Shown here: positions 1 through 64,000 of the stretch, one piece after another
Position numbering within the stretch: the stretch's first letter is position 1
Layout of the letters: every line of letters begins with the position of its first letter
Source: Candidatus Bathyarchaeota archaeon
Lineage (GTDB): Archaea > Thermoproteota > Bathyarchaeia > JAPDIZ01
Length of the DNA: 64,000 nt
Reading direction: 5' to 3'
Assembly (NCBI GenBank): GCA_029259355.1
Contig: JAPDIZ010000008.1
Coordinates: 1 to 64,000 of the forward strand
Translations under genes and position numbers: made by a program
The notes under the pieces: model-generated
What the model was told of the DNA's origin: nothing
What the model saw: the letters and a program-made list of their open reading frames with translations, nothing else
The model's database searches: none

Positions 1-321
1 CCTAGCCAACCCCTCGTCGTATCTAACGGGCTTCCTACCGGGATACCTCGCCATGGTGTAGTGAGGAGTTAGCGCATCTGCGTACGTGTAGAGCTCGGTC
101 GGGATCTCTAGACCGAGGTTCTTCAACGACTCGAGAAGCTCTACTATGTCATGGGTAAATGGGTGTATGCTGGTCAAGGCTGTGATGAAGCCTTTGAGGT
201 ATAGCTCAGCGGCTTGTTGGGCGTTGAAGCACGTAAGCCAGTAGTGTCCTTCTTCGAGGTGTCTCTCTGCATCGGCTAAAAAGACTCTGGCTTTCTCCAC
301 CCAATCTTCAGGAAGTGGCAA
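1..321 (-). CDS. HEPN-domain protein, partial at left edge
   Basis: This reading frame runs off the left edge, so only the N-terminal 107 codons are present. Early residues (WVEKARVFLADAERHLEEG, then FNAQQAAELYLKGF) show the amphipathic helix pattern of HEPN proteins, the RNase or antitoxin-partner fold often paired with a minimal nucleotidyltransferase. The later IHPFTHDIVELL segment matches the usual inter-helix region. An in-frame TAG at 325-327 leaves TTG at 321 as the first start, with GTG at 300 as an alternative. Any MNT partner would lie outside the window. The HEPN assignment is family knowledge applied to visible motifs. Confidence 0.75.
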   Translation of the reverse strand, partial: MPLPEDWVEKARVFLADAERHLEEGHYWLTCFNAQQAAELYLKGFITALTSIHPFTHDIVELLESLKNLGLEIPTELYTYADALTPHYTMARYPGRKPVRYDEGLAR

Positions 322-350
322 CGGCTACACCAAGCCAATCTTCTTCGCCA

Positions 351-360
351 TTAAATAAAA
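351..360 (-). promoter_or_regulatory. TATA-like element upstream of the HEPN gene
   Basis: On the minus strand this reads TTTTATTTAA and ends 30 bases upstream of the TTG start at 321. It would place transcription start just before that codon. Confidence 0.4.
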
Positions 361-566
361 ATCCCTTCTCAACCCGTAGTTGCATAGTGATGCTGCTTAT
401 TTACTTAACCGATGCTTATCTAAGCTGTAATTGATGCACATTTTTTAGTTCCGTGTTGCCGATTATTTGAGATCTTTTTAGGAGAGAGGTTGTACCAAAA
501 TTCTTAATTTTTTGCTTACAAATAGAAAGTATATTCCAGAGCTTTTGCTCGATATTCGAGGGGTTT

Positions 567-1061
567 GTGTTGGAGGAGCTTGAGGAAGAGGTTGGTAGCT
601 GCGAAAGCTTGTTGAGGGATGGAAAAGCCTTCATCATGAGGCTCGTAACCTTCACCGACTTCAAGAAGGTTTTAGAGGATAGGTTTGGACAAGGCGCAAA
701 CGCTATCTTCTACGAAGTTGGGCGTGGATGTGGCCAGAGATCTTGCAGCCGCTTGATGCAGAGGTTTCGAAGTAGAGAAGAACTTCTCAATGCTTTGAAG
801 GCCTACAAGCAGGACGAGAAGTGGGGTGTGATCGACTTCGACCTAGATTTGGAGAGTGGTGTTGGAACGGTTACGGTTTACCAGAGTTTCGAGGCTAAGC
901 AGTATGGCCACTCCCTCACGCCGGTTTGCTACTTTCTCCGCGGATACCTAGCGGGGTTTTTGTCGCAGACTTTTGGCAAGCCACTTAGGGTGGTTGAGCG
1001 GTCGTGCATTGCTCAGGGAAGAGATAGGTGCGTCTTCGCGGTTGAGGAAGAGATGGTGTAG
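567..1061 (+). CDS. V4R (4-vinyl reductase) domain protein
   Basis: The 164-residue product is almost entirely one V4R domain, a small-molecule binding fold related to the bacteriochlorophyll protein BchJ and to transport-complex subunits. Visible signatures are the GQGANAIFYEVGRGCG block, the central YQSFEA strand, the SLTPVCYFLRGYLAGFLS helix, and a C-terminal C-x-A-x-G-x-x-x-C (SCIAQGRDRC) that could bind metal. No DNA-binding domain is attached, so it may be a stand-alone ligand sensor. The start is GTG followed by TTG, and a TATA-like AAAGTATATTCC lies about 35 bases upstream. It converges with the SixA-like gene, with one base between the two stops. Confidence 0.8.
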   Translation: MLEELEEEVGSCESLLRDGKAFIMRLVTFTDFKKVLEDRFGQGANAIFYEVGRGCGQRSCSRLMQRFRSREELLNALKAYKQDEKWGVIDFDLDLESGVGTVTVYQSFEAKQYGHSLTPVCYFLRGYLAGFLSQTFGKPLRVVERSCIAQGRDRCVFAVEEEMV

Positions 1062-1062
1062 C

Positions 1063-1503
1063 CTACTTAACGAGCTCAGGCCTCAGCGCCCAGAGAAGCC
1101 TCCACCTCCCCTCCTCATCTCTTTCCAAGCACACCACTCCCCCCATCCTAAACGCGATGAGCTCGACATCTTCTCTGCCAGTTAGCAGCAGGCTGACTAG
1201 CTTGCTCAGGTGTGGTAGGTGCCCCACCAGCATCAAGTCTTGCTCGATGGTGCTTAACTCGTTTGCCCAAGTCTTGGGGTCGTCTAAGGGGTTGGGCATC
1301 GGCTTGCGAAACCCCCTTTGTAGGCTTTAGGTGCTTCGCCAATATCTCAGCTTTCCGCTGTGCACCACCTCGTCTACGCTTACGCCAACGCTGGCTACCC
1401 CCTCAACCTCTTCTCTCCCCCTATCAGTTAGGGGTCTCAAATGGTCTTCTTCCTCGCGCTTGGCCTCTCCGTGTTGAATCAAGTAGAGCCTCAAATCTGT
1501 CAC
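1063..1503 (-). pseudogene. SixA-like phosphohistidine phosphatase, internally frameshifted
   Basis: The N-terminal part reads LRLYLIQHGEAK, the RHG-type catalytic motif of histidine phosphatases, with Gln in place of the usual Arg. The C-terminal part reads MLVGHLPHLSKL, matching the second catalytic His motif. Both halves are in one frame, but that frame has a TAA at 1327-1329. The intervening family-like sequence (AEILAKHLKPTKG) lies in another frame from about 1355 to 1285, so two compensating indels are needed. The first looks like loss of one copy of a 7-base repeat (AGCTGAG). The GTG at 1503 overlaps the upstream gene's TGA as GTGA, so the gene was once coupled to the epimerase gene. 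Two assembly errors are the alternative. Confidence 0.65.
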
Positions 1504-1967
1504 CCCGTTTCGATGAGCTCCACCAAAACTCCACAAGCAGACTTAGGGTGTATGAAGATATACCTTGCCTTCTCACCTTTCTTCAGAGGGTTATCCACCT
1601 CAACGGGTTTTTCGGGAACGAGCACAACGCCCTTTTTCCTAAGCTCCTCAACCAGCTCGTCTAGGTTCTCTACCTTGAAGGCTATGTGGTTTAGACCCTC
1701 TCCCCTAGCCTCTATGAACTTGGCTACGACGCTCTCCGGCGTGGTGGGCTGCACCAGCTGTATCTGGGTATCGCCTACTCTCTCGGACTTTACCCTAATT
1801 CCTTCGTGGGGAAGCTCCCACTCTACGCCAAACCTCATCCCAAAGAGCTCCTCAAAGACCTTAGCAGCTCTGTCGGCATCTCTAACCGCGATGGCGACTT
1901 CCTCAACCCCAACTATCCTAGGCTTTTTACCGCTTCTCAACCAAAACACCTCGTTATTGCTTCGCAT
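1500..1967 (-). CDS. VOC-family protein, methylmalonyl-CoA epimerase-like
   Basis: The protein (155 aa) has the two repeated beta-alpha-beta-beta-beta modules of vicinal oxygen chelate enzymes. The first includes VEEVAIAVRDADRAAKVFEE, with Val where metal-binding His is usual. The second begins GLNHIAFKVENLDELVEEL, with the conserved His, and ends with VLVELIE, carrying the Glu ligand. Length and order fit methylmalonyl-CoA epimerase, which interconverts (R)- and (S)-methylmalonyl-CoA. The first metal ligand is unclear, so glyoxalase-like chemistry is also possible. The N-terminal ~17 residues are not typical, so the true start may be GTG at 1949 or TTG at 1940. No mutase gene is visible nearby. 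Confidence 0.7.
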   Translation of the reverse strand: MRSNNEVFWLRSGKKPRIVGVEEVAIAVRDADRAAKVFEELFGMRFGVEWELPHEGIRVKSERVGDTQIQLVQPTTPESVVAKFIEARGEGLNHIAFKVENLDELVEELRKKGVVLVPEKPVEVDNPLKKGEKARYIFIHPKSACGVLVELIETG

Positions 1968-2003
1968 AGAGGCGATAAAAAGGCTTAGGCGATCTGAGGT
2001 TTT

Positions 2004-2555
2004 CTAGGCACTTGCTCCGAAATCTCTGGGTTGCTGCTTCTCCTTTAGCTTGAGGAGCTTCGCCCTAGCCTTTAGATAGAGTTCTATGGATATTCTGAAC
2101 CCGCTTTTCACGAGCTTATCCAGAATACTTAGAGCTTCCTCTACAGCTATTGCATTTCTCGCAGCTGCTGCAGCTAATACGTAGAGTGTTCCATGAGCTT
2201 CCAGCTCTAGCGTGCTGGCAACTAGCCTAGCTACTCTATCGTCTAGTAGGACGTGGCAGGGCTTGTAGCGTAGAGCTAGAGCCAGCACCTCCGCTTCTCC
2301 TCTGTGAAGCATAGGAGCTATCCTCGTCACCCTCTCGACGCCGTCGGTAGGCGCTTCCTCCACCCTTATCAAGCCTTCCTCAACAGCAGCCTTGACGACC
2401 TCAGCATCTCCGAATCCCCTCTCGAGCCCTTTCACCACAACTTCCACGTAGACAGCTCTTGGGATCACGACTTCTTCGTAGAGTTTGAAGAGGAGGTGGA
2501 GAGCGCTTGCTCTCGAGAGGTGTATGAGGGGAGTAGAGTTAGCTACGGCTCTCAC
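2004..2555 (-). CDS. PIN-domain toxin, DUF3368 type
   Basis: This 183-aa protein begins VANSTPLIHLSR, the first acidic-site region of DUF3368 PIN ribonucleases. It continues with an E-rich middle (LHRGEAEVLALAL) and the LLDDRVARLVA motif holding the second acidic pair. PIN proteins cleave RNA and are usually the toxin of a toxin-antitoxin pair. The start overlaps the 3' end of the upstream UPF0175-like gene by 17 bases, so the two are probably co-translated, antitoxin first. The lysine-rich tail (LKARAKLLKLKEKQQ) is longer than usual and may contact nucleic acid. Confidence 0.8.
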   Translation of the reverse strand: MRAVANSTPLIHLSRASALHLLFKLYEEVVIPRAVYVEVVVKGLERGFGDAEVVKAAVEEGLIRVEEAPTDGVERVTRIAPMLHRGEAEVLALALRYKPCHVLLDDRVARLVASTLELEAHGTLYVLAAAAARNAIAVEEALSILDKLVKSGFRISIELYLKARAKLLKLKEKQQPRDFGASA

Positions 2556-2850
2556 TCAGCGCCGCCCTCAAATCCTCCTCAAGCTCCTTAGAGCCGTATT
2601 GGAGCTCGATGCCTCGCTTCGTAAGCTCGTCAACTGTTTCCCAGAGGCTTAGCCCTGCTAGCTCAGCAGCTTTCCACAGAGTAACCTTACCCTCTCTGTA
2701 GAGATCTAGCGCTGCCCTGATCCTTCTCTCTCTAACCCCCTCAACCAGTATTTCTCGCGTAATCTCTGCTCTATCTCTTCCCTCGAGCTTAGCCAGCTTT
2801 TCGAGTTCCTCCCTAACTTCTTTCGGAACCCTGATCGAGAGAACTTCCAT
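2539..2850 (-). CDS. UPF0175-like antitoxin with RHH-like N-terminus
   Basis: From the ATG at 2850 the product starts MEVLSIRVPKEVREELEKLA, a ribbon-helix-helix-like DNA-binding start. It continues with ALDLYREGKVTLWKAAELAG, the helix-turn-helix-like signature of UPF0175 antitoxins. The frame is open further upstream to 2904, but that would bury the TATA box and the GTATAC repeats, so 2850 is preferred. It sits directly upstream of, and overlaps, the DUF3368 PIN gene, the standard arrangement for this toxin-antitoxin class. Autoregulation through the repeats at 2857-2872 is likely. Confidence 0.8.
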   Translation of the reverse strand: MEVLSIRVPKEVREELEKLAKLEGRDRAEITREILVEGVRERRIRAALDLYREGKVTLWKAAELAGLSLWETVDELTKRGIELQYGSKELEEDLRAALSESRS

Positions 2851-2856
2851 TTTCTC

Positions 2857-2890
2857 GTATACAATCGTATACACATCGATATAAGCTTTT
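2857..2890 (-). promoter_or_regulatory. Operator-like GTATAC repeat and TATA box of the PIN/UPF0175 pair
   Basis: The palindrome GTATAC occurs twice, at 2857-2862 and 2867-2872, exactly 10 bp (one helical turn) apart. It lies between the antitoxin ATG and a TATA-like AAAAGCTTATAT around 2878-2890. Two half-turn-phased palindromes at the transcription start are what an RHH-type autorepressor would use. Confidence 0.55.
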
Positions 2891-2922
2891 ACATTCATGC
2901 CCAACCTGAGGCGGCAAAAGGC

Positions 2923-3354
2923 TTAGGTACTCTCTATGTAGGGCTTCATAGCGTCTGCGATGATCTCTAGGTAGCGCCTCACCTTTTCTACGACATCGCT
3001 TGCGTAGTCTTGCGTAAAGGCTTGGCTAGCAGGTATTCCTTCGCGTTCGTATCCGTAGAATGCGGGTCCCCTGACTGCAGCAAGCTCTGAAACGAGCTGA
3101 GCAAGATCCTCCAACACGCTCCCTACGCTCTCAGGCATTCTCTCTCGGTTGTCTAAAAGCACGTCGCTCACGTCGTGAGACTTGGGGTATTCGATGCCTA
3201 AGAGCCTCAGCATGGCTTTAACCCCCATCTCCAGCGCTTCTTGAGACCTTCTCACAGCCATGGGAGCGTCTTCTTCTGAGAGCGCTCTCTCAGCTTCGCT
3301 GAAGCAGCGGAGAGCTCTCCTCAGGTAATCTCTGGCCATGTCGAGGTTTCTCAT
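2923..3354 (-). CDS. HEPN-domain toxin of an MNT-HEPN pair
   Basis: The product (143 aa from ATG 3354) is a compact helical HEPN protein: MARDYLRRALRCFSEAERAL, SQEALEMGVKAMLRLLGIEYP, KSHDV, and near the C-terminus RGPAFYGYE. That last block corresponds to the RNase motif R-x4-6-H, with Tyr replacing His. Known MNT-HEPN pairs often show this Tyr, which is the residue AMPylated by the partner MNT antitoxin. ATG overlaps the MNT stop as ATGA, so the longer frame starting at 3405 is rejected. A second pair with similar sequence lies at 23935-24868. Confidence 0.85.
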   Translation of the reverse strand: MRNLDMARDYLRRALRCFSEAERALSEEDAPMAVRRSQEALEMGVKAMLRLLGIEYPKSHDVSDVLLDNRERMPESVGSVLEDLAQLVSELAAVRGPAFYGYEREGIPASQAFTQDYASDVVEKVRRYLEIIADAMKPYIEST

Positions 3355-3863
3355 ACCTCTATAACCTCTCCAAACTTCGCGTCTGGCTTCAGGACCCAGT
3401 ACCACCCCTCTTTTCCCCTAACCCTCTTCGCTCCAAGCTCTCTCAGCCTCTTCCTCAGATTCTCCAGCTCCTTCTCCAAGAAGCCATCTCTGTCGAAGAG
3501 CAGAACCCCCTCGGCTGAAACGTCGAGCAGTATCGGCGGGTGCTTAGCCACTTCTTCAGGTGTTAAGACCACTTCTGAGAAGAGCCTAGGCAGCTTCTTG
3601 GAAGCAGCTTCTGCGTAGGCTTTGCTATCCCTCAGCTTCTTCCTCACAGACGCCATCGCCTTCATCCTGGAGCCAATGTCTACGGGGAGGTCTTTCGCCA
3701 CCACCAAAACGTCTACGTCGCTTTCGCTCTCGGCCTCTCCCCTCGCGACCGAGCCGAAAACCACTACCGAAACCAGTTTTTCGCCGAAAAGCTCTTGCAC
3801 CATTTCCAAGTAGGTTTTGAGGAGGTGCTCTACATCGCCTACCCCATACCCCATCTCAGACAC
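3351..3863 (-). CDS. Minimal nucleotidyltransferase (MNT) antitoxin
   Basis: This 170-aa protein carries the polymerase-beta nucleotidyltransferase signature GSVARGEAESESDVDVLVV, with the GS and the two metal-binding Asp residues of the D-x-D motif intact. In characterised MNT-HEPN systems the MNT protein transfers AMP to the HEPN toxin to silence it. The C-terminal half (LLFDRDGFLEKELENLRKRL ... GWYWVLKP) closely resembles that of the second MNT at 23935-24441, so the two loci are paralogous. It starts three bases after the stop of the acyl-CoA synthetase gene and may be co-transcribed with it. Confidence 0.88.
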   Translation of the reverse strand: MSEMGYGVGDVEHLLKTYLEMVQELFGEKLVSVVVFGSVARGEAESESDVDVLVVAKDLPVDIGSRMKAMASVRKKLRDSKAYAEAASKKLPRLFSEVVLTPEEVAKHPPILLDVSAEGVLLFDRDGFLEKELENLRKRLRELGAKRVRGKEGWYWVLKPDAKFGEVIEV

Positions 3864-3866
3864 GCT

Positions 3867-4565
3867 CTACTGCGGAGAGACGATTATTCTGGCATCCACC
3901 ACCTTGATGCTGCTCCCCCTAACCGTGGTTGGGTTTAGATCCATTTCAGATATCTCTGGGTGCTCAATGCCTACTTCAGAAACCCTAACCAAGACTTTTG
4001 CCAAAGCCTCCTTATCAGCTGGGGGAAGGCCTCTGTAGCCCTCTAGAAGCTGCTTCCCCCTAATCTCCTCAACCATCTCTAAAGCGTCTCTAACATCGAT
4101 TGGGCAGACCCTGAACGTCACGTCCCTCAACACCTCGATGAAGACTCCGCCTAGCCCAAACATCACGCAGGGGCCGAACTGCGCATCCCTTATCAGCCCA
4201 ACAGCTACTTCGAGCGATGGCTCAACCATTTCCTGAACCGAAACACCGTAGATGGTTGCGTTGGGCACAGCTTTCCTCGCGTTCTCAACTACTCTTCTGT
4301 AGGCTTGCCTAACCTCCTCCTCGCTCCTTAGGTTGATGGCTACTCCACCCACATCTGATTTGTGGACTATTTCTGGGGAGATTATCTTGAGCACTACGGG
4401 GAAGCCTATCTCCTTCGCATACTCTACGGCTTCGTCTTCGTTTTTCGCTAGCCTTATCTCAGTTACGGGTATGCCGTGCTCTCTGCAGAAGAGCTTTGCC
4501 TCATACTCTGTAAGCGTGTTTCTTCCCTCTCGAAGAGCTTTTTCGATGATTTCTGAGCCAGCCAA
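3867..4565 (-). CDS. Acyl-CoA synthetase (ADP-forming) beta subunit, ATP-grasp
   Basis: The 232-aa product has the usual length of a stand-alone beta subunit of the NDP-forming acyl-CoA synthetase, which makes ATP from acetyl-CoA or another acyl-CoA. The N-terminal LTEYEAKLFCREHGIPV, the VVLKIISPEIVHKSDVGGV block with its phosphate-binding His, and the C-terminal EMDLNPTTV metal-site region are all present. The alpha subunit is not in the window and must be encoded elsewhere. The start is TTG at 4565. In anaerobic archaea this enzyme conserves energy from oxoacid oxidation, which fits the oxidoreductase genes further along. Confidence 0.88.
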   Translation of the reverse strand: MAGSEIIEKALREGRNTLTEYEAKLFCREHGIPVTEIRLAKNEDEAVEYAKEIGFPVVLKIISPEIVHKSDVGGVAINLRSEEEVRQAYRRVVENARKAVPNATIYGVSVQEMVEPSLEVAVGLIRDAQFGPCVMFGLGGVFIEVLRDVTFRVCPIDVRDALEMVEEIRGKQLLEGYRGLPPADKEALAKVLVRVSEVGIEHPEISEMDLNPTTVRGSSIKVVDARIIVSPQ

Positions 4566-4623
4566 GGCTTAGACACCTCCTCCGCATTTCAGAAGAAGCC
4601 AACCCTTTAATGCTTTTTCTCAC

Positions 4624-5214
4624 ATGGTTTCTGTGGGGAGAGGTGTTTTGGGGAGGAGGTTTCCCAAAGGCGCCTATGCACTCACCATTTTGTTGTTTTT
4701 GCTATTCTTCGTAGCAGGCTACTCCTTTGCGGAGCAAAACCCGAGTGAAGCGAGGAGGTTCTTCGACCAATTCAAGCAGTTTTTCGAGCCTATTGCTGAG
4801 CTAGACCCTGCGTCGATGGTGCTGCTGATCTTCATTAACAACTCCATAAAGACCTTTTTGGCTATGGTTGGTGGGCTGTTCTTCTCGATCATCCCCTTAG
4901 TGTTCGTCGCTTCTAACGGAGCTCTTTTGGGCTTGGTGTTCTCTATATCGGCTAAGGAGTTTGGGTGGGTTAGAGCTGCTTGGCTCATAGCCCCTCACGG
5001 CATCATAGAGATACCGACGGTTTTGGCGGCATGCGCATACGGCATCTGGCTTGGCTACAGGCTAGCTGCTAAGCTGTTGGGAGCTGAAGACTCTATTCTG
5101 AGAGATGTGGCTAGCTCTCTAGGCTTCTTCTTCAGAACCTGTGTACCCCTGCTCTTTGTAGCAGCTTTTATAGAGGTTTTGATAACTCCCGTCTTGGCGG
5201 CGCTACATGCTTAG
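4624..5214 (+). CDS. SpoIIM-like (DUF95) integral membrane protein
   Basis: The 196-aa protein has about four to five hydrophobic segments, including ALTILLFLLFFVAGYSF near the N-terminus, and the family hallmark segments FVASNGALLGLVF and APHGIIEIP. These match the stage II sporulation protein M / DUF95 family, common in archaea, with no sporulation role and no firm function. Start is ATG 4624. A TTTAAT box around 4603-4609 lies rather close, so GTG at 4633 could be the real, leaderless start. Its 3' end overlaps the tail of a broken convergent membrane-protein gene. Confidence 0.8.
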   Translation: MVSVGRGVLGRRFPKGAYALTILLFLLFFVAGYSFAEQNPSEARRFFDQFKQFFEPIAELDPASMVLLIFINNSIKTFLAMVGGLFFSIIPLVFVASNGALLGLVFSISAKEFGWVRAAWLIAPHGIIEIPTVLAACAYGIWLGYRLAAKLLGAEDSILRDVASSLGFFFRTCVPLLFVAAFIEVLITPVLAALHA

Positions 5215-5645
5215 TGGGCAGACGCTCCTCATCCTACACCTCTGACACGACTTCTTGTGAAAAGCCAGCACAATAGCGGTTAGCGCTATGTAGACGATTG
5301 CAAGTCAAGCTGCTTTCTGCGAGTAGTTGGTAGCTGGCACCTAGCCCATTCCAGCTATGGGACAGCGATCAGCGCAAACCAAGTTGCTGGGGCAAGCTCC
5401 TTCCCCAGCTCGTAGCTCCCCAAGTTCTTCGGGAATAGGGTGCTTGAGAGCTTTCCCCAGCCTATGCTGCAGAGCTTTCCGTAGTAGTAGGAAGTGCATA
5501 GGCGCTTTCGAAGAACTACTAAAAGCATCAGCGCGGCAAAGGCTAGGTAAGCGATAGAGGCTATGGGCAGCCCCCAAGCCTGTATCGAGTACGTACCTGC
5601 TGCAGCTACGGCGAAGTAGGCGATAAGGAGAGCGTTTTGCGCCAA
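5203..5645 (-). pseudogene. Degraded small membrane protein with paired cysteines
   Basis: The upstream part, from ATG 5645, encodes two hydrophobic helices (ALLIAYFAVAAAGTY and ASIAYLAFAALMLLVVL) followed by a cysteine segment (RLCTSYYYGKLCSIGWGKL) and a third hydrophobic stretch before a TAG at 5355. A further helix and cysteine tail (VYIALTAIVLAF, then KKSCQRCRMRSVC) follow in a different frame, down to a stop at 5203, with an extra in-frame TGA between. At least one frameshift and one nonsense change are needed. I do not know the family name; a cysteine-bearing membrane protein that lost function is the simplest reading. Confidence 0.45.
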
Positions 5646-5801
5646 AACCCATCAAGGGGCAGAAACAATAGTCTGTAGCTTTTTGTGTCATAATGTGTCT
5701 TTCCATACCTCTGGCGCAAAGCTTATCCGGGGAGGTGGTGCCCCTTGGGTAAGGATGAACTCGATGGGCTAGGCGAGGGAGACTTTTGATGAACCACTCT
5801 T

Positions 5802-5830
5802 CGCTTGTGGGAGCACAGCTCCCACAAGCG
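5802..5830. repeat. Perfect 13-bp inverted repeat, 3-base loop
   Basis: CGCTTGTGGGAGC at 5802-5814 and its exact complement at 5818-5830 flank ACA. This is the strongest hairpin noticed in the window. It lies in the decayed non-coding zone between the SpoIIM-like gene and PEPCK. Confidence 0.85.
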
Positions 5831-5848
5831 GGGAGAAGGGGATTGCGT

Positions 5849-5873
5849 AGCCGCGATGAACCCATCCGCGGCT
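5849..5873. repeat. GC-rich hairpin, 7-bp stem
   Basis: AGCCGCG at 5849-5855 pairs with CGCGGCT at 5867-5873 around an 11-base loop. The pair can extend by AT with one bulge. It follows the larger hairpin by 18 bases, so the two may form one structured RNA or element end. Confidence 0.6.
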
Positions 5874-6014
5874 AATGCAAAAAGACGTAATTCACTATAT
5901 GAAGCCACGGATTGGGTGAACGGTTATTCCTCCACTCCCTCAGCCTCTTGAGCCAAAGAGCTCACTTCACTCCTCGGTTGATGGAGTGCGTTTGAATATA
6001 AGAGTTTAAGCGAG

Positions 6015-6035
6015 TTTCTGAAAGATTTTCAGAAA
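6015..6035. promoter_or_regulatory. 9-bp perfect inverted repeat upstream of PEPCK
   Basis: TTTCTGAAA (6015-6023), GAT, TTTCAGAAA (6027-6035) forms a perfect dyad about 160 bp upstream of the PEPCK TATA box. It could be a distant operator, or a hairpin left by the decayed upstream region. No T-run typical of a terminator follows directly. Confidence 0.35.
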
Positions 6036-6193
6036 GTGACCTTTTTCTAAGGCAACTCAGTGCTGCTTCTTTTCGCATTTTCTAACTGCTTTTGGGGCTT
6101 CGATGAAAAGCTTTTCATACATTAAGGGCAAATTTTTCCTTAACCTATGGAAAAGCAAATCATATAATCTTTTGCCTTTTTTGTGTAAAGAAC

Positions 6194-6203
6194 CTTTATA
6201 TAC
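6194..6203 (+). promoter_or_regulatory. TATA box of the PEPCK gene
   Basis: CTTTATATAC is a good archaeal box A. The predicted transcription start near 6225 gives a leader of about 35-40 bases before the ATG at 6263, so this gene is probably not leaderless. The upstream 100 bases are strongly AT-rich. Confidence 0.6.
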
Positions 6204-6262
6204 TATGAGAGCAGTCTCTGTCAGACCTTGGTTGCGCAAAAGGGGTTGATAGGTCGCTGAAC

Positions 6263-7972
6263 ATGAGTTGGGAGGAGTTTCCGGGATACAATGTCGAGGA
6301 ACTTCACCGCCAAGTTCTGGAGATGGTTAGGTCGCTCCATGAGAGGCCTAACGTGAAGCACGTAGACGTAGATGAGCTTAGGAAGATGGCTGAGCCACAT
6401 GGTACTCAAACCAAGTACGGAAACTACGTATTCACAACCTGCGTGAGAAACCGAAGCGCAGCTCTCACCGTCTACATCGGCGGCCCAGACGTTATGAGGC
6501 CTCGGGACATGACGGAGAAGCAGAAGGACATAGTGATGAACGCTCCCCAGACGGTGGAGAAGCTCCACAGATACCTCGAGAAGGTCCCCATCGTGTGTAC
6601 TCAGAGGGTTATGTGCGACAGCGACGAGCTTAGCTTCCTCTGCACCCTCTACCTAACGGTTCACAGAAAAGACTGCGTAAGGCTTGGGTACATGTGGAGC
6701 CTCCTGCTCTTTGGCTTAGACAAGAAGAGGCCGAACAACCAAGAGATGTACTTGGTGCACGTCCCTGAGTGGCTGGAAAAGGATAGGCAGATACTGGTGT
6801 TTCCAGAGATAGGAGTTACCTATGTGCTTGGCTCAGACTACTTGGGCGAAACCAAGAAGGGCTTTCTCAGAATGGCTATGTGGTTTGCTAAGCAGAAGGG
6901 GATACTTGGGCTACACGCTGGAGCAAAAGTGATTAGGGCGCGAGACAGACGCGGTGTGGTGAAGAGGTACTCCATGCTCCTATTCGGGCTCTCGGGTACG
7001 GGAAAGACTACTCACACCTGCCACGACCACGGGTTGACGCAAGAGGGAGAGGGTATAGAGATCGTTCAAGATGATGTCATCTTCTTGAGGATAGATGGAG
7101 CAGGCTTTGGCCCTGAAAATGGTTTCTTCCTAAAAACCGACATAGACCCCTCGCTTCAGCCGCTGATCTGGAAAGCAGCCATAAAGCCTACCTCGGTTTT
7201 GGAGAACGTGCTGGTGGATTACCAAGGCAACTGCCACTTCCTAGACGAAACGCTTACGGGAAATGGGCGGGGCGTGTTTCTCAGAGAGTCCATAGACCCT
7301 GAGCACCTACACCCAAGCGTAAACCTACCACCGCTGAGCGAGCTAGACGGCATGGTGGTGATATTCATAACCCGAAGAAACACCGTTGTCCCCATCATGT
7401 CGAAGCTGACGCCTGAGCAAGCTGCCGCAGCCTTTATGCTTGGAGAATCCATAGAGACCACGGCCAGCGACCCAGCTAGAGCAGGCGAATCCGTCAGGGT
7501 TGTGGGCACAAACCCCTTCATCATAGGCGACCCCGTTGAGGAGGGCTTGTGGTTCTACGAGTTTCTCAAGCGCCACGGAGACAAGGTCAGGTGCTTCCTT
7601 CTCAACACTGGTGGAGTGGGCGAGATATTGCGCAAAGAGGGCAGAAGGGTTGTTGTCGAGCAGAAGGTGGTGAGGGTCGAGATACCCGAAACCGCTTCGA
7701 TAATAAGAGGTGTTTTGCGCGATAACATCGAGTGGGTTGAGGAGCCATACTTCGGAACCCTTGTCCCAGCAAAAGTCGATGGAGTCGATATGAGCAAGTT
7801 TGACTTAAGCAAGTACTACACCGAGGAGCAGATCCAGAACTATGTGCGCCAGCTCAAGCGTGAGAGAGCAGAGTACTTCGCCAAGAAGTACTCCGAGTTC
7901 CTCAAGCACATATCCATGGACGAAAAGCTCGCGAGATTCATAGGCTTGGACGAGTTTCCGATGAGCGCGTAG
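6263..7972 (+). CDS. pckA: Phosphoenolpyruvate carboxykinase (ATP-type)
   Basis: The enzyme interconverts oxaloacetate and phosphoenolpyruvate with a nucleotide, linking the C4 acids to gluconeogenesis. The 569-aa product contains the P-loop GLSGTGKTTHT at about residues 242-252, followed by the metal-site sequence IVQDDVIFL. Near the start of the C-terminal half are conserved blocks NGFFLKTDID and ETLTGNGRG. The P-loop wording (GLSGTGKTT) is that of the ATP-dependent family rather than the GTP-dependent one, although the N-terminal ~120 residues are divergent from bacterial PckA. ATG is preceded by its own TATA box. The next gene has a separate promoter, so PEPCK is likely monocistronic. Confidence 0.88.
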   Translation: MSWEEFPGYNVEELHRQVLEMVRSLHERPNVKHVDVDELRKMAEPHGTQTKYGNYVFTTCVRNRSAALTVYIGGPDVMRPRDMTEKQKDIVMNAPQTVEKLHRYLEKVPIVCTQRVMCDSDELSFLCTLYLTVHRKDCVRLGYMWSLLLFGLDKKRPNNQEMYLVHVPEWLEKDRQILVFPEIGVTYVLGSDYLGETKKGFLRMAMWFAKQKGILGLHAGAKVIRARDRRGVVKRYSMLLFGLSGTGKTTHTCHDHGLTQEGEGIEIVQDDVIFLRIDGAGFGPENGFFLKTDIDPSLQPLIWKAAIKPTSVLENVLVDYQGNCHFLDETLTGNGRGVFLRESIDPEHLHPSVNLPPLSELDGMVVIFITRRNTVVPIMSKLTPEQAAAAFMLGESIETTASDPARAGESVRVVGTNPFIIGDPVEEGLWFYEFLKRHGDKVRCFLLNTGGVGEILRKEGRRVVVEQKVVRVEIPETASIIRGVLRDNIEWVEEPYFGTLVPAKVDGVDMSKFDLSKYYTEEQIQNYVRQLKRERAEYFAKKYSEFLKHISMDEKLARFIGLDEFPMSA

Positions 7973-7982
7973 AGACCGATAC

Positions 7983-8004
7983 ATAGGTCAAAACCTATAT
8001 ATTT
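7983..8004 (+). promoter_or_regulatory. Inverted repeat over the TATA box of the PadR-fusion gene
   Basis: ATAGGT at 7983-7988, CAAA, and ACCTAT at 7993-7998 form a perfect dyad that runs into the TATA sequence CTATATATTT at 7995-8004. The box centre is 26 bp upstream of the ATG at 8026, so the mRNA is probably leaderless. A dimeric regulator bound here would block TBP. The encoded protein ends in a PadR-type DNA-binding domain, so autoregulation is a direct possibility. Confidence 0.6.
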
Positions 8005-8025
8005 CTCCCACCCCAGCGCTACCTG

Positions 8026-9474
8026 ATGCCTCAAGACTTTTCGCTAGTCTGCAGCCGATGCGGCCAAGCCTATGGTGTAGACGAAGCAATACTGTGCTCA
8101 CGCTGCGGAGGGGTTTTGTTCACCCAATACGACCAGCCACCCACTCCCCCAAGTTTTGCGCAAAAGCGCGGCGTAGGCATGTGGAGATATGCAGAGCTTC
8201 TACCCATAAAAGACTCGTCGAGAGCCATTACCCTAGGCGAAGGGGGGACACAGCTACACCTATGCAACAGACTGAGCGACCGCATTGGGCTGAGGCATCT
8301 CTGGGTAAAGGATGAGACCAAAAACCCCACCGGATCGTTTCTGGATCGCGGAGTGTCGGTAGAGATTTCCTGGGCTGTTGAGAAGGGGTATAGAGAGGTT
8401 TGCTGTGCATCCTCTGGAAACCTCGGCGCATCAGCAGCTGCTTATGCGGCTCGAGCGGGGCTTTTGGCGAGGGTATTCGTCCCATCTGATGTGGATGTAG
8501 GGAAGCTTTGCCAGATAATCGCTTACGGAGCAGAGCTTGAGGTGGCTAAAACCCATAGAGAAGCTCATGAGCTAGCTGAGAGCTGTGCAAAAGCCAGCTG
8601 GAGGAGGCTTCTGACGCCAGCCAACCCCTTCTTCCTTGAAGGCATAAAGACCGTAGCCTACGAAATCTGCGAATCCCTTGGGTGGAGGTACCCGGATTGG
8701 GTAGCTGCTCCCATGGGAAACGGTGGCTTGATCTCCATGATATGGAGGGGGTTCTGCGAGTTCAAGGAGTTGGGCTTGGTGAGGGATGAGCCGCCGAAGC
8801 TGATTGGGGTACAGGCACAGGGGTGTGCCCCCATAGTCGAGGCATACGATAGAGGCTTAGAGGAGGCGTTACCCACTCAAGGAATCGCATACCCCTTAGA
8901 CATAGCCGTCGAAAACCCCTTGGAGGGGTATCTCGCCCTCAGGTCGATTAGGGAGTCTGGAGGAGGGGCTGTAGCGGTTTCTCAAAAGGAGATGCTAGAG
9001 GCTGTGGCTGAATTGGCTAGGCTGGAGGGCATCTTCGCCGAGCCAGCAGCAGCCTCCGTCGTCGCAGCTGTTCGCAAGCTAGTCGAGGATGGCGCGGTGG
9101 AGAGGGGGGAGGAGGTTGTTTTGGTTGTCACGGGCTCAGGGCTTAAAGACCCAGAGGCTGTGCGTAAGATCCCTCTGAGCTCAAAGGCGCTGAAGAGGCT
9201 TTTCGCGAAGAAGGGGTTTGCTCCACTTACGCTAAGCGAAACCAAGAGGGCCGTGCTCAGGGTGCTCGGCGAGAGTGGGCCGATACATGGCTACGGAGTC
9301 TGGAAGGCTCTGCTTCACCGCTTCTCCATCAAGCTGAGCATACCCACTCTCTACCAACACCTGCAAGAGCTTGAGGAGATGGGGTTGGTTAGGAGGCTTC
9401 CACCCGCCAAAGTAGGTGGTAGGGTGAGGGTGTACTACGAGCTTACTCAGAGAGGAGCTGAGGCCTTGGGCTAA
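8026..9474 (+). CDS. Threonine-synthase-like protein without PLP lysine, fused to PadR-type wHTH
   Basis: Residues 9-27 form a zinc ribbon (C9, C12, C24, C27), as in archaeal threonine synthases. The fold-type II PLP domain follows: KDETKNPTGSFLDRG, then SSGNLGASAAAYAARAG (phosphate-loop region) and PMGNGG. In active enzymes the motif is SFKDRG and its Lys forms the Schiff base with PLP; here residue 106 is Leu (CTG at 8341-8343). From about residue 395 the chain continues as an 88-residue PadR-like winged helix (LSETKRAVLRVLGESG, PIHGYGVWKAL, SIPTLYQHLQELEEMGLV). An amino-acid-responsive transcription regulator built on a dead enzyme is the inference. An enzyme using an alternative lysine is not excluded. 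It precedes an MBL-fold gene by 54 bases. Confidence 0.8.
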   Translation: MPQDFSLVCSRCGQAYGVDEAILCSRCGGVLFTQYDQPPTPPSFAQKRGVGMWRYAELLPIKDSSRAITLGEGGTQLHLCNRLSDRIGLRHLWVKDETKNPTGSFLDRGVSVEISWAVEKGYREVCCASSGNLGASAAAYAARAGLLARVFVPSDVDVGKLCQIIAYGAELEVAKTHREAHELAESCAKASWRRLLTPANPFFLEGIKTVAYEICESLGWRYPDWVAAPMGNGGLISMIWRGFCEFKELGLVRDEPPKLIGVQAQGCAPIVEAYDRGLEEALPTQGIAYPLDIAVENPLEGYLALRSIRESGGGAVAVSQKEMLEAVAELARLEGIFAEPAAASVVAAVRKLVEDGAVERGEEVVLVVTGSGLKDPEAVRKIPLSSKALKRLFAKKGFAPLTLSETKRAVLRVLGESGPIHGYGVWKALLHRFSIKLSIPTLYQHLQELEEMGLVRRLPPAKVGGRVRVYYELTQRGAEALG

Positions 9475-9528
9475 GGCTTATCTCACTCCTCCCCAATTCT
9501 ATAGGCTGCGTGGTACGGAGGCTTTTAG

Positions 9529-10566
9529 GTGGAGCAGGTTTTCTCCAGAATATACCGCGCACAGCTCACGCTCCCGAAGACGTCTCTGAGAAGCTTAAAC
9601 TCCTACATAATAGAGGATGGAGATGGCTTCGCCATAGTTGACACAGGATTCAACTTAGACCAAACATACGAAGAGCTGGTTTCTCAGCTAGCTGAAGATG
9701 GCTTCAGGCTAGAGGATATCACCAAGATCGTGGTCACCCATTTCCACGGAGACCACATAGGGCTTACCCAAAGGCTTAGGAGGTTCTGCAGCCAACCCCC
9801 CATGCTCCACGAAGCCGAGATAGCGTTGGTTAAGCTAGCTGCTTCAGGGCTTGAAAAGAGGTTTGGCCCAATAGCTGAGTACATGAGGCTAAATGGAATG
9901 CCTAAGGAGCTAGTGGAGAAGGTTCTTCGACAACATCCCGCCATAAGGACTCGCTCCATAGACCCCAACCCAAACCCCTGGACACCGCTTAGAGACGGAG
10001 ACCTCATACAGATAGGTGGCTTCGAGTTTAGAGCTGTGTGGACTCCAGGCCACTCCCCCGGGCACGTATGCCTCTACGAGCCGAGGAAGAGGATTTTGAT
10101 AGCTGGAGACCACATCCTCCCCAAGATAACCCCAAACATAACGCGCTTAGCAGAAGACGAAGACCCCCTAACCAAATACCTCCAAAGCCTCAAGAAGGTG
10201 GAGGCTCTTGATGTAGACCTCGTGCTACCTGCTCATAGGTGGATATACAGAGACCACAGAGAGCGCATACGCCAGCTTAGGCAGCACCATAGGAGGAGGC
10301 TAAGCGAAGTGATAGAGATCTTGTCGAGGAAAAAGGAGGCAACCGCCTTCGAAATCGCTTCGGAGATGACTTGGGACGTAGACTACCCCTCTTGGGAAGC
10401 TTTCCCCGCTTTCCAAAAGCACTTCGCACACGGAGAAGCTCTCGCCCACCTCAAGCCCCTAGAGGATAGGGGGTTGGTTAGGAAGAAGCTTCGAGGAGAC
10501 ACCGTGTACTACGAGATGGTGAACCCTGTTTTTCCCGAAGACCTAGAGCCCCTCCTCAAGTCATAG
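9529..10566 (+). CDS. MBL-fold metallohydrolase with C-terminal helical/wHTH extension
   Basis: The metallo-beta-lactamase core is clear: the H-x-H-x-D-H motif reads H71-F-H73-G-D75-H76, followed by TPGHSPGHVCLY with the next His ligand, AGDHILP with the Asp ligand, and a late His in LVLPAHRW. The C-terminal ~90 residues (RKKEATAFEIASEMTW ... ALAHLKPLEDRGLVRKKLR) look like a winged helix, as in the LACTB2-type and related hydrolases. The substrate is unknown; a thioester or phosphodiester is usual. Start is GTG at 9529. It sits between the PadR-fusion gene and the DNA methyltransferase, 10 bases before the latter, and the three probably share a transcript. Confidence 0.85.
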   Translation: MEQVFSRIYRAQLTLPKTSLRSLNSYIIEDGDGFAIVDTGFNLDQTYEELVSQLAEDGFRLEDITKIVVTHFHGDHIGLTQRLRRFCSQPPMLHEAEIALVKLAASGLEKRFGPIAEYMRLNGMPKELVEKVLRQHPAIRTRSIDPNPNPWTPLRDGDLIQIGGFEFRAVWTPGHSPGHVCLYEPRKRILIAGDHILPKITPNITRLAEDEDPLTKYLQSLKKVEALDVDLVLPAHRWIYRDHRERIRQLRQHHRRRLSEVIEILSRKKEATAFEIASEMTWDVDYPSWEAFPAFQKHFAHGEALAHLKPLEDRGLVRKKLRGDTVYYEMVNPVFPEDLEPLLKS

Positions 10567-10576
10567 GGGGTCTGGA

Positions 10577-11533
10577 TTGGGCGGTCCAAGCGTCTTAGAC
10601 CTCTTCTGCGGAGCAGGAGGCTTCTCCAAAGGGTTTGAGGAAGCTGGCTACGATGTGTTGGGCGGAGTAGACGTAGACCCTGTGGTTGCCGAAACCTTTC
10701 GCCTAAGCTTCCCCAGTGCAAAGGTGGTGGTTCAAGACATCAGAGAGCTTTCTTCGTGGGATCTCGTGGAGAAGATAGGCGAAGAGCCTGAGGTCGTGAT
10801 TGGTGGGCCTCCCTGCGAGCCCTTCACAAGAACCAACGCCAAGAGAATGCGCAACCCCCTCGACAGACTCTACACAGACCCAGATGGCATGCTCATCCTA
10901 CACTTCATCAGGCTAGTCGGAGACCTAAGGCCAAAGGTCTTCGTGATGGAGAACGTGGTAGACGTAGCTGAGGGACCGCTTGCGGATGCGCTGAGAGCGG
11001 AGTTTAGGAGGGTTGGCTACAGCGAAATCTACTTCAACCTCTTGAGAGCTGAGGAGCACAACACCCCCTCGATAAGGAGGAGGCTGTTCATATCCAACGT
11101 CCGGATAAACCCTCCTAAGTCTCTGCGAAGGCTTTCAGTGCTTGATGCCGTAGGAGACCTTCCAAGCCCATACTCCATCCACGATATACCCAACCACGAG
11201 CCCACACCGCTTCCTCAGAAGAAGCTCAAGCGCGTTACTAGGGTTGGATGGGGAGGCGCTCTCATGAAGTACAGGGGAGCTACGGGCAAGTTCAAAAACT
11301 TCATGAGGCTAAACCCCTTCATGCCTGCACCACCCGTAACTGGCTTAAAGCGCTTCATCCACCCCTTCGAAGACAGGATGCTCACCGTAAGAGAGCATGC
11401 TAGGCTGATGGGCTTCCCCGACCACCACGTCTTCTTGGGAAATAGGGAGCTTCAGTACAACCAAGTAGGAGAAGCTGTCCCAGTCCCCCTTGCGAGGGAA
11501 ATAGCCGCTTACCTGCTCAATAAGGTTCTATAA
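10577..11533 (+). CDS. DNA (cytosine-5) methyltransferase
   Basis: The 318-aa protein shows the ordered C5-MTase motifs: I DLFCGAGGFSKGF, IV GGPPCEPFTRTN with catalytic Cys at residue 80, VI VFVMENV, VIII RRRLFI, IX-like MLTVREHARLMGFP, and X NQVGEAVPVPLA. It transfers a methyl group from SAM to C5 of cytosine in a specific DNA site. The target-recognition region between VIII and IX is short, so a four- to six-base site is likely. No restriction endonuclease gene adjoins it, so it may be an orphan or regulatory methylase. Start is TTG, 10 bases after the MBL gene. Its stop overlaps the convergent neighbour by 6 bases. Confidence 0.92.
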   Translation: MGGPSVLDLFCGAGGFSKGFEEAGYDVLGGVDVDPVVAETFRLSFPSAKVVVQDIRELSSWDLVEKIGEEPEVVIGGPPCEPFTRTNAKRMRNPLDRLYTDPDGMLILHFIRLVGDLRPKVFVMENVVDVAEGPLADALRAEFRRVGYSEIYFNLLRAEEHNTPSIRRRLFISNVRINPPKSLRRLSVLDAVGDLPSPYSIHDIPNHEPTPLPQKKLKRVTRVGWGGALMKYRGATGKFKNFMRLNPFMPAPPVTGLKRFIHPFEDRMLTVREHARLMGFPDHHVFLGNRELQYNQVGEAVPVPLAREIAAYLLNKVL

Positions 11534-12004
11534 GCTACCCAGTTGCTTGAGAGCTTCGTAGATGGTTATCGCTAACAACCCAACGCTCTCCAAAGGCTTT
11601 TCGACAACGTAGACTGCTTCGCCTAGCTCAAGCTCTTTCTTGGAGAAGTTCGGCTCTCCTCCGCTGAAAGCGAACGCCACCATCTCACCGCTTTTAACGG
11701 TTTCGACCACTTCTCCCCAGTTGATTCGATTTGAGTTAGGCACGGAGGGAGGAACCACCATGTAGAGCTTTTTTGGAGACAGGAGCTCGACCACGTCAGG
11801 CAAATCCCTGAGGACTAGGAGGTTTTTCTCTAGCTTGTATGCAAGTCGGTGGAGCTCGGGGATTCCCTGCTGAGCAGCTGCGCCCATAGCTCTAGATGCA
11901 ACAAAAGTCTTTAGCCCAAGCCCATAGGAGGCTCTAGCAGCTTCCACTAGCCTCTGCATGCTGTGGACGCCGTGGAACACGGGAACTATGAGCTCCTCGA
12001 ACAT
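11528..12004 (-). CDS. Conserved archaeal protein, COG4080-like (predicted SPOUT-type)
   Basis: The 158-aa product starts MFEELIVPVFHGVHSMQRLVEAA and includes KTFVASRAMGAAAQQGIPE and a FSGGEP loop. These are blocks I recognise from the conserved archaeal family COG4080, variously described as RecB-like or SPOUT-like; its activity is not established. ATG at 12004 overlaps the stop of the upstream PIN gene by one base (TGATG), so the longer frame to 12016 is rejected. The context therefore places a conserved single-copy-type gene downstream of a VapBC module. Confidence 0.6.
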   Translation of the reverse strand: MFEELIVPVFHGVHSMQRLVEAARASYGLGLKTFVASRAMGAAAQQGIPELHRLAYKLEKNLLVLRDLPDVVELLSPKKLYMVVPPSVPNSNRINWGEVVETVKSGEMVAFAFSGGEPNFSKKELELGEAVYVVEKPLESVGLLAITIYEALKQLGSL

Positions 12005-12450
12005 CACTCCAACCACTCTCTCGGAACGTCTCCTACGTGGATGCAGATGCTTGCTAGCTCGCTGGGTAGGCTACTAATTAACTTCTCATCAGCTGTATAA
12101 ACAACTCCGTTTAAGACCTTGGCTAGTGCTACGTAGGCTGCGTCGTAAACGCTTACTTTGCAGGAAGTGGCGATCTCCATAGTCTGTCGAGCGTACTCTC
12201 CTCTTAGCTCGTGAAGAGCTATTCCATAGAGGTATATGCTCTCAGCCACCTCCCAAAGCTCTCTGCTGGAAAAGGTTCCGCTGTACCTCAGCGCATTCAA
12301 TACTTCAAAGGGCATATGGTGGGGTGCTGCCAGCTCTATATTTCCAAGCACAAACTGATTTCTTAGGGCTTCTGCTTCTTTACTATACTCCTCCTCCAAG
12401 TACCACTTGACGACAACGTTTGCGTCAGTCACTACCGTGCTTCTCTCCAC
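12004..12450 (-). CDS. vapC: VapC-type PIN-domain toxin
   Basis: The product (148 aa) begins VVTDANVVVKWYLEEEYSKEA, with the first catalytic Asp. It has the middle acidic Glu in MPFEVLNAL and ends with VSVYDAAYVALAKVLNGVVYTADEKL, which carries the last two Asp. All four PIN acidic positions seem present, so RNase activity is plausible. It overlaps the VapB-like gene by 19 bases and follows it, the normal antitoxin-toxin order. Confidence 0.88.
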   Translation of the reverse strand: MERSTVVTDANVVVKWYLEEEYSKEAEALRNQFVLGNIELAAPHHMPFEVLNALRYSGTFSSRELWEVAESIYLYGIALHELRGEYARQTMEIATSCKVSVYDAAYVALAKVLNGVVYTADEKLISSLPSELASICIHVGDVPREWLE

Positions 12451-12674
12451 TTTCTGATCTCCTCTACCGAGTTCCAGCCAGAAGGAGCTTTTCTCTTCAG
12501 CCTCTGGTTTATCATAAGGGCTTTGACGGGGTTTCGCTTCTTTTCCTTCTCAATCGCTTGTCGAATAGACTGCCTAATCAGCTCGCTCCAGTTGATGTGC
12601 TTAAGCTTATCCATTTCCTTCTTTAGCTCTTCCTCTACCCTAACCGTTATCAGTGGCAAGCAAAACACCCTCAA
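12432..12674 (-). CDS. vapB: VapB-type ribbon-helix-helix antitoxin
   Basis: This 80-aa protein has the RHH start LPLITVRVEEELKKEMDKL, then HINWSELIRQSIRQAIEKEKK, and ends with a basic, Trp-containing tail (APSGWNSVEEIRKWREAR) that would bind and block the PIN toxin. The TTG at 12674 lies 26 bp from the centre of the TATA box and would be a leaderless start. A second TTG at 12659 is the alternative. It should bind its own promoter. Confidence 0.85.
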   Translation of the reverse strand: MRVFCLPLITVRVEEELKKEMDKLKHINWSELIRQSIRQAIEKEKKRNPVKALMINQRLKRKAPSGWNSVEEIRKWREAR

Positions 12675-12675
12675 T

Positions 12676-12702
12676 CGATGTATATACGTATTTACGTTTA
12701 TA
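12676..12702 (-). promoter_or_regulatory. TATA box and operator-like repeats of vapBC
   Basis: GTTTATA (12697-12703 on +) is box A for the minus-strand vapB. Between it and the start lies TATATACGTATTTACGT, holding two TACGT repeats 8 bp apart. The position fits an RHH autorepressor site, like the GTATAC repeats of the other PIN locus. Confidence 0.45.
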
Positions 12703-12714
12703 GCTTTTGCTTGC

Positions 12715-13212
12715 TCAAAGCTTGTACCCTATCTGTCTCAGAAACTCCTTTCTCCACTTGATGTCTTCGTCCCCTTCAATTCCCTTAGTTTTGAAGCCGT
12801 CGACTACGCCCAGTATCCCCCTGCCCTGCTCGGTTTCGACGAGAATGACCTCGACGGGGTTTGCGGTTGCGCAGAATATTCGGCAAACCTCTGGGACCAT
12901 CTTTATCCTATACAACACGTTGATGGGGTATGCGTCCTTGATGACCACTACGAAGGCGTGTCCAGCTCCCAGCTCGAAAGCGGTTTTGGCTGCGAACTCC
13001 CTAAGCTCTGGATCGTTTCCCTCGTGGCGAACCAAACACTTCCCTGAAGACTCCACAAACCCTATCCCGAACTTGATGTTGGGCACCGAGTTGACTAAGG
13101 CTTCGTATATGTCTTCAACGGTTTTGATGAAGTGGCTCTGCCCAATTATTATGTTGCAGCCTTCGGGAATCTCTATCTTCACCTTCTTAAGCTCCACCGA
13201 GCACCACCCCAC
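12715..13212 (-). CDS. Adenosine-specific kinase family protein (DUF355)
   Basis: The 165-aa protein matches the DUF355/'adenosine specific kinase' family along its whole length. Blocks are [61 protein letters not shown], and [19 protein letters not shown]. Members are small trimeric proteins found with bound AMP or adenosine; a kinase role has been proposed. The catalytic claim is weak outside a few structures. The start GTG at 13212 lies about 23 bp from a TATATTC box, so the gene is probably leaderless and independent of vapBC. Confidence 0.85.
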
Positions 13213-13229
13213 TAAATAATACTATATTT

Positions 13230-13238
13230 GTTATATTC
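13230..13238 (-). promoter_or_regulatory. TATA box of the DUF355 gene
   Basis: On the minus strand AGAATATAA lies about 22 bp upstream of the GTG at 13212. It overlaps the final codons of the upstream hydrolase gene, so the promoter sits in a 25-base gap. Confidence 0.45.
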
Positions 13239-13885
13239 TATTTTGGCTGGAGATACTTCTCAAACCAAGCGAGAACTTCCTCAAGCACCAAACGCCTCAG
13301 CTTGGCATCGGAGAAGACGTGGTCTCCTCCCTCAACCATCAAAAGCTTCTTCGGCTCATTCGCAGCTTGGTAGAGGGTTTTGGCTGAAGACGGAGGGACT
13401 ACTTCATCGCGTGTTCCGTGTATAACGAGCAGGGGCTTCTTCAGCTTCTTCACAGCTTCAAGCACGTCGTACCTTCCGACGCGGTAGACTGGAGCAGCTG
13501 ACGTAGCCACAGCTCTAACCCTGTCGTCTTCGCATGCTCTGAGTATTGCTATGCACCCTCCTGCACTGCTTCCGAAGAGAAGCAGATCCCCTACCCTGTT
13601 CCCCAAGGCGTTGATGGCTGCGTCCAGATCCCTCAACCTCTCCTCCAAAACCCTATCGAGAAGCGACGAAACCACGCCCTCGCTCTCCCCACACCCTCTG
13701 AAGTCGAACCTAAAGAGCGCAAAGCCTCTTTCCACAGCCATCTCAGCGAGTTCGACGTACTTGGGGCCGTCTTTGGAGGCGAATAGGCCGTGGCACGTAA
13801 CGATGCAGGAGGATTTCTCAGCTCTTGGCGCATGAAACACGCCGACTAGCTTGAGCCCGTTGGAGTGGAAGACCACTCGCTCCAT
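13238..13885 (-). CDS. Alpha/beta hydrolase (serine hydrolase)
   Basis: The 215-aa protein has the alpha/beta hydrolase order: oxyanion region VTCHGLFASKDGP, FRFDFRGCGESEG, nucleophile elbow GSSAGG with catalytic Ser, acid region VIHGTRDEVVPP with Asp, and VEGGDHVFSD with the catalytic His. Such enzymes cleave esters or peptides; no substrate can be told from sequence. A second family member, of lysophospholipase type, lies at 25467-26381. It starts with ATG 13885. Confidence 0.88.
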   Translation of the reverse strand: MERVVFHSNGLKLVGVFHAPRAEKSSCIVTCHGLFASKDGPKYVELAEMAVERGFALFRFDFRGCGESEGVVSSLLDRVLEERLRDLDAAINALGNRVGDLLLFGSSAGGCIAILRACEDDRVRAVATSAAPVYRVGRYDVLEAVKKLKKPLLVIHGTRDEVVPPSSAKTLYQAANEPKKLLMVEGGDHVFSDAKLRRLVLEEVLAWFEKYLQPK

Positions 13886-14031
13886 CCAAACCCCTCAAAG
13901 CTCCTACGCGCTTTCGCCTACATACAAACAACTCTTCTTGCAAAAAGGGCTTTATGCGCTAGGCTCTCTCAACCCACGAAGCCATTTAAGTCACCTCTTG
14001 ACTTCTTTTACATCAGTGGGTTGAAGGCTGT

Positions 14032-14541
14032 TTGGCTAGCAACACCTTGGGGAGCAAGCTGGTCTACACTATAGGTCACTCAACCCGTAGCTTAGCCGAA
14101 CTCGCTAGGTTGCTGAAGCAGTACGGAGTTGTGCAGGTGGTAGACGTTAGGCGCTTCCCCACTTCGAGGAAGAACCCACAGTTTAGGCGAGAGGTTTTGG
14201 AGGAGTATCTAAGGCAGAGAGGCTTCGAATACCTTTGGCTAGGCAAAGAGCTCGGCGGCTACAGACCGGGTGGGTTTGAGGAGTACATAAAGACGCAGGA
14301 GTTTTCCAAAGCAATCGACGAGCTCTGCGTGCTTTTGGAGGAAAAGCCCACAGCCATCATGTGCTCGGAGAAGCTTTGGTTTAGGTGTCATCGCCGCTTC
14401 ATATCGGATGAGCTGGTTAGGAGAGGCTACGAGGTAATTCACATAGTGGAGCGGGATAGGGCGTACAGGCACAAGATTAGGGAGCGGAGAAAATCAGCTA
14501 ATCAAGAGATACACAGGTGGCTTGCTCAACAGCCTCCCTAA
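14032..14541 (+). CDS. DUF488 family protein
   Basis: The 169-aa product has all DUF488 marks: VYTIGHSTRSLAELARLLK, VDVRRFPTSRKNPQF, WLGKELGGYRP, and MCSEKLWFRCHRRFIS. The conserved Cys and Arg/His residues of the last block suggest nucleic-acid or small-molecule chemistry, but no activity has been proven for the family. The start TTG at 14032 has a TTTTA box about 27 bp upstream. Its 3' end overlaps that of thiI by 44 bases, tail to tail. Confidence 0.85.
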   Translation: MASNTLGSKLVYTIGHSTRSLAELARLLKQYGVVQVVDVRRFPTSRKNPQFRREVLEEYLRQRGFEYLWLGKELGGYRPGGFEEYIKTQEFSKAIDELCVLLEEKPTAIMCSEKLWFRCHRRFISDELVRRGYEVIHIVERDRAYRHKIRERRKSANQEIHRWLAQQPP

Positions 14542-15682
14542 CTAAACCCTCCACATCTAAATCCTTCTCAGCCTCCAAAGCCTCCTCAGGCGATGCCTTG
14601 GTTCTTGGGCGCTTAGGCGCGGCTCTGCACGGAGGCTCTTCCCTAGCCGAAACCTCATACGTCCCTATCTTCCTAGCCAGCTCCTCAACCTCTGACTTGT
14701 CGAAGCCTATCAAAGGCCTTAAGACGGGAAGCTTGGTCGCTGCTGAGTCTATGGCGAATAGGTTTTGAAGCGTTTGGCTGGCTTGCTCACCCAGTATGTC
14801 TCCAGTCACCACCGCCCAAGCACCTTCTCGAAGAGCAATGGCTTCAGCTATCCTAAGCATCATACGCTTACAAACTACGCAGACCATATTCTGAGGGCAC
14901 TTGTCCACAACCTCGCTCAACACCTCGCCGTAGGGAACCACAACCGCTTTCTTCGAAACGCTGAAGGTGTTTTTCCTCAGTACGCGAAGAGCGTCGAGAG
15001 CTTTTTCGACAGCTTGAGGGCTTGTATAGGGCTGTGCATCGAGGTGGATGGGCTGAGCCGTGCAACCTCTCCTCATAGCCAACCAGCAGGCAACTGGTGA
15101 GTCTATCCCCCCGCTAACGAGGCACACAACCCTTCCTTGGACGTTTGGGGGGAGTCCTCCCACACCCTCCACAGTCTCTGTGTATATGAAGGCGTCTTCG
15201 TCCCTAACCTCTACCCCAACGACCACGTCTGGCTCATCTAGGTTCACCCTAATTCCCCTGTCTCCGAGTTCTTGTAGGATGGCGCTGCCCAAAGCCTTGG
15301 CGATGTCGGAGCTTGTGAAGGGGTGTTGTCCAACCCTCCTACACCTCACGGCAAATGCCACTCCATCTCTCAAACGCTTCTTCGCCACCTCTACGCCAGC
15401 TGAAACGATTTCGTCTATGCTCGCTCCCACTCTAACGGCTGGGGAAAGCGAGTGTATGCCGAAGAGCTTGGAGAGGGCTTTGCAAACCCCATTCACATCT
15501 TCTGCGTACACGTATATCCTGCCGAAGCGGTGGTCGATCTTGAAGTTGGAGAAGCCTTCTCGCCTAAGCAGCCTAGCGGAGTACCTAGCCACAAGCCTCT
15601 CGTAGCGTAGGCGAACTGGCGTGCCCTTGACGCCTATCTCTCCGCTTAGCCTAACCACAACTGCCTTATCCACTCGATCCAC
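14498..15682 (-). CDS. thiI: tRNA 4-thiouridine synthetase / thiamine sulfurtransferase ThiI
   Basis: The 394-aa protein starts with a ferredoxin-like and THUMP region (to about residue 165) that binds tRNA, then the PP-loop CLVSGGIDSPVA (residues 188-198), which adenylates U8 of tRNA. KCPQNMVCVVCKRMM and GDILGEQASQTLQN are conserved ThiI blocks. There is no rhodanese domain, normal for archaeal ThiI, so the persulfide donor must come from elsewhere. The divergently placed sufS gene is an obvious candidate. The last ~40 residues have Cys-poor, Glu-rich sequence of no clear role. Start is GTG. Confidence 0.9.
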   Translation of the reverse strand: MDRVDKAVVVRLSGEIGVKGTPVRLRYERLVARYSARLLRREGFSNFKIDHRFGRIYVYAEDVNGVCKALSKLFGIHSLSPAVRVGASIDEIVSAGVEVAKKRLRDGVAFAVRCRRVGQHPFTSSDIAKALGSAILQELGDRGIRVNLDEPDVVVGVEVRDEDAFIYTETVEGVGGLPPNVQGRVVCLVSGGIDSPVACWLAMRRGCTAQPIHLDAQPYTSPQAVEKALDALRVLRKNTFSVSKKAVVVPYGEVLSEVVDKCPQNMVCVVCKRMMLRIAEAIALREGAWAVVTGDILGEQASQTLQNLFAIDSAATKLPVLRPLIGFDKSEVEELARKIGTYEVSAREEPPCRAAPKRPRTKASPEEALEAEKDLDVEGLVREAVEQATCVSLD

Positions 15683-15782
15683 CCGCGGAAGATTCTACGC
15701 GCTCCTCGCTTAAAACTGGTTGGAGAGCGCTCTCTAATTGGCGAAAGCCATTTACAAGCGAAAATCATCTTCTCCTTACGTA

Positions 15783-15848
15783 GGCGATGATGACCTTCCC
15801 CTTCTCTCAGCCGAAAGGCTGATGAGGGAGGGGCATACTGCCTGAGCC
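15783..15848 (+). ncRNA. Candidate C/D box sRNA
   Basis: A terminal stem GGC (15783-15785) and GCC (15846-15848) encloses C box ATGATGA (15787-15793) and D box CTGA (15842-15845), the k-turn layout bound by L7Ae. Inside are a 12-base guide (15794-15805), a weak D' CTCA (15806-15809), C' TGATGA (15820-15825) and a 16-base guide (15826-15841). A TTTACA element sits about 27 bp before the stem. One doubt is that the two guide regions can pair with each other around a GAAA tetraloop. If it is not an sRNA, it is a hairpin in the sufS leader. Confidence 0.45.
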
Positions 15849-15923
15849 ACCCTCGTCTTCTCCAAAGCTTCAAGACCTAAAGCGCTTTATTGGCTTACCC
15901 ATGTATTGTTGGTTGAGTGAGCC

Positions 15924-17171
15924 ATGTTAGATGTCAACAAGATTCGAGAGGACTTCCCCATACTCAACCGAGAGATTCACGGCAAGAAGCTCATCTATTT
16001 AGACAACACCGCAACCACTCACAAGCCCAAGCAGGTGATCGAGGCTATCAAGAGCTTCTACGAGGTGTACAACGCCAACATACACAGAGGGCTCCACACC
16101 CTCAGCCAAGAAGCTTCGAAGATGTATGAAGAGGCTCACGACAAGGTTGCGGAGTTCATAGGTGCCGATGGACGCGAGGAAATAGTATTCGTCAGAAACT
16201 CGACGGAGGGCCTAAACCTAGTCGCCTATGCGTGGGGCCTCAAAAACCTAGGCGAAGGAGACGAGATCGTTACGACGCTTATGGAGCATCACAGCAACAT
16301 AGTCCCTTGGGAGCTTGTGGCGTCTATCAAGAAAGCCACCGTCAAGTACGTCCCGGTGAAGAAGGATGGTACGCTGAACATTGAGGCTATGGCTGAAGCC
16401 ATAACCCCGAGAACAAAGGTCGTAACCGTCACCCACATCTCCAACGTTTTGGGGACGATAAACGACGTTAGGGAGGTGGGCAAGCTCGCCAGAGAAGTCG
16501 ATGCTATCTTCGTTGTTGATGGGGCTCAGTCGGTTCCGCACATGCCCATAGACGTAAAAGCTCTTGGCTGCGACTTCCTAGCCTTCAGCGGCCACAAGAT
16601 GCTGGGCCCAACGGGTACGGGATGCCTCTACGGAAGGAGAGAGCTCTTGGAGGAGATGCCCCCATTTCTAGGCGGGGGAGATATGATCAAGAGCGTTGGG
16701 TACGATGCAAAGACTGGGCGATGTGTGTGCGAGTGGAATATGCTGCCTTGGAAGTATGAGGCGGGAACCCCTAACATCGCTGGAGGAATCGGGCTAGCGG
16801 CCGCCGTTGAATACCTCCAGAAGATTGGGATGGAAAACGTTAGGCAGCACGAGAGGATGCTCATCGAGTACACGCTGAAGAGGGTTGTGGACGAGCTAAG
16901 CGACATAACCATCTACGGCCCCATGGACGCTGAGATAAGGGCGGGGATATTCACCTTCAACGTAGGCGACATGAACCCGCACGAGGTTTCGCTATACTTG
17001 GACAAGGAGTGGGGGATCGCCACTAGAAGCGGGTTCCACTGCGCAGAACCCCTCCATATGCTCATGGGCGCTACCAAGGGGACGGCTAGAGCCAGCTACT
17101 ATATCTACAACACCACCGAAGAAATCGATGTGTTGGTGGAGGCTCTCTCCAAGATACCTAAGAAGGGTTAA
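15924..17171 (+). CDS. sufS: Cysteine desulfurase SufS
   Basis: This PLP enzyme releases sulfur from cysteine as an enzyme-bound persulfide for Fe-S clusters, tRNA thiolation and cofactors. Residue numbers: Schiff-base Lys225 in SGHKMLGPTG; persulfide Cys373 in SGFHCAEP; N-terminal YLDNTATTHKP; EHHSNIVPW. Length (415 aa) is normal for group II desulfurases. No SufE, SufU or SufBCD gene adjoins it. The head-to-head gene is thiI, whose product needs a persulfide donor, so this enzyme may serve tRNA thiolation as well as Fe-S assembly. Confidence 0.93.
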   Translation: MLDVNKIREDFPILNREIHGKKLIYLDNTATTHKPKQVIEAIKSFYEVYNANIHRGLHTLSQEASKMYEEAHDKVAEFIGADGREEIVFVRNSTEGLNLVAYAWGLKNLGEGDEIVTTLMEHHSNIVPWELVASIKKATVKYVPVKKDGTLNIEAMAEAITPRTKVVTVTHISNVLGTINDVREVGKLAREVDAIFVVDGAQSVPHMPIDVKALGCDFLAFSGHKMLGPTGTGCLYGRRELLEEMPPFLGGGDMIKSVGYDAKTGRCVCEWNMLPWKYEAGTPNIAGGIGLAAAVEYLQKIGMENVRQHERMLIEYTLKRVVDELSDITIYGPMDAEIRAGIFTFNVGDMNPHEVSLYLDKEWGIATRSGFHCAEPLHMLMGATKGTARASYYIYNTTEEIDVLVEALSKIPKKG

Positions 17172-17176
17172 GCTAC

Positions 17177-17692
17177 TTGCCAAAGGGCATATGGGGTTGG
17201 TTAGGCCTCAGGATACATGGCGTAAACCTCCTCAACATCCCCGACGACTACGAAGGGGTTGAGCTTTCGGGTAAAGCGCTTGAAAAAGCTCGAGAAGAGC
17301 TTGTAGATGGTGAGGCAAAGCTCATCGCCTCAGCTGAGGACCACCTCCTCTACTGCATTCTTCGAAGCACCCAGCAACCCGTTCTACTCGACGTAGCCAT
17401 TATGCTGGTTTTCTCCCAACCCCTAGAATTCAGCTATCTCTTCGCTAGAGCCGCCGAAGTGGGCTTGGGGGATGAGGTAAAGCAGTTCTTGGGCTATGTT
17501 TTGCACGTCGTGAAGAATGGGTGGGCGTACGACGAGCTCTCATCCGAGTTCGACATCTACTACAGAGTAGCTAAGCGCTTCTTCGAGCTATACCCAGACG
17601 CAGACACGCTTCTCGAGGAAGTGGAGGAGTTTCGAGGGCTTTCTCCATACGAAGTGATTAGAGAGGCTTGGAAGCAAATAGAGGGCGGCTGA
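17177..17692 (+). CDS. Hypothetical helical protein next to nucleotidyltransferase-like gene
   Basis: I do not recognise this 171-aa protein. It is mostly helical after residue 30. The segment AEDHLLYCILRS followed by LLDVAIMLVF and FARAAEVGLGDEVKQFLGYVL resembles the C-terminal helical domain of AbiEii-like nucleotidyltransferases, but no GS/DxD catalytic motif is present. It begins with TTG five bases after sufS and ends seven bases before a nucleotidyltransferase-like gene. The tight spacing suggests one transcript with both. A split or duplicated NTase system is possible but unproven. Confidence 0.6.
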   Translation: MPKGIWGWLGLRIHGVNLLNIPDDYEGVELSGKALEKAREELVDGEAKLIASAEDHLLYCILRSTQQPVLLDVAIMLVFSQPLEFSYLFARAAEVGLGDEVKQFLGYVLHVVKNGWAYDELSSEFDIYYRVAKRFFELYPDADTLLEEVEEFRGLSPYEVIREAWKQIEGG

Positions 17693-17698
17693 TGGCTG

Positions 17699-18313
17699 AT
17701 GGAAGTGGCTCCAAGCGAGTGGATTCCAATCCTAAAAAAATCCTACCAAAGGCTTCGTCAGATGGGGGTCGGAGATCTGGTAGTCTACGGATCTCAGTCC
17801 CTAAGCCTCTTCCTACAAACCCCGCTGAGCAGCAAAAACGTAGACTTAGCGGGCTCGGCTACGCTCGAGCACGTGGTTGACTTGGCAAAGCACCTCTCTC
17901 CTGAGGAGAGGTTTGAGGTTAGGAGAGTGGGCAGGGGATACGTTTACGTCGTCTACGCAAAGACCTCAGCCCAGAGGCCTATTGCTGTCGAGATATTCAC
18001 CCACACTCCCTTGGGAGCGCCGTCTGAGATACCTGACTGTGTGGAAGAGGTTGAGAGGTGGGGCTCGTCTTTCTGGACAATCACTCCTCAAGCATACATC
18101 GCTTGCAAGCTCGCTTCCCCACATCCTTTGACGAGGAGAGATGCTTGGCTTATTTCGTCAGCTCTCGAGCTGTGCGAAGCAAGCGATGTGGTGGATGTGC
18201 TGAGGAGGCGTGGACTGGTTGGCGCAGCGAGGTCTTGTCTTGAGCGCGCAACTGCGCAGGGCATACCTATTCCCCAAGAGCTCTCGACCGCTCTAGATGT
18301 TGCACCTAGCTAG
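17699..18313 (+). CDS. Nucleotidyltransferase-fold protein (AbiEii-like), probably divergent
   Basis: The N-terminal third has the nucleotidyltransferase pattern: DLVVYGSQSLSLFL, then PLSSKNVDLAGS. That is the position of the metal-binding D-x-D, but only one Asp is visible, so catalysis may be lost. The helical C-terminal half (TPQAYIACKLASPHPLTRRDAWLI) fits AbiEii-type or related substrate-binding domains, including the conserved R-x-K/R-D segment. Length is 204 aa. It follows the 171-aa hypothetical gene by six bases, and its stop overlaps the convergent radical SAM gene by 21 bases. Confidence 0.55.
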   Translation: MEVAPSEWIPILKKSYQRLRQMGVGDLVVYGSQSLSLFLQTPLSSKNVDLAGSATLEHVVDLAKHLSPEERFEVRRVGRGYVYVVYAKTSAQRPIAVEIFTHTPLGAPSEIPDCVEEVERWGSSFWTITPQAYIACKLASPHPLTRRDAWLISSALELCEASDVVDVLRRRGLVGAARSCLERATAQGIPIPQELSTALDVAPS

Positions 18314-19582
18314 ATCGACGCTGTACAGGCATTCGCTGCAGGAGGGTTCGTTGAGCATGCAATCGCGTAGGTTGTTGCGGACATACCAGCAGTCGAGAGA
18401 TGAGTACACGCAGTCTCCGCACCACGGGATGTTTTGCGAAAAGCGCTTGCGAAGCTCTCTAAAGCTGGCGTAGGCTGGGCTATCCCAAACTTCTTCCAAG
18501 GAGCTTGTTCGTAGGTCTCCGAAGAAGACCTCATACACCTCCTTGTGGTGTGCATTTACCCAGAGGGGATGGGCGTAGGCGAACTCAGCGCAGGGAGAAA
18601 CCATGCCGTCGCAGCGTACGAAGGCGGCTTCCTTCTCCACGTAGGGGCAGCTCCTGCTCCTCGCATCTGGGAAGAGGGAGGGGAGCTCAAGCTCTACTCC
18701 GTACTCGTGCGCAACCCTCTCGGCCTCGGAAAAAGCCTTCTCAACTTCTTCGAAGAGGGGGAGCTTGTACAGAGATTCGAGGAACAGCGGCAGATTGATC
18801 CAATACCCCCTCTTCAAAGCCTCGTTCCACATCTCTTCATGCCTTTTCCTCGCCCTCCTCTCAAACCCTAGGAAGTGCTCGCCATATGCTTCGTAGCAGA
18901 TGTTTTTGACGAACTCCCACCCCTCCTCAGCGAAGGGCTTCATCAGCTCATAAGCTGCTTGGCTGATGGTTAGGTACGTTGCCTTTTCGAACACCTCTTT
19001 GGAAAAGGGGGCGACGTGCGTAACCATCACCTTCTCCACTCCCCACTCTCCAACGGCTTTGATCAGCTGTGGAAGATCTCGGAAGTTATCAGCCATCGCC
19101 ACAGCCTCTACGCCTAGCCTAAGCTCTCCACTAGCGTGCTTTGGGTGTTTAGCGAGGCTGAGGAGGTTTCTGAAGACTACGTCTGCGTCAACTCCAGCCC
19201 TAATCTCTCTCAAGGTGTCGGCGTCGTAGGCGTCTATAGAGAAGAAGACTTCTGTAGCTCCTTTCTCCCCAACCACCTTGTCCGCGATGGATGGAGAGAG
19301 AAGGGCTCCGTTTGTGCTAAACATGAGCTCTGAGTCCTTGGGTAGGTGTTCCCTAGCTACCCGAACCATGTCGAGGAACCTAGGGTTCGTGAGGGGTTCT
19401 CCAAACCCGTAGAGGTCGAGCCTAGATAGTTCGCTAAAGCCTTCTCTAGCGATCTTCTTGAACAGGGAAAGCTCCATGTCCGCAGGCTCTGCCCTCCAGT
19501 ACCTCCTTATGCACATAACGCAGTTGAGGTTGCACCTGTTGGTTACCTCTAGCTGCAGAGCCGCTGGAGCCAAGCTAGGCAC
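18293..19582 (-). CDS. Radical SAM/SPASM protein, probable tungsto-oxidoreductase maturase
   Basis: The C-x3-C-x2-C cluster motif is C17-N-L-N-C21-V-M-C24, followed by DLYGFGEPLTNP and FSTNGALL, typical SAM-binding blocks. The C-terminal 130 residues hold many Cys (RSCPYVEKEAAFVRCDG, CGDCVYSSLDCW, CSECLYSVDLARC), forming a SPASM-type domain for extra Fe-S clusters. Radical SAM proteins of this type are known beside tungsten aldehyde oxidoreductases with a MoaD-like protein, and here the three genes run AOR, MoaD, radical SAM on one strand. The maturase role is inferred from context and from that family. Confidence 0.78.
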   Translation of the reverse strand: MPSLAPAALQLEVTNRCNLNCVMCIRRYWRAEPADMELSLFKKIAREGFSELSRLDLYGFGEPLTNPRFLDMVRVAREHLPKDSELMFSTNGALLSPSIADKVVGEKGATEVFFSIDAYDADTLREIRAGVDADVVFRNLLSLAKHPKHASGELRLGVEAVAMADNFRDLPQLIKAVGEWGVEKVMVTHVAPFSKEVFEKATYLTISQAAYELMKPFAEEGWEFVKNICYEAYGEHFLGFERRARKRHEEMWNEALKRGYWINLPLFLESLYKLPLFEEVEKAFSEAERVAHEYGVELELPSLFPDARSRSCPYVEKEAAFVRCDGMVSPCAEFAYAHPLWVNAHHKEVYEVFFGDLRTSSLEEVWDSPAYASFRELRKRFSQNIPWCGDCVYSSLDCWYVRNNLRDCMLNEPSCSECLYSVDLARCNI

Positions 19583-19625
19583 CGGGCGAAGAAGGTAGGA
19601 GGATGTATTAATCCTTGTCTATACA

Positions 19626-19931
19626 TCAACCCCCAGCGATCGGGGGAAAGACTGCTACCACGTCCCCAGTTTTTAGCTCAACCCTTCCCTTCAGATCCTT
19701 CAGGTTTCTTCCGTTGATCATTATGATGCGGTCGTCTCTGGGCTTACCGTCTTTGTCGAACACCTCGTAAACTAGCTCTGGGTTGCCCACAGCCTTAGCG
19801 GCTTCCTCGACGAGCCCTCTAAGCGTTCCGTCGCAACGCACCTCTATCTCCCTAAATCCGTACTTCTTCCTAAGCGTCGCAAATACCTTCAGCGTAACCA
19901 CTACGCTCTGCTGCATCTCCCACACCAGCAA
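19626..19931 (-). CDS. MoaD/ThiS-like sulfur carrier
   Basis: The 101-aa product ends VVAVFPPIAGG, the exposed Gly-Gly tail that is adenylated and thiocarboxylated in MoaD and ThiS. The body (TLKVFATLRKKYG, GRVELKTGDVV) is the ubiquitin-like fold of MoaD, which delivers sulfur to molybdopterin or tungstopterin. True start is probably ATG 19916 rather than the first frame start at 19931. It lies 32 bases after aor and 43 before the radical SAM gene on the same strand, so it is likely dedicated to that tungsto-enzyme. Confidence 0.88.
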   Translation of the reverse strand: MLVWEMQQSVVVTLKVFATLRKKYGFREIEVRCDGTLRGLVEEAAKAVGNPELVYEVFDKDGKPRDDRIIMINGRNLKDLKGRVELKTGDVVAVFPPIAGG

Positions 19932-19963
19932 AAAGTATGGGGTAGGGGGTAAAGGGAGTTGCT

Positions 19964-21823
19964 TTAGAGCTCTATCTCAAGCTCCTTCAGCTTCTCAGGG
20001 GTAGGCCTACCATCAACCCATCCGCGAAGCTTGTAGTACTCCTCCTTCATAACGTCTAGCTCAACCACGTGGCCCTTAGCTGGCCCTTCGGGAAGCGGCT
20101 CGGTGAGAAGCCTCTTGGGCAGGACATCGTCTTTTCCGTCGAAGCCGAGCTTGTTGAGCATTACCCTCTCGAGGTTGTAGATGCGTTCGCCTATTCTGAG
20201 CAGCTCTTCAGTGTCCAAGTCCCACCCAGTTACAGCGGATAGTAGCTGAGCATAGTCTTTTGCTCCAAGCGCGAAGGTGGTGAACAAGCAGTTTACGGTT
20301 GAGTTGACTACGCAGGCGAAGTTCTGGGTAGCTATGGCTAGCTGAGCCTTGTTCTCCGTCACCAACGGATCTGCTTTGGTGGGTACGCCCAGTACCTCCA
20401 CTGATATGGTGTAGCCGGTGACGTGGCAACCTCCTCTGTTGGCGGTGGCGTACTCTATGCCAATACCCTTTGCCCCCCTTGGGTCGTAGGCAGGCATCTC
20501 CAAGCCTTTAACGCTCATCGAGTACTCTGGTGCGCCAAACACCTCACAGAGCCTCTTAGAGCCCATAGCTAAGTACTTGCCGAAACCAGACTTGTAGGCT
20601 GTTCTCCAAACAGCTTCGACCATAGCTGCTGCGTTGCCAAACTTTAGGTCAAGCCCCTGAAGCTCCTCCTCAGGGATCAAACCTCTCTCAACAAGCTCCA
20701 TAGCCGCAGCTATTGTTGAGCCCATGCTTATGGTGTCCATGCCGAACTCGTCGCAGTAGTGGTTTGCCTTTACGATGGCGTCTAGCTCCTTTACGCCCGT
20801 TGCGCTTCCAAGCGCCCAAATAGACTCGTATTCGGGGCCTTCTGAGTAGAGTATCTGGTATGGCCCCTTCTCCACCTTAGTTACTCTTCCGCAGGCGATG
20901 GTGCAACCCCAACAAGGCCTCCTCTTTATCAAGTAGGTCTTCTCCAGCGTTTCGCCGCTGATAGCCTCTGCATCTGGGTTGATCGCTGTCTGCCAGTTCT
21001 TGTAGGGGAATAAGCCTCCGTTGTTGATGATGTTGACCAAGATAGCGGTTCCGTAAGTGGGTAAGCCCTCTCCTGTGACGGGGTGCTTCCTCATCTTCTC
21101 AAGCGCTTCCTTGGAAGCCTTCTTGTACTCGTCTGGTCTAGCTACCTCGACCTTCTGCTCACCCGAAACCACTATCGCCTTCAGAAGCTTGGAGCCCATT
21201 ACAGCACCCAAGCCTGTTCTTCCAGCTGCTCTGTGCTCATCGTTCATGATGCACGAGATGTAGACGAGGTTTTCGCCAGCTGGACCTATGCAGGCCACGC
21301 TGGTGTTTTTGCCCCCAACCTTCTTCTTCAAAATCCTACAGGTGTCGAAGACGTTTTTGCCCCAGAGGTCTGAGGCATCGAGTATCTCAGCCTCCCCATC
21401 AACGATAGATAGGTAAACGGGTCTATCAGCAGCTCCTTCGATAATCACTATGTCGTAGCCAGCGAACTTGAGGAATGGGCCCCAATCACCACCTGAGTTT
21501 GCGCTACCTATGGAGCCAGTTAGCGGAGATCTAATAGCCATGACGTGGTATCTACCGGGAGAGGGGAATCCCGCAACCCCAGTAGCTGGCCCGGTCGCGA
21601 AGATGAGGACGTTCTCCGGGCCAAGGGGGTCTATGTCGCGTGGAGCAATACCCTTTGCCTCATACTCCTTGAGATACTGGTAGATTAGGTAGACTGCGTA
21701 GCCCTTTCCGCCTAAGTACTTCCTCGCAACTTCCTCAGAGGTTTTCTCGACCTTGATGGATTCGGTGGATAGGTCTACCTTCAGAATTTTCCCCATATAT
21801 CCTCCTACCAAGGAAAACACCAA
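19964..21823 (-). CDS. Aldehyde ferredoxin oxidoreductase family, tungsten enzyme
   Basis: The 619-aa protein has the AOR layout: N-terminal GGYMGKILKVDLST, pterin-binding domain (TGPATGVAGFPSPGRYHV, SIGSANSGG), and the [4Fe-4S] ligands C304, C307 and C311 in PCWGCTIAC with a later Cys in NCLF. RAAGRTGLGAVMGSK is conserved in the family. It oxidises aldehydes, passing electrons to ferredoxin. It is the first gene of the AOR-MoaD-radical SAM operon. GTG 21823 has a TTTATC box about 28 bp upstream, so it may be leaderless. The substrate is unknown. Confidence 0.92.
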   Translation of the reverse strand: MVFSLVGGYMGKILKVDLSTESIKVEKTSEEVARKYLGGKGYAVYLIYQYLKEYEAKGIAPRDIDPLGPENVLIFATGPATGVAGFPSPGRYHVMAIRSPLTGSIGSANSGGDWGPFLKFAGYDIVIIEGAADRPVYLSIVDGEAEILDASDLWGKNVFDTCRILKKKVGGKNTSVACIGPAGENLVYISCIMNDEHRAAGRTGLGAVMGSKLLKAIVVSGEQKVEVARPDEYKKASKEALEKMRKHPVTGEGLPTYGTAILVNIINNGGLFPYKNWQTAINPDAEAISGETLEKTYLIKRRPCWGCTIACGRVTKVEKGPYQILYSEGPEYESIWALGSATGVKELDAIVKANHYCDEFGMDTISMGSTIAAAMELVERGLIPEEELQGLDLKFGNAAAMVEAVWRTAYKSGFGKYLAMGSKRLCEVFGAPEYSMSVKGLEMPAYDPRGAKGIGIEYATANRGGCHVTGYTISVEVLGVPTKADPLVTENKAQLAIATQNFACVVNSTVNCLFTTFALGAKDYAQLLSAVTGWDLDTEELLRIGERIYNLERVMLNKLGFDGKDDVLPKRLLTEPLPEGPAKGHVVELDVMKEEYYKLRGWVDGRPTPEKLKELEIEL

Positions 21824-21865
21824 GTAACCCTATCCATTCGTCTCTGATAAAGTTATTCGCTTAGA

Positions 21866-21893
21866 AGCGATAGGAATGAACATACATATCGCT
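21866..21893. promoter_or_regulatory. 7-bp inverted repeat upstream of the AOR operon
   Basis: AGCGATA (21866-21872) and TATCGCT (21887-21893) are exact complements separated by 14 bases. They lie about 43 bp upstream of the AOR GTG, next to its TATA region, and 6 bases past the 50-aa zinc-ribbon gene's stop. It could be a regulator site for the tungsto-enzyme operon. Confidence 0.4.
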
Positions 21894-21899
21894 AGAACC

Positions 21900-22052
21900 C
21901 TACCTCCTTTTATAAATCCTCGTCCAAGAGGAGTCGCCGCCAGCCATCTCCTTCCAACACCTGAGGCAAAACCTAGACCCCATGGTCTCCTCGCCGCAGC
22001 GCTCGCAAACACCCCTCTTTCTGGGGAGGTTCTCCAACTCCGCCAACCTCAA
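21900..22052 (-). CDS. Small zinc-ribbon protein, 50 aa
   Basis: This short frame, TTG 22052 to TAG 21900-21902, encodes two C-x2-C pairs: GVCERCGEETMGSRFCLRCW, the spacing of a zinc ribbon. The ends are basic (RKRG, IYKRR). The start lies 25 bp from a good TATA box (TTTTATATTC), as expected for a leaderless archaeal gene, which supports that it is expressed. It sits between two divergent AOR genes. Function is unknown; a nucleic-acid-binding or metal-binding adaptor is possible. Confidence 0.6.
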   Translation of the reverse strand: MRLAELENLPRKRGVCERCGEETMGSRFCLRCWKEMAGGDSSWTRIYKRR

Positions 22053-22072
22053 TAACTAAACGCGCTGACTCG

Positions 22073-22080
22073 AATATAAA
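22073..22080 (-). promoter_or_regulatory. TATA box of the 50-aa zinc-ribbon gene
   Basis: TTTATATT on the minus strand is centred about 25 bp upstream of the TTG at 22052. For the + strand AOR it would be only about 19 bp from the GTG, too near, so that gene more likely uses the TAACTAAAC at 22053-22061. Confidence 0.5.
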
Positions 22081-22095
22081 AGAGGTGGGGAGGAG

Positions 22096-23862
22096 GTGGC
22101 TGCTTCGGCAGAGCTCTGCGGATGGTTTGGCAGATGTGTCGAAGTCGATCTATCCACTAAGGAGGCTCGCGTAGCTGAGCTAAGCCCCGACTTGCTGTGG
22201 AGGTATATGGGGGGACGTGGGCTCGGAAGCTGGCTTGTTTCGCAGCAAGTTTCTCCAAGCGCAGATCCCTTCTCGAGAGAAAACCTGCTGGTCTTCGCCG
22301 TAGGTCCCCTAACAGCTACACCCGTATACACCTCTGGAAGAGTCTGCGTCGTCTCTAAATCGCCCCTAACCAACGGCCTCTTCTACTCCTCAGCAGGGGG
22401 ATTCTTCGGCGCTTCGCTGAAGAGAGCTGGCTACGACGCTCTGGTGGTGAAAGGTGCTGCCTCTAAGCCCTCAATGATAGTGGTGGATGAGGATGTGGTG
22501 GAGGTTGTGGATTGCGAAGAGCTTTGGGGAAAAAGCACTTCAGAGGCTAGAGAAGCTGTTCAGCAAGACCTTGGACGCGACTTCCGAGTAGCTTGCATAG
22601 GCCCAGCTGGAGAAAACTTGGTCCGAATAGCAAACATCTCTGTAGATCCTGGAGACTTTGCTGGAAGAGGCGGGCTTGGTGCCGTCATGGGGTCTAAGAA
22701 GCTCAAAGCCGTCGCGGTGAGGGGGGAGAAAAGGCCGAGGGTGTTTGACGAAGAAGGGTTGAGGGCTTTTCTCAGGCGCTGCCTTGTCCGCATAAAGTGG
22801 AAGCCAGTCTTGGACAAAGCTCTCTCAGCCTTTGGAACCTCCTTCATCATGCGCATAGTCGACTCGCTGGGGGTTTTGCCCACCAAGAACTTCCTCGAAT
22901 CACGCTTTGAAAAAGCTCAAAACCTCTATGCAGAGGTGTTAAGCGACAGCGTCTTTGCGAAGAAGAGGTCTTGCTTCAACTGTCCTATAGCCTGCAAAAG
23001 GGTTTCGAGAATAGGCGACCGCGTGGTCGATGGGCCTGAGTACGAGTCGCTCGCCGCCCTAGGACCCATGCTGGGGCTGGGAAGAGCTGAGGAGGTTGTT
23101 GAGCTTAATAGGCTGTGTAACGAGCTGGGTATCGACACCATCTCAGCTGGCGTATCCATCGCTTGCGCCATAGAAGCTAGCCAGCGTGGGTTGCTACCAA
23201 CCAAGATCAAGTGGGGAGACTTCGACCAGATACGCTCGCTCTTAGAAGACGTGGCTTACAGGCGTGGGCTTGGCAGCGATTTGGCTGATGGGTCAAAGCG
23301 CTTTGCCTCCAAGGTGGGCGCTTCTGACTGCGCAATGGAGGTTAAGGGATCGGAGGTTCCGATGTACGACCCAAGGGGCTTGTATGGACAGGCGCTTGGC
23401 TACGCAACCTCCAACAGAGGCGCTTGCCACCTAAACCCCTACATGGTCAGCTTAGAGATCTTGGGAACCCCCATACTGATGGAGAGGTTTTCTGAGGCTG
23501 AGAAGCCCGCGCTGGTTGCATACCTCCAAAACCTCTCAGCATCGGTTGACAGCATGGTTTTGTGCAAGTTCCTCTGCCTAGAGTTCGACGAAGACGTGTT
23601 TGCGCAGATGCTCGCCTACGTAACTGGAAAGCCTTACACCCACGAAACCGTTGTGGAGGTTGGGGAGAGGATTTGGAACCTCGAAAGAGCATACAACCTG
23701 AAGTGCGGCATAACCCCCGACCAAGACAAGCTTCCAAAGAGGCTTGTAGAGGGCGTGCCGCTCGAGGAAATGCTTGGGGAATACTACAGGGTTAGGGGGT
23801 GGTCGGAGAACGGCTACCCAACTCCAGAGAAGCTTGAGGAGCTGGGGGTGGAGAGCTCATAG
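22096..23862 (+). CDS. Second aldehyde ferredoxin oxidoreductase paralogue
   Basis: The 588-aa protein matches the neighbouring AOR throughout: WFGRCVEVDLSTKEA, pterin region AVGPLTATPVYTSGRVCVV, Fe-S ligands in RSCFNCPIACKRV (C-x2-C-x3-C), DFAGRGGLGAVMGSKK, and late Cys in MVLCKFLCL. It is divergent in sequence from the first, so the substrate probably differs. GTG at 22096 is preceded by GGGGAGGAG, a strong ribosome-binding match, so it probably has a short leader. No MoaD-like gene follows it, so it may share the carrier and maturase of the first AOR. Confidence 0.9.
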   Translation: MAASAELCGWFGRCVEVDLSTKEARVAELSPDLLWRYMGGRGLGSWLVSQQVSPSADPFSRENLLVFAVGPLTATPVYTSGRVCVVSKSPLTNGLFYSSAGGFFGASLKRAGYDALVVKGAASKPSMIVVDEDVVEVVDCEELWGKSTSEAREAVQQDLGRDFRVACIGPAGENLVRIANISVDPGDFAGRGGLGAVMGSKKLKAVAVRGEKRPRVFDEEGLRAFLRRCLVRIKWKPVLDKALSAFGTSFIMRIVDSLGVLPTKNFLESRFEKAQNLYAEVLSDSVFAKKRSCFNCPIACKRVSRIGDRVVDGPEYESLAALGPMLGLGRAEEVVELNRLCNELGIDTISAGVSIACAIEASQRGLLPTKIKWGDFDQIRSLLEDVAYRRGLGSDLADGSKRFASKVGASDCAMEVKGSEVPMYDPRGLYGQALGYATSNRGACHLNPYMVSLEILGTPILMERFSEAEKPALVAYLQNLSASVDSMVLCKFLCLEFDEDVFAQMLAYVTGKPYTHETVVEVGERIWNLERAYNLKCGITPDQDKLPKRLVEGVPLEEMLGEYYRVRGWSENGYPTPEKLEELGVESS

Positions 23863-23934
23863 CCAATTCACTTTTATGCTCAGAGCCAAGAGTACTTCTC
23901 GAGACCTCGCCACTCTTTACGTGGTGCTGAGCAG

Positions 23935-24441
23935 GTGTGGGAAAAGGAAATTCCTCAACCCTACAAGGAAATCCTCGAGCTGCTGCTCGATTCGCTTAAG
24001 CAGCGCTTCGGCAACGATTTAGTCTCCGTTGTTGTGTACGGATCGGTTGCTAGGGGAGAGGCGCGCGCTGACAGCGACGTAGACTTGCTTATAGTGGCTA
24101 AAAACCTTACGCGCAACAGGCTGAAGAGGCAGAGCTTGTTCATGGAGGTTGAGAAAAGCGTTGAGCCTCTCGTAGAGGAGCTGTGGGAGAAGGGGGTGTA
24201 CGTAGACTTCTCCCCCATCCTCAAGACCCCAGAGGAAGCTAGCAGGTTGTCCCCGCTATACCTCGACATGGTCGATGATGCAGTGATCCTATACGACAGA
24301 GACGGCTTTTTCTCAAAGGTTTTGGATAGACTGAGGAAGCGCCTACGCCAGCTTGGGGCGAAGAGGGTTAGAGCTGGCAAGCTTTGGTACTGGGTTCTTA
24401 AAGAACCCTACTCCATTGGGGAGCGTATAGTTATTGAATAA
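23935..24441 (+). CDS. Minimal nucleotidyltransferase antitoxin, second MNT-HEPN pair
   Basis: VVVYGSVARGEARADSDVDL carries the full GS...D-x-D nucleotidyltransferase motif. The rest (LILYDRDGFFSKVLDRLRKRL-like segment, LWYWVLK) aligns by eye with the MNT at 3351-3863, so both modules descend from one. GTG at 23935 starts 72 bases after the second AOR gene. Its 168-aa length is normal. The following HEPN gene starts with TTG inside its last codons (ATTGAATAA), so translation is coupled. Confidence 0.87.
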   Translation: MWEKEIPQPYKEILELLLDSLKQRFGNDLVSVVVYGSVARGEARADSDVDLLIVAKNLTRNRLKRQSLFMEVEKSVEPLVEELWEKGVYVDFSPILKTPEEASRLSPLYLDMVDDAVILYDRDGFFSKVLDRLRKRLRQLGAKRVRAGKLWYWVLKEPYSIGERIVIE

Positions 24442-24868
24442 CGAGGCCATGGCTCGCTCTCACATGAAGCAGGCTGCGGAGAGGCTTAAGCACGCTGAGG
24501 AAGCGCTTGAGGGAGGAAACTACCCATACGTGATTCGGCAGAGCCAAGAAGCCGTTGAGCTGGCGCTGAAGGCAGTTCTCAGATTCGTTGGCATAGAGTC
24601 TCCGAAATGGCATGACGTAGGCCCTGTCCTCAAGCGAAACAGCGACCGCTTTCCGCAGTGGTTTAGGGAAAAGATACCGAGGCTTGCATCCATCTCCAGA
24701 AGGCTTAGGAGGGAGAGAGAGCCCAGCATGTACGGAGACGAGGAGACGGGCACCCCTCCAGAGGAGCTCTACACGAGAGAGGATGCTGAGGAAGCTCTTC
24801 AAAGCTCAAAAGAGGTTTATGAAGCTTGTGCAAAGCTTTTGAGAAGTTTCGGGCTTGACTTAAGGTGA
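24434..24868 (+). CDS. HEPN-domain toxin, second MNT-HEPN pair
   Basis: The 144-aa helical protein shows SHMKQAAERLKHAEEAL, the central IRQSQEAVELALKAVLRFVG, KWHDV, and RREREPSMYGDE, the RNase motif region with Tyr in place of the usual His, as in the first pair. TTG 24434 overlaps the MNT stop, and its own stop overlaps the next gene's GTG as GTGA. The downstream aldolase therefore may be translated from the same message. Confidence 0.85.
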   Translation: MNNEAMARSHMKQAAERLKHAEEALEGGNYPYVIRQSQEAVELALKAVLRFVGIESPKWHDVGPVLKRNSDRFPQWFREKIPRLASISRRLRREREPSMYGDEETGTPPEELYTREDAEEALQSSKEVYEACAKLLRSFGLDLR

Positions 24869-25470
24869 GGGGTTTGTTCGCTCCCAAAGCAGTCTACGAG
24901 CAGCTTCGCGAGTACTGTGGGAGGCTAGCGAGGAGGGGGTACGTAACCGCACACGGCGGAAACGCTAGCATGAGAGGAGGGGATGTGATGTGGATAACGC
25001 GCCACGCATCCTCTCTCGAAAGCCTAAGGCTAGAGGACGTTATCGAGGTGTACGTCGATAGGCCATCTAGCATGGATGCGCTTGCCTCAACAGAGGCTAT
25101 TGTGCACAGGAGAGTGTACCTAGAGACCCCTAACCTAGCCATACTCCACGCGCATCCGCCGTACGCGGTGGCTCTCTCGTTCTTTGTGGACGAGCTTGTT
25201 CCCCCAGACTCCGAGGGCTACTACGTCCTCAGAAGAGTCCCCGTCGTCGAGGGAAGCCCAGGAACTCCTGAGTTAGCTGAGGAAGTGGCTAATGCGCTGA
25301 AAAGCTACCACGCGGTTATTGTGAGAGCTCACGGGGTTTTCGCCGCCGCCAAGTACATGGATGTTGCCTACCAGTTCCTCTGCATGGTCGAGCACAGCGC
25401 CCACATCGCTTACCTCGTCGAGGGGATGAAGGCTTTGGGCGCTAAGCCCATTACGCCAAAAAAGTTCTAG
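24865..25470 (+). CDS. Class II aldolase (L-fuculose-1-phosphate aldolase type)
   Basis: The 201-aa protein carries the zinc-binding HAHPPYAVALS and the early GGNASMRGGDVMWIT block of class II aldolases, with a third His in VRAHGVFAAAK. The catalytic Glu is in ASTEAIVHRRVY. Such enzymes cleave a phosphorylated ketose to DHAP and an aldehyde. The natural substrate cannot be told from sequence; sugar or purine-derived sugar salvage is likely. GTG overlaps the HEPN stop by four bases. The tail is convergent with a lysophospholipase-like gene, overlapping by 4. Confidence 0.87.
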   Translation: MRGLFAPKAVYEQLREYCGRLARRGYVTAHGGNASMRGGDVMWITRHASSLESLRLEDVIEVYVDRPSSMDALASTEAIVHRRVYLETPNLAILHAHPPYAVALSFFVDELVPPDSEGYYVLRRVPVVEGSPGTPELAEEVANALKSYHAVIVRAHGVFAAAKYMDVAYQFLCMVEHSAHIAYLVEGMKALGAKPITPKKF

Positions 25471-26381
25471 CTTTCGCCCTCAACCTTTTTGCTCATCCAG
25501 TAGTGGACGGTTTCCGCCACCCTAAGCGAATCCCTTGTCAAGTACTTCTCCGTTGGAAGCAGAAGCCCCAACAGGTCGTGGTCTGCGTCCTCAACCATGA
25601 CCAGATGCTTCTTCTCGCTTGCGAGAGCTTCGTAGAGCTTTCTGGCTCCCTCGGGTGAGACTAAAGTGTCTTCCTCTCCCTGTATTATGAGCGTAGGGTG
25701 TGAAACATCCTTAGCGTACTTCAGCATAGCGCTTCCATCCACCTTACTCAAGCTAGCTATGTATCGGTAGGTGTACCTCTTCACCGACTTGGGGTTGGTG
25801 AGCACAGCGTTGGCGAAGTTGCTTTGCGAAAAGGGAGGAGTCCACGCTTGGGTAACATCCCAGTACTCCTTTGGAGAAAGCGAAGCCCTTAGCTTAGAGA
25901 GCGCTGTGCCGAAAAATCTCTCTATCAAGAGGTCGACTGCGGGGGAGAGGAGCACAAGCCCAGAGACCATCTCCCCATAGGTTGTGGCGAACCAGAGCAC
26001 GTACCCAGCGCCCAAGCCGTGGCCGAGTAGGTAGGTCGGTTTTCCTTGGTGCTTCTCGCTCACGAGCTCAAGCACGAGCTTGATGTCTTCGAGCTGATGG
26101 CTTATGTTCTCGACATCGCCCCACCTACCCGATAGGCCGTTGCCTCTTAGGTCAAGCGCGTAGGCAGCGTCTCCGCGTATGGCTATGTAGCTGCCTAGGT
26201 TTGAGAAGAAGTCTGTGTTTTCGCACAAGTCGTGGACGCATAAGACAGCGCGCTCAGCCTCGCCGTCGGGCAGCCAAGAAGCGACAAAGATCCTGGTGCC
26301 ATCGCTTATGGTGAGGTACTGCTCCGACGCCTTAACCACACAAACCACCTTTGCCCACAAACACCTCCTATGGTTTTTCAT
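25467..26381 (-). CDS. Lysophospholipase-like alpha/beta hydrolase
   Basis: From ATG 26381 the protein is 304 aa. The hydrolase core is VLCVHDLCENTDFFSNLG, YALDLRGNGLSG, nucleophile elbow GHGLGAG (Gly where Ser is usual), IIQGEEDTLVSPEGA with the acid, and VEDADHDLLGL with His. The elbow normally reads G-H-S-x-G; here H-G-L, so the nucleophile seems absent. Activity is therefore doubtful. The frame stays open to 26573 but that would run into the divergent CBS gene, so the shorter start is chosen. Confidence 0.75.
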   Translation of the reverse strand: MKNHRRCLWAKVVCVVKASEQYLTISDGTRIFVASWLPDGEAERAVLCVHDLCENTDFFSNLGSYIAIRGDAAYALDLRGNGLSGRWGDVENISHQLEDIKLVLELVSEKHQGKPTYLLGHGLGAGYVLWFATTYGEMVSGLVLLSPAVDLLIERFFGTALSKLRASLSPKEYWDVTQAWTPPFSQSNFANAVLTNPKSVKRYTYRYIASLSKVDGSAMLKYAKDVSHPTLIIQGEEDTLVSPEGARKLYEALASEKKHLVMVEDADHDLLGLLLPTEKYLTRDSLRVAETVHYWMSKKVEGES

Positions 26382-26487
26382 AAAGATTGCGTATGCAGCT
26401 TTCTCACCCAAAACTCTTAAACGAGATATTCTCAGCCAGTGCGCTGAGCCGCAGCTTTGAATCACATTTAAAGGTCTAGTATCTGGT

Positions 26488-26952
26488 ATGGATTTATGGA
26501 GGCTGGCTGGGGTGAGGGTTCCTATCTCCGCAAGATCTAGAGTAAGGGACGTAATGACTAAGGAAGTAGTCACCGTAGAATCTTCGGCGTCTGTTCAAGA
26601 AGCTGCTGAGCTGATGAACGGCAAAAACATCGGTAGCTTGGTAGTTGTTGAGCAGGGAGCCCCCGTCGGCATAATCACCGAGAGAGATATCGTAAGGAAG
26701 GTTGTGGCTAGGCGAAGAAACCCTGAGGAGGTTAGGGTTTCGGAGATAATGTCCAAGCCCCTCATCCACGTCTCGCCAAACGCCTTCATATTCGAAGCAG
26801 CTGAGCTCATGGGCAAGAACCAGATAAGGAGGCTGCCGGTGATAGAGAGGGAGGCGCTCGTGGGCATAATCACCATGTACGATATAATAAAGCACTACAG
26901 GGAGATGGCTTACTCGCTCATCGACATGATGTCAGCTATCTCGCGCATCTAG
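26488..26952 (+). CDS. Tandem CBS-domain protein
   Basis: The 154-aa protein is two CBS domains in a row: VRDVMTKEVVTVESSASVQEA with GIITERDIVRKV, and VSEIMSKPLIHVSPNAFIFEA with GIITMYDIIKH. A pair binds adenine nucleotides such as AMP or ATP, usually to regulate a partner. No enzymatic domain is attached. The TTTAAA box at 26466-26473 is only about 18 bp from ATG 26488, so GTG 26512, with GGAGG upstream, may be the true start. Confidence 0.88.
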   Translation: MDLWRLAGVRVPISARSRVRDVMTKEVVTVESSASVQEAAELMNGKNIGSLVVVEQGAPVGIITERDIVRKVVARRRNPEEVRVSEIMSKPLIHVSPNAFIFEAAELMGKNQIRRLPVIEREALVGIITMYDIIKHYREMAYSLIDMMSAISRI

Positions 26953-27557
26953 CCGAAGAAGCTTTTCCTAACCCTTTCGCCATACTCGAGCCCAGCCTTA
27001 ACCACCCGGTAGATGAGCAAACCCTTCTCCTCGCCATAGGCCTCCACCAAAACCCTCTTCACAACCTCTTCGCTAACCTCGCGCTTAGCTATCGCCAGCG
27101 CAACCCCCATCAAGAACATGTTTCTCATCTCGATAGGAAGCTTCGCCTCCCTAAGCAGGTGCTCAGCGTCAACGTCGACAAGGTGTACTCCCCTCCTCCA
27201 AGCCTCCTCCGTCATCCTGTCGAGCCAGTACCTTATCAGGGGTTGAGAAGAGTCCACCACTGCTATGCCGCCCCTCTCCATCCCGCTGATCGACGAAACC
27301 GGATTTCCCACTGGGCTGAGCATGATCACCAAATCCGCAGACTCCGTCCTCTCTGTAGTCGCTACCGAGTACTCCTCGTCTCCCCTCCCCAAGAAGGGTG
27401 GGAAGAGCCACTTTCTGCCAGTTGAGCCGTCGGATTGGGGCTGAAGCCTCCCCACAACCCTAGCTCCAAGAGCGGAGAGGGCCTCGACTAGGTCGTAGGC
27501 TACGTAGGTGAACCCTGAGCCCTTGCTGCCTATTACGCAGATGTCGTACCTCCTCAA
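26949..27557 (-). CDS. 2-oxoacid:ferredoxin oxidoreductase gamma-like subunit
   Basis: The 202-aa protein starts YDICVIGSKGSGFTYVAYDL and has SVATTERTESADLVIML and VDSSQPLI, typical of the gamma subunit of 2-oxoacid or indolepyruvate oxidoreductases. TTG at 27557 overlaps the upstream Fe-S gene's stop as TTGA. It is the last gene of a four-gene operon (TPP-beta, alpha, HdrD-like, gamma). The gamma subunit is thought to help bind the CoA or the partner in POR-type enzymes. Confidence 0.72.
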   Translation of the reverse strand: MRRYDICVIGSKGSGFTYVAYDLVEALSALGARVVGRLQPQSDGSTGRKWLFPPFLGRGDEEYSVATTERTESADLVIMLSPVGNPVSSISGMERGGIAVVDSSQPLIRYWLDRMTEEAWRRGVHLVDVDAEHLLREAKLPIEMRNMFLMGVALAIAKREVSEEVVKRVLVEAYGEEKGLLIYRVVKAGLEYGERVRKSFFG

Positions 27558-28651
27558 ACCCTCCTAACCCCCGCTTCACTAACCAGTTGATATAGCTCCA
27601 CAACCCTAACCCCTGCCTTAAGCCTCCTCGAAGCACCCTCTAGGTTGGTGGTGCAGAAGGGGCATTGCGTAACCAAAACTTCTGCTTCAACCTTCTGAGC
27701 ATCTTGTACCCTAGCCTCTGAGAGCCTCCTAGCTAGCGAGAAGTTGTACAGCCTCAGCGTAGAGCCGCAACACCTCGTATGCTCTCCTCTCCTAAGCATT
27801 TCCACCAGCTTCACTCCAGGAATCCTCCTGAGAACCTCTCTCGGCTGCTCAACAACTCTCTTTGGCCCAAGCGCTAGGTGGCAGGGGTCGTGGTAGGTGG
27901 CTACCGCTTCGACCGACTTGCTGAACTCAACCACCCCCTCCTCTACGAGCCTAGCAAAGACCTCTGAGTAGTGTAGTACGCGAAAAGCAGGCCTACCCAC
28001 CAGCACGGGGTAGTCTCTCCTCCACGCTAGGTCGCAGAGGGGGCAGAGCGTGATCAGCGTATCTATGCGCATAGCCTCAAAGCTTCTCACGTTTTCCTCT
28101 ACAAGCGGTAGAGTAGCGTCGTACATCCCGGCTCTAACCAGCACCGCTCCACAGCACCTCTCCTCTGGGCAAACGACTACGTCTAGCCCAGCTTCGAGGA
28201 GGGTGGTGTAGGCGGCTTTGGCGGCTTCAACAGCTGAGAAGGCGTAGGTGCAGCCTACGAAGAGCGCGCACCTCCCAAAGAGATCAGTGGCTCGCGCATA
28301 GGGCTCGATACGCTTCGAAACGCTCTCAAGCCAGCTAAATCTCTTCTCAGCGGGCTTTGGGAAGGGGCTTCCAAACTTGCGTATGGCTTCTCGCGTCGGC
28401 GAAAGCTCCTCAAGCGGCTTCCTCCACCTAGCCTCCTCTATAGCTGGTGTGCCAGGAAGCCCCCACGGACAGGATATCTCGCAGAGGTTGCAGCCCACGC
28501 AGTTCTTAGCAACTTCAGCCGCCTTATCCCACTCCCTCAGCCTTATGTAGGTGAACATTAGCCTCCTGTTGACTCCTCCAGGACACCTCACCTCGCAGAA
28601 CCCGCAGCCCCTACACTCGTCAGCAACCCTAACCAGCTCCTCTTCCGTCAG
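27554..28651 (-). CDS. HdrD/GlpC-like Fe-S protein with two CCG domains, CTG start
   Basis: From CTG 28651 the product (365 aa) has two N-terminal [4Fe-4S] motifs, CRGCGFCEVRC and CVGCNLCEISC, then two CCG domains (LFVGCTYAFS with CPEERCCG; ATYHDPCHLA with TRCCGSTLRLY) and CPFC. These bind the non-cubane clusters of heterodisulfide reductase HdrB/HdrD and GlpC. There is an in-frame TGA just upstream and no ATG, GTG or TTG before the first cluster; the GTG used by the shorter frame would remove it. CTG is preceded by AGGTGG. Its place inside a 2-oxoacid oxidoreductase operon suggests electrons go to a disulfide or quinone-type acceptor. Confidence 0.8.
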   Translation of the reverse strand: MTEEELVRVADECRGCGFCEVRCPGGVNRRLMFTYIRLREWDKAAEVAKNCVGCNLCEISCPWGLPGTPAIEEARWRKPLEELSPTREAIRKFGSPFPKPAEKRFSWLESVSKRIEPYARATDLFGRCALFVGCTYAFSAVEAAKAAYTTLLEAGLDVVVCPEERCCGAVLVRAGMYDATLPLVEENVRSFEAMRIDTLITLCPLCDLAWRRDYPVLVGRPAFRVLHYSEVFARLVEEGVVEFSKSVEAVATYHDPCHLALGPKRVVEQPREVLRRIPGVKLVEMLRRGEHTRCCGSTLRLYNFSLARRLSEARVQDAQKVEAEVLVTQCPFCTTNLEGASRRLKAGVRVVELYQLVSEAGVRRV

Positions 28652-28673
28652 AGCCCACCTAGCTATGCTAATC

Positions 28674-29687
28674 TCAACCCCCCCTCAGAGCCTTAGCCAA
28701 GTGGCTGAGAGCCTTCTTGGCGTCTCCCACCACCCCAAGGTCGGCTATGGCCATGGAGGCCGCCAAGAGGTCTACGTTGATGGAGATCACGTAGTCTGCG
28801 TTGAACTTGACGCCGAACATGTCGTAGGATACCCCAGCCAGAACCACCACCTCAGCCTCTACGAAGTTCCCCGTGTTTATCCCAGTAGGGATCATCCCTT
28901 TGGTCTGCGGAAAGACCGAAGCGGGTTTTGTGCAGAAGACCCTCACCTCAGTGCCTCTCTGCTTCAAAGCATCTGCAAGCCCCCAAACCTCCTCCAAAGC
29001 CCCATCCCCAAGTATAGAGGGCCATGCGGGAAGCCCCATCTTGACGGTTTCGACGCCTAAGCAGCCCTTCCCCACCACCAAGGCGACGGAGCTTGCAAGC
29101 TTGAGCGCTCTAGCAGCTTCCTCCAAGTCCTCCAGCTTGGGCTCAGGAGGCTCTGGAGCTATCTCTCCGATGACGTCAAGCTCCTCTGAGGAAACCCCGT
29201 GCATAGCCAAGTCCTCGGTTACGTAGACAGCCACCATCCTGTGCTCTCGCCACGCAATCTCAAACGACTTCTTCACCGCTTCGTAGATTTCTGCGTGCCT
29301 CATGGGGATGAGGTTGATCACGCCCGTCTCCTCCAACACCCTTGGAAGGTGTGGCGAGCCTACGTAGGAGCCTCTCCCATCCACGTCTAGCCCAACCACT
29401 AGGACGACTGGAGTGGCAACCTCCTCAGCGATGAGCTGGTAGGCGACGTTAACTCCCTTGTCTTTTATCACCGCGCAGGCCTTCTTCCCAGCCTGAGCCG
29501 CTCCTATGGCTATGCCGACGGCGTCTGCCTCCGTAGCCACGTTTAGGACCGCCACATCCTCGCCTAGGGCACCAGCGATTATGAGGTTTTGAGCTTGGTT
29601 GAGGGGAAATCCCGGTAGGACGGTGACCACTGCCGGCTTAACCTCTCGAAGAGCATCCACTACCAGCTCGTTACCAGTTTTGAACAA
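28674..29687 (-). CDS. 2-oxoacid oxidoreductase alpha-like (PP-domain) subunit
   Basis: The 337-aa protein starts TGNELVVDALREVKP, has a VLPGFPLNQ loop and VATEADAVGIAIGAAQAG, matching the pyrimidine-binding (PP) domain with its conserved Glu of 2-oxoacid:ferredoxin and indolepyruvate oxidoreductases. The second half has a Rossmann-like central domain (VALVVGKGCLG). It lacks Fe-S motifs. TTG 29687 lies 11 bases after the beta gene. The Fe-S protein and gamma follow. Substrate is not determined; an aryl or branched 2-oxoacid would be normal for this type. Confidence 0.75.
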   Translation of the reverse strand: MFKTGNELVVDALREVKPAVVTVLPGFPLNQAQNLIIAGALGEDVAVLNVATEADAVGIAIGAAQAGKKACAVIKDKGVNVAYQLIAEEVATPVVLVVGLDVDGRGSYVGSPHLPRVLEETGVINLIPMRHAEIYEAVKKSFEIAWREHRMVAVYVTEDLAMHGVSSEELDVIGEIAPEPPEPKLEDLEEAARALKLASSVALVVGKGCLGVETVKMGLPAWPSILGDGALEEVWGLADALKQRGTEVRVFCTKPASVFPQTKGMIPTGINTGNFVEAEVVVLAGVSYDMFGVKFNADYVISINVDLLAASMAIADLGVVGDAKKALSHLAKALRGG

Positions 29688-29698
29688 AGCACCACCAC

Positions 29699-30235
29699 CT
29701 ACTTCAGCGGTGCGCAGTAAGCCACGATAAGCTTGATGCCAAGCGTCTTCTTAGCCTCCAAGCAAGCTTCCCTAAGCTCCTCCCTCGAGTAGACGTTTTT
29801 CGACATGGGGAGCCCAAGAGACCTGCCGAAGGCTGCGTAATCCACTCCCAAAGCAGAGGGGGTGGTTCTCTGCCTACCCGTCATCCCCCACCCCATGTCG
29901 TTAAGCACTATGATGGTTAGCCTCTTGACGAGATGCCTGTTCATGTAAGCAGTTACCAACGAGTTTAGGTGTAGCCCAAACCCCCCATCCCCGACGACGC
30001 AGAACACCTCTCCCTTGATGGAGTCGTTTGCTACGGCGTGCCCGATAGCCACCGAGACCGCTCCCCCCAAAGCGCCCGTCCCTCCTATGCACTGCTCCCT
30101 CGGAACTCCTGCGATCATCGCAGCAAGCACGTTGTCGCCTAAGTCGAGGCATACGCCGTCTTCTGGCGAAAGCGCTTCCACCAGCCCAGCCACCATCTCC
30201 TGCATTCTCTGAAGCTTCGCGCCTTCTTTCAACAT
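29699..30235 (-). CDS. TPP-binding beta-like subunit of the oxidoreductase
   Basis: The 178-aa product holds the TPP/Mg motif GDGGFGLHLNSLVTAYMN ending in VLNDMGWGMTG, the G-D-G...N-N pattern with Asp for the second Asn. GGTGALGGAVSVAIGHA is the substrate-channel region of the same fold. It is short, so it carries only the TPP-binding domain; the PP domain is the adjacent alpha gene. ATG 30235 is the first gene after a TTAATAT promoter and a GAGGTG Shine-Dalgarno. The alternative is a decarboxylase of sulfopyruvate or phosphonopyruvate type, but the CCG and gamma neighbours favour an oxidoreductase. Confidence 0.75.
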   Translation of the reverse strand: MLKEGAKLQRMQEMVAGLVEALSPEDGVCLDLGDNVLAAMIAGVPREQCIGGTGALGGAVSVAIGHAVANDSIKGEVFCVVGDGGFGLHLNSLVTAYMNRHLVKRLTIIVLNDMGWGMTGRQRTTPSALGVDYAAFGRSLGLPMSKNVYSREELREACLEAKKTLGIKLIVAYCAPLK

Positions 30236-30270
30236 CTGGCACCTCTACGTGAGACGATACGAAGCCAAAA

Positions 30271-30280
30271 CGATATTAAT
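30271..30280 (-). promoter_or_regulatory. TATA box of the 2-oxoacid oxidoreductase operon
   Basis: ATTAATATCG on the minus strand lies about 40 bp upstream of ATG 30235. A GAGGTG sequence six to eight bases before the ATG would serve as ribosome-binding site, so this operon has a leader. Confidence 0.5.
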
Positions 30281-30307
30281 TCTTTCATCATCTACATACA
30301 GCGCTCT

Positions 30308-30400
30308 ATGTCCCCAAACCTGTTCGCATACGGAAGCTTATGTGACGAAGAGGTTGTGTGCAAGCTTTTGGGTAGAGTTCCCAAGAGCTTAAGGGCCTAA
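30308..30400 (+). pseudogene. N-terminal remnant of an AIG2/gamma-glutamylcyclotransferase-like gene
   Basis: ATG to TAA encodes 30 residues starting PNLFAYGSLCDEEVVCKLLG, the N-terminal signature of the gamma-glutamylcyclotransferase (AIG2) fold, which is normally 100-150 aa. The frame stops where the rest of the domain should begin, and no continuation is visible in any frame before the M42 peptidase gene. It is a truncated relic. Confidence 0.5.
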
Positions 30401-30409
30401 GCGATGGCG

Positions 30410-31471
30410 CTACTTAAAAGGAGGCTTTGACTCTAGAAGAGCGCGAAGCAGCTCAGTCATCTGCTCCAGATCCGAGAGCTTCAAAACCTCTGAGAAGCTG
30501 TGCATGTACCTTGCTGGAGCTGCGATGACGCATGAAGGAACCCCTCCTCGAGTGGTTTGGATAGCTGTCGCATCAGTTGTTCCTCCTTCAAGAATTGCTT
30601 TCTGGAGTGAGATTCCACGTTTTGAAGCAGTTTCCTCCACCCAAGTCCTCATCTTTGGGTGGATAATGTATCCTCGAGAAAGTGACCCTCTCCTCCCATC
30701 TGCAACCACAAGCGCGGGCCCTTTGCCCAGCTCAACAGAGCTTGATTCCTCGGGCTTTGCCTCTGGATGGTCTGAGGTTGGCATGGTTTCCAACGCAATC
30801 CCTGCGTCGGGCATGAGCGAGTATGCAGAGGTTACTGCGCCTCTAAGACCCACCTCCTCCTGAACGGTGAACACTCCATACACCCTCATCCTCGGCTCTG
30901 AGCTTTTGAGGGCTTGGATGAGTGCAGCGCATCCAGCTCTATCATCTAAAGCCTTTGCGCACACGAAGCCATTGGGCAATTCGAGGAATGGAGCGTCTAC
31001 GGCGACGGGATCGCCTTCTCTAATGCCCAGCGCATAAACCTCCTCTCTGCTAGAAGCTCCTACATCAATAAAGAGCTTGTCTATCGAAAGAACCTGTTTT
31101 CTCTCATCCTCAGTCATTAAGTGAGCAGATTTCAAGCCGATTACGCCCGATACAACGCTTCCGCTCCTAGTGTAGATCCTTACCCTCTTGCTTGGGAGAA
31201 CGTGGTCTGGAATTCCGTCTAGCTTAGCGAACCTCAAAAACCCCTTTTCCTCTACGTGGGTGACGATGAGGCCAACCTCGTCTTTGTGAGCCGATACCAT
31301 GAGCGAGAAGTCTCCCTCCCCCTTAACCGCGACCAAGTTGCCCATTTTGTCTACGTAGAGCTCGTCAACGAAGCCTTCCAGCTCCTCCCACACCACATCA
31401 TCTACAGCTTCTTCGTATCCCGGAACCCCATCTACTTCGCAGAGCTTTCTGAGAAGGCTGAGAATCTCCAA
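30410..31471 (-). CDS. M42-family aminopeptidase (TET-like)
   Basis: The 353-aa protein carries the ordered metal ligands and acid of the M42 family: VSAHKDEVGL (His-Asp), KALDDRAGC (Asp), VQEEVGLRG (Glu-Glu), ALETMP (Glu/Asp region) and the late His in YMHSF. GGTTDATA is the conserved substrate loop. TET enzymes form large dodecamers that degrade oligopeptides in the cytoplasm. It is monocistronic, with a remnant gene downstream. Confidence 0.92.
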   Translation of the reverse strand: MEILSLLRKLCEVDGVPGYEEAVDDVVWEELEGFVDELYVDKMGNLVAVKGEGDFSLMVSAHKDEVGLIVTHVEEKGFLRFAKLDGIPDHVLPSKRVRIYTRSGSVVSGVIGLKSAHLMTEDERKQVLSIDKLFIDVGASSREEVYALGIREGDPVAVDAPFLELPNGFVCAKALDDRAGCAALIQALKSSEPRMRVYGVFTVQEEVGLRGAVTSAYSLMPDAGIALETMPTSDHPEAKPEESSSVELGKGPALVVADGRRGSLSRGYIIHPKMRTWVEETASKRGISLQKAILEGGTTDATAIQTTRGGVPSCVIAAPARYMHSFSEVLKLSDLEQMTELLRALLESKPPFK

Positions 31472-31642
31472 CGAAACACCCCCACAGAAGTATGCGTAAT
31501 CCTCTTAGCAAAAGACGTATCAGCTTTTCCATAGCCCCACTTCTCTGAGGAATTCGCCGAGGATTCAAGCTCTTGAGACGCCTCTGCACCAAAGGCGTTG
31601 CGTGCGCTACTGATTTATCGCTAGACCACAGGTATTTTCCAC

Positions 31643-32146
31643 ATGAGCCAAAGAAACCTCATCGGCTGCTGTGGGATATACTGCGGAGCTTGCTTCGCCT
31701 ATAGAAGCGAGATACCCAACCTCGCCAAGCGCTTGGCTAACGCGCTAAACCAAGAGAAGTTTTGGAAGATCGCCGTCCCCTTCGACTGGGTCGGAAGCTA
31801 CAAAGATTTCAGGAAGTGGCTAGGCTTCTTAGCGAGGATCAGGTGCAGCGGTTGCCAAGCGGGAGGCGGAAACCCCTTCTGCGAGATAAGGCGCTGCTGC
31901 CAGAAGAGGGGGTATGTATCGTGCGCAGAGTGCGAGGAAATGCCTTGCCAAAAGCTTGAGTGGATGATCAAGCGGTACAAGGGCTGGATACTCAAAAACC
32001 TCCAGCGCATCAAGGAGGTTGGCTACGACGCTTGGCTAGATGAGCAGCGGAAAGCGGTTGAGCAGGGGTTCAAGACGGGAGACGTAATCGCTTCACTTCC
32101 AAGGCCTAAGAAGCGCAGGGCTGGGAAGCAGCGACGCGATTACTGA
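31643..32146 (+). CDS. DUF3795 family cysteine-rich protein
   Basis: The 167-aa protein matches DUF3795: N-terminal LIGCCGIYCGACFAYRSEI, then IRCSGCQAGGGNPFCEIRRCC, and SCAECEEMPCQKLEW. About twelve Cys lie in three clusters, so it probably binds zinc or Fe-S. It begins with ATG 31643 in its own transcription unit. The family's function is unknown. Its tail is basic (RPKKRRAGKQRRDY). The stop overlaps the convergent PIN gene by 7. Confidence 0.85.
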   Translation: MSQRNLIGCCGIYCGACFAYRSEIPNLAKRLANALNQEKFWKIAVPFDWVGSYKDFRKWLGFLARIRCSGCQAGGGNPFCEIRRCCQKRGYVSCAECEEMPCQKLEWMIKRYKGWILKNLQRIKEVGYDAWLDEQRKAVEQGFKTGDVIASLPRPKKRRAGKQRRDY

Positions 32147-32580
32147 CTTTCGCGTAGTAGTCGCTGGAGCTTTTCAGGAGATATGACAAGCTCTGCTGGA
32201 TAGCTCTTTTCCAACAAGAAGGAGACGAGACTTTGGTCTATGGTAAGCAGAAGCAAACCTGTTCTCCATGCTGTCGAGTAGAGTAGGCAGTCTATATAGT
32301 TCCGGCACCCAGCCCAAAACATGCAGTATGCGTCAATGAACGCTTCTGGAGGAGGCTCCAGGAGGCTGTAGGTTTCTCTAATAGCTTTCAAGCCTTCTTC
32401 TACGCGGTCAAGAACTTTTTCCGAAGCTACTCTGAGGAGCTTCCATATTGCTTCGAGCAAGCTAACCTCTAGGTAAAACACCTCTACCTGCTTGAAGAGC
32501 TCTATTGTGGAGGCAACTCGCTCGCCCACGTCTACTCTGAGAGCTGGTAGCAAAAAGCTTGTGTTAACTAGTACGCGAAG
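32140..32580 (-). CDS. PIN-domain protein, probably degenerate
   Basis: RVLVNTSFLLPALRVDV is the PIN N-terminus, but the first catalytic Asp (normally L-V-D-T-S) is Asn. RNYIDCLLYSTAWRTG and LLTIDQSLVSF are later acidic motifs and look intact. No ATG, GTG, TTG or CTG lies at the expected start after the antitoxin gene's stop; the only in-frame starts are deep inside the antitoxin gene, which would be unusual. Coordinates here are the conserved part. Either the gene is dying, or translation starts in the overlap. Confidence 0.6.
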   Translation of the reverse strand, partial: LRVLVNTSFLLPALRVDVGERVASTIELFKQVEVFYLEVSLLEAIWKLLRVASEKVLDRVEEGLKAIRETYSLLEPPPEAFIDAYCMFWAGCRNYIDCLLYSTAWRTGLLLLTIDQSLVSFLLEKSYPAELVISPEKLQRLLRESQ

Positions 32581-32581
32581 C

Positions 32582-32839
32582 CTATTCCTCGATGTAGGAT
32601 TGCTGTTGCTTAACGCTTTCCTCCTCGATCTCTTCTGGAGAGATTTTTGCGAATTTCTCACCGCGTAGCGAGAGCCACACCGCATCCCTTGCTGGTCTAA
32701 CGACCATAGCGCCTCCTTCAACGCTTATCGAGACCAAATCTCCCTCTTGCAAGCCAAGCTTCTCGAAAATTGCTTTCGGAACTACAAGCGTTCGCTTCTT
32801 TCTGATCTTGGCCTTCGTCGTAAAACTCAAAGATATCAC
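32582..32839 (-). CDS. AbrB/SpoVT-type antitoxin
   Basis: The 85-aa protein has the swapped-hairpin AbrB start TTKAKIRKKRTLVVPKAIFEKLGLQEGDLVSI followed by an acidic tail (SPEEIEEESVKQQQS) that would bind the PIN partner. Order and spacing (antitoxin then PIN, stop at 32582) are those of AbrB-VapC modules. It begins ATG 32839. Confidence 0.85.
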   Translation of the reverse strand: MISLSFTTKAKIRKKRTLVVPKAIFEKLGLQEGDLVSISVEGGAMVVRPARDAVWLSLRGEKFAKISPEEIEEESVKQQQSYIEE

Positions 32840-32916
32840 CAGATGAAGAGGGTTTTTCTGACATGGTATTTATTTCTGGCCATTTATGCTTTCCTGGTAG
32901 TATGAGAGCATCGGCT

Positions 32917-33240
32917 CTAGGGGAGGAGGGATTTCTTCAGAAAGTAACGCACTATAGCTCTTCTGTGCCTGTTTCTCGAGAAAATGCCTCTTAACACCTT
33001 GGAGGTTCTTGCGAAGAACTTCTGGTAGCAGAGGTTCATTAGCCGCTGAACCTCTTCAGGCGAAAGCTCCTTAGTCCTCATAACGGTGTGGGCGAAGTCG
33101 TATCTGGAGAAGTCTCTAACCACGAGCCACCCCTCCCTCTCGACCCATTCGTACAGAGGCGTTCCCGGTAGGGAGGTTAGGGGTGTGAAGATGGCGAAGT
33201 CTGGATCGAGCCTCTTGACGAACTCCATGAACTTAGTGGG
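32917..33240 (-). pseudogene. C-terminal fragment of a B12-binding radical SAM protein
   Basis: About 105 residues read like the end of a cobalamin-binding radical SAM protein (BchE type): FVKRLDPDFAIFTPLTSLPGTPLYEW, then DFAHTVMRTKELSPEEVQRLM and a basic YRKF-like tail. The N-terminal radical SAM core and B12 domain are absent, because from about 33240 the frame turns into the antisense of the adjacent GH3-like remnant. It is a truncated relic joined at a deletion or insertion point. Confidence 0.6.
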
Positions 33241-33274
33241 TGCTTCTATGGATAGGAGCGGCTGAAGGAAGAGG

Positions 33275-33797
33275 CTTGAGGCTTTGGCTGAGGAGTGTTT
33301 GAGCAAAGACGTTTCGATTGTTGTTGGCGCACCCTTCTTCTTAGAGAAGTTTGGGAAATTCGTTAAGAAGAGGTTTAGCAAGCCTCCTGCCAAATTCTGG
33401 TGTGTTGAACTGATTTTCTGCGCTGGTGAGCCAAAGATACACACTAGGTATGCCCCGGTTTTGAGGAAGCTCTATGGGGAAAAAGCTGATGTTGTTGAAG
33501 GGTATGGCGCGACAGAAGGGGGTCTTTATGGCTCAAGTCAACGAAAAGCCCACCCTATCCCCCTTCTATGGAGCTATCCTCTACGAGGTATTCGATGGTA
33601 AGGGGGTGAAGCTTCTTCACCAGATGAAGCGCGGCGAAATGGGCTATCTGGTGGTTTCGACGCTAACACTCCTTAGATACTGGATGGGGGATGTAGTGGT
33701 GTGTTTGGAGAATAGCAAGCGCTTTAGGGTCTTGGGCAGGGATACGCTTCCCAACCGCTTTCGCGTTGGCATAAACCGCTGGGTGCGACAGCTTTAA
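33275..33797 (+). pseudogene. Broken GH3-like (acyl-adenylate-forming) ligase fragment
   Basis: The first part (EALAEECLSKDVSIVVGAP, AGEPKIHTRYAPVLRKLYG, DVVEGYGATEGG) and the second part in another frame (GVFMAQVNEKPTLSPFYGA, LLHQMKRGEMGYLVVST, YWMGDVVVCLE) together read as the middle and C-terminal parts of a GH3-type adenylating enzyme. The frame changes near 33515. The N-terminal half is missing, cut at the junction with the radical SAM fragment. Both are decayed. Confidence 0.6.
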
Positions 33798-33824
33798 ATC
33801 AACTCCCAAATCTCCTATCAGTGG

Positions 33825-34031
33825 GTGGAGAAATTGTCCTCAGAAAAAGCTCGTAGGCTAAGCGTTCTTCTCACATACCTCCTCGGGGGGCTCATCCTCA
33901 TAACCATAGGCGTTATCTACATATTATGTGGAGAGTTTAGGTGGGAGCTCTTCATAATAGCTGCTGGCATATTCCTCACAACAATGGGAATTGCTAAGTA
34001 CTACACTGGAGAGGAGTTTGAGAAGAAGTAG
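33825..34031 (+). CDS. Small membrane protein, two TM helices
   Basis: The 68-aa product has basic and acidic ends around two hydrophobic stretches, VLLTYLLGGLILITIGVIYI and ELFIIAAGIFLTTMGIA. The start is GTG at 33825. It lies 21 bases before a radical SAM gene. No family is recognised. Confidence 0.5.
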   Translation: MEKLSSEKARRLSVLLTYLLGGLILITIGVIYILCGEFRWELFIIAAGIFLTTMGIAKYYTGEEFEKK

Positions 34032-34052
34032 CTATGGGCTTCTTGCAGGTAG

Positions 34053-35177
34053 GTGGAGATGTCTCGATTAGCGGTTGAGCGGAGGCTAGTGGAGATAGCT
34101 GATGAGCTGGGAGACCTCCAGTATGATATGGGGCCAATTAGGCCCCCCAATGAGGGAGGAGGTCATTCGCTGCTGATTAGAGCCACCAGAAACTGCCCAT
34201 GGAGACTGTGCGCCTTCTGCTACGGAACACCCTACAACAGAGAAAAGTTTGAGCGCAGACCTGTGGAAGAGGTTAAGCGAGACATAGACTGCGTCAAGGA
34301 CATAACCGACCTCCTATACGAGGCTTCTCAGCTCTTGGGCTTGGGCGGAGCCATAGACATGAGGGTTGCTCGCTCGCTGATATCGATAAACCCTGCTCTC
34401 GCCCACAGCCACAGCTTCGTAAACGCCTTCATGTGGATCGCTCACGGGGGCAGGACAGTTTTCATACAAGATGCGGACAGCCTCATCATAAAGACCCACG
34501 AGCTAGCTGAGATAGTTCGCTACATCTTGGAGGTTTTTCCGCAAGTTGAGCGCATAACCTCGTACGCGAGGTCTAGAACGATATACAGCAAGAAGCTGGA
34601 GGAGCTTAAAGAGCTGAGGGAGGCTGGGCTTAGGAGGCTGCACATAGGGCTGGAAACTGGAGACGATGAGCTTCTAAAGTATGTCAATAAGGGGGTTACC
34701 GCTCAGCAGCACATAGAAGCTGGGAGAAAAGCCATCGAAGCTGGGTTGGAGCTCTCGCTCTACGTCATGCCAGGGCTGGGGGGCAAGAAGTGGTGGAGGC
34801 AGCACGCCCTCAACACCGCGAAGGTTCTCAACGAGATAAACCCCCACTACGTGAGAATGAGGACCTTCGTGCCAAAGCCAGGGACACCGCTCTACCAAGA
34901 GTATGTCGAAGGTGCTTTTCAGTTGCTCTCACCCCACGAATGCCTTAGGGAGATAAAGCTCTTGGTTGAGAACTTGGAGATAGAGGGCAGGCTATGCTTC
35001 GACCACTTCATAAATCCATGCTTCAAGGGCAACATACCCATATTTAGGCAGAGCTATGAGGGCTACAAGCTACCAGAGGAAAAGGACGTTATCCTAAAAA
35101 CCATCGAAGAAGCCTTGGAGGTGGATGAGTCTCAGCACAGGTGGACCCGCGAGCTAGTGGGCACACCATATATCTAA
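34053..35177 (+). CDS. Radical SAM protein with C-x4-C-x2-C motif
   Basis: The 374-aa protein carries RNCPWRLCAFC at residues 46-56, a C-x4-C-x2-C cluster motif (C48, C53, C56) rather than the usual C-x3-C-x2-C. LHIGLETGDDELL and MPGLGGKKWWRQH are the SAM-domain strands. FVPKPGTPLYQEY is typical of the family. It lacks a B12-binding or SPASM domain. It lies between a small membrane protein and a DUF362 gene on the same strand. Function unknown. Confidence 0.82.
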   Translation: MEMSRLAVERRLVEIADELGDLQYDMGPIRPPNEGGGHSLLIRATRNCPWRLCAFCYGTPYNREKFERRPVEEVKRDIDCVKDITDLLYEASQLLGLGGAIDMRVARSLISINPALAHSHSFVNAFMWIAHGGRTVFIQDADSLIIKTHELAEIVRYILEVFPQVERITSYARSRTIYSKKLEELKELREAGLRRLHIGLETGDDELLKYVNKGVTAQQHIEAGRKAIEAGLELSLYVMPGLGGKKWWRQHALNTAKVLNEINPHYVRMRTFVPKPGTPLYQEYVEGAFQLLSPHECLREIKLLVENLEIEGRLCFDHFINPCFKGNIPIFRQSYEGYKLPEEKDVILKTIEEALEVDESQHRWTRELVGTPYI

Positions 35178-35220
35178 CCTCGCCGCAGTACTCCTCATTC
35201 GAAACTGGAAAGTGGTCTCT

Positions 35221-36126
35221 ATGCCAGCTGTGGCGGTGGTCAAGTCCGGCTCTCCTCGCGAAGCGGTGCGAAGAGCTGTGGAGCTCGTGGGTGGGCTGTC
35301 TTTCGTTAGAAGAGGCTACCGCGTCCTCATCAAGCCAAACCTCTGCTGCCCAAAACCCTACACCACTGGAGCTACCGTCTGCCCAGAGGTCGTCATCGAG
35401 CTGGCTAAGATGGTTAGAGAAGCTGGGGGGAAGCCCATAATCGGTGAAAGCCCCATCGTAGGCTACAAGCTGAGCGAGATATTGTACAAAACGGGTTTAG
35501 GCGACCTAGCGAGGAAAGAAGGGATTGAAGTAGCTGACTTCGACTCTGAAGAACCCCAAGAAGTCGTTGTCCAAAACTCCTTGGTGCTAGAGAGCTTCCT
35601 AACCGCTCCGACGGTGCTTGAGTGCGACCACATAGTGTCGGTTGCGGTGATGAAGACACACATGGAGGCTGGGGTAACGCTTTCGATGAAGAACATGAAG
35701 GGCTGTCTCTGGAGGTCTGAGAAGTACAAGCCTCACAGGCTCGGCCTACATCAAGGCATAGTAGACCTCTGCTCAACCATAAGGCCATCGCTAGCCATCA
35801 TCGACGCCACCGTGGGCATGGAGGGAGCTGGTCCAACAGCTGGAGACCCCGTCGAGCTTGGTGCTGTAGTCGCTGGCCAAGACTTCCTAGCGACTGACGC
35901 GGTGGGCTGTGTGGTGATGGGCCACAACCCCTTGGAAATCCCGCACATCAAGCTAGCTGGAGAAAGGGGCTTGGGAGAGCTAGACCTCTCCAAGATAGAG
36001 GTTGTGGGGACTCCTTTGGAGGAGGTGGCTCACCCGTTTAGGACTGCTTCGGGATGGGAACGCATAGGGGCTAGAGTCTCAGCTGGTATAGACTTGATAA
36101 AGTCTCTGCTGAGGAGGGGGAAGTAA
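35221..36126 (+). CDS. DUF362 family protein
   Basis: The protein (301 aa from ATG 35221) has DUF362 blocks: VLIKPNLCCPKPYTTGATV, VSVAVMKTHMEAGVTLSMKNMKG, and VGCVVMGHNPLEIPHI. No ferredoxin domain is fused, unlike many DUF362 proteins. The role is unsettled; redox or iron-sulfur functions have been proposed. It is 43 bases after the radical SAM gene, and GTG 35212 is an alternative start. It overlaps a convergent gene by about 97 bases. Confidence 0.85.
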   Translation: MPAVAVVKSGSPREAVRRAVELVGGLSFVRRGYRVLIKPNLCCPKPYTTGATVCPEVVIELAKMVREAGGKPIIGESPIVGYKLSEILYKTGLGDLARKEGIEVADFDSEEPQEVVVQNSLVLESFLTAPTVLECDHIVSVAVMKTHMEAGVTLSMKNMKGCLWRSEKYKPHRLGLHQGIVDLCSTIRPSLAIIDATVGMEGAGPTAGDPVELGAVVAGQDFLATDAVGCVVMGHNPLEIPHIKLAGERGLGELDLSKIEVVGTPLEEVAHPFRTASGWERIGARVSAGIDLIKSLLRRGK

Positions 36127-36746
36127 GGGCTTCTGGAACGGGGCGGTGTGCAAGGGCTCAGAAGGGGATCTCTCTCGCACGCAGCCCGCTGCAAACATGC
36201 ACCCCCGTCCCATAAAAGGTACTCGCACGGTATGCCGTGAAGAACAGCTGATGCGTAGAACAGCATAGCTAAGGTGAACGCTCTCCACGCGCTCGACGCA
36301 GCAGACCTCTTTTCTAGCATGAGGAGAGCTAGTGCAGCTAGCTGTGCTAGTGCAGAAGGTGGATAGAATGCGAGCATGTAGAGCCCCGTGGAGAAGGCGT
36401 AGCCAAGATACGCTGGAAATTTGTAGCCGCTTCTCAGAAGGACTACTGTAGAAGCAGCTGAAATGACGCTGCCCACCGTCAAAGCAAAAGCGAGCACCAT
36501 CGCCAGAAGCGATGCGGCACGTTCGGGCTTTTGATTAGTTCTAAGTAAAACCTCACGAACTGGGGGGTCGAGGCCGCTTGGAGGCTGTGGAGTGGTCCAC
36601 TGAGCTATCACCCTACTGACCGCCTCAAGATCAACCTTGTAAATGAGAACAGCCGTTGCGAGCGCTAGAGCGGATGAGAGAATCGAGAGAGTTGAGGCGA
36701 GGACTAGAGGATCGATGAGCTTCGCTACAGAAACTCTTTGCACCAA
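36030..36746 (-). CDS. Hypothetical integral membrane protein
   Basis: The 238-aa frame has four or five hydrophobic segments: LVLASTLSILSSALALATAVLI, SLLAMVLAFALTVGSVISA, FSTGLYMLAFYPP, ALAQLAALALLMLE, and FTLAMLFYASAVLHG. Residues from about 190 lie antisense to the DUF362 gene and look composition-driven (PCTPPRSRSPYF), so the original stop may have been lost. No family was recognised. Confidence 0.5.
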   Translation of the reverse strand: MVQRVSVAKLIDPLVLASTLSILSSALALATAVLIYKVDLEAVSRVIAQWTTPQPPSGLDPPVREVLLRTNQKPERAASLLAMVLAFALTVGSVISAASTVVLLRSGYKFPAYLGYAFSTGLYMLAFYPPSALAQLAALALLMLEKRSAASSAWRAFTLAMLFYASAVLHGIPCEYLLWDGGACLQRAACERDPLLSPCTPPRSRSPYFPLLSRDFIKSIPAETLAPMRSHPEAVLNG

Positions 36747-36867
36747 CTTCGATATCTCCGCTCTAAGCGGATAAACTCTCTCTAAAAACCCCTTAGATCA
36801 AGTCACAAATCTTTTCAAAGCTGTTGTGCGGAAAAAGCTGTGCTAATGCAAGGCGTGGTTTGGTGAA

Positions 36868-37809
36868 TTGGCCTCGAAGCATTTCGCTGAAAAGCTAGAG
36901 GAAGCGTGGAGAATACGTAGAGAAGTCTTTGGATCAGAGCTAAGGGTGTACGTGCCTGGAGCGCGCTTCATCTCGCTGTCGATAACTGGTCGTCGCTGCG
37001 AGCTGATGTGCAAGCACTGCTCCGGCTACTACCTACGCAACATGACCCCCGCAGAAACTCCCCACGAATTCCTAAGCGTGTGCCGCGCTCTAAGGAAAAG
37101 GGGAGGTTATGGGTGTCTCGTAAGCGGAGGCTTCGATAGAGAGGGAAAGCTCCCAGTCGAGGGCTTTGTCGAGGCAATTGCTGAAGCAAAGAAAGAGACT
37201 GAGCTTGTGTTCAACATACACCCAGGCTTCGTCAACCGTCGCTTGGCGAAGAAGCTAGCTGAGGCTGGGGTAGATGCTGCATCTGTAGATGTAGTCGGTG
37301 ATTCCCGAGTCGTGGAAGAGGTTTATGGGCTGAGGAAATCCCCAGAAGACTACGAAGTTCTCTTGAGATCGCTCAAAGACGCAGGAATCGACTCCGTTTC
37401 TCCTCACGTGTGTGTTGGGTTGTGGTATGGAAGGGAGTCAAAGGAGGAGGAAGCGCTGAATATGATCCGCAGCGTAGAGCCTGAGGTGCTGGTATTTACG
37501 GTACTTATCCCAACAAGGGGTACGCCGATGGAGGGGGTTTCGCCACCTCCTCCTGAGAGAGTAGCTGAGCTAATCGCGTTAGCTAGAATCTCCATGCCCG
37601 ATGTGGAGATATCGCTGGGGTGTATGAGGCCGGGAGGCCCGTATAGAAGGAGGCTTGACGCACTAGCCATTCAAGCTGGTGTGAACAGGATAGCAGTACC
37701 CTCTACAACTGCGATAAGGAGCGCTTGCAAAACCCTCGAAGTAAAGAAGCTGGAGCTGTGCTGCGCTCTTTCGAGAAGAGTTGAGGAGAAAGCGCTGAGG
37801 CTTGTGTGA
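36868..37809 (+). CDS. Radical SAM protein, LipS2/COG1856-like
   Basis: The 313-aa protein has C44-E-L-M-C48-K-H-C51, then CLVSGGFDREGKLP, VDVVGDSRVVEEVYGL and SLGCMRPGG. This is the biotin-synthase-like COG1856 group, a subset of which was shown in Thermococcus to act as one half of a two-part lipoyl synthase (LipS1/LipS2). TTG-type start is 36868. A TauE gene overlaps its stop. The lplA-lplB operon and a second LipS-like radical SAM lie 2-5 kb downstream, on the opposite strand. The LipS role is inferred from family and neighbourhood. Confidence 0.65.
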   Translation: MASKHFAEKLEEAWRIRREVFGSELRVYVPGARFISLSITGRRCELMCKHCSGYYLRNMTPAETPHEFLSVCRALRKRGGYGCLVSGGFDREGKLPVEGFVEAIAEAKKETELVFNIHPGFVNRRLAKKLAEAGVDAASVDVVGDSRVVEEVYGLRKSPEDYEVLLRSLKDAGIDSVSPHVCVGLWYGRESKEEEALNMIRSVEPEVLVFTVLIPTRGTPMEGVSPPPPERVAELIALARISMPDVEISLGCMRPGGPYRRRLDALAIQAGVNRIAVPSTTAIRSACKTLEVKKLELCCALSRRVEEKALRLV

Positions 37810-38609
37810 ACATGAGCTCTGGGCTCATCATCCTTCTATCAATCGCTGTAGCTGTGGGCGGGTTAGCTTCGTTTCTCGGGATAGGAGGTGGCTCGATACT
37901 CGTCCCAACTCTGCACCTATTTCTAGGATACCCCATGCGCGCAGCGGTTGGGACAAGCCTGGCTGTGGTAGTGTTCACAGCTTCTTCGGCAACCCTAGAG
38001 TACTGCAGGCAGAAGAGAATTGATCCAGTGATAGTAGCTGTTCTCGCTCCAGCCGCGGTTGTGGGAGCGTTGGTGGGGGCTTGGCTTACTCCCTTTTTCG
38101 ACGAACAGAGCATAAAGGCTGTTTTTGCAGCTATCTTGGGTTACGCTTCACTTAGGATGATGGAAGTACTTCCCTCACCTGCTGGAAAACGCACTTTTTC
38201 CATAGGCCCATCCGTCAAGAGAAGGCTGGTGGATTTAGAAGGAGTGGTCTTTGACTACGAGTTGAACGCTACAACGCTTCTCACAGTAGCTCTCCTAACA
38301 GGGCTCATCTCAGGCTTCATCGGCATAGGGGGAGGAATAGTGCTCGTCCCGGCGATGGTGCTTATGGGCGTTCCTGTTCACATAGCGATCGCCTCCTCCA
38401 GCGCATCCATAGCAGTATCCTCCATAGCTTCGTCGTCTACGCACGCTCTTCTGGGGAACGTAAGGACAGACCACTTCCTCCCGCTGCTTACGGGAGTGGT
38501 GGTGGGCGCTCAGCTGGGGAGCAGAGCGGCTAAAAGGACTCCTCCTCGAAGGCTTAGGAGAGTGTTTGGAGTGGTTTTGCTACTAGTAGCTGCTAGGATG
38601 CTGCTCTAA
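37806..38609 (+). CDS. TauE/SafE family sulfite/organosulfonate exporter-like permease
   Basis: The 267-aa membrane protein has two related halves, each with a glycine-rich GIGGG loop (FLGIGGGSILVP at the N-terminus; FIGIGGGIVLVP in the second half). This is the TauE/SafE fold. It would move sulfite, sulfonates or small anions. GTG 37806 overlaps the radical SAM stop as GTGA; ATG 37812 is an alternative start. Co-translation with the radical SAM gene is likely. Confidence 0.88.
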   Translation: MNMSSGLIILLSIAVAVGGLASFLGIGGGSILVPTLHLFLGYPMRAAVGTSLAVVVFTASSATLEYCRQKRIDPVIVAVLAPAAVVGALVGAWLTPFFDEQSIKAVFAAILGYASLRMMEVLPSPAGKRTFSIGPSVKRRLVDLEGVVFDYELNATTLLTVALLTGLISGFIGIGGGIVLVPAMVLMGVPVHIAIASSSASIAVSSIASSSTHALLGNVRTDHFLPLLTGVVVGAQLGSRAAKRTPPRRLRRVFGVVLLLVAARMLL

Positions 38610-39013
38610 GGAAGCTCGATCGCGTTCCCTGGGCATGCCTCAGCGCATATCCGACAGCTTCTTCCAAGAGCTATCCAGCACCTCTCCAAGAGGTCCTCAG
38701 CAACCCTTACCTCTCCAACAAATTTTACGAGGCCGCGAGGACATGCTTCTACGCACTCAGTACATACCCAGCCAGAAGAAAGCCTCACACACCTCTCCAA
38801 GTCCACCACAACAGCCTTTCCACCAACTACAGAGAGCGCTGGTGTATAAGCAATGAGCTCGCACGTGACTACGCAGTTTCCGCACCCCGAACATTTCTCC
38901 TCATCTATGCGTATCCCCCTCCACTCAACTTCAAACAGTTTCTCTGGGCATGCTTCAGCGCATACGCCGCAGAACGTGCACCTATCCACGTCCACCTTAG
39001 GCAAACCCTTCAT
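38606..39013 (-). CDS. Polyferredoxin-like 4Fe-4S protein
   Basis: Two classic C-x2-C-x2-C-x3-C sets occur: CTFCGVCAEACP and CSGCGNCVVTC, and further Cys in CTECVEACP and CRICAEACP, so three or four [4Fe-4S] clusters are plausible in 135 aa. ATG 39013 overlaps the upstream membrane gene's stop as ATGA. It may pass electrons to the lipoate-type radical SAM enzymes, which need a reductant, but that is context inference. Confidence 0.85.
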   Translation of the reverse strand: MKGLPKVDVDRCTFCGVCAEACPEKLFEVEWRGIRIDEEKCSGCGNCVVTCELIAYTPALSVVGGKAVVVDLERCVRLSSGWVCTECVEACPRGLVKFVGEVRVAEDLLERCWIALGRSCRICAEACPGNAIELP

Positions 39014-39366
39014 CTAAGGAGTAGCACCCCCAGAAACACCCCAATCAAGAAGTAGATGGTGATGTTTAGAGCGCTCCACCCAAACACAACCAAGAGCTTC
39101 CCAAGCGGCACCTCCTTGAGGTCTCTCCAGAGCAATACGCCTCTGCTTATGAGCACAAGCTCGATGGGTGCGACCAAGCAGAAAGCGGTGGCGTAGACCT
39201 CTAGAGCTTTGAGGGGTTTTTTCAGCATCCATATGCAGAACGCCCCGGCGAGAGTGTAGGCAACGGCGTGCTCAGCGAGCGCGATCACCCCCTTCCTCTT
39301 CTCCGCTCGGTAGATTTCCTTGACCACTGGAATTCCCCTCCCAGAGAGCACGAGGTATGCATCCAA
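39010..39366 (-). CDS. Hypothetical membrane protein upstream of polyferredoxin
   Basis: The 118-aa protein has three hydrophobic segments: EHAVAYTLAGAFCIWML, VYATAFCLVAPIELVLIS, and LVVFGWSALNITIYFLIGVFLGVLLL. Its stop overlaps the polyferredoxin start as ATGA, so the two are co-translated; a membrane anchor for the ferredoxin is possible. No family is recognised. Confidence 0.65.
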   Translation of the reverse strand: MDAYLVLSGRGIPVVKEIYRAEKRKGVIALAEHAVAYTLAGAFCIWMLKKPLKALEVYATAFCLVAPIELVLISRGVLLWRDLKEVPLGKLLVVFGWSALNITIYFLIGVFLGVLLLR

Positions 39367-39409
39367 TGGGGGAATCGCCGATAAGGCGTAGGAGAGCGCT
39401 CTGGGCGCT

Positions 39410-39688
39410 CTAATTAGAAGCTGCTCTGTAGACGACTTCAGCGATGTCAGACGCCGATACCCCCGCCAAAACCACTCCCCTTCTCCTCAAAAACTCTTGG
39501 ACAGCTGACTTGATCTCGTCTTCCTTGAGTGAGACGCCGACGAGAAACTTCTCCAACTCCTCAACAGCTTCTTCAGGAAAGGCGAAGAAGTCTCCTGTAA
39601 TGATTACGGAAACGAGCCTCCCTCCTACAGCTTCTGCATACGCTCTTATGAGCTTGCCTCCCTCCACGTGCTTCTCAGCCCTACCCAC
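39410..39688 (-). CDS. lplB: Lipoate-protein ligase accessory domain (LplB-like)
   Basis: The 92-aa protein HVEGGKLIRAYAEAVGGRL, ITGDFFAFPEEAVEELEKFL fits the C-terminal lipoate-ligase domain (as in the LplB partner of Thermoplasma LplA, and Pfam Lip_prot_lig_C). In bipartite systems both proteins are needed to make lipoyl-AMP. GTG 39688 is five bases after lplA's stop. This supports that the enzyme here is split. Confidence 0.8.
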   Translation of the reverse strand: MGRAEKHVEGGKLIRAYAEAVGGRLVSVIITGDFFAFPEEAVEELEKFLVGVSLKEDEIKSAVQEFLRRRGVVLAGVSASDIAEVVYRAASN

Positions 39689-39693
39689 GCTGC

Positions 39694-40443
39694 TTACCTC
39701 CTAAAGACCCAAGCCACCGACTTATGCTTGTTAACCAGCTCCCTAACCCTTGCTTTCTCCCACCCCGTTAGCTCCCCCTCGTAGAGCTCCATGCCAAGCG
39801 CTTTGGCAAACCCATACCTAAGCGCTTCCTTAGCTTCTTCCACCGAGACCTCTCTCTCCAGCTCCGCCTTAACCGTGGTGAGCCTCTCCTCAAGCCTTAC
39901 TCCCGCCTCCCTAACCGCCTTAAGCGTAGCGTACATCGCCTCAAAGTCGGCGTCCACTAAGAGCGTGCCGTGCTGCAAAACAACTCCCTTCCTCCTCGCC
40001 TGCGCGTTGCCAGAGATCTTTCTCCCTCCAGCCAGTACGTCGTTGGTGGGTTTGTAAGAAGCCTCTACCCCCAGCCACTCTAGAGCGTAGACCAAGCCTC
40101 TACAGATGGTTTCAAAGGTTTTTTGTACGTCGTCGGATATGCCTGGGTAGCCTACGTTCACCGCCACAGCATACTCTAAGCATCTCTCGTCTGTGTAGAT
40201 CGCTCCCCCACCACTTATCCTCCTCACGATGTCTATTCCGTGCTCTCTACAGAACTCTATATCAACGACTTCGTTCACTAGCTGAAAATACCCTATAGAA
40301 ACCGCGGGAGGCTTTCTCCGATAAAAGTGTAGGGTGTTGGGGACGAGATCGGCTGCTCTAGCCTCTAGGATGGCTTCATCAAGCGCTGCGCTTGTAGGGC
40401 CGTCAACTAGGTCGCTGTCCAAAAGCCTCCACCTACTCATCAA
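39694..40443 (-). CDS. lplA: Lipoate-protein ligase A catalytic subunit
   Basis: The 249-aa protein contains RRISGGGAIYTDERCLEYA and NDVLAGGRKISGNAQARRKG, the lipoate and ATP binding blocks with the conserved Lys, plus LQHGTLLVDADFEAM. It activates lipoate or octanoate and transfers it to the lysine of lipoyl domains. The start is ATG 40443, following an unknown 316-aa gene by three bases. The C-terminal accessory domain is encoded by the next gene. Confidence 0.92.
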   Translation of the reverse strand: MMSRWRLLDSDLVDGPTSAALDEAILEARAADLVPNTLHFYRRKPPAVSIGYFQLVNEVVDIEFCREHGIDIVRRISGGGAIYTDERCLEYAVAVNVGYPGISDDVQKTFETICRGLVYALEWLGVEASYKPTNDVLAGGRKISGNAQARRKGVVLQHGTLLVDADFEAMYATLKAVREAGVRLEERLTTVKAELEREVSVEEAKEALRYGFAKALGMELYEGELTGWEKARVRELVNKHKSVAWVFRR

Positions 40444-40446
40444 CCC

Positions 40447-41397
40447 CTACTCCCCCAAACCCAAGACCGCCTTAACTACTTCAGAGATAGCTGTTACCAA
40501 GTCCCATGGAGAAGCTGACCAAGGAACTATAGCCACAGGCTTTCCGTAGCCGCGGATGAGCTTCACCCCATCCTCAGCTCTGCAACACCTAGCGACGAAC
40601 CCGTGGATCGAGGCGTCCTTCGACAGATCTGCTGCTCGTCGAAGAGGACACATGTCTAGAAGCTCGAAATCGCTTAAGCCAAGCTCCCTCAACACACCAG
40701 CTGTTAAAGCGCACCCAACAACCGAACCCCCCGAAATCTCCGCAGTAGGAGGCTGCCTTAGCTCACAGCCTCCCTCCTCCAGCGGACAGAGCGAATAGGT
40801 CCTTCCGCTGGCCTCGCTAGCTAATGCAAGCGAGTCTACGAAGAAGTAGGCGAAGTCGAGGAGGCTGCGAGCGTAGGGCGGTATCTCTACCTGCTGCAAA
40901 AGAGCTTCAAGCCTGCTCGGCTTGGGTGGGATGGCGTCTACTAACGCAACTCGAATGGTTGGGGGAGGCTTCTCATCTCCAAAGACAACGAAGGTTATGT
41001 TTTCTCCCCTCCCTGAAACCACCACCGCACTCCTACCTTCCTCCTGCTTCGCTAAGAGAGCTCTGAGAATAACCTCCAAGGGGTTGTGCTCATCTACTCT
41101 CGAGTCTACCACAACCACCGTATCGCTGGTGTGCGCCAAAACCCCTGCCTCAACTACTTCACCCACCAAACCCCTTGAAGCACACTTCAGCCGATAGAGC
41201 GAAGCTTCTTCACCTCCTCTAAGCCTCCCTAAGCGCTTCCTAAGTACCGCGTATCGGGTTTTGTAGAAAACTCGCTTCCCCACAAGCCACTCGCTTGCCT
41301 CATCGAGTGAGCGCTCGCAGCAAAGCACAGTTACTTCAGAGCAGGATCGTGGAAAAACCCCTCTTCGCTTATACGTCCTGCTGGGGAACAATTTCAC
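40447..41397 (-). CDS. Unknown protein inside the lipoate operon
   Basis: I do not recognise this 316-aa protein. Visible features: an N-terminal third with VTVLCCERSLDEASEWL, a hydrophobic, possibly nucleotide-binding-like TVVVVDSRVDEHNPLEVILRALL, VALVDAIPPKPSRL, and a Cys-rich C-terminal half (YSLCPLEEGGCEL, LDMCPLRRAADL, VARCCRAEDG). Cys content suggests metal or Fe-S binding. It overlaps the upstream LipS1-like gene by 29 bases and precedes lplA by three, so it is co-expressed with lipoate genes. An accessory role in lipoyl synthesis is inference only. Confidence 0.7.
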   Translation of the reverse strand: MKLFPSRTYKRRGVFPRSCSEVTVLCCERSLDEASEWLVGKRVFYKTRYAVLRKRLGRLRGGEEASLYRLKCASRGLVGEVVEAGVLAHTSDTVVVVDSRVDEHNPLEVILRALLAKQEEGRSAVVVSGRGENITFVVFGDEKPPPTIRVALVDAIPPKPSRLEALLQQVEIPPYARSLLDFAYFFVDSLALASEASGRTYSLCPLEEGGCELRQPPTAEISGGSVVGCALTAGVLRELGLSDFELLDMCPLRRAADLSKDASIHGFVARCCRAEDGVKLIRGYGKPVAIVPWSASPWDLVTAISEVVKAVLGLGE

Positions 41398-42397
41398 AGC
41401 CCGTACACCTAAAGCACATAGTCTTAAAGCGGTAGGTTCTGAGGCCGTGTCGGTTCAAAACCTCCTTATACTTGAGCGCAAGCCCCAAGATGCGCGCTGC
41501 GCTCGGCCTATGAGCTCTTCCACCAGTAGCGGCTCTCAGCTCCTCCTCCCTAACTAAGGGGATTCGCAGAGGCCTTAGGTTCGCCACCACACCCATCTCA
41601 GCTAGCTTCCGAAGCCCAGATAAGGTGGTGTAGTCGCTTTCCCCAAGCCCTATCAAGACGTTGCTGCAGACCCTGTTTTTGCCGAATACCGTCGCTGCGT
41701 GTTCTAGAGCAGCGAGTATTCTTTCGTAGCTCTTGTGCGGGCAAACGGCTTGGAATATCCAACGGTCAAAGGTCTCTACGTTTATCTTGATCTCATCTGC
41801 TCCTACGCTATACAGCTCGTCTACGTACTCTGGCTTGGTTACGTATGGCTCCACTCCTATGGGGATGGAGTGCCCAAACTCTCTCCTAAGCAGCTTAACA
41901 ACTTGAGACAAGAGCTTAACTGATTCTCTCTCGGATCCGAGGACGCTGCAGGTGAGCGCTATCGCATCGATGCGATATCTCTCCAGCGCTTCCTCCACGA
42001 TTCGCGCAACCTTTTGGGGCTTTAGCACAAACCCGATGCCTAGCTTCGGAGTTGCGCAGAACTTGCAGTCGAAGGCGCAGGGAGTTGAGAGGTTGATGAA
42101 GAGTTGGTTGGGCACGTGGTGAGGAGGGGTTTGGACAGCAACCTTTTCCAAAAAAGTTGTTCCGCTGAGCTCGACAGCAAACCCATCGCTTCTCCTCACC
42201 AGCGAGAAGGGGCTTTCCTCAACGGCTAGTCTCACCCTATATCCATCGAACTCGACGAAGAGGCTCCTCAGACCAGCGTCTGGGCCAGCGGTGGCTCTTT
42301 CAAGTGGAGCTAGCTCAACGCCTTGTGAGAGGCTTATCCAGCCCTCCTCTAGCAGCAGAGCCTTCTTCAAAGCGCTTTGAGGAACTTCGCTCCTCAA
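41369..42397 (-). CDS. Radical SAM protein, LipS1-like
   Basis: The 342-aa protein has a ~90-residue N-terminal region, then LSTPCAFDCKFCATP (C107, C111, C114), IGVEPYVTKPEY, INVETFDRWIFQ, and a C-terminal MCFRCTGCEIVPQ with two more Cys pairs that could hold an auxiliary cluster, as lipoyl synthases need two clusters. It matches the biotin-synthase-related archaeal group that includes LipS1 of Thermococcus. Start is TTG 42397. GGAGGTG lies 13 bases upstream. Lipoyl synthase activity is an inference that rests on the operon with lplA/lplB. Confidence 0.65.
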   Translation of the reverse strand: MRSEVPQSALKKALLLEEGWISLSQGVELAPLERATAGPDAGLRSLFVEFDGYRVRLAVEESPFSLVRRSDGFAVELSGTTFLEKVAVQTPPHHVPNQLFINLSTPCAFDCKFCATPKLGIGFVLKPQKVARIVEEALERYRIDAIALTCSVLGSERESVKLLSQVVKLLRREFGHSIPIGVEPYVTKPEYVDELYSVGADEIKINVETFDRWIFQAVCPHKSYERILAALEHAATVFGKNRVCSNVLIGLGESDYTTLSGLRKLAEMGVVANLRPLRIPLVREEELRAATGGRAHRPSAARILGLALKYKEVLNRHGLRTYRFKTMCFRCTGCEIVPQQDV

Positions 42398-42439
42398 CCT
42401 TCCCCATGCTCACCTCCAGATGCACTAATCTCCCTCACG

Positions 42440-42448
42440 GTTATATAG
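42440..42448. promoter_or_regulatory. TATA element between LipS1-like gene and thioredoxin
   Basis: TTATATAGG reads as a box A on either strand. On the + strand it fits the thioredoxin start ATG at 42480. On the minus strand it would place a start near 42418, before the GGAGGTG of the lipoate operon. Confidence 0.5.
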
Positions 42449-42479
42449 GATATTTCTCGAAATGTTGACGGGGTTTCTG

Positions 42480-42896
42480 ATGAGCGCAAACGAAGAGGAA
42501 GACCTCGAGCTAAAGATGCTGAAGATGAGGAGGCTCAGGGAGCTTATGTCTGAGGGCAAGAAGGAGGAGCCTAGGATACTTCAGCCCACCCCAGAGGAGT
42601 TCGATAGGCTTATAGCGACTTCGGACAAGCCCGTGCTCGTGGACTTTTGGGCGGAGTGGTGCATGCCCTGCCACATGATGCACCCCATCTTCGAAAAGCT
42701 CGCAAAGAAGTATGGAGACCGCGTGGTCTTCGTGAGGATAAACGTCGACCTAGCTCCCTCCATTGCTGGTAGGTACGGGATAATGGCTATACCGACGTTC
42801 ATGATATTCATAGACGGCGCTCCGGCCGATATGGTGGTGGGCGCCGTAGGTGAAGGCCCCCTCGAAGCCATGATAAGAAAGTACGTCGGTGGTTAG
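42480..42896 (+). CDS. Thioredoxin-like protein
   Basis: The thioredoxin domain has FWAEWCMPCHMMHPIF with redox motif W-C-M-P-C, plus the cis-Pro in IMAIPTFMIF. An acidic and basic N-terminal extension of about 45 residues precedes it (EEEDLELKMLKMRRLRELM), likely helical. From ATG 42480 it is 138 aa; ATG 42462 would add six residues but is too close to the TATA box. It reduces disulfides in the cytoplasm. The next gene begins four bases after its stop. Confidence 0.9.
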   Translation: MSANEEEDLELKMLKMRRLRELMSEGKKEEPRILQPTPEEFDRLIATSDKPVLVDFWAEWCMPCHMMHPIFEKLAKKYGDRVVFVRINVDLAPSIAGRYGIMAIPTFMIFIDGAPADMVVGAVGEGPLEAMIRKYVGG

Positions 42897-42900
42897 CCCT

Positions 42901-43998
42901 ATGCCGCCTACGCTAGCTATCATCAAGCAGACTGAGGAGCTTTTGAGCCACGACTTTGGCCCCTGGCACCCCTTCAAGAATAGGGAGCGCTTCGAGAAGT
43001 ACATGGCACTCATCGAGCAGCACGGCATAACCAAGCTTCCTTGGGTAAAGCTCATAACTCCCACCAAGGTGGCTACGGAGGAAGATATCCTAGCCGTACA
43101 CGACCAGTCGCTGATAGACCTCATCAAGAGGCTTAGCAAAACCGGTGGGATGCTGGACGGCGACACTCCGGTGCCGCCTGGAACCTACGAGCGGACGCTG
43201 ATACAGGCGGGGGCCTCTATGGAGGCGGTCGAGTCCATCATGAGGGGCGAATACGTAAGAGCCATCCAGTGCGTAGCCTTCGGCGGACACCACGCAACCC
43301 GTAGGCACGTTGGCCGCTCCTTCGGATTCTGCTACTTCAACCACGAAGGCGTCGCTATGAGGTACCTGCAGAGGATTGGACTAGCTAAGCGCTTCTTCGT
43401 CCTTGACTGCGACGCACACCACGGCAATGGCATACAAGACATATTCTACGACGACCCAACGGTGCTCTACATGTCTCTCCACCAAGACCCACTTACGCTG
43501 TATCCCGGAACCGGCTTCGTCCACGAAGTGGGTAGCGGGGAGGGGGAGGGCTATAATGTGAACGTGCCGCTTCCACCGGGAACCACCAACCAGAGCTACT
43601 TGAGGGCGCTGGAGGAGGTCTTCGTACCGCTTTTCAGAGAGTACAAGCCGGATATGCTGGTCTACCTGCTGGGAGCAGATACCTACTTTGCTGACCCTCT
43701 CACCATGCTCAAGCTTACGCTCTCCTGTTACTCGGAAGCTCCGAAGTTGGTGGTCGACTGTGCCAACGAGGTTTGTGGAGGAAGGGTATTCACCATCTTA
43801 GCTGGTGGATATCATGTCGACGCCGCCGCAAGAGTGTTTTGCATAGGCACGGCTAGGCTAGCCGAGGTAGAGCCTCCAGATCTCTCAGACGAGCTGGGTG
43901 CGCCGACCGAAGAAGATCCCCGCGTCACTGCACGCGTCGAAAAAGTGCTTTCTGAGTTAAAGCAGGTTCTCTCCAAGTACTGGAGCTGCTTTGCTTAG
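42901..43998 (+). CDS. HDAC-superfamily (acetoin utilization/acetylpolyamine) deacetylase
   Basis: From ATG 42901 the 365-aa protein has the arginase/HDAC fold core: AFGGHHATRRHVG, GFCYFNHEGVA, LDCDAHHGNGIQD with the zinc Asp and His, and LGADTYFADP with the second Asp ligand. HDAC-family archaeal enzymes deacetylate polyamines or proteins. GTG 42889 would overlap thioredoxin. It is a distant paralogue of the protein at 58145-58990. Acylphosphatase follows three bases later. Confidence 0.9.
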   Translation: MPPTLAIIKQTEELLSHDFGPWHPFKNRERFEKYMALIEQHGITKLPWVKLITPTKVATEEDILAVHDQSLIDLIKRLSKTGGMLDGDTPVPPGTYERTLIQAGASMEAVESIMRGEYVRAIQCVAFGGHHATRRHVGRSFGFCYFNHEGVAMRYLQRIGLAKRFFVLDCDAHHGNGIQDIFYDDPTVLYMSLHQDPLTLYPGTGFVHEVGSGEGEGYNVNVPLPPGTTNQSYLRALEEVFVPLFREYKPDMLVYLLGADTYFADPLTMLKLTLSCYSEAPKLVVDCANEVCGGRVFTILAGGYHVDAAARVFCIGTARLAEVEPPDLSDELGAPTEEDPRVTARVEKVLSELKQVLSKYWSCFA

Positions 43999-44001
43999 GG
44001 G

Positions 44002-44301
44002 GTGAGCTCTCTGTCTCGCCCCACAAACCTCAAGCGAGTTCATGTGTGGATAAGCGGAAGAGTTCAGGGCGTGTTCTTCCGCTGGGAAACCATGAAGAGA
44101 GCTAGGGCTTTGGGCGTAAGGGGTTGGGTGAGAAACCTCTCTGACGGGAGAGTTGAGGCAGTTTTCGAGGGCTCTGAGGAAGCGGTGGAGCAGATGCTTG
44201 AGTTTTGTCGAGAAGGGCCTCCCGCAGCTAGAGTTACCAAGGTGGAGGCTAGGGAAGAGCCCTATAGGGGCGAGTTCAGCGACTTCCGGATACTTCACTG
44301 A
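44002..44301 (+). CDS. Acylphosphatase
   Basis: The 99-aa product contains ISGRVQGVFFRWETMKRA with catalytic Arg in the phosphate loop G-R-V-Q-G-V and GWVRNLSDGRVEAVFEG with the conserved Asn. It hydrolyses acylphosphates such as acetyl phosphate or 1,3-bisphosphoglycerate. It begins three bases after the HDAC gene. Confidence 0.92.
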   Translation: MSSLSRPTNLKRVHVWISGRVQGVFFRWETMKRARALGVRGWVRNLSDGRVEAVFEGSEEAVEQMLEFCREGPPAARVTKVEAREEPYRGEFSDFRILH

Positions 44302-44461
44302 GGAATAAAAGGGATATGGGCTTTCCTAAGATAATTTGGAGAAAGGAATGAGGGTTCCGATAAGAGAGTATATACATTTTCATAGGAATGCGAAGCACTA
44401 AAGGGTTTGAGTAATAGCACTAATTTTTTAGATAAGGGTTTTTTACTTAGGCACAAGGTGT

Positions 44462-45154
44462 ATGGGGGGCTGGGGAAAGGAGTTGGAGCTCTGGATAGAC
44501 TCTGGAGACATTGAGGAGATAAAAAAGGCAGTTGAGCTGGGAGCAATCACGGGCGTAACCACCAACCCCACTCTTATAGCCAAAGTGGGGTACACAAAGG
44601 ACTTTCGCGAAGTAGTTAGGGAGATATGCCGCATAGTAGATGGCCCCGTAAGCGTAGAGGCTGTAAGCCTACACGCAGATGGCATAGTCGAGGAAGCTAG
44701 GGAGCTGGTGAAGCTGGGAGACAACGTCGTGATAAAGATCCCCGTCATACCAGAGGGGCTTAAGGCGATGAAGAGGCTTAGCCAAGAAGGCATCAGAGTC
44801 AATGCCACTTTGGTGTTTTCGACCAACCAAGCGCTTTTGGCTGCGAGAGCGGGCGCAGCCTACGTAAGCCCCTTCATAGGCAGATTAGACGACATCGGAC
44901 ACAACGGTATGCAGGTGGTTAGGGACGCTGCTCAGATATTCAGAAGCTACAACATGCCCACCAGGGTGATTGCTGCCAGCATAAGGCACCCACTCCACGT
45001 GATAGAAGCTGCTAAGGCGGGTGCACATGTAGCCACCATACCATACCGCGTCATCGAGCAGATGGTTAAGCACCCCCTAACAGATATAGGGCTGGAGAGG
45101 TTCTTGGCTGATTGGCAGAAAGTTGTTAAGCAAGAGGCGGTGAAATGCCCATAA
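44462..45154 (+). CDS. tal: Transaldolase (fructose-6-phosphate aldolase/TalC type)
   Basis: The 230-aa protein has the short TalC/MipB-type sequence: [29 protein letters not shown], Schiff-base Lys92 in [12 protein letters not shown], and [12 protein letters not shown]-type strand ([12 protein letters not shown]). Its length puts it in the small group that includes true transaldolases and F6P aldolases. It is the first of four carbohydrate genes: transketolase N, transketolase C and ribulose-5-phosphate 3-epimerase follow. The region 44302-44461 before it is AT-rich, and no extra gene was seen there. Confidence 0.92.
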
Positions 45155-46020
45155 TCAACAACAAGCACGAGCCACACACCGAAGAGCTAGTTAAGAGGCT
45201 TGAAAAGCTAGCCAAGAAGTTTAGGCGAGAAATCCTCATCATGACCACCAAAGCGGGCTCGGGACACCCCGGGGGGTCTCTCTCCGCCATCGACGTAATC
45301 ACCGCCATATACTTCCACCAGCTCCGCCACGACCCCAGCAATCCCAAGTGGGAGGATAGAGACCGCTTCGTGCTCTCCAAGGGGCACGCTTGCCCAGCGC
45401 TCTACGCCGTCCTAAGCGAGCTGGGCTACTTCCCAAAGGACGAGATACACAACCTCAGGAGAATAGGCAGCATCCTTCAGGGACACCCGGATATGGTGAA
45501 GACTCCGGGTGTTGAGATGTCCACGGGCTCCTTGGGGCAGGGCCTCTCCGCAGCCATAGGCATGGCTTTAGCGGCCAAGCTAGACCGAAAAGACTACAGA
45601 GTCTACGTTATGCTGGGTGATGGCGAGATCAACGAGGGGCAGGTTTGGGAAGCTGCTATGGTCGCGGCCAAGTACAAGCTAGACAACCTGATCGCGATAT
45701 TGGATCGAAACAGGTATCAGCTCGACGGCTACACCGAGGACTTCCTACCCCTTGAGCCGCTTGCTGAGAAGTGGAGGTCCTTCGGCTGGCACGTGATGGA
45801 GATGGATGGCCACAACATGAAGGAGATCCTCGACACGCTTGACGAGGCTGAGAAGGTTAGGGGAAAGCCAGTCATGATCATCGCCCACACCATAAAGGGA
45901 AAGGGCGTATCCTTCATGGAGAACGAAAACAAGTACCACGGGAAAGCTTTAACCCCCGAAGAGCTTGAGAAAGCGTTAAAAGAGCTTGAAGACCCCGAGG
46001 ACGATGAACCCCGTGGTTGA
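45145..46020 (+). CDS. tktA: Transketolase, N-terminal subunit
   Basis: The 291-aa protein carries the TPP/Mg motif [52 protein letters not shown], and [16 protein letters not shown]. In archaea transketolase is split between two adjacent genes; this is the TPP-binding half. It overlaps the transaldolase gene by 10 bases and the C-terminal half by its last codons. It transfers C2 units between ketoses and aldoses. Confidence 0.93.
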
Positions 46021-46990
46021 GATGAGGAGGGCGCACACCCGAGATGCCTATGGACGCGCCTTGGTTGAGTTGGGTAGGAGAAACCCCAACGTAGTGGTTT
46101 TGGACGCAGACCTCTCCACCTCAACCAAAACCGCTATGTTTGGGAAGGAGTTTCCCGAGCGCTTCTTCAACGTAGGCATAACTGAGCAGAACATGATGAG
46201 CATAGCAGCTGGTCTAGCAACTTGTGGAAAAACGGTCTTCGTAAGCACCTTCGCCGTCTTCGCCACGGGGAGAGCGTTTAACCAAGTGAGGCAGTCGATA
46301 GCCTACACCAACCTAAACGTCAAGATAGTCGCAACCCACGGCGGGATAAGCGTAGGCGAAGACGGAGCATCGCACCACAGCATAGAGGATATTGCGCTGA
46401 TGAGGGTTTTGCCGAACATGACGGTGGTTGTTCCCGCTGACGCCATAGAGACTGAGCAGGTCATATTTGCGGTAGCTGAGAAGCCTGGCCCAGTCTACGT
46501 AAGGCTTTGCCGACCGCCTACTCCACTGATCTACGAAGAGGGGTACAAGTTCCGCGGACAGCCTCTCAAGTACGAGCTGGGCAAAGCCGTCTTGCTTGAG
46601 GAGGGGAGCGACGTAACGATATTGGCTACCGGGATATTGGTTTATGAAGCCCTCGAAGCAGCTGCTCTTCTGAGGAAGAAGGGCATAAGCGCAGAGGTTG
46701 TGAACGTTCACACCATAAAGCCGCTGGACGAAGAGCTTGTAGAGAAGTCGGCTAGGAAGACTGGCGCTGTTGTAACTGCTGAAGACCACAGCATAATAGG
46801 TGGTTTGGGAGGAGCGGTTGCCGAGTTTCTGTGCGAAACCTACCCCGTCCCCATGGCTCGCGTAGGCGTTAGAGACGTTTTCTGCGACTCCGGCCCTTGG
46901 GAGGAGCTACTCGCCTACTACGGCTTAACCGCTTCAGGGATCGCAGATGCTGCTCAGAAGGTGATCTCCAGCAGGGGCGTGGTGAGGTAA
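46004..46990 (+). CDS. tktB: Transketolase, C-terminal subunit
   Basis: The protein has the pyrimidine-binding domain with [20 protein letters not shown] and its conserved Glu, [21 protein letters not shown], and the C-terminal domain ([15 protein letters not shown]). Start candidates are ATG 46004 and ATG 46022, which lies one base after the N-subunit stop; TTG 45986 is possible but less likely. It forms the active enzyme with the preceding subunit. The next gene's CTG follows its stop by one base. Confidence 0.93.
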
Positions 46991-46991
46991 T

Positions 46992-47681
46992 CTGTCCAAA
47001 AAGCCTCTTCGCATCAAGATAGCTCCGTCCATCCTCTCAGCAGACTTCGCAAGACTTGGGGAGCAAGTCAAGCAAGCTGAGGAGGGCGGGGCTGACCTCA
47101 TACACGTAGACGTGATGGACGGCCACTTCGTCCCAAACATCTCCATAGGCGTCCCCGTGGTCGAGTCTCTTCGAAAGATAACAGACCTCCCAATAGAGGC
47201 TCATCTAATGGTGGAGTCCCCAGACCACCTAATACCTGCGTTCGCCAAAGCAGGCTCTGACGTAATAACCGTCCACGTAGAAGCTTGCAAGCACCTCCAC
47301 AGAACTCTTCAGAGCATAAGAGCTTTGGGCAAGTCCGCTGGGGTTGCGCTCAACCCATCTACTCTTCCATCCTCTGTGGAGTACGTGCTGCACATGGTGG
47401 ACTTGGTTTTGGTGATGACGGTAAACCCCGGCTTCAGTGGGCAGGAGTTTCTCCCCGAGATGCTGCCCAAGATAGAGCGGGTTAGGCAGATGGTGGACGA
47501 AGCTGGCTTAGAGGCCGACGTAGCCGTAGATGGCGGGGTTTCGCCCAAAACCGCTGAGCAAGTTGTTAGAGCCGGAGCTAACTTCTTGGTGGCGGGAACC
47601 TCTGTTTTTAGAGCAAAAGACATTTCGGAGGCGGTGAGAGAGCTTAGGCGAGTAGCTGAAGAAGCTCTCAAAAAAGGCTAA
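46992..47681 (+). CDS. rpe: Ribulose-phosphate 3-epimerase, CTG start
   Basis: The 229-aa protein starts IKIAPSILSADFARLGEQV, continues VDVMDGHFVPNISIG, THVEA-like VHVEACKHL, VMTVNPGFSGQEF and VDGGVSPKTAEQV, the full epimerase order with the metal-binding His and Asp. An in-frame TGA sits at 46983-46985 and no ATG, GTG or TTG occurs before 47112, inside the conserved domain. CTG 46992 is therefore the start, one base after transketolase. It converts ribulose-5-P and xylulose-5-P. It converges with larB, overlapping by 4. Confidence 0.9.
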   Translation: MSKKPLRIKIAPSILSADFARLGEQVKQAEEGGADLIHVDVMDGHFVPNISIGVPVVESLRKITDLPIEAHLMVESPDHLIPAFAKAGSDVITVHVEACKHLHRTLQSIRALGKSAGVALNPSTLPSSVEYVLHMVDLVLVMTVNPGFSGQEFLPEMLPKIERVRQMVDEAGLEADVAVDGGVSPKTAEQVVRAGANFLVAGTSVFRAKDISEAVRELRRVAEEALKKG

Positions 47682-48463
47682 GCCTTCTTTTCCCTAAATC
47701 TAGCAGCTCTGTTAGCTATTAGCGCGGCAAAAGCTCCTGCAGGAACTCCTCCATCGATGTTGACCACCGCAACCCCCAGTGGGCATGCTTGGAGCATAGC
47801 TAGCAAAGCGCTTTCTCCACCCGCACCCGCTCCATATCCGATCGATGTCGGAACCCCTACTACGGGCACATCGACCAAGCTCGCTACTATGGAGGCGAGA
47901 GCTCCTTCCCTCCCCGCAACAACTACGATCGCGTCTACCTCTTCCTTAATCATCTTCTTGAGAGGCTCTGCGAGCCTGTGCAAGCCCGCAACCCCTACGT
48001 CGTGGAAGACAAAGACTTCGCAGCCCATCTCTCTCGCCACCACCGCAGCTTCTTCAGCAATGGGTACGTCGCTGGTTCCTGCCGATAGAATCCCAACCCT
48101 ACCGCCCGTCTTTTCGGCTCTGTAGCCGCTTTTTCGCGCAACCAGCATACCAGCTTTCTCAAACATCTCGACTTCGTAGCTGCGTAGCTCTTCTGCGAGT
48201 TTGTGAAGAGCTTCTCCCCAAAGCCTGCTGACCACGACTCTCCCCGCTTTCTCCAAAGCCGTCTTCGAGATCTCCACCAACTCCTCAAACCCCTTGCCCT
48301 CCGCCAAAACGATCTCTGGCACCTGCCGCCTCTGATCCCTCCCAACGTCTAGCCTAACAACTCCCAAGACCTCTTCGATGGAGACTAGCCTAAGCCTCTT
48401 CTCAGCCTCCTCTATGCTGAGCTCTCCCCTAGCCACTTGCTCCAGTATTTCTCGGACGCTCAT
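47678..48463 (-). CDS. larB: LarB-like pyridinium-3,5-biscarboxylic acid mononucleotide synthase
   Basis: The 261-aa protein (ATG 48463) has an N-terminal helical region (VREILEQVARGELSIEEA) and a PurE-like domain, GILSAGTSDVPIAEEAAVVA and VPTSIGYGAGAGG. LarB carboxylates nicotinic acid adenine dinucleotide in making the nickel-pincer cofactor. A frame extension to 48523 is open but not conserved. larC is divergent 194 bases away, separated by a small remnant. LarE is not in the window. Confidence 0.88.
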   Translation of the reverse strand: MSVREILEQVARGELSIEEAEKRLRLVSIEEVLGVVRLDVGRDQRRQVPEIVLAEGKGFEELVEISKTALEKAGRVVVSRLWGEALHKLAEELRSYEVEMFEKAGMLVARKSGYRAEKTGGRVGILSAGTSDVPIAEEAAVVAREMGCEVFVFHDVGVAGLHRLAEPLKKMIKEEVDAIVVVAGREGALASIVASLVDVPVVGVPTSIGYGAGAGGESALLAMLQACPLGVAVVNIDGGVPAGAFAALIANRAARFREKKA

Positions 48464-48521
48464 CAAACCACCATCCAGAGTCATATGAAGCGGCTTAGAA
48501 GATAAAGAGTGAGGAATAGGC

Positions 48522-48587
48522 ATGGGCTTAGGGAACGTTGCGTCGAGCAGGTGGCTCTACCTAGCTCTGCTCGCTGCTCTCGCGTAG
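48522..48587 (+). pseudogene. N-terminal remnant of a membrane transporter
   Basis: ATG to TAG encodes 21 residues, GLGNVASSRWLYLALLAALA, a positively flanked hydrophobic start like a permease signal anchor. It is cut short by TAG, with no continuation. It may simply be a chance frame. Confidence 0.25.
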
Positions 48588-48602
48588 GGAGTAGCTTTCA
48601 AG

Positions 48603-48635
48603 GCGTGTTCTGCTTAAAAGCGTGTTCTGCGTAAA
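48603..48635. repeat. Tandem direct repeat upstream of larC
   Basis: GCGTGTTCTGCTTAAA (48603-48618) is repeated as GCGTGTTCTGCGTAAA (48620-48635), period 17 with one mismatch. It ends 21 bp before the larC ATG, so each copy contains a TTAAA/TAAA-like element near box A. It could be a duplicated promoter or an operator. Confidence 0.7.
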
Positions 48636-48656
48636 CTAATCGGATGCGTGAGGCTT

Positions 48657-49901
48657 ATGGAGAGAGTTGTTTACTTCACCTGCAGCGTAGCTGGCGTATC
48701 AGGCGACATGATTGTAGCAGCTTTAGCCGACCTATGCCCGCACCCCGAGGAAGTTTTAGATAGGCTTAGAAAAGCCTCGCACACGCTCTCGCCTCTAGGC
48801 TCCTTCAAAGCATCGATCTCTGAAGCGAGGAGGAGGGGAGTTAGGGGAAAGAGGTTTGAGGTTGTGCGCAGCGGTGGTCGAGGCCACGTCTCCGCCACCC
48901 TCTTCGCAGAGGTGGTCGAAAAAGCAGCTTCGGAGGTAGGTCTATCCAGCGACGCCTATTCCTTCGTCGAGAAGTTTGTTGCTCAGCTGGTCGAGGCTGA
49001 GGCGAGGGTTCACGGCGTTGAGCCAAGCGATGTGGAGCTTCACGAGCTTGGCTCGGTTGATACGGCGGTGGACGTGCTAGCTGTTGCGCTGTTCACAGAT
49101 GAGCTGGGGCTTTGGAGATGCGAAGCTTTTTGCTCAGAGATCGCTGTGGGAAGCGGTTTCGTGGACACTTCTCACGGAAAGCTCCCTATCCCACCGCCCA
49201 TAACCTCAGAAGTTGCCAAAAAAGCCGGGTATGCGCTAGTAGGTTCTCCAGCGAAGGCAGAGCTAGCCACCCCCACCGGGGTTTTGGCGCTCTATGCTCT
49301 GGGAGCTAAGTACGTTCCTCTCATGCCCTCGATGAAGCTATCGAGGGTTGGGTGTGGTTGTGGATCAAGAGAGTTTGAAGAATTCCCAAATGTTCTCTGG
49401 GTGTTAGTCGGCGAGAAGCCCCCGGCCTCTGTGGGGTTTAGCGAAGTTGTTGAGCTGGAGACCACGGTAGACGACGTACCGGGAGAAGTGGTTGGGGGCT
49501 TGTTTGAGGAGCTCTTCGAGAGAGGGGCTTTGGATGTAGTAGTAATTCCTGCATTGGGGAAGAAGAACCGACCCGCATACGTCGTCAAGGCTTTGGCTAA
49601 GCCCGAAAACTACTCTGATGTCGCCCTAGGGCTTATGCAACACCTCGGCACGCTTGGAGTGAGGGTTCAGCCTCTCCAGAGATATGTCGCAGAGCGGATG
49701 CAGGCTAAGGTCTCGATAAGAGCTTTTGGGCAGTCGTTTCTGGTGAGGGTTAAAGCTGTGCTGGGGAGCGATGGGAGGGTTCTGCGCGTAAAGCCTGAGT
49801 ACGAAGACGTAAAGGCAATCTCTAAAGCTGTTGGAAAGCCCTTTGCTGAGGTGTGGAGAGTGGTTGAGCAAGAAGCTAGGCGAGTGCTGGAGAAGCGCTA
49901 G
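48657..49901 (+). CDS. larC: LarC-like pyridinium-3,5-bisthiocarboxylic acid mononucleotide nickel chelatase
   Basis: The 414-aa protein has GVSGDMIVAALADL, DVELHELGSVDTAVDVL, DTSHGKLPIPPP and ATPTGVLALYALG, with a long C-terminal part (LETTVDDVPGEVVG). LarC inserts nickel into the pincer cofactor. Here LarC is one continuous frame, unlike the frameshift-split Lactobacillus form. ATG 48657 is preferred to GTG 48648. The stop overlaps purP by 4 bases. The cofactor serves lactate racemase-family enzymes, none seen here. Confidence 0.9.
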   Translation: MERVVYFTCSVAGVSGDMIVAALADLCPHPEEVLDRLRKASHTLSPLGSFKASISEARRRGVRGKRFEVVRSGGRGHVSATLFAEVVEKAASEVGLSSDAYSFVEKFVAQLVEAEARVHGVEPSDVELHELGSVDTAVDVLAVALFTDELGLWRCEAFCSEIAVGSGFVDTSHGKLPIPPPITSEVAKKAGYALVGSPAKAELATPTGVLALYALGAKYVPLMPSMKLSRVGCGCGSREFEEFPNVLWVLVGEKPPASVGFSEVVELETTVDDVPGEVVGGLFEELFERGALDVVVIPALGKKNRPAYVVKALAKPENYSDVALGLMQHLGTLGVRVQPLQRYVAERMQAKVSIRAFGQSFLVRVKAVLGSDGRVLRVKPEYEDVKAISKAVGKPFAEVWRVVEQEARRVLEKR

Positions 49902-51013
49902 TAAACCACTTCGGAAAGCCTCCCCCGCTTAGATGCTTCTCTAACCTCGCGCGCAATCCTCCTCCCCGTAGACATAGGCTCATCGAAGAGGAAGTGGCTG
50001 TAGGGAGAGCCCATGGGGTATAGGTTTGTTCCCGCCACTATCCTAGCAGATACTTCGAAGACGACGAAGTCGAGGTCTGGGGTGCATATGGTCTCTACAC
50101 AGAACGGGCCAATCATTCCTGGTGGGAAGAGCTTTAGCGAAGCCTCAACCACCGAGGAGGCTATGTCGAAGAGCTTCTCCAAAAGCGCTTCCCTAACCAC
50201 CATCGGAAGGTTTCCCGTAACCACGTAGCTGGGCTCTGGCCAGCTCCCTCCCCTAGACGCTGTGACCACTCTGTGCAGCTCGTCAATGTTTGACTCAATC
50301 CTCCTATCGATCCCCAGAAGCTCGAGCCTGCCGTCAGCGACTCGGTAGCCGTTGGAGAAGAGGGGTGTATAGAAGAAGTGGGGGTAGTAGCGAACACCAA
50401 CCACGAGCTCCTGGATAACGGGCCTCTGGGCCTCCTCTGGCGAGATGAGGCCCCTAGAAACCATTTCCTTAACCTTTTGCTCAAACTCCTCGGGGGAAGA
50501 AGCTACGAACATCCCTCTCCCGCCCTTGGCTCCGGGGAACTTGACCAAGCACGGAGAGCTGATCCGGGATGGGCTGCCTACCTCGCGAGGGAGCTCAACC
50601 CCGGCTTCGCCAAGCCATCTGTACATTTTTTCGCGAGACCCCTCCCACTCTAGCGTGAGGCGGTTTCCAAACATGGGGACAGCGAACTCCTTCAACAGCT
50701 TATCAGCGCCAACGTACTCCACGAAGGAGCCGTGGGGAACCACTACCGCGTTTAGCTCTCTAAGCCTCTGCTGGACGCTGTCATTCAGCACATCGGCGAA
50801 TTCCCTGACCTCGATGAACACATCTGGCTTTGCCAGCGGAAAAGCTTCGTAGACCCTCCGCCTACTTGGTGTGCATATGCCGATGGTTCTAAACCCCTCT
50901 AGCCTAGCTCCGTGGAAGATCTGGAGCGCGCTGTGAGAGCACATGGTCGCGAACGATATTCTGCTCTCATCGTATCTTGCCAGAATCTCCGAGATCTCTT
51001 GGTGGGTGATCAT
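49898..51013 (-). CDS. purP: FAICAR synthetase PurP (ATP-grasp)
   Basis: The 371-aa protein matches PurP, which makes FAICAR from AICAR, formate and ATP in archaeal purine synthesis: SFATMCSHSALQIFHGARLEGF, VPMFGNR, the ATP-grasp glycine loop VKFPGAKGGRGMF, VIQELVVGVRYYPHFFYTPL, and ELLGIDRRIESNID. The glycine-rich loop is intact. It lies directly after a paralogue, with 13 bases between them. The two are likely one transcription unit. Confidence 0.92.
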   Translation of the reverse strand: MITHQEISEILARYDESRISFATMCSHSALQIFHGARLEGFRTIGICTPSRRRVYEAFPLAKPDVFIEVREFADVLNDSVQQRLRELNAVVVPHGSFVEYVGADKLLKEFAVPMFGNRLTLEWEGSREKMYRWLGEAGVELPREVGSPSRISSPCLVKFPGAKGGRGMFVASSPEEFEQKVKEMVSRGLISPEEAQRPVIQELVVGVRYYPHFFYTPLFSNGYRVADGRLELLGIDRRIESNIDELHRVVTASRGGSWPEPSYVVTGNLPMVVREALLEKLFDIASSVVEASLKLFPPGMIGPFCVETICTPDLDFVVFEVSARIVAGTNLYPMGSPYSHFLFDEPMSTGRRIAREVREASKRGRLSEVVY

Positions 51014-51026
51014 ATCAAGCGCTTCC

Positions 51027-52127
51027 CTAAGTGACTACGTCTAAGAGCCTTCCCTGATCTAGGGCTTTTCTGACCTCCCTAGCTATTCGCCTCCCGGTGC
51101 TCATGGGCTCGCCATAGAACCACTTGGAGTAGGGGCTTGTGGTGGATATTATGGGGCTTCCGGGAACCCTCGGGCTTACGTCGAATATGCATATCTCGAG
51201 GTCAGTGGTGACTGCTCCCTGCAGCGCAAAAGGCCCTATGATGCCTGGGGGATACTCTTGCTTACAAACCTCCACAAACCTCTCGCCTATGTCGAAGACC
51301 TTCTCCAGCATCGACTCCCTAATGGTGGCTCCTTCGTGCCCTATCTCGATGTTTTGCGCGATGAGTCCCGCCTCGAGCTGCTCGCTTGCTGGAAGCCTCA
51401 GGATTCCGTCTAGGTTGGTCTGTATGCGCCTATCGATCCCCAAGAACTCTAGCGCGTCGTCTAGGGGTGAGTAGAAGTAGTTGAAGTTGAACAATGCGCC
51501 GACGACGAACTCCTCGATAACCGCGTTTTCCAAATCCCTCGGGTCTATCAAGCCAGCCCTAACCCTCTCCTCAGCTCTTCTCCGAAACTCCTCTGGGCTT
51601 GAGGCGAAGAAAAACGCTCTCTCGATCCTACGCTTGGCCTCGGGAACCTTGACTATAACCAGCCTATCGATCTCTTCTGGTGAGGAGAAGCGCTTTGGGT
51701 AGCGGATGCCTGCTTTCTCCAAGAGGTAGTACTGGTTTCTCGGCTGATCCCTCTCCTCAGTCCTCAGCATCGCTCTGCTTCCAAACAGCGGGATGAGGAA
51801 TCGGTCCTCGATGTTTTCGTATCCCACGTAGGTTGAGAAGGAGCGGTTGGGTACAAAAACCACGCTGAGTTCCCTCAACCTCTTCTGAACGTCTTCCCTA
51901 ACCACGTCAGCGAATCGGTCGAGGAGAATGACGTGGTCGATTATCCTGCGGTAGTACTTTACGTAGGGCTTTTCCCTACCCCTTTGGCAAACCACTACTG
52001 TTTCAAAGCCCTCGTCCTTTGCTCCATCGCAAATGTCTAGAGCGCTGTGGCTTCCTATGCAGCCTATCCTCACCTCTGATGCGCTATACGACTCGACTAC
52101 TTCGGCTAGCTCACTCCGCGTGATCAT
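51027..52127 (-). CDS. PurP paralogue with altered ATP loop
   Basis: The 366-aa protein is PurP-like throughout (IGCIGSHSALDICDGAKDEGF, EFVVGALFNFNYFYSPL, EFLGIDRRIQTNLD), but the ATP-grasp loop reads VKVPEAKRRIERAFF instead of PGAKGGRG. Glycines that contact the nucleotide are gone, so nucleotide binding may differ. Many archaea carry two PurP forms whose roles differ. It is the first gene of the pair. The mRNA probably starts just upstream of 52127. Confidence 0.85.
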   Translation of the reverse strand: MITRSELAEVVESYSASEVRIGCIGSHSALDICDGAKDEGFETVVVCQRGREKPYVKYYRRIIDHVILLDRFADVVREDVQKRLRELSVVFVPNRSFSTYVGYENIEDRFLIPLFGSRAMLRTEERDQPRNQYYLLEKAGIRYPKRFSSPEEIDRLVIVKVPEAKRRIERAFFFASSPEEFRRRAEERVRAGLIDPRDLENAVIEEFVVGALFNFNYFYSPLDDALEFLGIDRRIQTNLDGILRLPASEQLEAGLIAQNIEIGHEGATIRESMLEKVFDIGERFVEVCKQEYPPGIIGPFALQGAVTTDLEICIFDVSPRVPGSPIISTTSPYSKWFYGEPMSTGRRIAREVRKALDQGRLLDVVT

Positions 52128-52179
52128 GGAGAGACCCCTGTCTATGAGGTAGTGGGTTGGTGAAAAGATTTTTCGAGCC

Positions 52180-52639
52180 CTAAGCCCTCAAGTTGATGAT
52201 AGCTGATGCTCCTCCTGCGGTAACCACTCTGACGTTGTAGACGGTGTCGCTCTTGATGAAGCCCTCCTCAACCCATGTCTTCATGCACACCGTTTTGCTA
52301 GGCTCAACCTCATTCTTGTCCGTGGAGAAAGCTTATCCTATCAAGGCCATAGAACCTCTTCTCCCCGCCAGCTGCCCTGACGTAGGCTCCCTTTATCTTG
52401 GCCGCAGCTCCACCGACGTTTCCAAGGTACAATGCTATGTAGCAGGAGTTGCTCCTCTCTATGGTAGCTGCCTTAGCTACGATGCGAGCTCCTCCAACCT
52501 CTGAGTTGGTGGCTGAAATCGAGAAGGCTATGCTTCTGACGAAGTCGTGTACTATGAGCCCTGACACAACCGCTATGCAAATCATTAGGAGAACCGCGAC
52601 AATAGGCGACGTTGCCGAGCTCCTCCCGTTCAACTTCAC
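52180..52639 (-). pseudogene. Archaeal pilin-like gene with a single frameshift
   Basis: The first 92 residues begin GRSSATSPIVAVLLMICIAVVSGLIVHDF, the class III signal peptide and hydrophobic helix of archaeal pilins, and go to a stop at 52310. The downstream part in the next frame continues smoothly (KNEVEPSKTVCMKTWVEEG, VYNVRVVTAGGASA) to TAG at 52180. One extra base near 52325 accounts for it. The continuing sequence is typical of pilin C-terminal domains. It is either a recent knock-out, phase variation or a sequencing error. Confidence 0.65.
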
Positions 52640-52770
52640 CCATCTGCGCTTATGAAATCAAAAACTTTTTTCACAGAATGGTTGGCTCGTTATCTTATCA
52701 ACGTTTTCGACAAACCACGCCTCTCATGCAACCTCTTTCGGAGAAAAGGTTTTGAGTTAAGCGAGTTTTG

Positions 52771-52778
52771 TTTATAAG
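52771..52778 (+). promoter_or_regulatory. TATA box upstream of eL33
   Basis: TTTATAAG is a strong box A match. It is centred 19 bp upstream of ATG 52793 and 40 bp upstream of TTG 52814, so it bears on the start choice for the ribosomal protein gene. Confidence 0.6.
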
Positions 52779-52792
52779 AGCCTAAGAGGGGT

Positions 52793-53074
52793 ATGTGTAG
52801 CCCGGGGTTTGCCTTGGCGGTTGGAGTAATCGTCAACTACAGGATTGGGCCAAAGACGCAGAGGCCTCACGAGTACGTGGTTCGCATAGAGGGAGTTAGC
52901 GACCGGGACGAGGCGAGCGCTTACCTTGGGAGGAGGGTTGAGTGGGTTTCCCCCAAGGGGGAGAGGTTTGTGGGCTCCGTCGCTAGGCTACACGGTAACA
53001 ACGGAGCTGTGGTGGTTAGGTTTAGGAAGGGGTTGCCGGGAACAGCCTTGGGAACAAGGGTTGCTATACTCTAG
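52793..53074 (+). CDS. rpl35ae: Ribosomal protein eL33 (L35Ae)
   Basis: GVIVNYRIGPKTQRPHEYVVRIEGVSDRDEA and VARLHGNNGAVVVRFRKGLPGTALG are the L35Ae hallmarks, a small beta-barrel of the large subunit found in eukaryotes and some archaea. ATG 52793 is only about 19 bp from TTTATAAG (52771-52778), so the real start may be TTG 52814. It is followed four bases later by arginine decarboxylase. Confidence 0.9.
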   Translation: MCSPGFALAVGVIVNYRIGPKTQRPHEYVVRIEGVSDRDEASAYLGRRVEWVSPKGERFVGSVARLHGNNGAVVVRFRKGLPGTALGTRVAIL

Positions 53075-53077
53075 GAG

Positions 53078-53584
53078 ATGTGTAGGGGTATGAAGAGCGG
53101 TTTTCCAGAAGCTCTGCTTCCAAAGAGGTTTTTCGTAACCACGGGTAGGGGGTTGAGCAACCACTCCCCGCTAAACGCTTTCGACGCTGCTCTCGTTGAC
53201 GCGGGGATACAGCAGTGCAACCTCGTACCAGTCTCATCCATCCTCCCCCGCGACGCTGAGGAGATTGAGTTCTACAAGTTTCCACCTGGAGCCATAACCT
53301 TCTGCGTAATGGCTAAGCACGTGGGCAGAGCAGGCGAAATTATTGGAGCAGGCGTCTGCTGGGGGATGGGGGTTGACTCTGAGGGAAACCGATACGGCTT
53401 GGTAGTGGAGGCTCACGGCCACCTCGACAACGAGTCGCTTGAAACAGAGCTTAGGATGAAGCTTAAGGAGATGGCTAGGATTAGGAGGATGAGGCTATAC
53501 GCGAGCGGCGTAAAGGTCGACTCTATGGTGGTTCCCCGAGGCAAGTATGGGTGTGTGGTTGCTGCACTAGTCTTTGCTCCGTGA
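53078..53584 (+). CDS. pdaD: Pyruvoyl-dependent arginine decarboxylase
   Basis: The 168-aa proenzyme contains LVPVSSILP at residues 49-57, where cleavage between S53 and S54 makes the pyruvoyl cofactor on the alpha chain. FFVTTGRGLSNHSPLNAFDAAL and CWGMGVDSEGNRYGLVVEAHGH are family blocks. It turns arginine to agmatine, the first step of archaeal polyamine synthesis. The gene lies between eL33 (3 bases) and DNA ligase. The downstream C-N hydrolases and HDAC protein may act on polyamines. Confidence 0.93.
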   Translation: MCRGMKSGFPEALLPKRFFVTTGRGLSNHSPLNAFDAALVDAGIQQCNLVPVSSILPRDAEEIEFYKFPPGAITFCVMAKHVGRAGEIIGAGVCWGMGVDSEGNRYGLVVEAHGHLDNESLETELRMKLKEMARIRRMRLYASGVKVDSMVVPRGKYGCVVAALVFAP

Positions 53585-53589
53585 GCTGA

Positions 53590-55287
53590 TTGGTTTTGGT
53601 AAGCTTTGAGCAGCTTTGTGAGCTTTGCGAAAAACTCGAAGCTACTTCAAGCCGCTTGATGCTCGCTCGCTTAGTAGCCGACTTCTTGAGGCAGTGTTCT
53701 CCTGAAGAGGTTGAGGCCTCGGTTAGGCTGATCCTCGGCAAGCCCATCCCAGCTGGCTATCTGAGAGCTCTGGAGGTTAGCTACTCAACTATTTTGTCGG
53801 TGGTTCTGCGCCTGACCTCCTCCACCAAGCAAGAGTTTGCCAAGATATACAACAAGTACGGAGACTTGGGAAGCGCTGTCAAGGAGCTCTTCGAGAAGAA
53901 GCCTCCTCCAAAACAAGTTCTCTTGGTGGAGCAGCCCCTAACCATCTTAGAGGTTCACAGACAGCTCATGGCTATGGCCGACGCCGTGGGGCCAGGGTCT
54001 AGGCTGAGAAAGGAGCGTATCTTGGCTGGGCTGCTCACTAGGTCTACTCCGCTCATGGCGAAGTACTTGGTGAAGGCTATCGGTGGAGAGATGCGCCACG
54101 GTGTCCGTGAGGGGGTTTTGGAGGAAGCTATAGCCAAAGCATTCGCTACCTCTCCAGAGCTGGTTCGCAGAGCACACATGCTCTCAGGCGACATCGCCAA
54201 AGTCGCTAGGATTGCTAGGGAGCGAGGCGAGGCTGGGCTCAAGAAGATGGGCCCAACGGTGTTTTCACCCCTTAGGCCCATGCTGGCTGAAGCTGCTAAC
54301 TCTGTGGACGATGCGCTCACAACCCATGGAGGAAAGACGCTTCTGGAGTACAAGCTCGATGGAGCAAGAGTTCAGATACACGTCAAGAACGGAGTCGTTA
54401 GGGTGTTTAGCCGGCACATGAAGGACGTAACCGAGTCGCTTCCAGAGGTTGTGGAGATGGTTCGGAACAACCTGAGGGCGAAGGAAGCCATCTTGGAGGG
54501 GGAGGTCGTAGGGGTTTCGCGAGACGGTAAGCTGCTTCCCTTCCAATACCTCATGAGGAGGTTTAGGAGGGTTCAGGATATCGAAGCTGTCGCTAAGCAG
54601 ATACCGGTCAAGCTCTTCCTATTCGACCTCCTCTACGTCGATGGCGAGTCGCTGATAGACCAGCCCCTCACCGAGCGTAGGAAAAGGCTTGAGGAGGTTG
54701 CGGGAAACCTCTCCATCATCAAGCAAATCGCTGCATCTTCCTCGGATGAGGCCTCCAAGTTCTTCGAAGAAGCAGTTTCTGAGGGGCACGAGGGCTTGGT
54801 AGCTAAGCAGCCCACCTCTCCCTACACACCGGGCATAAGGGGCAAGAAGTGGCTCAAGATAAAGAAGACTCCCGAAACCCTAGACCTCGTCATAATCGCT
54901 GCCGAGTACGGACACGGCTACCGCCACAAGTGGCTCAGCGACTACTACCTAGCCGCTAGAGACTCCGAGACGGGCGGTTTTGTTCAAGTTGGAAAAACCT
55001 TCACTGGCTTAACCGATGAGGAGATCGAGGAGATGACCAAGAGGCTGCTCGAGCTAGAGGTTTCTAGGAGGGGGAGGGTGGTTTTTGTCCAGCCAAAGGT
55101 TGTGGTTGAGGTGGCGTTTGCTGAGATACAGAAAAGCCCTCACTACAAGGGGGGATACGCCCTCAGGTTTGCGAGGATAACGAGGATAAGAGATGATAAG
55201 GAGCCTGAGGAAGCCGACACCATAGAGCGCGTCCGCGAAATCTTTGAGAAGCAGTGTGGGAGAAGCAAAGAGTCATCTAGCACCTAA
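53590..55287 (+). CDS. lig: ATP-dependent DNA ligase
   Basis: The 565-aa protein has catalytic Lys255 in motif I, LLEYKLDGARVQIH, followed by RVFSRHMKDVTESL (III), EAILEGEVVG (IIIa/IV), GHEGLVAKQPTSPY, and WLKIKKT (motif V). Archaeal replicative DNA ligase. The N-terminal DNA-binding domain spans about residues 1-210. It begins with TTG 53590, six bases after pdaD. Tail reads EKQCGRSKESSST, which is not conserved. Confidence 0.95.
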   Translation: MVLVSFEQLCELCEKLEATSSRLMLARLVADFLRQCSPEEVEASVRLILGKPIPAGYLRALEVSYSTILSVVLRLTSSTKQEFAKIYNKYGDLGSAVKELFEKKPPPKQVLLVEQPLTILEVHRQLMAMADAVGPGSRLRKERILAGLLTRSTPLMAKYLVKAIGGEMRHGVREGVLEEAIAKAFATSPELVRRAHMLSGDIAKVARIARERGEAGLKKMGPTVFSPLRPMLAEAANSVDDALTTHGGKTLLEYKLDGARVQIHVKNGVVRVFSRHMKDVTESLPEVVEMVRNNLRAKEAILEGEVVGVSRDGKLLPFQYLMRRFRRVQDIEAVAKQIPVKLFLFDLLYVDGESLIDQPLTERRKRLEEVAGNLSIIKQIAASSSDEASKFFEEAVSEGHEGLVAKQPTSPYTPGIRGKKWLKIKKTPETLDLVIIAAEYGHGYRHKWLSDYYLAARDSETGGFVQVGKTFTGLTDEEIEEMTKRLLELEVSRRGRVVFVQPKVVVEVAFAEIQKSPHYKGGYALRFARITRIRDDKEPEEADTIERVREIFEKQCGRSKESSST

Positions 55288-55304
55288 GCTCATGTTCTTC
55301 TCGT

Positions 55305-56120
55305 ATGCCCAGAAAGATTGTGGCCGCGGCTATTCAGCCCATGCCCAAGCAGACCCTGCGCAACCCAGAGAACGTAGCTCACGCTCTAGAGCTTATGGAG
55401 AAAGCCGCCTCCTTAGGCGCTGAGTTCCTCTGCTTCCCCGAGCTATACCCTTGGTCTGGGCTTGAGGAGCTTTTGGAGAAGGCGAAGGAGCTTGGGGTAT
55501 ACGCGATTGTGGGGATTGCGGAGTCCTCTACAAAGCGCTTCTACAACACTGCTGTGCTGATAGGCCCAGACGGTAGGGAGGTGGGTAGGCAGAGGAAGTT
55601 TCACCTCCTTGGCTCTTGGATAGACTTTGAGCCAGGAGAGGCGGTGGTGGAGGTTTTCGAAACCGACTTCGGAAGAGTTAGCATGCTCATCTGCTCAGAC
55701 CTCCTCTCGCTTCCCCAAACCGCAACCATAGCCATCTCAAAGGGAGCCGACCTAATCGCTCACCCAGCCATCCCCGGAGGAGCTATAGATAGAAACTGGC
55801 ACCCAACGCTTGCGCACAGATGCGTAGTAAACTACGTCCCCATAGTCGCATCCACTACAGCGAGGTGGAACCCCATTGTCGAGAGAGATGGAAAAGTCTT
55901 CATGAAGCTACCCCCAACCGGTGGGGGAAGCTGCATACTGATACCTCCACCTGCTTCCTCGATATCTGATGTAAAAAACTGGCTGAGCAAGCACCGCTTG
56001 GAGGAGTGTATAGTGGCTAAGGCGGGAGAAGGAGAAGAAGTGGTCGTTGCCGAAGTAGACTTGGAGGCGATATCGGAGGCGAGGGAGAAGCTTATGGAGG
56101 AAGCTCCTGGCTGGGGATAG
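55305..56120 (+). CDS. Nitrilase-superfamily (C-N hydrolase) enzyme
   Basis: The catalytic triad Glu-Lys-Cys is E46 (CFPELYPW), K98 (QRKFHLLG) and C130 (LICSDLLS). 271 aa is normal for omega-amidase- or carbamoylputrescine-amidase-like proteins. Family members hydrolyse amides, nitriles or carbamoyl groups. ATG 55305 follows DNA ligase by 17 bases. With pdaD three genes upstream, N-carbamoylputrescine or agmatine-derived amide is a plausible substrate but not proven. Confidence 0.88.
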   Translation: MPRKIVAAAIQPMPKQTLRNPENVAHALELMEKAASLGAEFLCFPELYPWSGLEELLEKAKELGVYAIVGIAESSTKRFYNTAVLIGPDGREVGRQRKFHLLGSWIDFEPGEAVVEVFETDFGRVSMLICSDLLSLPQTATIAISKGADLIAHPAIPGGAIDRNWHPTLAHRCVVNYVPIVASTTARWNPIVERDGKVFMKLPPTGGGSCILIPPPASSISDVKNWLSKHRLEECIVAKAGEGEEVVVAEVDLEAISEAREKLMEEAPGWG

Positions 56121-56214
56121 GAGTCTCAGCTACCCCAGGGTTTGAGTCATCGATCCAAGGAGGCAACTCTCTTCATCGACCCGTTTTTCTGTGGGGTTTC
56201 GGCTGGTAAATGCT

Positions 56215-56859
56215 TTACCCGCTCTCCAGCTCTGCGTACCTGAGTGTTGGGATGTGGAGTATGAAGTCTCTGAGCCTGTGGATGGGGACTACGTAAACTC
56301 CTTCGTAGAAGAGGTGCCTAGGCTCTCTAAGGGGGATTACCACGGGTATGACGAAGCCTTTAGACGCTGCCTCCTTAACCCACTTGGTCTCTGCGTGAGC
56401 AAGAGCCTCAGTCCGCTCCCTGTGGGCCTTAGCTGCTTTGGCGATAACGTACCAAGGAGAAGCTCTCTTCAAAAGCTTGCAGTCAACTGACACGATCGCG
56501 TCGTTTCCCAAAGCCAGTACGTCGACTTCCCAATACCTCCCAAGCGCTTTGAACCTCACGTGTGTGCGGGTTTCGTAGCCGAAGAGCTCGAAGGCTCCGG
56601 CGACTAGCTTCTCAAACTCCTTCCAACCAAGGCTCTGCGAAACCTTCTCGGGGTCGCTTCCCAGCTCTATGGCTCTGAGCGCGAGAAACACCTTGGCGTA
56701 GCCGCTCACCACGTACCTGCCGTCAGAGGTGGGTATGGTTGCGCCTTCCTCCACCAACCTGTCGAGAAAGCCCTTCACCAGAGACTTGCTTACTCTCGCG
56801 TGCTCAGCAACCCATTCAGCGTTTACGGCAGCTTCTGGGGACGCGATCAGCGCTTCCAA
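56215..56859 (-). CDS. wHTH plus Mrr-like PD-(D/E)xK nuclease
   Basis: The N-terminal ~70 residues look like a winged helix (AEWVAEHARVSKSLVKGFLDRLVEEG). After GWKEFEKLVAGAFELFGYETRTHV comes RYWEVDVLALGNDAIVSVDCKL, the PD-(D/E)xK pattern (E/D-V-D then D-C-K), the Mrr/restriction endonuclease-like nuclease core. Downstream of it VIPVVIPLREPRHL fits the end of that fold. TTG start at 56859. A 125-aa unknown gene is 32 bases upstream on the same strand. No methylase adjoins. Confidence 0.72.
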   Translation of the reverse strand: MEALIASPEAAVNAEWVAEHARVSKSLVKGFLDRLVEEGATIPTSDGRYVVSGYAKVFLALRAIELGSDPEKVSQSLGWKEFEKLVAGAFELFGYETRTHVRFKALGRYWEVDVLALGNDAIVSVDCKLLKRASPWYVIAKAAKAHRERTEALAHAETKWVKEAASKGFVIPVVIPLREPRHLFYEGVYVVPIHRLRDFILHIPTLRYAELESG

Positions 56860-56891
56860 GATCCTCCTTAAGACAAGTCTAGACCCGCTGT

Positions 56892-57269
56892 CTATAGCGA
56901 AACACCCTCCTCCCTAAGCATAGTAAGCGCTTTTGCAGCGCCCGTGGTTAGGTGGGATATAGCTGTTGAGAAGCTGCTCCTAAAGCCTTCAGCAAGCCTT
57001 TCCTCAAAGCTTTGCTGAGCGTTGGAGAACTCTTCGAGTGCGTCGGCGAAGTAGGCTTGTGCCCAAGGAGCTTTGGAGGATACTACGTTGGAGGCTATGG
57101 CTAGCTCAGACCTCGCAGCTGAGAGTATGGAAGTGGGTAGGGCGCGCTTCTCCTCGCTCGGCTCCTCCAGAAACGGGTCTACGAGGGAGAAGACCATGGA
57201 GAGAAGCGCTTTTCCGCGATCTGCGTAGTGAAAAACCAAAAACGCTTGAACAACCTTCTCTACATCCAA
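56892..57269 (-). CDS. Hypothetical protein upstream of the Mrr-like nuclease
   Basis: The 125-aa protein is Ala/Ser/Glu-rich and helical: KVVQAFLVFHYADRGKALLSMVFSLV, ARSELAIASNVVSSKAPWAQ, EEFSNAQQSFEERLAEGFRSS. No motif is recognised. It is co-directional with the nuclease, 32 bases away, so the two may form a unit. It starts ATG 57269. Confidence 0.6.
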   Translation of the reverse strand: MDVEKVVQAFLVFHYADRGKALLSMVFSLVDPFLEEPSEEKRALPTSILSAARSELAIASNVVSSKAPWAQAYFADALEEFSNAQQSFEERLAEGFRSSFSTAISHLTTGAAKALTMLREEGVSL

Positions 57270-57299
57270 TCAGCCCACCAAAGCCTAATCTATGCATGG

Positions 57300-57307
57300 G
57301 GTATTTA
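57300..57307 (+). promoter_or_regulatory. TATA box of the second nitrilase gene
   Basis: TATTTAAG lies 30-36 bp upstream of TTG 57333 and GTG 57339 but only about 12 bp upstream of TTG 57315, so one of the two later starts is more likely. Confidence 0.5.
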
Positions 57308-57314
57308 AGGGGAT

Positions 57315-58148
57315 TTGCGGAGAGCGGTTGCGTTGAGGGTGGGTATAGTTCAGCTCAGATCAGCTCCATCGGCTGTGAGAGAAAATCTCGAGAGGGCGTT
57401 GAGGCTCTGTGAAGAAGCCGCCTCTAAAGAAGCTGAGCTGATATGCCTCCACGAAAACTGGTTGGGCGCTGTTTCCCTAAGCCAAAGCCAGTCCATTCCC
57501 GGAGAAGCTACCCTCTGCTTGGGGGATGTGGCTAAGAAGTATGAGTGCTACGTAGTGGCTGGAGCGATCTGGGAGCGCTCAAGCAACGGCATCTGCTACG
57601 TCTCGAGCCCAATAATCGGTCCAAGCGGAGAGGTAGTCGGCATTCACCGAAAGGTCCACCTATACCGCGACGAAAAGCACATGATGGGTAGGGGAAGCGG
57701 ATTCGAAGTCCATTCCATACGCGGAGCCAAGATAGGGATTTTGATATGCTACGACGTAAACTTCCCCGAATCTGCTAGGGTATTGGCGCTCAAAGGAGCT
57801 GATTTGATAGTGGTTCCCTCTAAGATACTGAGCACTGGGATACCTGAGTGGCACCTATACCTAAAGGCTAGGGCGCTGGAGAACCGCATACCCGTTGTGG
57901 GAGTAAACGGCGTGGGGTCTGGAATCCTATACGGAATGCCCATTGAATTGGGTGGGAGGAGCATAGCCATAATGCCTCGGCTGGAGGCGGGGAATGTCGT
58001 CAAGCTCGATAGGTGGGTTGAGGCTTCTGAGAGCGAAGAGGTTTTGGTGGTGGACATCGACTTGGAGGAGCTTAGGGAAGCTAGGGCTAAGCGCTTAAGC
58101 GAGAGAGTGCCCAACCTCTACAACGGCTTAGGGGGGTTAGGGAGCTGA
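57315..58148 (+). CDS. Second nitrilase-superfamily enzyme
   Basis: The catalytic residues are E47 (CLHENWLG), K113 (IHRKVHLY) and C145 (LICYDVNFPESAR). The 277-aa protein (numbering from TTG 57315) is a closer match to N-carbamoylputrescine amidase-like and related amidohydrolases than the paralogue at 55305. The start is more probably TTG 57333 or GTG 57339 given the TATA box at 57300-57307. Its stop overlaps the CTG start of an HDAC-family gene as CTGA, so they are co-translated. Confidence 0.88.
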   Translation: MRRAVALRVGIVQLRSAPSAVRENLERALRLCEEAASKEAELICLHENWLGAVSLSQSQSIPGEATLCLGDVAKKYECYVVAGAIWERSSNGICYVSSPIIGPSGEVVGIHRKVHLYRDEKHMMGRGSGFEVHSIRGAKIGILICYDVNFPESARVLALKGADLIVVPSKILSTGIPEWHLYLKARALENRIPVVGVNGVGSGILYGMPIELGGRSIAIMPRLEAGNVVKLDRWVEASESEEVLVVDIDLEELREARAKRLSERVPNLYNGLGGLGS

Positions 58149-58990
58149 GCAAGACCGGAGTTTTCTTCCACCCAGAGTTTAGCGGAGAGGATTGGCCCAT
58201 AATAGGCAACAAGTTTGCCAACTTCCCCAAAGCTATGGAGAAGCAGCTAGCTCTCCCAAACGTGGTGCTGATAGAGCCTAAGCCCGTCAGCGAAGAGCTG
58301 TTGCTCAAGGTACACACCAAGGAGCTGGTTGAGAGAACCAAGCGGCAGTGGTATTGGAGAGGAGCTGTGCTATCGGTTGGTGGGATGGTGGAGGCGCTGG
58401 AGATGGTCTACGACGGAAGGCTCAGAAACGCTTTGGTTTTCGACGTAGCTGCGGGACACCACGCAGGGCCTTCAAGCGCTTGGGGAGGAACCTACCTATC
58501 GCTTACGGGACCAGCGGTGGTGAACCTAAGGGAGAAGCACAGAAGAGACATTAAGGTGGCTATACTTGACACCGATGCCCACCACGGCGATGGAACAAGA
58601 GCGGTGTTTAGAGGAGATAAGAACACGCTCCACGTATGCTTCTGCTACCACAGCACCGTAGAGGAGGATGGTACGAAGGTCTGCGTAGGGCTTGGGTGGG
58701 CTGTTGGAGACCAAGACTACATGGAGAGGGTGAAGCAGGAGTTCATCCCAAGAGCAAAGGAGTTTAAGCCAGAGATCGTCATCCACCTACTCGGCCACGA
58801 CACCTGCATAGGAGACTACGGCGACAGAGGGCTTTCACCCGAGTTCTTTCCCAAGCTCGTCGAAGTGGTTAAGCAGTGTGCAGAAGAGGTTTGTGGCGGG
58901 AGGTATGTGGTGGCTTCGCACGGAGGGTATCGCAGAGACGTAGCGGAGTACATCTTTCCAAAAATAATTGAGGTGTTGGCTTCGCGGTAG
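58145..58990 (+). CDS. HDAC-superfamily deacetylase, CTG start
   Basis: The frame from CTG 58145 adds 30 family-like residues (KTGVFFHPEFSGEDWPIIGNK) to the ATG 58235 frame. DVAAGHHAGPSSAWGG, DTDAHHGDGTRAVF and LGHDTCIGDYGDRGL are the HDAC motifs with zinc ligands D, H and D. 281 aa is a complete domain. No ATG, GTG or TTG precedes ATG 58235 in frame near the overlap, and CTG overlaps the nitrilase stop as CTGA. It may remove acetyl groups from polyamines. Confidence 0.87.
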   Translation: MSKTGVFFHPEFSGEDWPIIGNKFANFPKAMEKQLALPNVVLIEPKPVSEELLLKVHTKELVERTKRQWYWRGAVLSVGGMVEALEMVYDGRLRNALVFDVAAGHHAGPSSAWGGTYLSLTGPAVVNLREKHRRDIKVAILDTDAHHGDGTRAVFRGDKNTLHVCFCYHSTVEEDGTKVCVGLGWAVGDQDYMERVKQEFIPRAKEFKPEIVIHLLGHDTCIGDYGDRGLSPEFFPKLVEVVKQCAEEVCGGRYVVASHGGYRRDVAEYIFPKIIEVLASR

Positions 58991-58996
58991 CGGTGG

Positions 58997-59101
58997 TCAG
59001 CATTCGAACACCCATGGAGCGCCTGTGATAGACTTTATGGTGGTGCCTTCGATGACGAAGATGGTGTTTCCCAAAACCAAGCCCAAAGCCTTTACCTTCA
59101 T
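58997..59101 (-). CDS. Small unknown protein, 34 aa
   Basis: ATG 59101 to TGA 58997 encodes MKVKALGLVLGNTIFVIEG followed by TTIKSITGAPWVFEC. A GTATACAG box lies about 26 bp upstream of the ATG on the minus strand, the spacing of leaderless genes here, which is the main support. It could be a fragment of a larger protein. No homologue is known to me. Confidence 0.35.
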   Translation of the reverse strand: MKVKALGLVLGNTIFVIEGTTIKSITGAPWVFEC

Positions 59102-59122
59102 AGCGTAAAGCGGTTTTCTGTA

Positions 59123-59130
59123 TACGCCTA
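59123..59130 (-). promoter_or_regulatory. TATA-like box of the 34-aa gene
   Basis: CGTATACA on the minus strand is centred about 26 bp upstream of ATG 59101. The box also contains the GTATAC sequence seen in other promoters of this window. Confidence 0.35.
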
Positions 59131-59154
59131 AAACGGTTGCGCTCTACTTGGACA

Positions 59155-59562
59155 TTATTCGAAAATCCTGTTGATGCCTCTTATCTTGTCAAAATCTGAA
59201 TCGTTTGAGTATATTTCGCTAATCCCTAGTCTCCTCATTTGAGAAGCTATGACGAGGTCATCCCACATCCTCCACGAAACTCTCATACTTTCCCTCATGC
59301 GCTTAGCTTCTACAAAGTCTTTTGCTAGGGTTTCAACTACCACAAGCATTTCCTCTGCATAGCTTAGGAACTTGTCGATGGCTTCTACTCTCTTCCTCCT
59401 AATGAGATGTGCGATAACTTGGCTAAGCACTAAAGTAGATGTGTAACCTATTTCCTCTCTCCTATCGACTCTCGACATGATCTCTAAAGCGGTTGGTCCG
59501 TACTGGGGATCCGCGAGAAGCAGGTATACGAATACGTTGGAGTCGATGAACCGTTTCTTCAG
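59155..59562 (-). CDS. vapC: VapC-type PIN toxin, CTG start
   Basis: From CTG 59562 the protein is 135 aa and begins KKRFIDSNVFVYLLLADPQ with the first catalytic Asp (residue 6). A central E-V motif and MWDDLVIASQMRRLGISEIYSNDSDFD hold the later acids. An in-frame TGA lies just upstream of CTG, and the first ATG (59478) would delete the catalytic start. CTG overlaps the antitoxin stop as CTGA. Confidence 0.85.
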   Translation of the reverse strand: MKKRFIDSNVFVYLLLADPQYGPTALEIMSRVDRREEIGYTSTLVLSQVIAHLIRRKRVEAIDKFLSYAEEMLVVVETLAKDFVEAKRMRESMRVSWRMWDDLVIASQMRRLGISEIYSNDSDFDKIRGINRIFE

Positions 59563-59783
59563 CTTTCCTCACCGAGTGCTTGCTCAATTTCTTCTAGGTC
59601 AACCGACTCTTTTCCAGCTATTCCGTACAAATCTCTTGCTGAAAGGATTCGAACAGGTGTGAGCACAATCTTCCCCTCTACCACTTCTACCTCTAGTTCA
59701 CTACCTTCTCGGATGTTCAGCATCTCCCTTACTTCGGCTGGGATTACTATCCTTCCCCTACTCTCAACAACTATTCTTCCCAT
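59559..59783 (-). CDS. AbrB-type antitoxin
   Basis: The 74-aa protein is an AbrB/VapB DNA-binding module (GRIVVESRGRIVIPAEVREML, EGSELEVEVVEGKIVL) with a short acidic tail (LEEIEQALGEES) that would block the PIN toxin. It starts with ATG 59783. Upstream AT-rich sequence from 59800 to 59840 probably holds its promoter. Confidence 0.88.
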   Translation of the reverse strand: MGRIVVESRGRIVIPAEVREMLNIREGSELEVEVVEGKIVLTPVRILSARDLYGIAGKESVDLEEIEQALGEES

Positions 59784-59851
59784 ATTTCTTCACCCATGTG
59801 GGTAATCAATTTTCCCACATATATTCTCTATGCTTTTGGTAAGCATCTCTG

Positions 59852-60610
59852 CTATGATGTTTTAGGCTCTGGAAAGCTGGCTGGCTCTCCACCAAACCTC
59901 TCTATAGCCTTCTTAGCTCTATCCAAGGCTTTGGGCTCTTTAGACTCTATCCTCACGTAGACCCCATCTTCGAGGGGGTAGGAGCCCCAAGAAACACCCT
60001 CTATCTCCGACAGCTCGCGGAAGAGCTCCCTATACTCAACCTCCTCCTTTCTCTCGAGCCTATAGACTTGGTAGGTGAGGTGGGTGGGCTTGAAGACCAC
60101 GCCTATAAGCGAGTCCATCATGGGAACAAACTCTCTCGGGGGGCCGGGAAGAACCACCACCTCGGTTTCTCCGCATCTAACGCGTATTCCGCAAGCAGCT
60201 CCCCTCTTATTGGGTATGGGCTCAGAACCCTCGACAACCATCGCATACTTCTTCCTATCCTCGTCAACCTCAACTCCTCTCCTCTTAGCAAGCTCCTCAA
60301 CCCACCTAAGCGCTCCCTCGTTTAGGACGAGCTTCTTCCCCAAGGCTTTGGCGAGGGCTTCCTTGGTTACGTCATCTGGCGTGGCTCCAAGCCCTCCTAT
60401 GATGATTAGGTAGCGGGGTTTTCTCGAAAGAGCTGAGCGAATGGCTTCCGAAATTGCTTCGAGGTCGTCGGGGACTACTAGCTTTCGAGAGGTTTTGATC
60501 CCTATTTCGTATAGCCTCCTAGAGGCGTATGCTGAGTTGGTGTCTGCTACGTGGCCGCTCAGTATCTCGTTGCCCACCACGATGAACTCAGCTTCCTCTG
60601 AGGTGGGCAC
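59852..60610 (-). CDS. CinA/MoaB-like molybdopterin-binding domain protein
   Basis: The 252-aa protein has FIVVGNEILSGHVADTNSAY, LIIIGGLGATPDDVTKEAL, and VVVLPGPPREFVPMMDSL, the CinA N-terminal (COG1058) signature. No nicotinamide deamidase domain is present. The domain binds pterin-like or nucleotide ligands; the archaeal form has no fixed role. It starts ATG 60610, three bases after a small unknown gene. Confidence 0.88.
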   Translation of the reverse strand: MPTSEEAEFIVVGNEILSGHVADTNSAYASRRLYEIGIKTSRKLVVPDDLEAISEAIRSALSRKPRYLIIIGGLGATPDDVTKEALAKALGKKLVLNEGALRWVEELAKRRGVEVDEDRKKYAMVVEGSEPIPNKRGAACGIRVRCGETEVVVLPGPPREFVPMMDSLIGVVFKPTHLTYQVYRLERKEEVEYRELFRELSEIEGVSWGSYPLEDGVYVRIESKEPKALDRAKKAIERFGGEPASFPEPKTS

Positions 60611-60613
60611 TCG

Positions 60614-60886
60614 CTACCCACCCTCCAGCTCGCTCAAAAGCTTCTTGAGCTTTCTAAAGCCCTCCTTTATCTCCTCCTCTTTCCCCGCAAAAAGCTGCGC
60701 AAGCGTAAGCACTATGTTGAGCTTCATGAGCTCTAGCTGCTCCCTAATCTCAGCTCGCTGAGCTTCGTAAGCCATTCGCTGGTTCTTAGCTACCACGCTC
60801 TGGAGGCAAGCTAAGCACCACCTAGGCTCGCTTGGAAGCTCTTCAAAGGGGCAATCTCTTTCGTTGTCAAACCTGCACTTTGGCAT
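60614..60886 (-). CDS. Hypothetical protein with Cys motifs
   Basis: The 90-aa protein has CRFDNERDCPFEELP and WCLACLQSVV near the N-terminus, four Cys that could bind zinc, then a long helical Glu/Lys segment (EIREQLELMKLNIVLTLAQLFAGK). It lies directly upstream of the CinA-like gene on the same strand. No family is recognised. Confidence 0.6.
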   Translation of the reverse strand: MPKCRFDNERDCPFEELPSEPRWCLACLQSVVAKNQRMAYEAQRAEIREQLELMKLNIVLTLAQLFAGKEEEIKEGFRKLKKLLSELEGG

Positions 60887-60920
60887 AGCTTCTCACGCCC
60901 AAGAAACATTTCTTAACGCG

Positions 60921-61469
60921 CTATATTGTGGTTTTGCTGGGGAGACGCTTCTTCAAAACCGCTTCCTCGAGAAGCTCAAGCTCTACCTCGTTGTAGAGCA
61001 AGCCTATGTCTTGGAGGCGGTGGGCGTCAGAGTTTCTAAGAGCGATCAGCTCAAGCTTCTCCGCAAGCTCTCGAGCCAAGGATGTGTTCATGGAGCTGTG
61101 GAGAGCGTTCTCCACTTCTATTCCGTGGCAGCTCGCTAGTATCTCAGGCCTGTAGTCATAGGGATGCGCCATAAACCTGAAAACCCCACACTCCAAGTAG
61201 AGCTCAACTACCTGCCTGTGGTAGCTTGGACCAACTCCACCTAGCTGAACCTCGCACCCAGGGATTATCAAAACCTCTGGAAAGTACTCCTTCGCGATCT
61301 TCGCCGCCTCCAACCCATACCTTGGGTTGTCGTGCTCGGTTATGGCTATGCCATCCAACCCCCTTCGCTTCACAGCCATCACTACGTGCTCAACAGCGTC
61401 GTAGGTTGGCTTGGGAAACCCCATAGCCTCAAAGGGGTGGGTGTGGAGGTCTAGCTTCAGCATCACCAC
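60921..61469 (-). CDS. PHP-domain phosphoesterase
   Basis: The 182-aa protein has LDLHTHPFEAMG (motif I H-x-H), IAITEHDNPRYG (motif II), GCEVQLGG, RFMAHPYDYRP, and LRNSDAHRLQD (final Asp-His). This fits a metal-dependent phosphatase/nuclease such as histidinol-phosphatase-like proteins. Start ATG 61469, or 61463. It is separate from its neighbours. Confidence 0.88.
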   Translation of the reverse strand: MVMLKLDLHTHPFEAMGFPKPTYDAVEHVVMAVKRRGLDGIAITEHDNPRYGLEAAKIAKEYFPEVLIIPGCEVQLGGVGPSYHRQVVELYLECGVFRFMAHPYDYRPEILASCHGIEVENALHSSMNTSLARELAEKLELIALRNSDAHRLQDIGLLYNEVELELLEEAVLKKRLPSKTTI

Positions 61470-61627
61470 CCACTGGTAACTGCGTCGAAGACATAAGCAA
61501 AAACTCTGAAGAGATAAAGGCTTCCCAAAAAGCTAGTTTCGAGGCTTGAAGCTCAAGCTTAGCCTCTGAGGAAAAAGCTTTTCCCAGCGTAAAGCGTTTT
61601 AGAGCCTACCCCCGAGGTGCATCTTGC

Positions 61628-62656
61628 TTGGAAGATCTGCTGGTCAAGCATAGAGGCAAAGCCGCCCTGATCTTGGGAATAGGCGGTGGAGGAGACGTCG
61701 TCACCGCTGCTGTTCTCCGAAACTTCTTCACCTACTTCGACGTATCCGCGAGAATAGGTGGAGTTGTTTGGGAGCGCATATCCATAGATCCTGTACCGGG
61801 ACCCGTGCGGCTGGAGGAGCTCAACCCGATCAAGCCCGATGGGGAAAGCATTGGCTGGGTGTGTGGCGAAACGGTTGCTCGAAGAAACGGCTCACTGATA
61901 AAGCCTCAGATATCTAGGGTGAGCAAGCTCCTCGGAGAGGAATGCTTAGCGATCGACTTGTGGAAAGCACCTCCATGCGTCGTTAGAGACCTAGCCCTAG
62001 TTGCGGAGGAGCTGGGTGCTTCGCTGCTGGTTGGAGTGGATGTTGGGGGAGATGTTTTGGCTACAGGCTCTGAAGAGGGCCTATGGAGCCCCCTATCTGA
62101 TCAAGTGATGCTTGCTGTTCTCTCTGAGCTGGAGAGCCGAGGTTATGGGGCTGTTTTGGCTGTGCACGGCTTAGGAGCTGATGGAGAATTGAGCGTAGAC
62201 TACCTGCTGATGAGGATGAGCGAGGTAGCGTCAAGCGGGGGTTACCTAGGTGCTAGAGGTCTTAACAGCGAAGACGCTGAGCTTTTGGAGAAGCTGCTTG
62301 AGGTTACTGAGACGGAGTCGAGCGCTGCCCCCCTCGAGGGGTTTAGGGGCTACTACGGGAGGCGCGGGATAAGGCTGGGGACAAGGGAGGTTGAGGTTTC
62401 TCCCCTAACATCGGTAACCTTCTTCCTAGACCCGGTGAAGGTTTTTGAGAACTCCCCAATGGCTAAGGCTTTGTCTTCGGCTAAGGACTTGGAAGAGGCT
62501 AACCAAGCCCTCAACAAGATGGGGGTATACACTGAGCTAGACTTGGAGCGAGATGTCTATGAAGCTCTTTCGCGTGGAGAAAACGTTGGCAAAGGCGAGA
62601 TCCTCGAGTTTAAGCGCAGAGGGCTTAGAAGGCTGAGGAAGGAGACAAAAGCATAG
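61628..62656 (+). CDS. DUF1152 family protein
   Basis: The 342-aa protein starts ALILGIGGGGDVVTAAVLRNF, has VGVDVGGDVLATGSEEGLWSPLSDQ and AVHGLGADGELS, matching DUF1152. The glycine-rich start suggests nucleotide or nucleoside binding. The family function is unknown. TTG 61628 is the start. Confidence 0.85.
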   Translation: MEDLLVKHRGKAALILGIGGGGDVVTAAVLRNFFTYFDVSARIGGVVWERISIDPVPGPVRLEELNPIKPDGESIGWVCGETVARRNGSLIKPQISRVSKLLGEECLAIDLWKAPPCVVRDLALVAEELGASLLVGVDVGGDVLATGSEEGLWSPLSDQVMLAVLSELESRGYGAVLAVHGLGADGELSVDYLLMRMSEVASSGGYLGARGLNSEDAELLEKLLEVTETESSAAPLEGFRGYYGRRGIRLGTREVEVSPLTSVTFFLDPVKVFENSPMAKALSSAKDLEEANQALNKMGVYTELDLERDVYEALSRGENVGKGEILEFKRRGLRRLRKETKA

Positions 62657-63091
62657 AAGAGCTGAATTCTTCCTCGAGGCGAATATTCTCCACCTATTGG
62701 CTTGGCTAGTGAAATCAAAGGAAATATCAGCGTGGCGATTTTGGGTTTTTTCCCGTGAAGAATGAGATAATGCCAGACTATGGCCACAAACAGACCACTA
62801 CTAACTAGCTTCTATATGCTGATGTACAGCCTATGCCCTCGTCTGTGTGACTAGGTAGTATTTCTCAACCTTGACCTCGTAGCCGCATTTTTGTCGATCA
62901 AACTCGTTCTAGCGGCTTTGCTCAGAAAAGGCGTTGCTCTAACCTCCACTCAGGGAGATAGAGTGAGGCAGCAAAAGCTACAGGGACAACTTCCTACAAC
63001 CAAGCCTATGGTCTTTGCATTCATTGCGGAAGCATTTGCAATACGAGCCTAAGATGGTTTGTGGGGAGAGCTTCCTAGGTTTTTACGGGCT
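62657..63091. other. Non-coding or decayed stretch
   Basis: No complete gene was seen in these 435 bases. One minus-strand fragment near 62850-62905 reads CGYEVKVEKYYLVTQTRA before a TAG. A short + strand stretch near 63003-63045 encodes LCIHCG-like residues. Both look like fragments of unrelated genes. No convincing hairpin, repeat or tRNA was seen. Confidence 0.4.
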
Positions 63092-64000
63092 TTACATGGG
63101 TTTTTTAACCGACAAGTTTATGGAAATTTCTGAGATATCGGCGCTGTAGTCTGCTATCCGCTTTAAGCTTTCGGCTACCGATCTGGCAACAAGCGCGTCG
63201 TTTACGCTAACCCTCTTCTCGATCAACATCTTGATGATACTATCCTCAATCTCTTTTGCTCTATTCGCCTCATCAATGGTTTCGTGAGCGGTTTTTGCAT
63301 CGCTGTTGAGAAGTGCTACGACAGATCTATTCAGCAAGGTAAGGATGGAATTCCCCATCTTCAGCAGCTCATTGGATACGTCGTCGCTTAGGGGTTTCTC
63401 CAACCACATAAGCGATTTAGCTATGCGCTGAGCGTGGTCGCCGATTCGCTCAACGCTTTTCGCAGCTATCCTATACCCCAAACACTCGCGCATGTCGCTT
63501 AGCCCAATTTCAGATGGAAGCAAGAGGCCAAGTGCAGCAGCTTTAAGCTGCCTAACTATGAATAGGTAGAAGCGATCCACCACATCGTCTCGCTCCACGA
63601 TCTCACTTAACAAGTGTTTTTCGGGGCTTTTGATACAAGCCAAGGCGTCGGAAGCCATAAACGCGGCGATATTGGCCATTCTGCGAAACGCAGTCTTTAC
63701 TGGAAGCTCTGCTGGGCTTGCCAGACACTGAACAACCATCTCATTAGCTGATTCCTCAACAATCTCTACCCCAACAAGCTTCTTAGAGATGGTTTCCTTC
63801 ACCAACCGCCTGTGCTCATGCGTGTTTTCGCCAAACACCACCCTGATTGTCTTGTGCCCAGCTAGATAGCGTGCTACAAAGCTTCTCACAGCTGTTTGTA
63901 GAGACATCTCCTTAGAAACCCTCATCTCCCCAACTCTCTTCTCTGCGTCTTCTTCCGATTCCTCATGCCTCATAGGGGATATTAGCAGCGAACCGTTTGG
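63092..64000 (-). CDS. phoU: PhoU-like phosphate regulator, partial at right edge
   Basis: The reading frame continues past the right edge; the residues before the internal ATG 63973 (NGSLLISP) look like the end of an AbrB-type domain, found at the N-terminus of archaeal PhoU. RRMANIAAFMASDAL, RLVERIGDHA-like SVERIGDHAQRIA, and SLKRIADYSADISEISIN are the two PhoU helical repeats. PhoU represses phosphate uptake when phosphate is ample. The start lies outside the window. Confidence 0.85.
   Translation of the reverse strand, partial: PNGSLLISPMRHEESEEDAEKRVGEMRVSKEMSLQTAVRSFVARYLAGHKTIRVVFGENTHEHRRLVKETISKKLVGVEIVEESANEMVVQCLASPAELPVKTAFRRMANIAAFMASDALACIKSPEKHLLSEIVERDDVVDRFYLFIVRQLKAAALGLLLPSEIGLSDMRECLGYRIAAKSVERIGDHAQRIAKSLMWLEKPLSDDVSNELLKMGNSILTLLNRSVVALLNSDAKTAHETIDEANRAKEIEDSIIKMLIEKRVSVNDALVARSVAESLKRIADYSADISEISINLSVKKPM

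Follow-up and report, generated by a model that had tools for sequence, protein, structure and literature searches.

The fused gene in the window (the whole 64-kb stretch of DNA analysed) encodes a protein derived from threonine synthase that, with a probability we put at about three in four from sequence comparisons, acts as a PLP-sensing repressor of vitamin B6 uptake and synthesis and of its own gene. This assignment is favored because its relatives, spread through a large archaeal group, adjoin, or share DNA control sites with, genes for B6 import and synthesis, making a vitamin-B6 (PLP) sensing repressor the most likely function. In the proposed mechanism, the fold-type II domain, its lysine gone, would have reversible binding of PLP, or of a closely related B6 phosphate vitamer, as its means of reporting the level of free cofactor, which is possible if the PLP is not tied to a lysine. 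The C-terminal PadR winged helix would bind a palindromic CCTATATATAGG element beside the TATA box and, when enough PLP is available, shut off the gene itself, an ECF importer of vitamin B6 of the HmpT/PdxU2 type and, in genomes that have it, pdxST, the PLP synthase. We infer that the fused protein would bind DNA, that PLP would be its ligand and would act as a co-repressor and not as an inducer, and that B6 would be the substrate of the archaeal ECF S-component. The features of the locus are listed in Table 1.

Table 1. Features of the fused gene and its surroundings, in window positions
Feature	Position	Strand	Basis
Predicted operator, minus-strand reading ATATATAGG-TTTTGA-CCTATGTATCGG; includes the dyad at 7983-7998	7976..8002	-	Matrix from other genomes; top match of the window
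CCTATATATTT, probable TATA box, about 27 nt 5′ of the ATG	7994..8004	+	Sequence; inference
Fused gene (482 aa) for a zinc ribbon, a fold-type II PLP domain in which the Schiff-base lysine is missing, and a PadR-type winged helix	8026..9474	+	ORF, Pfam, NCBIfam, alignment
N-terminal zinc ribbon CxxC...CxxC, residues 9-27	8050..8106	+	Invariant cysteines in alignment
PALP (threonine-synthase-like) domain, residues 68-370	8227..9135	+	Pfam; closest solved structures are threonine synthases
Leu106 (CTG codon) at the position of the PLP Schiff-base lysine	8341..8343	+	Sequence and homologue comparison
Phe203, where canonical ThrC has an invariant Arg	8632..8634	+	Alignment, 12/12 canonical ThrC
PadR-type winged helix, residues 410-481	9253..9468	+	Pfam
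MBL-fold hydrolase, downstream, probably a mere neighbour	9529..10566	+	Pfam; neighbourhood comparison
C5 cytosine DNA methyltransferase, downstream, probably a mere neighbour	10577..11533	+	Pfam; neighbourhood comparison

Lysine loss and winged-helix fusion

The domain layout proposed in the earlier note is borne out in each part. The PALP match (PF00291, 235.6 bits) places the protein among the fold-type II PLP proteins, the C-terminal PadR domain (PF03551) scores 46.4 bits against a gathering score of 27, and the zinc-ribbon cysteines (C9, C12, C24 and C27) are present and are invariant among the seven close relatives aligned. An AlphaFold model, built with distant enzymes alone in its alignment, is weak (pLDDT 62) and was used for the fold only; its top Foldseek matches are threonine synthases (ThrC). 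Where threonine synthases have SFKDRG the motif reads NPTGSFLDRG, the leucine at residue 106 noted earlier being read directly from its codon, and the protein thus lacks the Schiff-base lysine of an active threonine synthase. A sequencing error at this codon was considered and rejected, because relatives also carry non-lysine residues here. The window genome (G000) also encodes an unfused homologue (G000:C1:331679-332824), which is complete, is 47% identical to the fused protein and has a normal SFKDRG motif.

A survey of 60 relatives and 398 genomes of the phylum Thermoproteota, in which genes were read, yielded 113 non-redundant homologues. The lysine is present in all 23 unfused homologues and absent from 82 of the 89 that have a full winged helix, with replacement by Arg (38), Leu (25), Ile (7), Thr (5), Met (4), and Ala, Val and Phe (one each). 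When a further Arg protein truncated by a contig end (L034) is counted as fused, 83 of 90 fused proteins lack the lysine that 23 of 23 unfused ones retain; loss of the lysine is therefore coupled to fusion, and the alignment of position 106 and the C-terminal PadR domain called for in the earlier note reveals a family trait. In a tree computed without the SFKDRG-type motif and without the winged helix, a branch with an SH-aLRT of 89 sets the unfused proteins apart; fusion requires one change and the lysine state two. The seven fused proteins that retain the lysine belong to one lineage, which is nested beside an Arg protein and may, from its position in the tree, have regained the residue. No compensating conserved lysine is gained elsewhere in the fused proteins; a lysine of this kind, restoring PLP binding, is among the findings that the earlier note had named as overturning its reading.

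The small lysine-bearing clade (L017, L019-L021, L025, L028 and L032), in which the residue is either kept or regained, also has a different TG/SS motif, and at the two of its loci examined (L141 and L149) the fused gene does not adjoin an ECF-type S-component (ECF-S) gene; these proteins are possibly bifunctional enzyme-regulators. We also note that two fused regulators coexist in one genome (G186; L102 and L127), one of the Leu/Ile type and the other of the Arg type, the latter adjoining an ECF-S gene.

Predicted operators and neighbouring genes

The promoters of the Leu-type clade have a common element, ATATATAAG-N6-CCTATATATAGG. A weight matrix trained on 21 promoters of other genomes, with the window left out, finds its best site in the 64 kb at the promoter of the fused gene (forward reading CCGATACATAGG-TCAAAA-CCTATATAT), with a score of 22.2; the next independent site scores 7.7, and the best of 443 control upstream regions 16.0. 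The perfect dyad ATAGGT-CAAA-ACCTAT reported earlier over this promoter is indeed exact, is the sole copy without mismatches in the 1.74-Mb genome and, by the matrix score, lies beyond chance; the element is slightly larger than the dyad and its placement is a little different. A simple-pattern search for the dyad in the same genome, allowing up to two mismatches, is uninformative, with 75 matches against 50 for the control. The distance between the TATA box and the ATG is consistent with a leaderless transcript, so that a protein bound to the predicted operator would be expected to block initiation. The earlier proposal of a converted, apparently non-catalytic enzyme, now a regulator whose operator covers the promoter of its own gene, is supported.

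The same element is found before genes for B6 import and synthesis. Across 33 genomes the exact 14-mer MCCTAYATATAGGY is present just 13 times, with seven copies at the promoter of a fused gene and two directly before unlinked ECF-S genes; four further matches (in G019, G269, G325 and G254) lie inside unrelated genes, and were rejected as operators and taken as chance. Matrix sites that score above all controls are present at the promoters of unlinked ECF-S genes (G225, G115, G001 and G007) and of unlinked pdxS genes (G243 and G080), and the predicted operator precedes pdxS either alone or shared. At the promoter of the window genome's own ECF-S gene, which is unlinked to the fused gene (G000:C1:613808-614479), the score is modest at 14.8, although it is the best in 16 kb (control p 0.007). 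The orientation of the element relative to the gene is the same in the window and in all of the unlinked ECF-S cases, its TATA-like part being the closest to the start codon. No common element was found in the promoters of the Arg-type clade, though the ECF-S neighbour is the same, and a search for RNA families at the fused-gene locus returned none.

An ECF-S gene directly adjoins the fused gene in 40 of 59 loci. In the Leu-type clade it usually stands upstream and is divergent, whereas Arg-type fused genes usually have it downstream on their own strand; in some Arg-type genomes an ABC ATPase pair comes next, with its direction unchanged. G019 has pdxS-pdxT, and G087 and G121 have pdxS, divergent from the fused gene. 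In one family (f10: G011, G023 and G307; loci L136, L137 and L150) a canonical thrC is divergent from the fused gene, which is of the Arg type and is followed by an ECF-S gene, with a long palindrome, GGTTTTTAGATCACTATAAAAACC, between the fused gene and thrC in L150. In one genus (L106, L107 and L109) the fused gene has UbiX-like flavoprotein and UbiD genes downstream. A protein of the AIRS superfamily, closest to HypE and then to ThiL, repeatedly adjoins ECF-S genes (e.g. L173:2231-3253 in G000:C1; cluster 2, in 14 loci), and may act in the salvage route as a vitamer kinase that has so far gone unrecognised.

At the window locus itself, the MBL-fold and methyltransferase genes follow on the same strand with gaps of 54 and 10 nt. 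The earlier note placed them in an operon that the fused protein would repress; they are not conserved as neighbours across the fused loci, and we do not retain them as targets. An ATP-type PEP carboxykinase gene (6263-7972), also on the same strand, lies upstream, 53 nt separating its end from the fused gene.

The gene content of the genomes, counted without regard to shared ancestry, differs with the presence of the fused gene. PdxS was found in 11 of 102 fused-gene genomes (at least 102 carry the gene) and in 175 of 296 others (Fisher p about 1e-18, kinship ignored), and this rarity points to probable B6 salvage in genomes that carry the fused gene. In the window genome PdxS was not found, and ThiC is present. 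The corresponding association for ThiC is far weaker (35 of the same at least 102 genomes and 145 of 296 others, p 0.01, kinship again ignored). Co-occurrence with lumazine synthase, an enzyme of riboflavin synthesis, cannot discriminate because the enzyme is missing throughout the whole class.

The candidate ligand and alternative readings

In the fused proteins with Leu, Ile, Met, Thr, Val or Ala at the lysine position, Asn132 is kept in 41 of 42, Thr369 in 42 of 42, and the glycines of the phosphate loop are retained, the last in agreement with the earlier note; in ThrC structures all of these contact PLP. Two residues invariant in 12 of 12 canonical ThrC proteins have been lost, Arg203 from all of the fused proteins and Ser198 from nearly all, and the window protein, with P198 and F203, accordingly lacks the substrate-phosphate residues of an active enzyme. 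The arginine is presumably the one that binds the substrate phosphate in ThrC structures. Retention of the PLP contacts together with loss of this arginine is the pattern expected of a cofactor sensor, and not of a substrate sensor or an enzyme.

The earlier note had left the ligand as either an amino acid or a PLP-like compound, and it is the PLP-like option that is favored. Sensing of threonine, O-phosphohomoserine or some other amino acid by a repressor of amino-acid genes would fit the threonine-synthase ancestry of the protein and the divergent thrC of family f10, but we consider it unlikely: Arg203 and Ser198 are not kept as such, the main linkage is to ECF-S and pdxST genes and not to threonine genes, and the thrC of the window genome lies away from the fused gene with no such link.

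Slightly less probable again is a regulator of some other vitamin, riboflavin or thiamin, imported by the ECF S-component. The Pfam family of the archaeal ECF-S proteins (PF07155) is named for riboflavin, lumazine synthase is absent from the class, and the AIRS-family protein that often adjoins ECF-S is distantly like ThiL. However, the closest solved relative of the ECF-S family is the B6 carrier HmpT (4HZU chain S; E 1e-20 for the family and 1e-10 for the window genome's copy), the solved riboflavin and thiamin S-components give no match to the archaeal proteins, the predicted operator stands before pdxS, the co-occurrence with ThiC is weak, and the sensor domain has a PLP fold. When the window genome's ECF-S is aligned with HmpT, the pocket residues Glu41, Tyr120, Asn140 and Gln143 are all conserved; HmpT H84 differs, being Lys in the archaeal ECF-S. 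Pyridoxamine has been extracted from HmpT/PdxU2 of Lactobacillus brevis and identified as its bound substrate (PMC4860826).

Finally, that the protein is still an enzyme working without a Schiff base, with the winged helix as a secondary regulatory or dimerisation domain, is very improbable, for although D107, R108, E339 and K374, like most of the fold, show high conservation and curated databases name the family threonine synthase, the residues that substitute for the lysine vary freely (L, I, M, T, V, A and R), which is ill-suited to a catalytic role, and a complete, lysine-bearing ThrC is encoded in the same genome.

Relation to known regulators and enzymes

The PLP-sensing repressor proposed here works like the bacterial PdxR/MocR regulators, in that an enzyme fold that uses PLP is joined to a winged helix and the regulon comprises pdxST and B6 transport, which for the archaeal family is indicated by linkage and the shared element alone. 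It is not a member of that group. PdxR combines an aminotransferase fold with a GntR helix and binds the pdxST/pdxR intergenic region (PMC5320631); PdxR/MocR proteins have an N-terminal GntR and a fold-type I aminotransferase domain, whereas Pfam finds only PALP and a C-terminal PadR in the archaeal protein, whose domain is of fold-type II and has no Schiff-base lysine. Archaea are stated to lack the MocR family (PMC5320631), and for most species B6 transporters have been called unresolved (PMC9997740); the fused protein and its ECF-S neighbour offer a testable candidate regulator and a testable candidate transporter across a whole phylum.

On the best explanation, the fused protein would be an archaeal equivalent of bacterial PdxR that is built on another fold. 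We further consider it probable, if with somewhat less assurance than for the window protein, that these widespread lysine-less fold-type II pseudo-enzymes are the missing B6 regulator of the Thermoproteota, binding free PLP without a Schiff base and repressing an unrecognised archaeal ECF importer of B6 and pdxST, that they evolved independently of bacterial MocR/PdxR, and that PRK05638 is mislabelled. PLP enzymes of two unrelated folds would then have been reused convergently as cofactor sensors, and a site that holds its cofactor permanently would have become a reversible sensor once the anchoring lysine was removed. Archaeal ThiR, an HTH joined to an enzyme-derived ThiN domain, similarly reuses a biosynthetic enzyme domain as a vitamin sensor, but differs in fold, vitamin and regulon.

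To its likely ancestor ThrC the fused protein is related by fold, zinc ribbon and most PLP contacts, and it differs in lacking the lysine and the substrate-phosphate arginine and in having an extra DNA-binding domain. The earlier note's view that the arrangement had not been described stands in part: in the literature searched, outside which most subscription papers fall, we found no paper on a threonine-synthase-like regulator and nothing on the lysine loss or a regulatory role, but the fusion itself is captured by the model NF004170/PRK05638 as 'threonine synthase'. This model of 442 positions covers both PALP and winged helix and matches residues 8-479 of the window protein, which at 292 bits falls below the curated cut-off of 421 and is not a member. 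The members above the cut-off that were read (L039-L050) have Arg at the PLP lysine position and a winged helix at the end, so the enzyme name is, on these features, probably wrong, and the curated model would be propagating a wrong function.

Follow-up and report, generated by a model that had tools for sequence, protein, structure and literature searches.

2-oxoacid oxidation is one of the main routes by which low-potential electrons enter the metabolism of anaerobes, with ferredoxin regarded as the usual acceptor. Enzymes of the OFOR superfamily are characterized by a gamma domain (PF01558), OFOR-type PYR and PP domains, a domain II after PYR, an Fe-S cluster of their own in beta, delta or a fused ferredoxin domain, and 2-oxoacid oxidation that depends on CoA and ferredoxin. 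In IorAB (TIGR03336, TIGR03334), IorA is a single chain with a C-terminal Fer4 (locus L115), and in ComDE (TIGR03845, TIGR03846), PYR and PP lie on separate chains. The acetolactate-synthase (ALS)/pyruvate-oxidase type combines TPP_enzyme_N, M, and C, which are the Pfam domains of the ALS-like protein at locus L076. HdrD, GlpC, and TfrB represent the dicluster-CCG family. An OFOR beside an HdrD-like gene has precedent: an OFOR-alpha-beta-gamma-HdrA-HdrD-EtfA-EtfB gene set is present in 13 of the 42 HdrD neighbourhoods examined, and its hosts are other genomes of what appears to be the phylum Thermoproteota. In a literature search covering titles and the opening of abstracts, with most subscription papers outside its reach, neither this operon nor the unit reported here was found described.

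The window, that is, the whole 64,000-nucleotide stretch of archaeal DNA analysed, contains a tightly packed unit (30235-26949, minus strand) of four genes in the order beta, alpha, HdrD/GlpC-like, gamma, each located where the original prediction had placed it. The beta gene (29699-30235, ATG start) encodes a 178-residue PP (TPP-binding) chain; alpha (28674-29687, TTG start, 337 residues) follows 11 bases downstream; the HdrD/GlpC-like frame (27554 to about 28681), open for up to 375 residues, abuts the end of alpha; and gamma (26949-27557, TTG start, 202 residues) overlaps the HdrD-like stop by 4 bases, so that the spacing ranges from this overlap to the 11-base gap. An M42 peptidase gene lies about 170 bases upstream, and a convergent CBS gene downstream. 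In-frame codon scores of the four genes are 0.25-0.32, which equals or exceeds the 0.17-0.30 of 16 other window genes, and the remaining five frames do not exceed 0.07. Since, in addition, the profile scores are far above those of 20 shuffles each (64.2 for alpha to ALS-like, where the shuffles reach at most 21.5; 101.2 for beta, where they reach 19.6; and 44.8 for gamma to IorB, where they reach 17.1), the matches of alpha, beta, and gamma are more than chance.

Gamma contains the POR domain PF01558 (Pfam, 33.4 bits; cut-off 27.4), and its best profile is IorB (89.1%). Its AlphaFold2 model (pLDDT 68.6, pTM 0.70) retrieves only OFOR structures at Foldseek ranks 1-9, and a VIA-align comparison with the PDB gives an OFOR gamma domain in each of its best 16 rows (Z 14.3-9.3). 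By profile and predicted fold, it is a genuine OFOR gamma, a subunit that usually belongs to the CoA/acyl-handling side. The genome has a single further PF01558 gene, which is part of a canonical POR.

The third gene had been predicted to encode a CCG protein with two 4Fe-4S motifs, and Pfam bears this out, with PF02754 (CCG) at 93.1 bits over two stretches plus 4Fe-4S dicluster models. Two CxxCxxCxxxC motifs lie at C23-C33 and C61-C71, and two complete CCG Cys sets of the HdrD/HdrB type at C144, C176, C177, C213, C216 and at C267, C304, C305, C340, C343. The domain set is that of the HdrD/GlpC/TfrB family, and all 18 ligand-type Cys are kept, as judged by column counts over 70 aligned HdrD-like proteins. 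Unlike members of that family, the protein has a TPP enzyme as partner and stays below every curated cut-off: the best NCBIfam matches are TfrB (152.3 bits; cut-off 385), LdhH (132.9; 800), and GlpC (106.1; 278), and, in a listing that contained no HdrD model, the HdrB-type CoB_CoM_SS_B (35.6; 345.15) and hetero_SS_HdrB (24.5; 450) are also missed. The highest identity is 34%. Relatives of the protein have FAD dehydrogenases and HdrA/Etf as neighbours, and HdrD-like genes elsewhere in this genome have other partners, such as a FAD_binding_4 gene (locus L118).

Cluster motifs occur on the HdrD-like chain only. CxxC, which is present in 13/13 IorA, 13/13 OFORb2, and 15/20 PORb rows (some of them fragments), is absent from alpha, beta, and gamma; the HdrD-like protein is therefore the sole visible electron exit, and electrons should go to its clusters. 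In agreement with the proposal that an HdrD-like protein replaces the ferredoxin part of an OFOR-type unit, which the gamma fold and the PYR and PP matches uphold, we infer an OFOR-type 2-oxoacid dehydrogenase of unusual subunit make-up with an HdrD-like outlet, probably soluble, and give this explanation an even chance of being right. Within a single putative complex, TPP would sit between alpha (PYR) and beta (PP), and the two chains would decarboxylate a 2-oxoacid. Electrons of the TPP intermediate would pass to the two N-terminal [4Fe-4S] clusters of the HdrD-like subunit, which would substitute for ferredoxin or delta, and from there over the CCG clusters to a non-ferredoxin acceptor, possibly a disulfide, a quinone-linked protein or another carrier. 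The coupling to disulfide reduction put forward in the original prediction is hypothetical, as no sequence feature of the unit names the acceptor. McrA gave no match in the genome (95.28% complete) in a search that was positive in two control genomes, both of methanogens, which makes CoM-S-S-CoB unlikely.

The dicluster motif, the lack of any other cluster site, and the OFOR gamma would also suit an OFOR that reduces ferredoxin in the ordinary way. The HdrD-like protein would then stand in, through its N-terminal dicluster, for the delta or ferredoxin subunit, and its CCG domains would be non-catalytic. This is unlikely, given that every ligand Cys of both CCG motifs is kept, including C213, which is Ser in 16 of the 70 aligned members, among them the seven OFOR-linked ones shown.

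The TPP-binding chains are less uniform in origin. Beta contains PF02775 (TPP_enzyme_C, 63.1 bits; cut-off 21.9) and, judged by profiles, is nearest to the ALS-like group (PP domain, 98.3%), with IorA PP at 94.8%, PORb at 13.8%, and OFORb2 at 11.7%. It has the GD-X28-N motif, as defined in the available text of PMC2831816, at residues 82-112. Alpha, when compared half by half with hhalign, appears to be a mix. Residues ~1-175 match PORa (94.1%) and IorA (92.4%), compared with 0.3% for ALS-like proteins, and the alignments show a candidate catalytic Glu53 in place in this OFOR-type PYR domain. Residues ~176-337 match ALS-like proteins (94.1%) and EtfA (81.4%), against at most 0.7% for IorA, PORa, and OFORa2 (1.2% for alpha against OFORa2), and would form a middle domain of the ALS/EtfA kind instead of OFOR domain II. 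This hybrid chain does not figure in the original prediction. An earlier candidate, alpha as a plain split ALS, was suggested by whole-protein hhalign (residues 3-336) and was dropped when the half-by-half test confined the match to the second half. A structure model of alpha, based on an alignment with four ALS-like proteins, is unusable (pLDDT 44.3).

In Pfam, alpha matches PF00205 only, under the cut-off (20.2 against 30.4 bits); POR_N gives no score at E 0.001, and neither PFOR_II nor another core domain II of the PFOR_II/TKC type follows PYR. PFOR_II is present in the genome's own PorA and in the alpha chain of locus L158. IorA also lacks it at E 1e-5, so PFOR_II, measured in this way, is not a feature of all OFORs. 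Compared with IorAB, the resemblance is that IorB tops the gamma profiles and IorA ranks near the top for the PYR half and PP; the unit differs in that PYR and PP occupy two chains without Fer4, the middle domain is not that of IorA, and an HdrD-like chain is added. The separate PYR and PP chains recall ComDE, which provides the top NCBIfam matches of alpha and beta, but the scores are far under both cut-offs, and the middle domain, gamma, and the HdrD-like chain are extra.

The same matches (sulfopyruvate decarboxylase subunit for alpha, 26.7 bits with a cut-off of 147.95; sulfopy_beta for beta, 44.9 with a cut-off of 221.5), together with the ALS-like profiles of beta and of the second half of alpha, would fit a non-oxidative TPP enzyme akin to sulfopyruvate decarboxylase or acetolactate synthase; gamma and the HdrD-like protein would then take part in a different reaction or just share the transcript. 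Of the ALS/pyruvate-oxidase (DC) family, the middle and PP profiles match and the PYR half does not, and the chains of the unit are split. We consider this rival doubtful: an OFOR gamma and an OFOR-type PYR are foreign to ALS; a gamma or HdrD-like gene lies beside the ALS-like protein at 0/36 loci, most of which span just 3-4 kb; and all four genes of the unit overlap or nearly so. A flavin-bearing, pyruvate-oxidase-like or electron-splitting enzyme, in which FAD held in the second half of alpha would relay electrons to the HdrD-like subunit, has a precedent in the OFOR-HdrD-EtfA operons and draws on the ALS-like and EtfA matches of this half (mft_etfA, 25.7 bits), but is very improbable, as the alignments show the EtfA motif GVSGASHF replaced by GVSYDMFG and the ALS-like G-R not kept, and in middle domains of this kind a bound nucleotide often has a structural role only.

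For the 2-oxoacid dehydrogenase with an HdrD-like outlet, the points counted in favour were the tight spacing, the OFOR gamma and OFOR-type PYR, GD-X28-N with Glu53, the missing CxxC, the 18 Cys, the OFOR-HdrD precedent, and the sole other PF01558 gene. Counted against it were the missing ortholog, the unusable alpha model, the start codon of the HdrD-like gene, the HdrD-like genes with other partners, and the resemblance of beta and of the second half of alpha to ALS-type enzymes, a group in which many members are no oxidoreductases.

The expectation of an unusual combination holds for the make-up of the unit, but the OFOR/HdrD-like pairing as such is found at the 13 neighbourhoods mentioned above, always with HdrA and Etf. 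Both arrangements combine an OFOR with an HdrD-like CCG protein in an operon, but the window unit is without HdrA and EtfAB, and its alpha and beta are of another kind. In the tree, the 13 OFOR-linked HdrDs form a 100/100 clade, and the HdrD-like protein of the unit falls outside it, although its long end branch (1.82) leaves the precise position uncertain. The pairing therefore looks independent, and a cut-down version of the larger operon was ruled out by this position and the mismatched TPP subunits. More tentatively, and at rather low probability, the unit may stand for a new enzyme class that bridges two TPP families. It would have PYR and gamma of the OFOR type, nucleotide-binding and PP domains of the ALS/EtfA type, and an HdrD-like route to a disulfide or quinone-linked acceptor in place of ferredoxin, and would have arisen independently of the OFOR-HdrA-HdrD-EtfAB operon. 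A unit with the HdrD-like subunit as its sole cluster-bearing part would show that 2-oxoacid electrons can go elsewhere than to ferredoxin, and the mixed alpha chain would link TPP-enzyme families kept apart in classifications, as far as the available text of PMC2831816 goes. The wider operon shows that OFOR and HdrD-like proteins come together more than once in the phylum.

The unit is known from one genome. Conserved synteny in related archaea, which had been proposed as a check, is not found, as searches for alpha and beta yielded no ortholog. Alpha matches only itself at E 1e-6 in 256 genomes of the class and nothing at 1e-7 in 44 genomes of another class; at E 0.001, 70 of 398 phylum genomes match. 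Apart from self, these matches are weak, with 1.9e-6 as the best, and almost all are partial; they fall on IorA, OFOR-alpha or EtfA-type frames. For beta, 6 of the 398 match at 1e-8, including self, and the others are ALS-type frames of 574-599 aa. Scans of genome contigs of 84,980 species, which rely on exact 8-residue words and do not include the genome of the window itself, may miss distant orthologs; they gave 90 stretches for alpha, none confirmed, and 123 for the beta core, including 7 relatives, all bacterial, with alpha, gamma or HdrD found beside none of them (two of the loci, L079 and L081, may use another genetic code and are barely readable for neighbours). Gamma and the HdrD-like protein have no match in viral contigs.

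The HdrD-like frame has no ATG, GTG or TTG before its first Cys motif, and the listed GTG start at 28591 would leave the first cluster with one of its four ligands. This implies either a rare start codon or a fusion to alpha by a frameshift or sequence error at a run of seven G (28678-28684) at the alpha/HdrD-like junction, and the true length of this run decides whether alpha and the HdrD-like protein are separate or one frame. It is the only G or C run of at least 7 in the window.

The simplest account of the four-gene set on the minus strand (30235-26949) is a 2-oxoacid dehydrogenase with a mixed alpha chain, in which an HdrD/GlpC-like subunit replaces the ferredoxin part; its oxidative nature, its assembly as a complex and its electron acceptor are what we infer. 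Beta (178 aa, start at 30235) comes first, followed on the same strand by alpha (337 aa), the HdrD/GlpC-like gene and gamma (202 aa), which runs down to 26949. Eleven bases separate beta from alpha, alpha and the HdrD-like gene abut, and the latter overlaps gamma by 4 bases; in codon score the four frames are level with 16 other window genes. Upstream, about 170 bases separate the unit from the end of an M42 peptidase gene on the same strand; on the other side, gamma shares its last 4 bases with a CBS-domain gene of the opposite strand. No ATG, GTG or TTG precedes the first Cys motif of the HdrD-like frame (window 28670-28700); this frame begins at a run of seven G, the sole such run in the window, the candidate explanations being a rare start codon, a frameshift or a sequence error.

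The mixed character of alpha emerges from family profiles built from the loci of this analysis (13-20 rows in most sets, 5 for IorB), whose labels were assigned by eye, examples then being checked with Pfam and NCBIfam. Compared half by half, residues 1-175 match PorA (94.1%) and IorA (92.4%), with no match to acetolactate synthase (ALS, 3.2%) or the related ALS-like group (0.3%), and for residues 176-337 the matches are ALS-like (94.1%) and EtfA (81.4%), with none to IorA, PorA or the alpha profile of a second OFOR kind (all ≤0.7%). Glu53 of alpha aligns with a Glu conserved in ALS-like and IorA. The EtfA and ALS flavin motifs are retained in part only, so FAD binding by alpha is only a possibility; its structure model is of poor quality. 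Beta ranks ALS-like (98.3%) above the TPP-binding part of IorA (94.8%), with PorB weak (13.8%), and carries at residues 82-112 a GD-X28-N motif, as defined in PMC2831816.

Gamma scores above the cut-off for Pfam POR (PF01558, 33.4 bits) and matches IorB at 89.1%, its score of 44.8 exceeding those of all 20 shuffles (highest 17.1). With an AlphaFold2 model run without an alignment (pLDDT 68.6, pTM 0.70), OFOR gamma subunits or domains fill PDB rows 1-9 in Foldseek and rows 1-16 in VIA-align (Z 14.3 to 9.3; rmsd 3.0-4.1 over 147-168 residues). In VIA-align, MurC and other Rossmann folds rank below these (Z ≤9.3), level with the bottom OFOR rows but not with the top ones.

The HdrD-like protein has 18 of 18 ligand-type Cys, eight for two [4Fe-4S] clusters plus two complete CCG sets; its best named models, TfrB, LdhH and GlpC, each fall below cut-off. 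C213, in the first CCG, is replaced by Ser in 16 of 70 aligned proteins (query counted), and Ser occupies this position in all seven OFOR-linked rows displayed. CxxC is present in 13/13 IorA, 13/13 beta rows of the second OFOR kind and 15/20 PorB rows. Because alpha, beta and gamma contain none, the HdrD-like protein would be the only visible electron exit if the unit is an oxidoreductase.

The unit is known from one genome, and within the sensitivity of the searches run no orthologs of alpha or beta were found; the same-class genomes listed all have family numbers different from that of the window genome. At E 1e-25, HdrD-like matches occur in 129 of 398 phylum genomes (window genome counted), the closest other one at 34% identity. 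Among 42 distinct HdrD neighbourhoods, chosen by hand from the top-ranking matches (43 stretches, one place being covered twice), 13 hold OFOR gamma, HdrA and Etf, seven HdrA and Etf, four HdrA only, 12 a GlcD-type FAD oxidase (one also with an HdrA-like match), and six none of these. The OFOR-linked HdrD rows form a single clade (13 rows, 100/100), outside which the window HdrD falls, its exact place being unsure because of its long branch (1.82) and unusual composition.

Several families of the phylum conserve a seven-gene OFOR-HdrA-HdrD-Etf operon (compared stretches L126, L127, L133, L138, L139, L140, L143, L145, L146, L150, L153, L157 and L158). At these 13 places the genes run OFOR-alpha, beta, gamma, HdrA, HdrD, EtfA, EtfB, the L139 stretch stopping short of EtfB; the content of L158 was verified by Pfam and NCBIfam. 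The HdrA of this operon, of about 1130 aa, has two FAD/NAD-binding parts and a FlpD-like end. The operon is a candidate electron-splitting 2-oxoacid oxidoreductase, and a literature search found no description of it.

The only other OFOR of the window genome is a canonical POR, whose gene set on another contig (L114, 64-7758) is divergent from a molybdopterin oxidoreductase/4Fe-4S protein/HdrB-like/HdrC-like cluster. None of the genome's four PF02775 matches is an IorA-type frame of 600-odd residues; the one of 591 aa is an acetolactate synthase. McrA has no match in this genome. Near the unit lie two mutually divergent aldehyde:ferredoxin oxidoreductase genes (19964-21823, minus strand; 22096-23862, plus strand) and, close by, an aminotransferase gene, which fit amino-acid breakdown and prove nothing. 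Overlapping plus-strand genes at 23935-24868 encode a nucleotidyltransferase (PF01909) and a HEPN protein (PF05168), the arrangement typical of MNT-HEPN toxin-antitoxin pairs. At 32917-33797, short frames overlapping on both strands look like remnants of larger genes.
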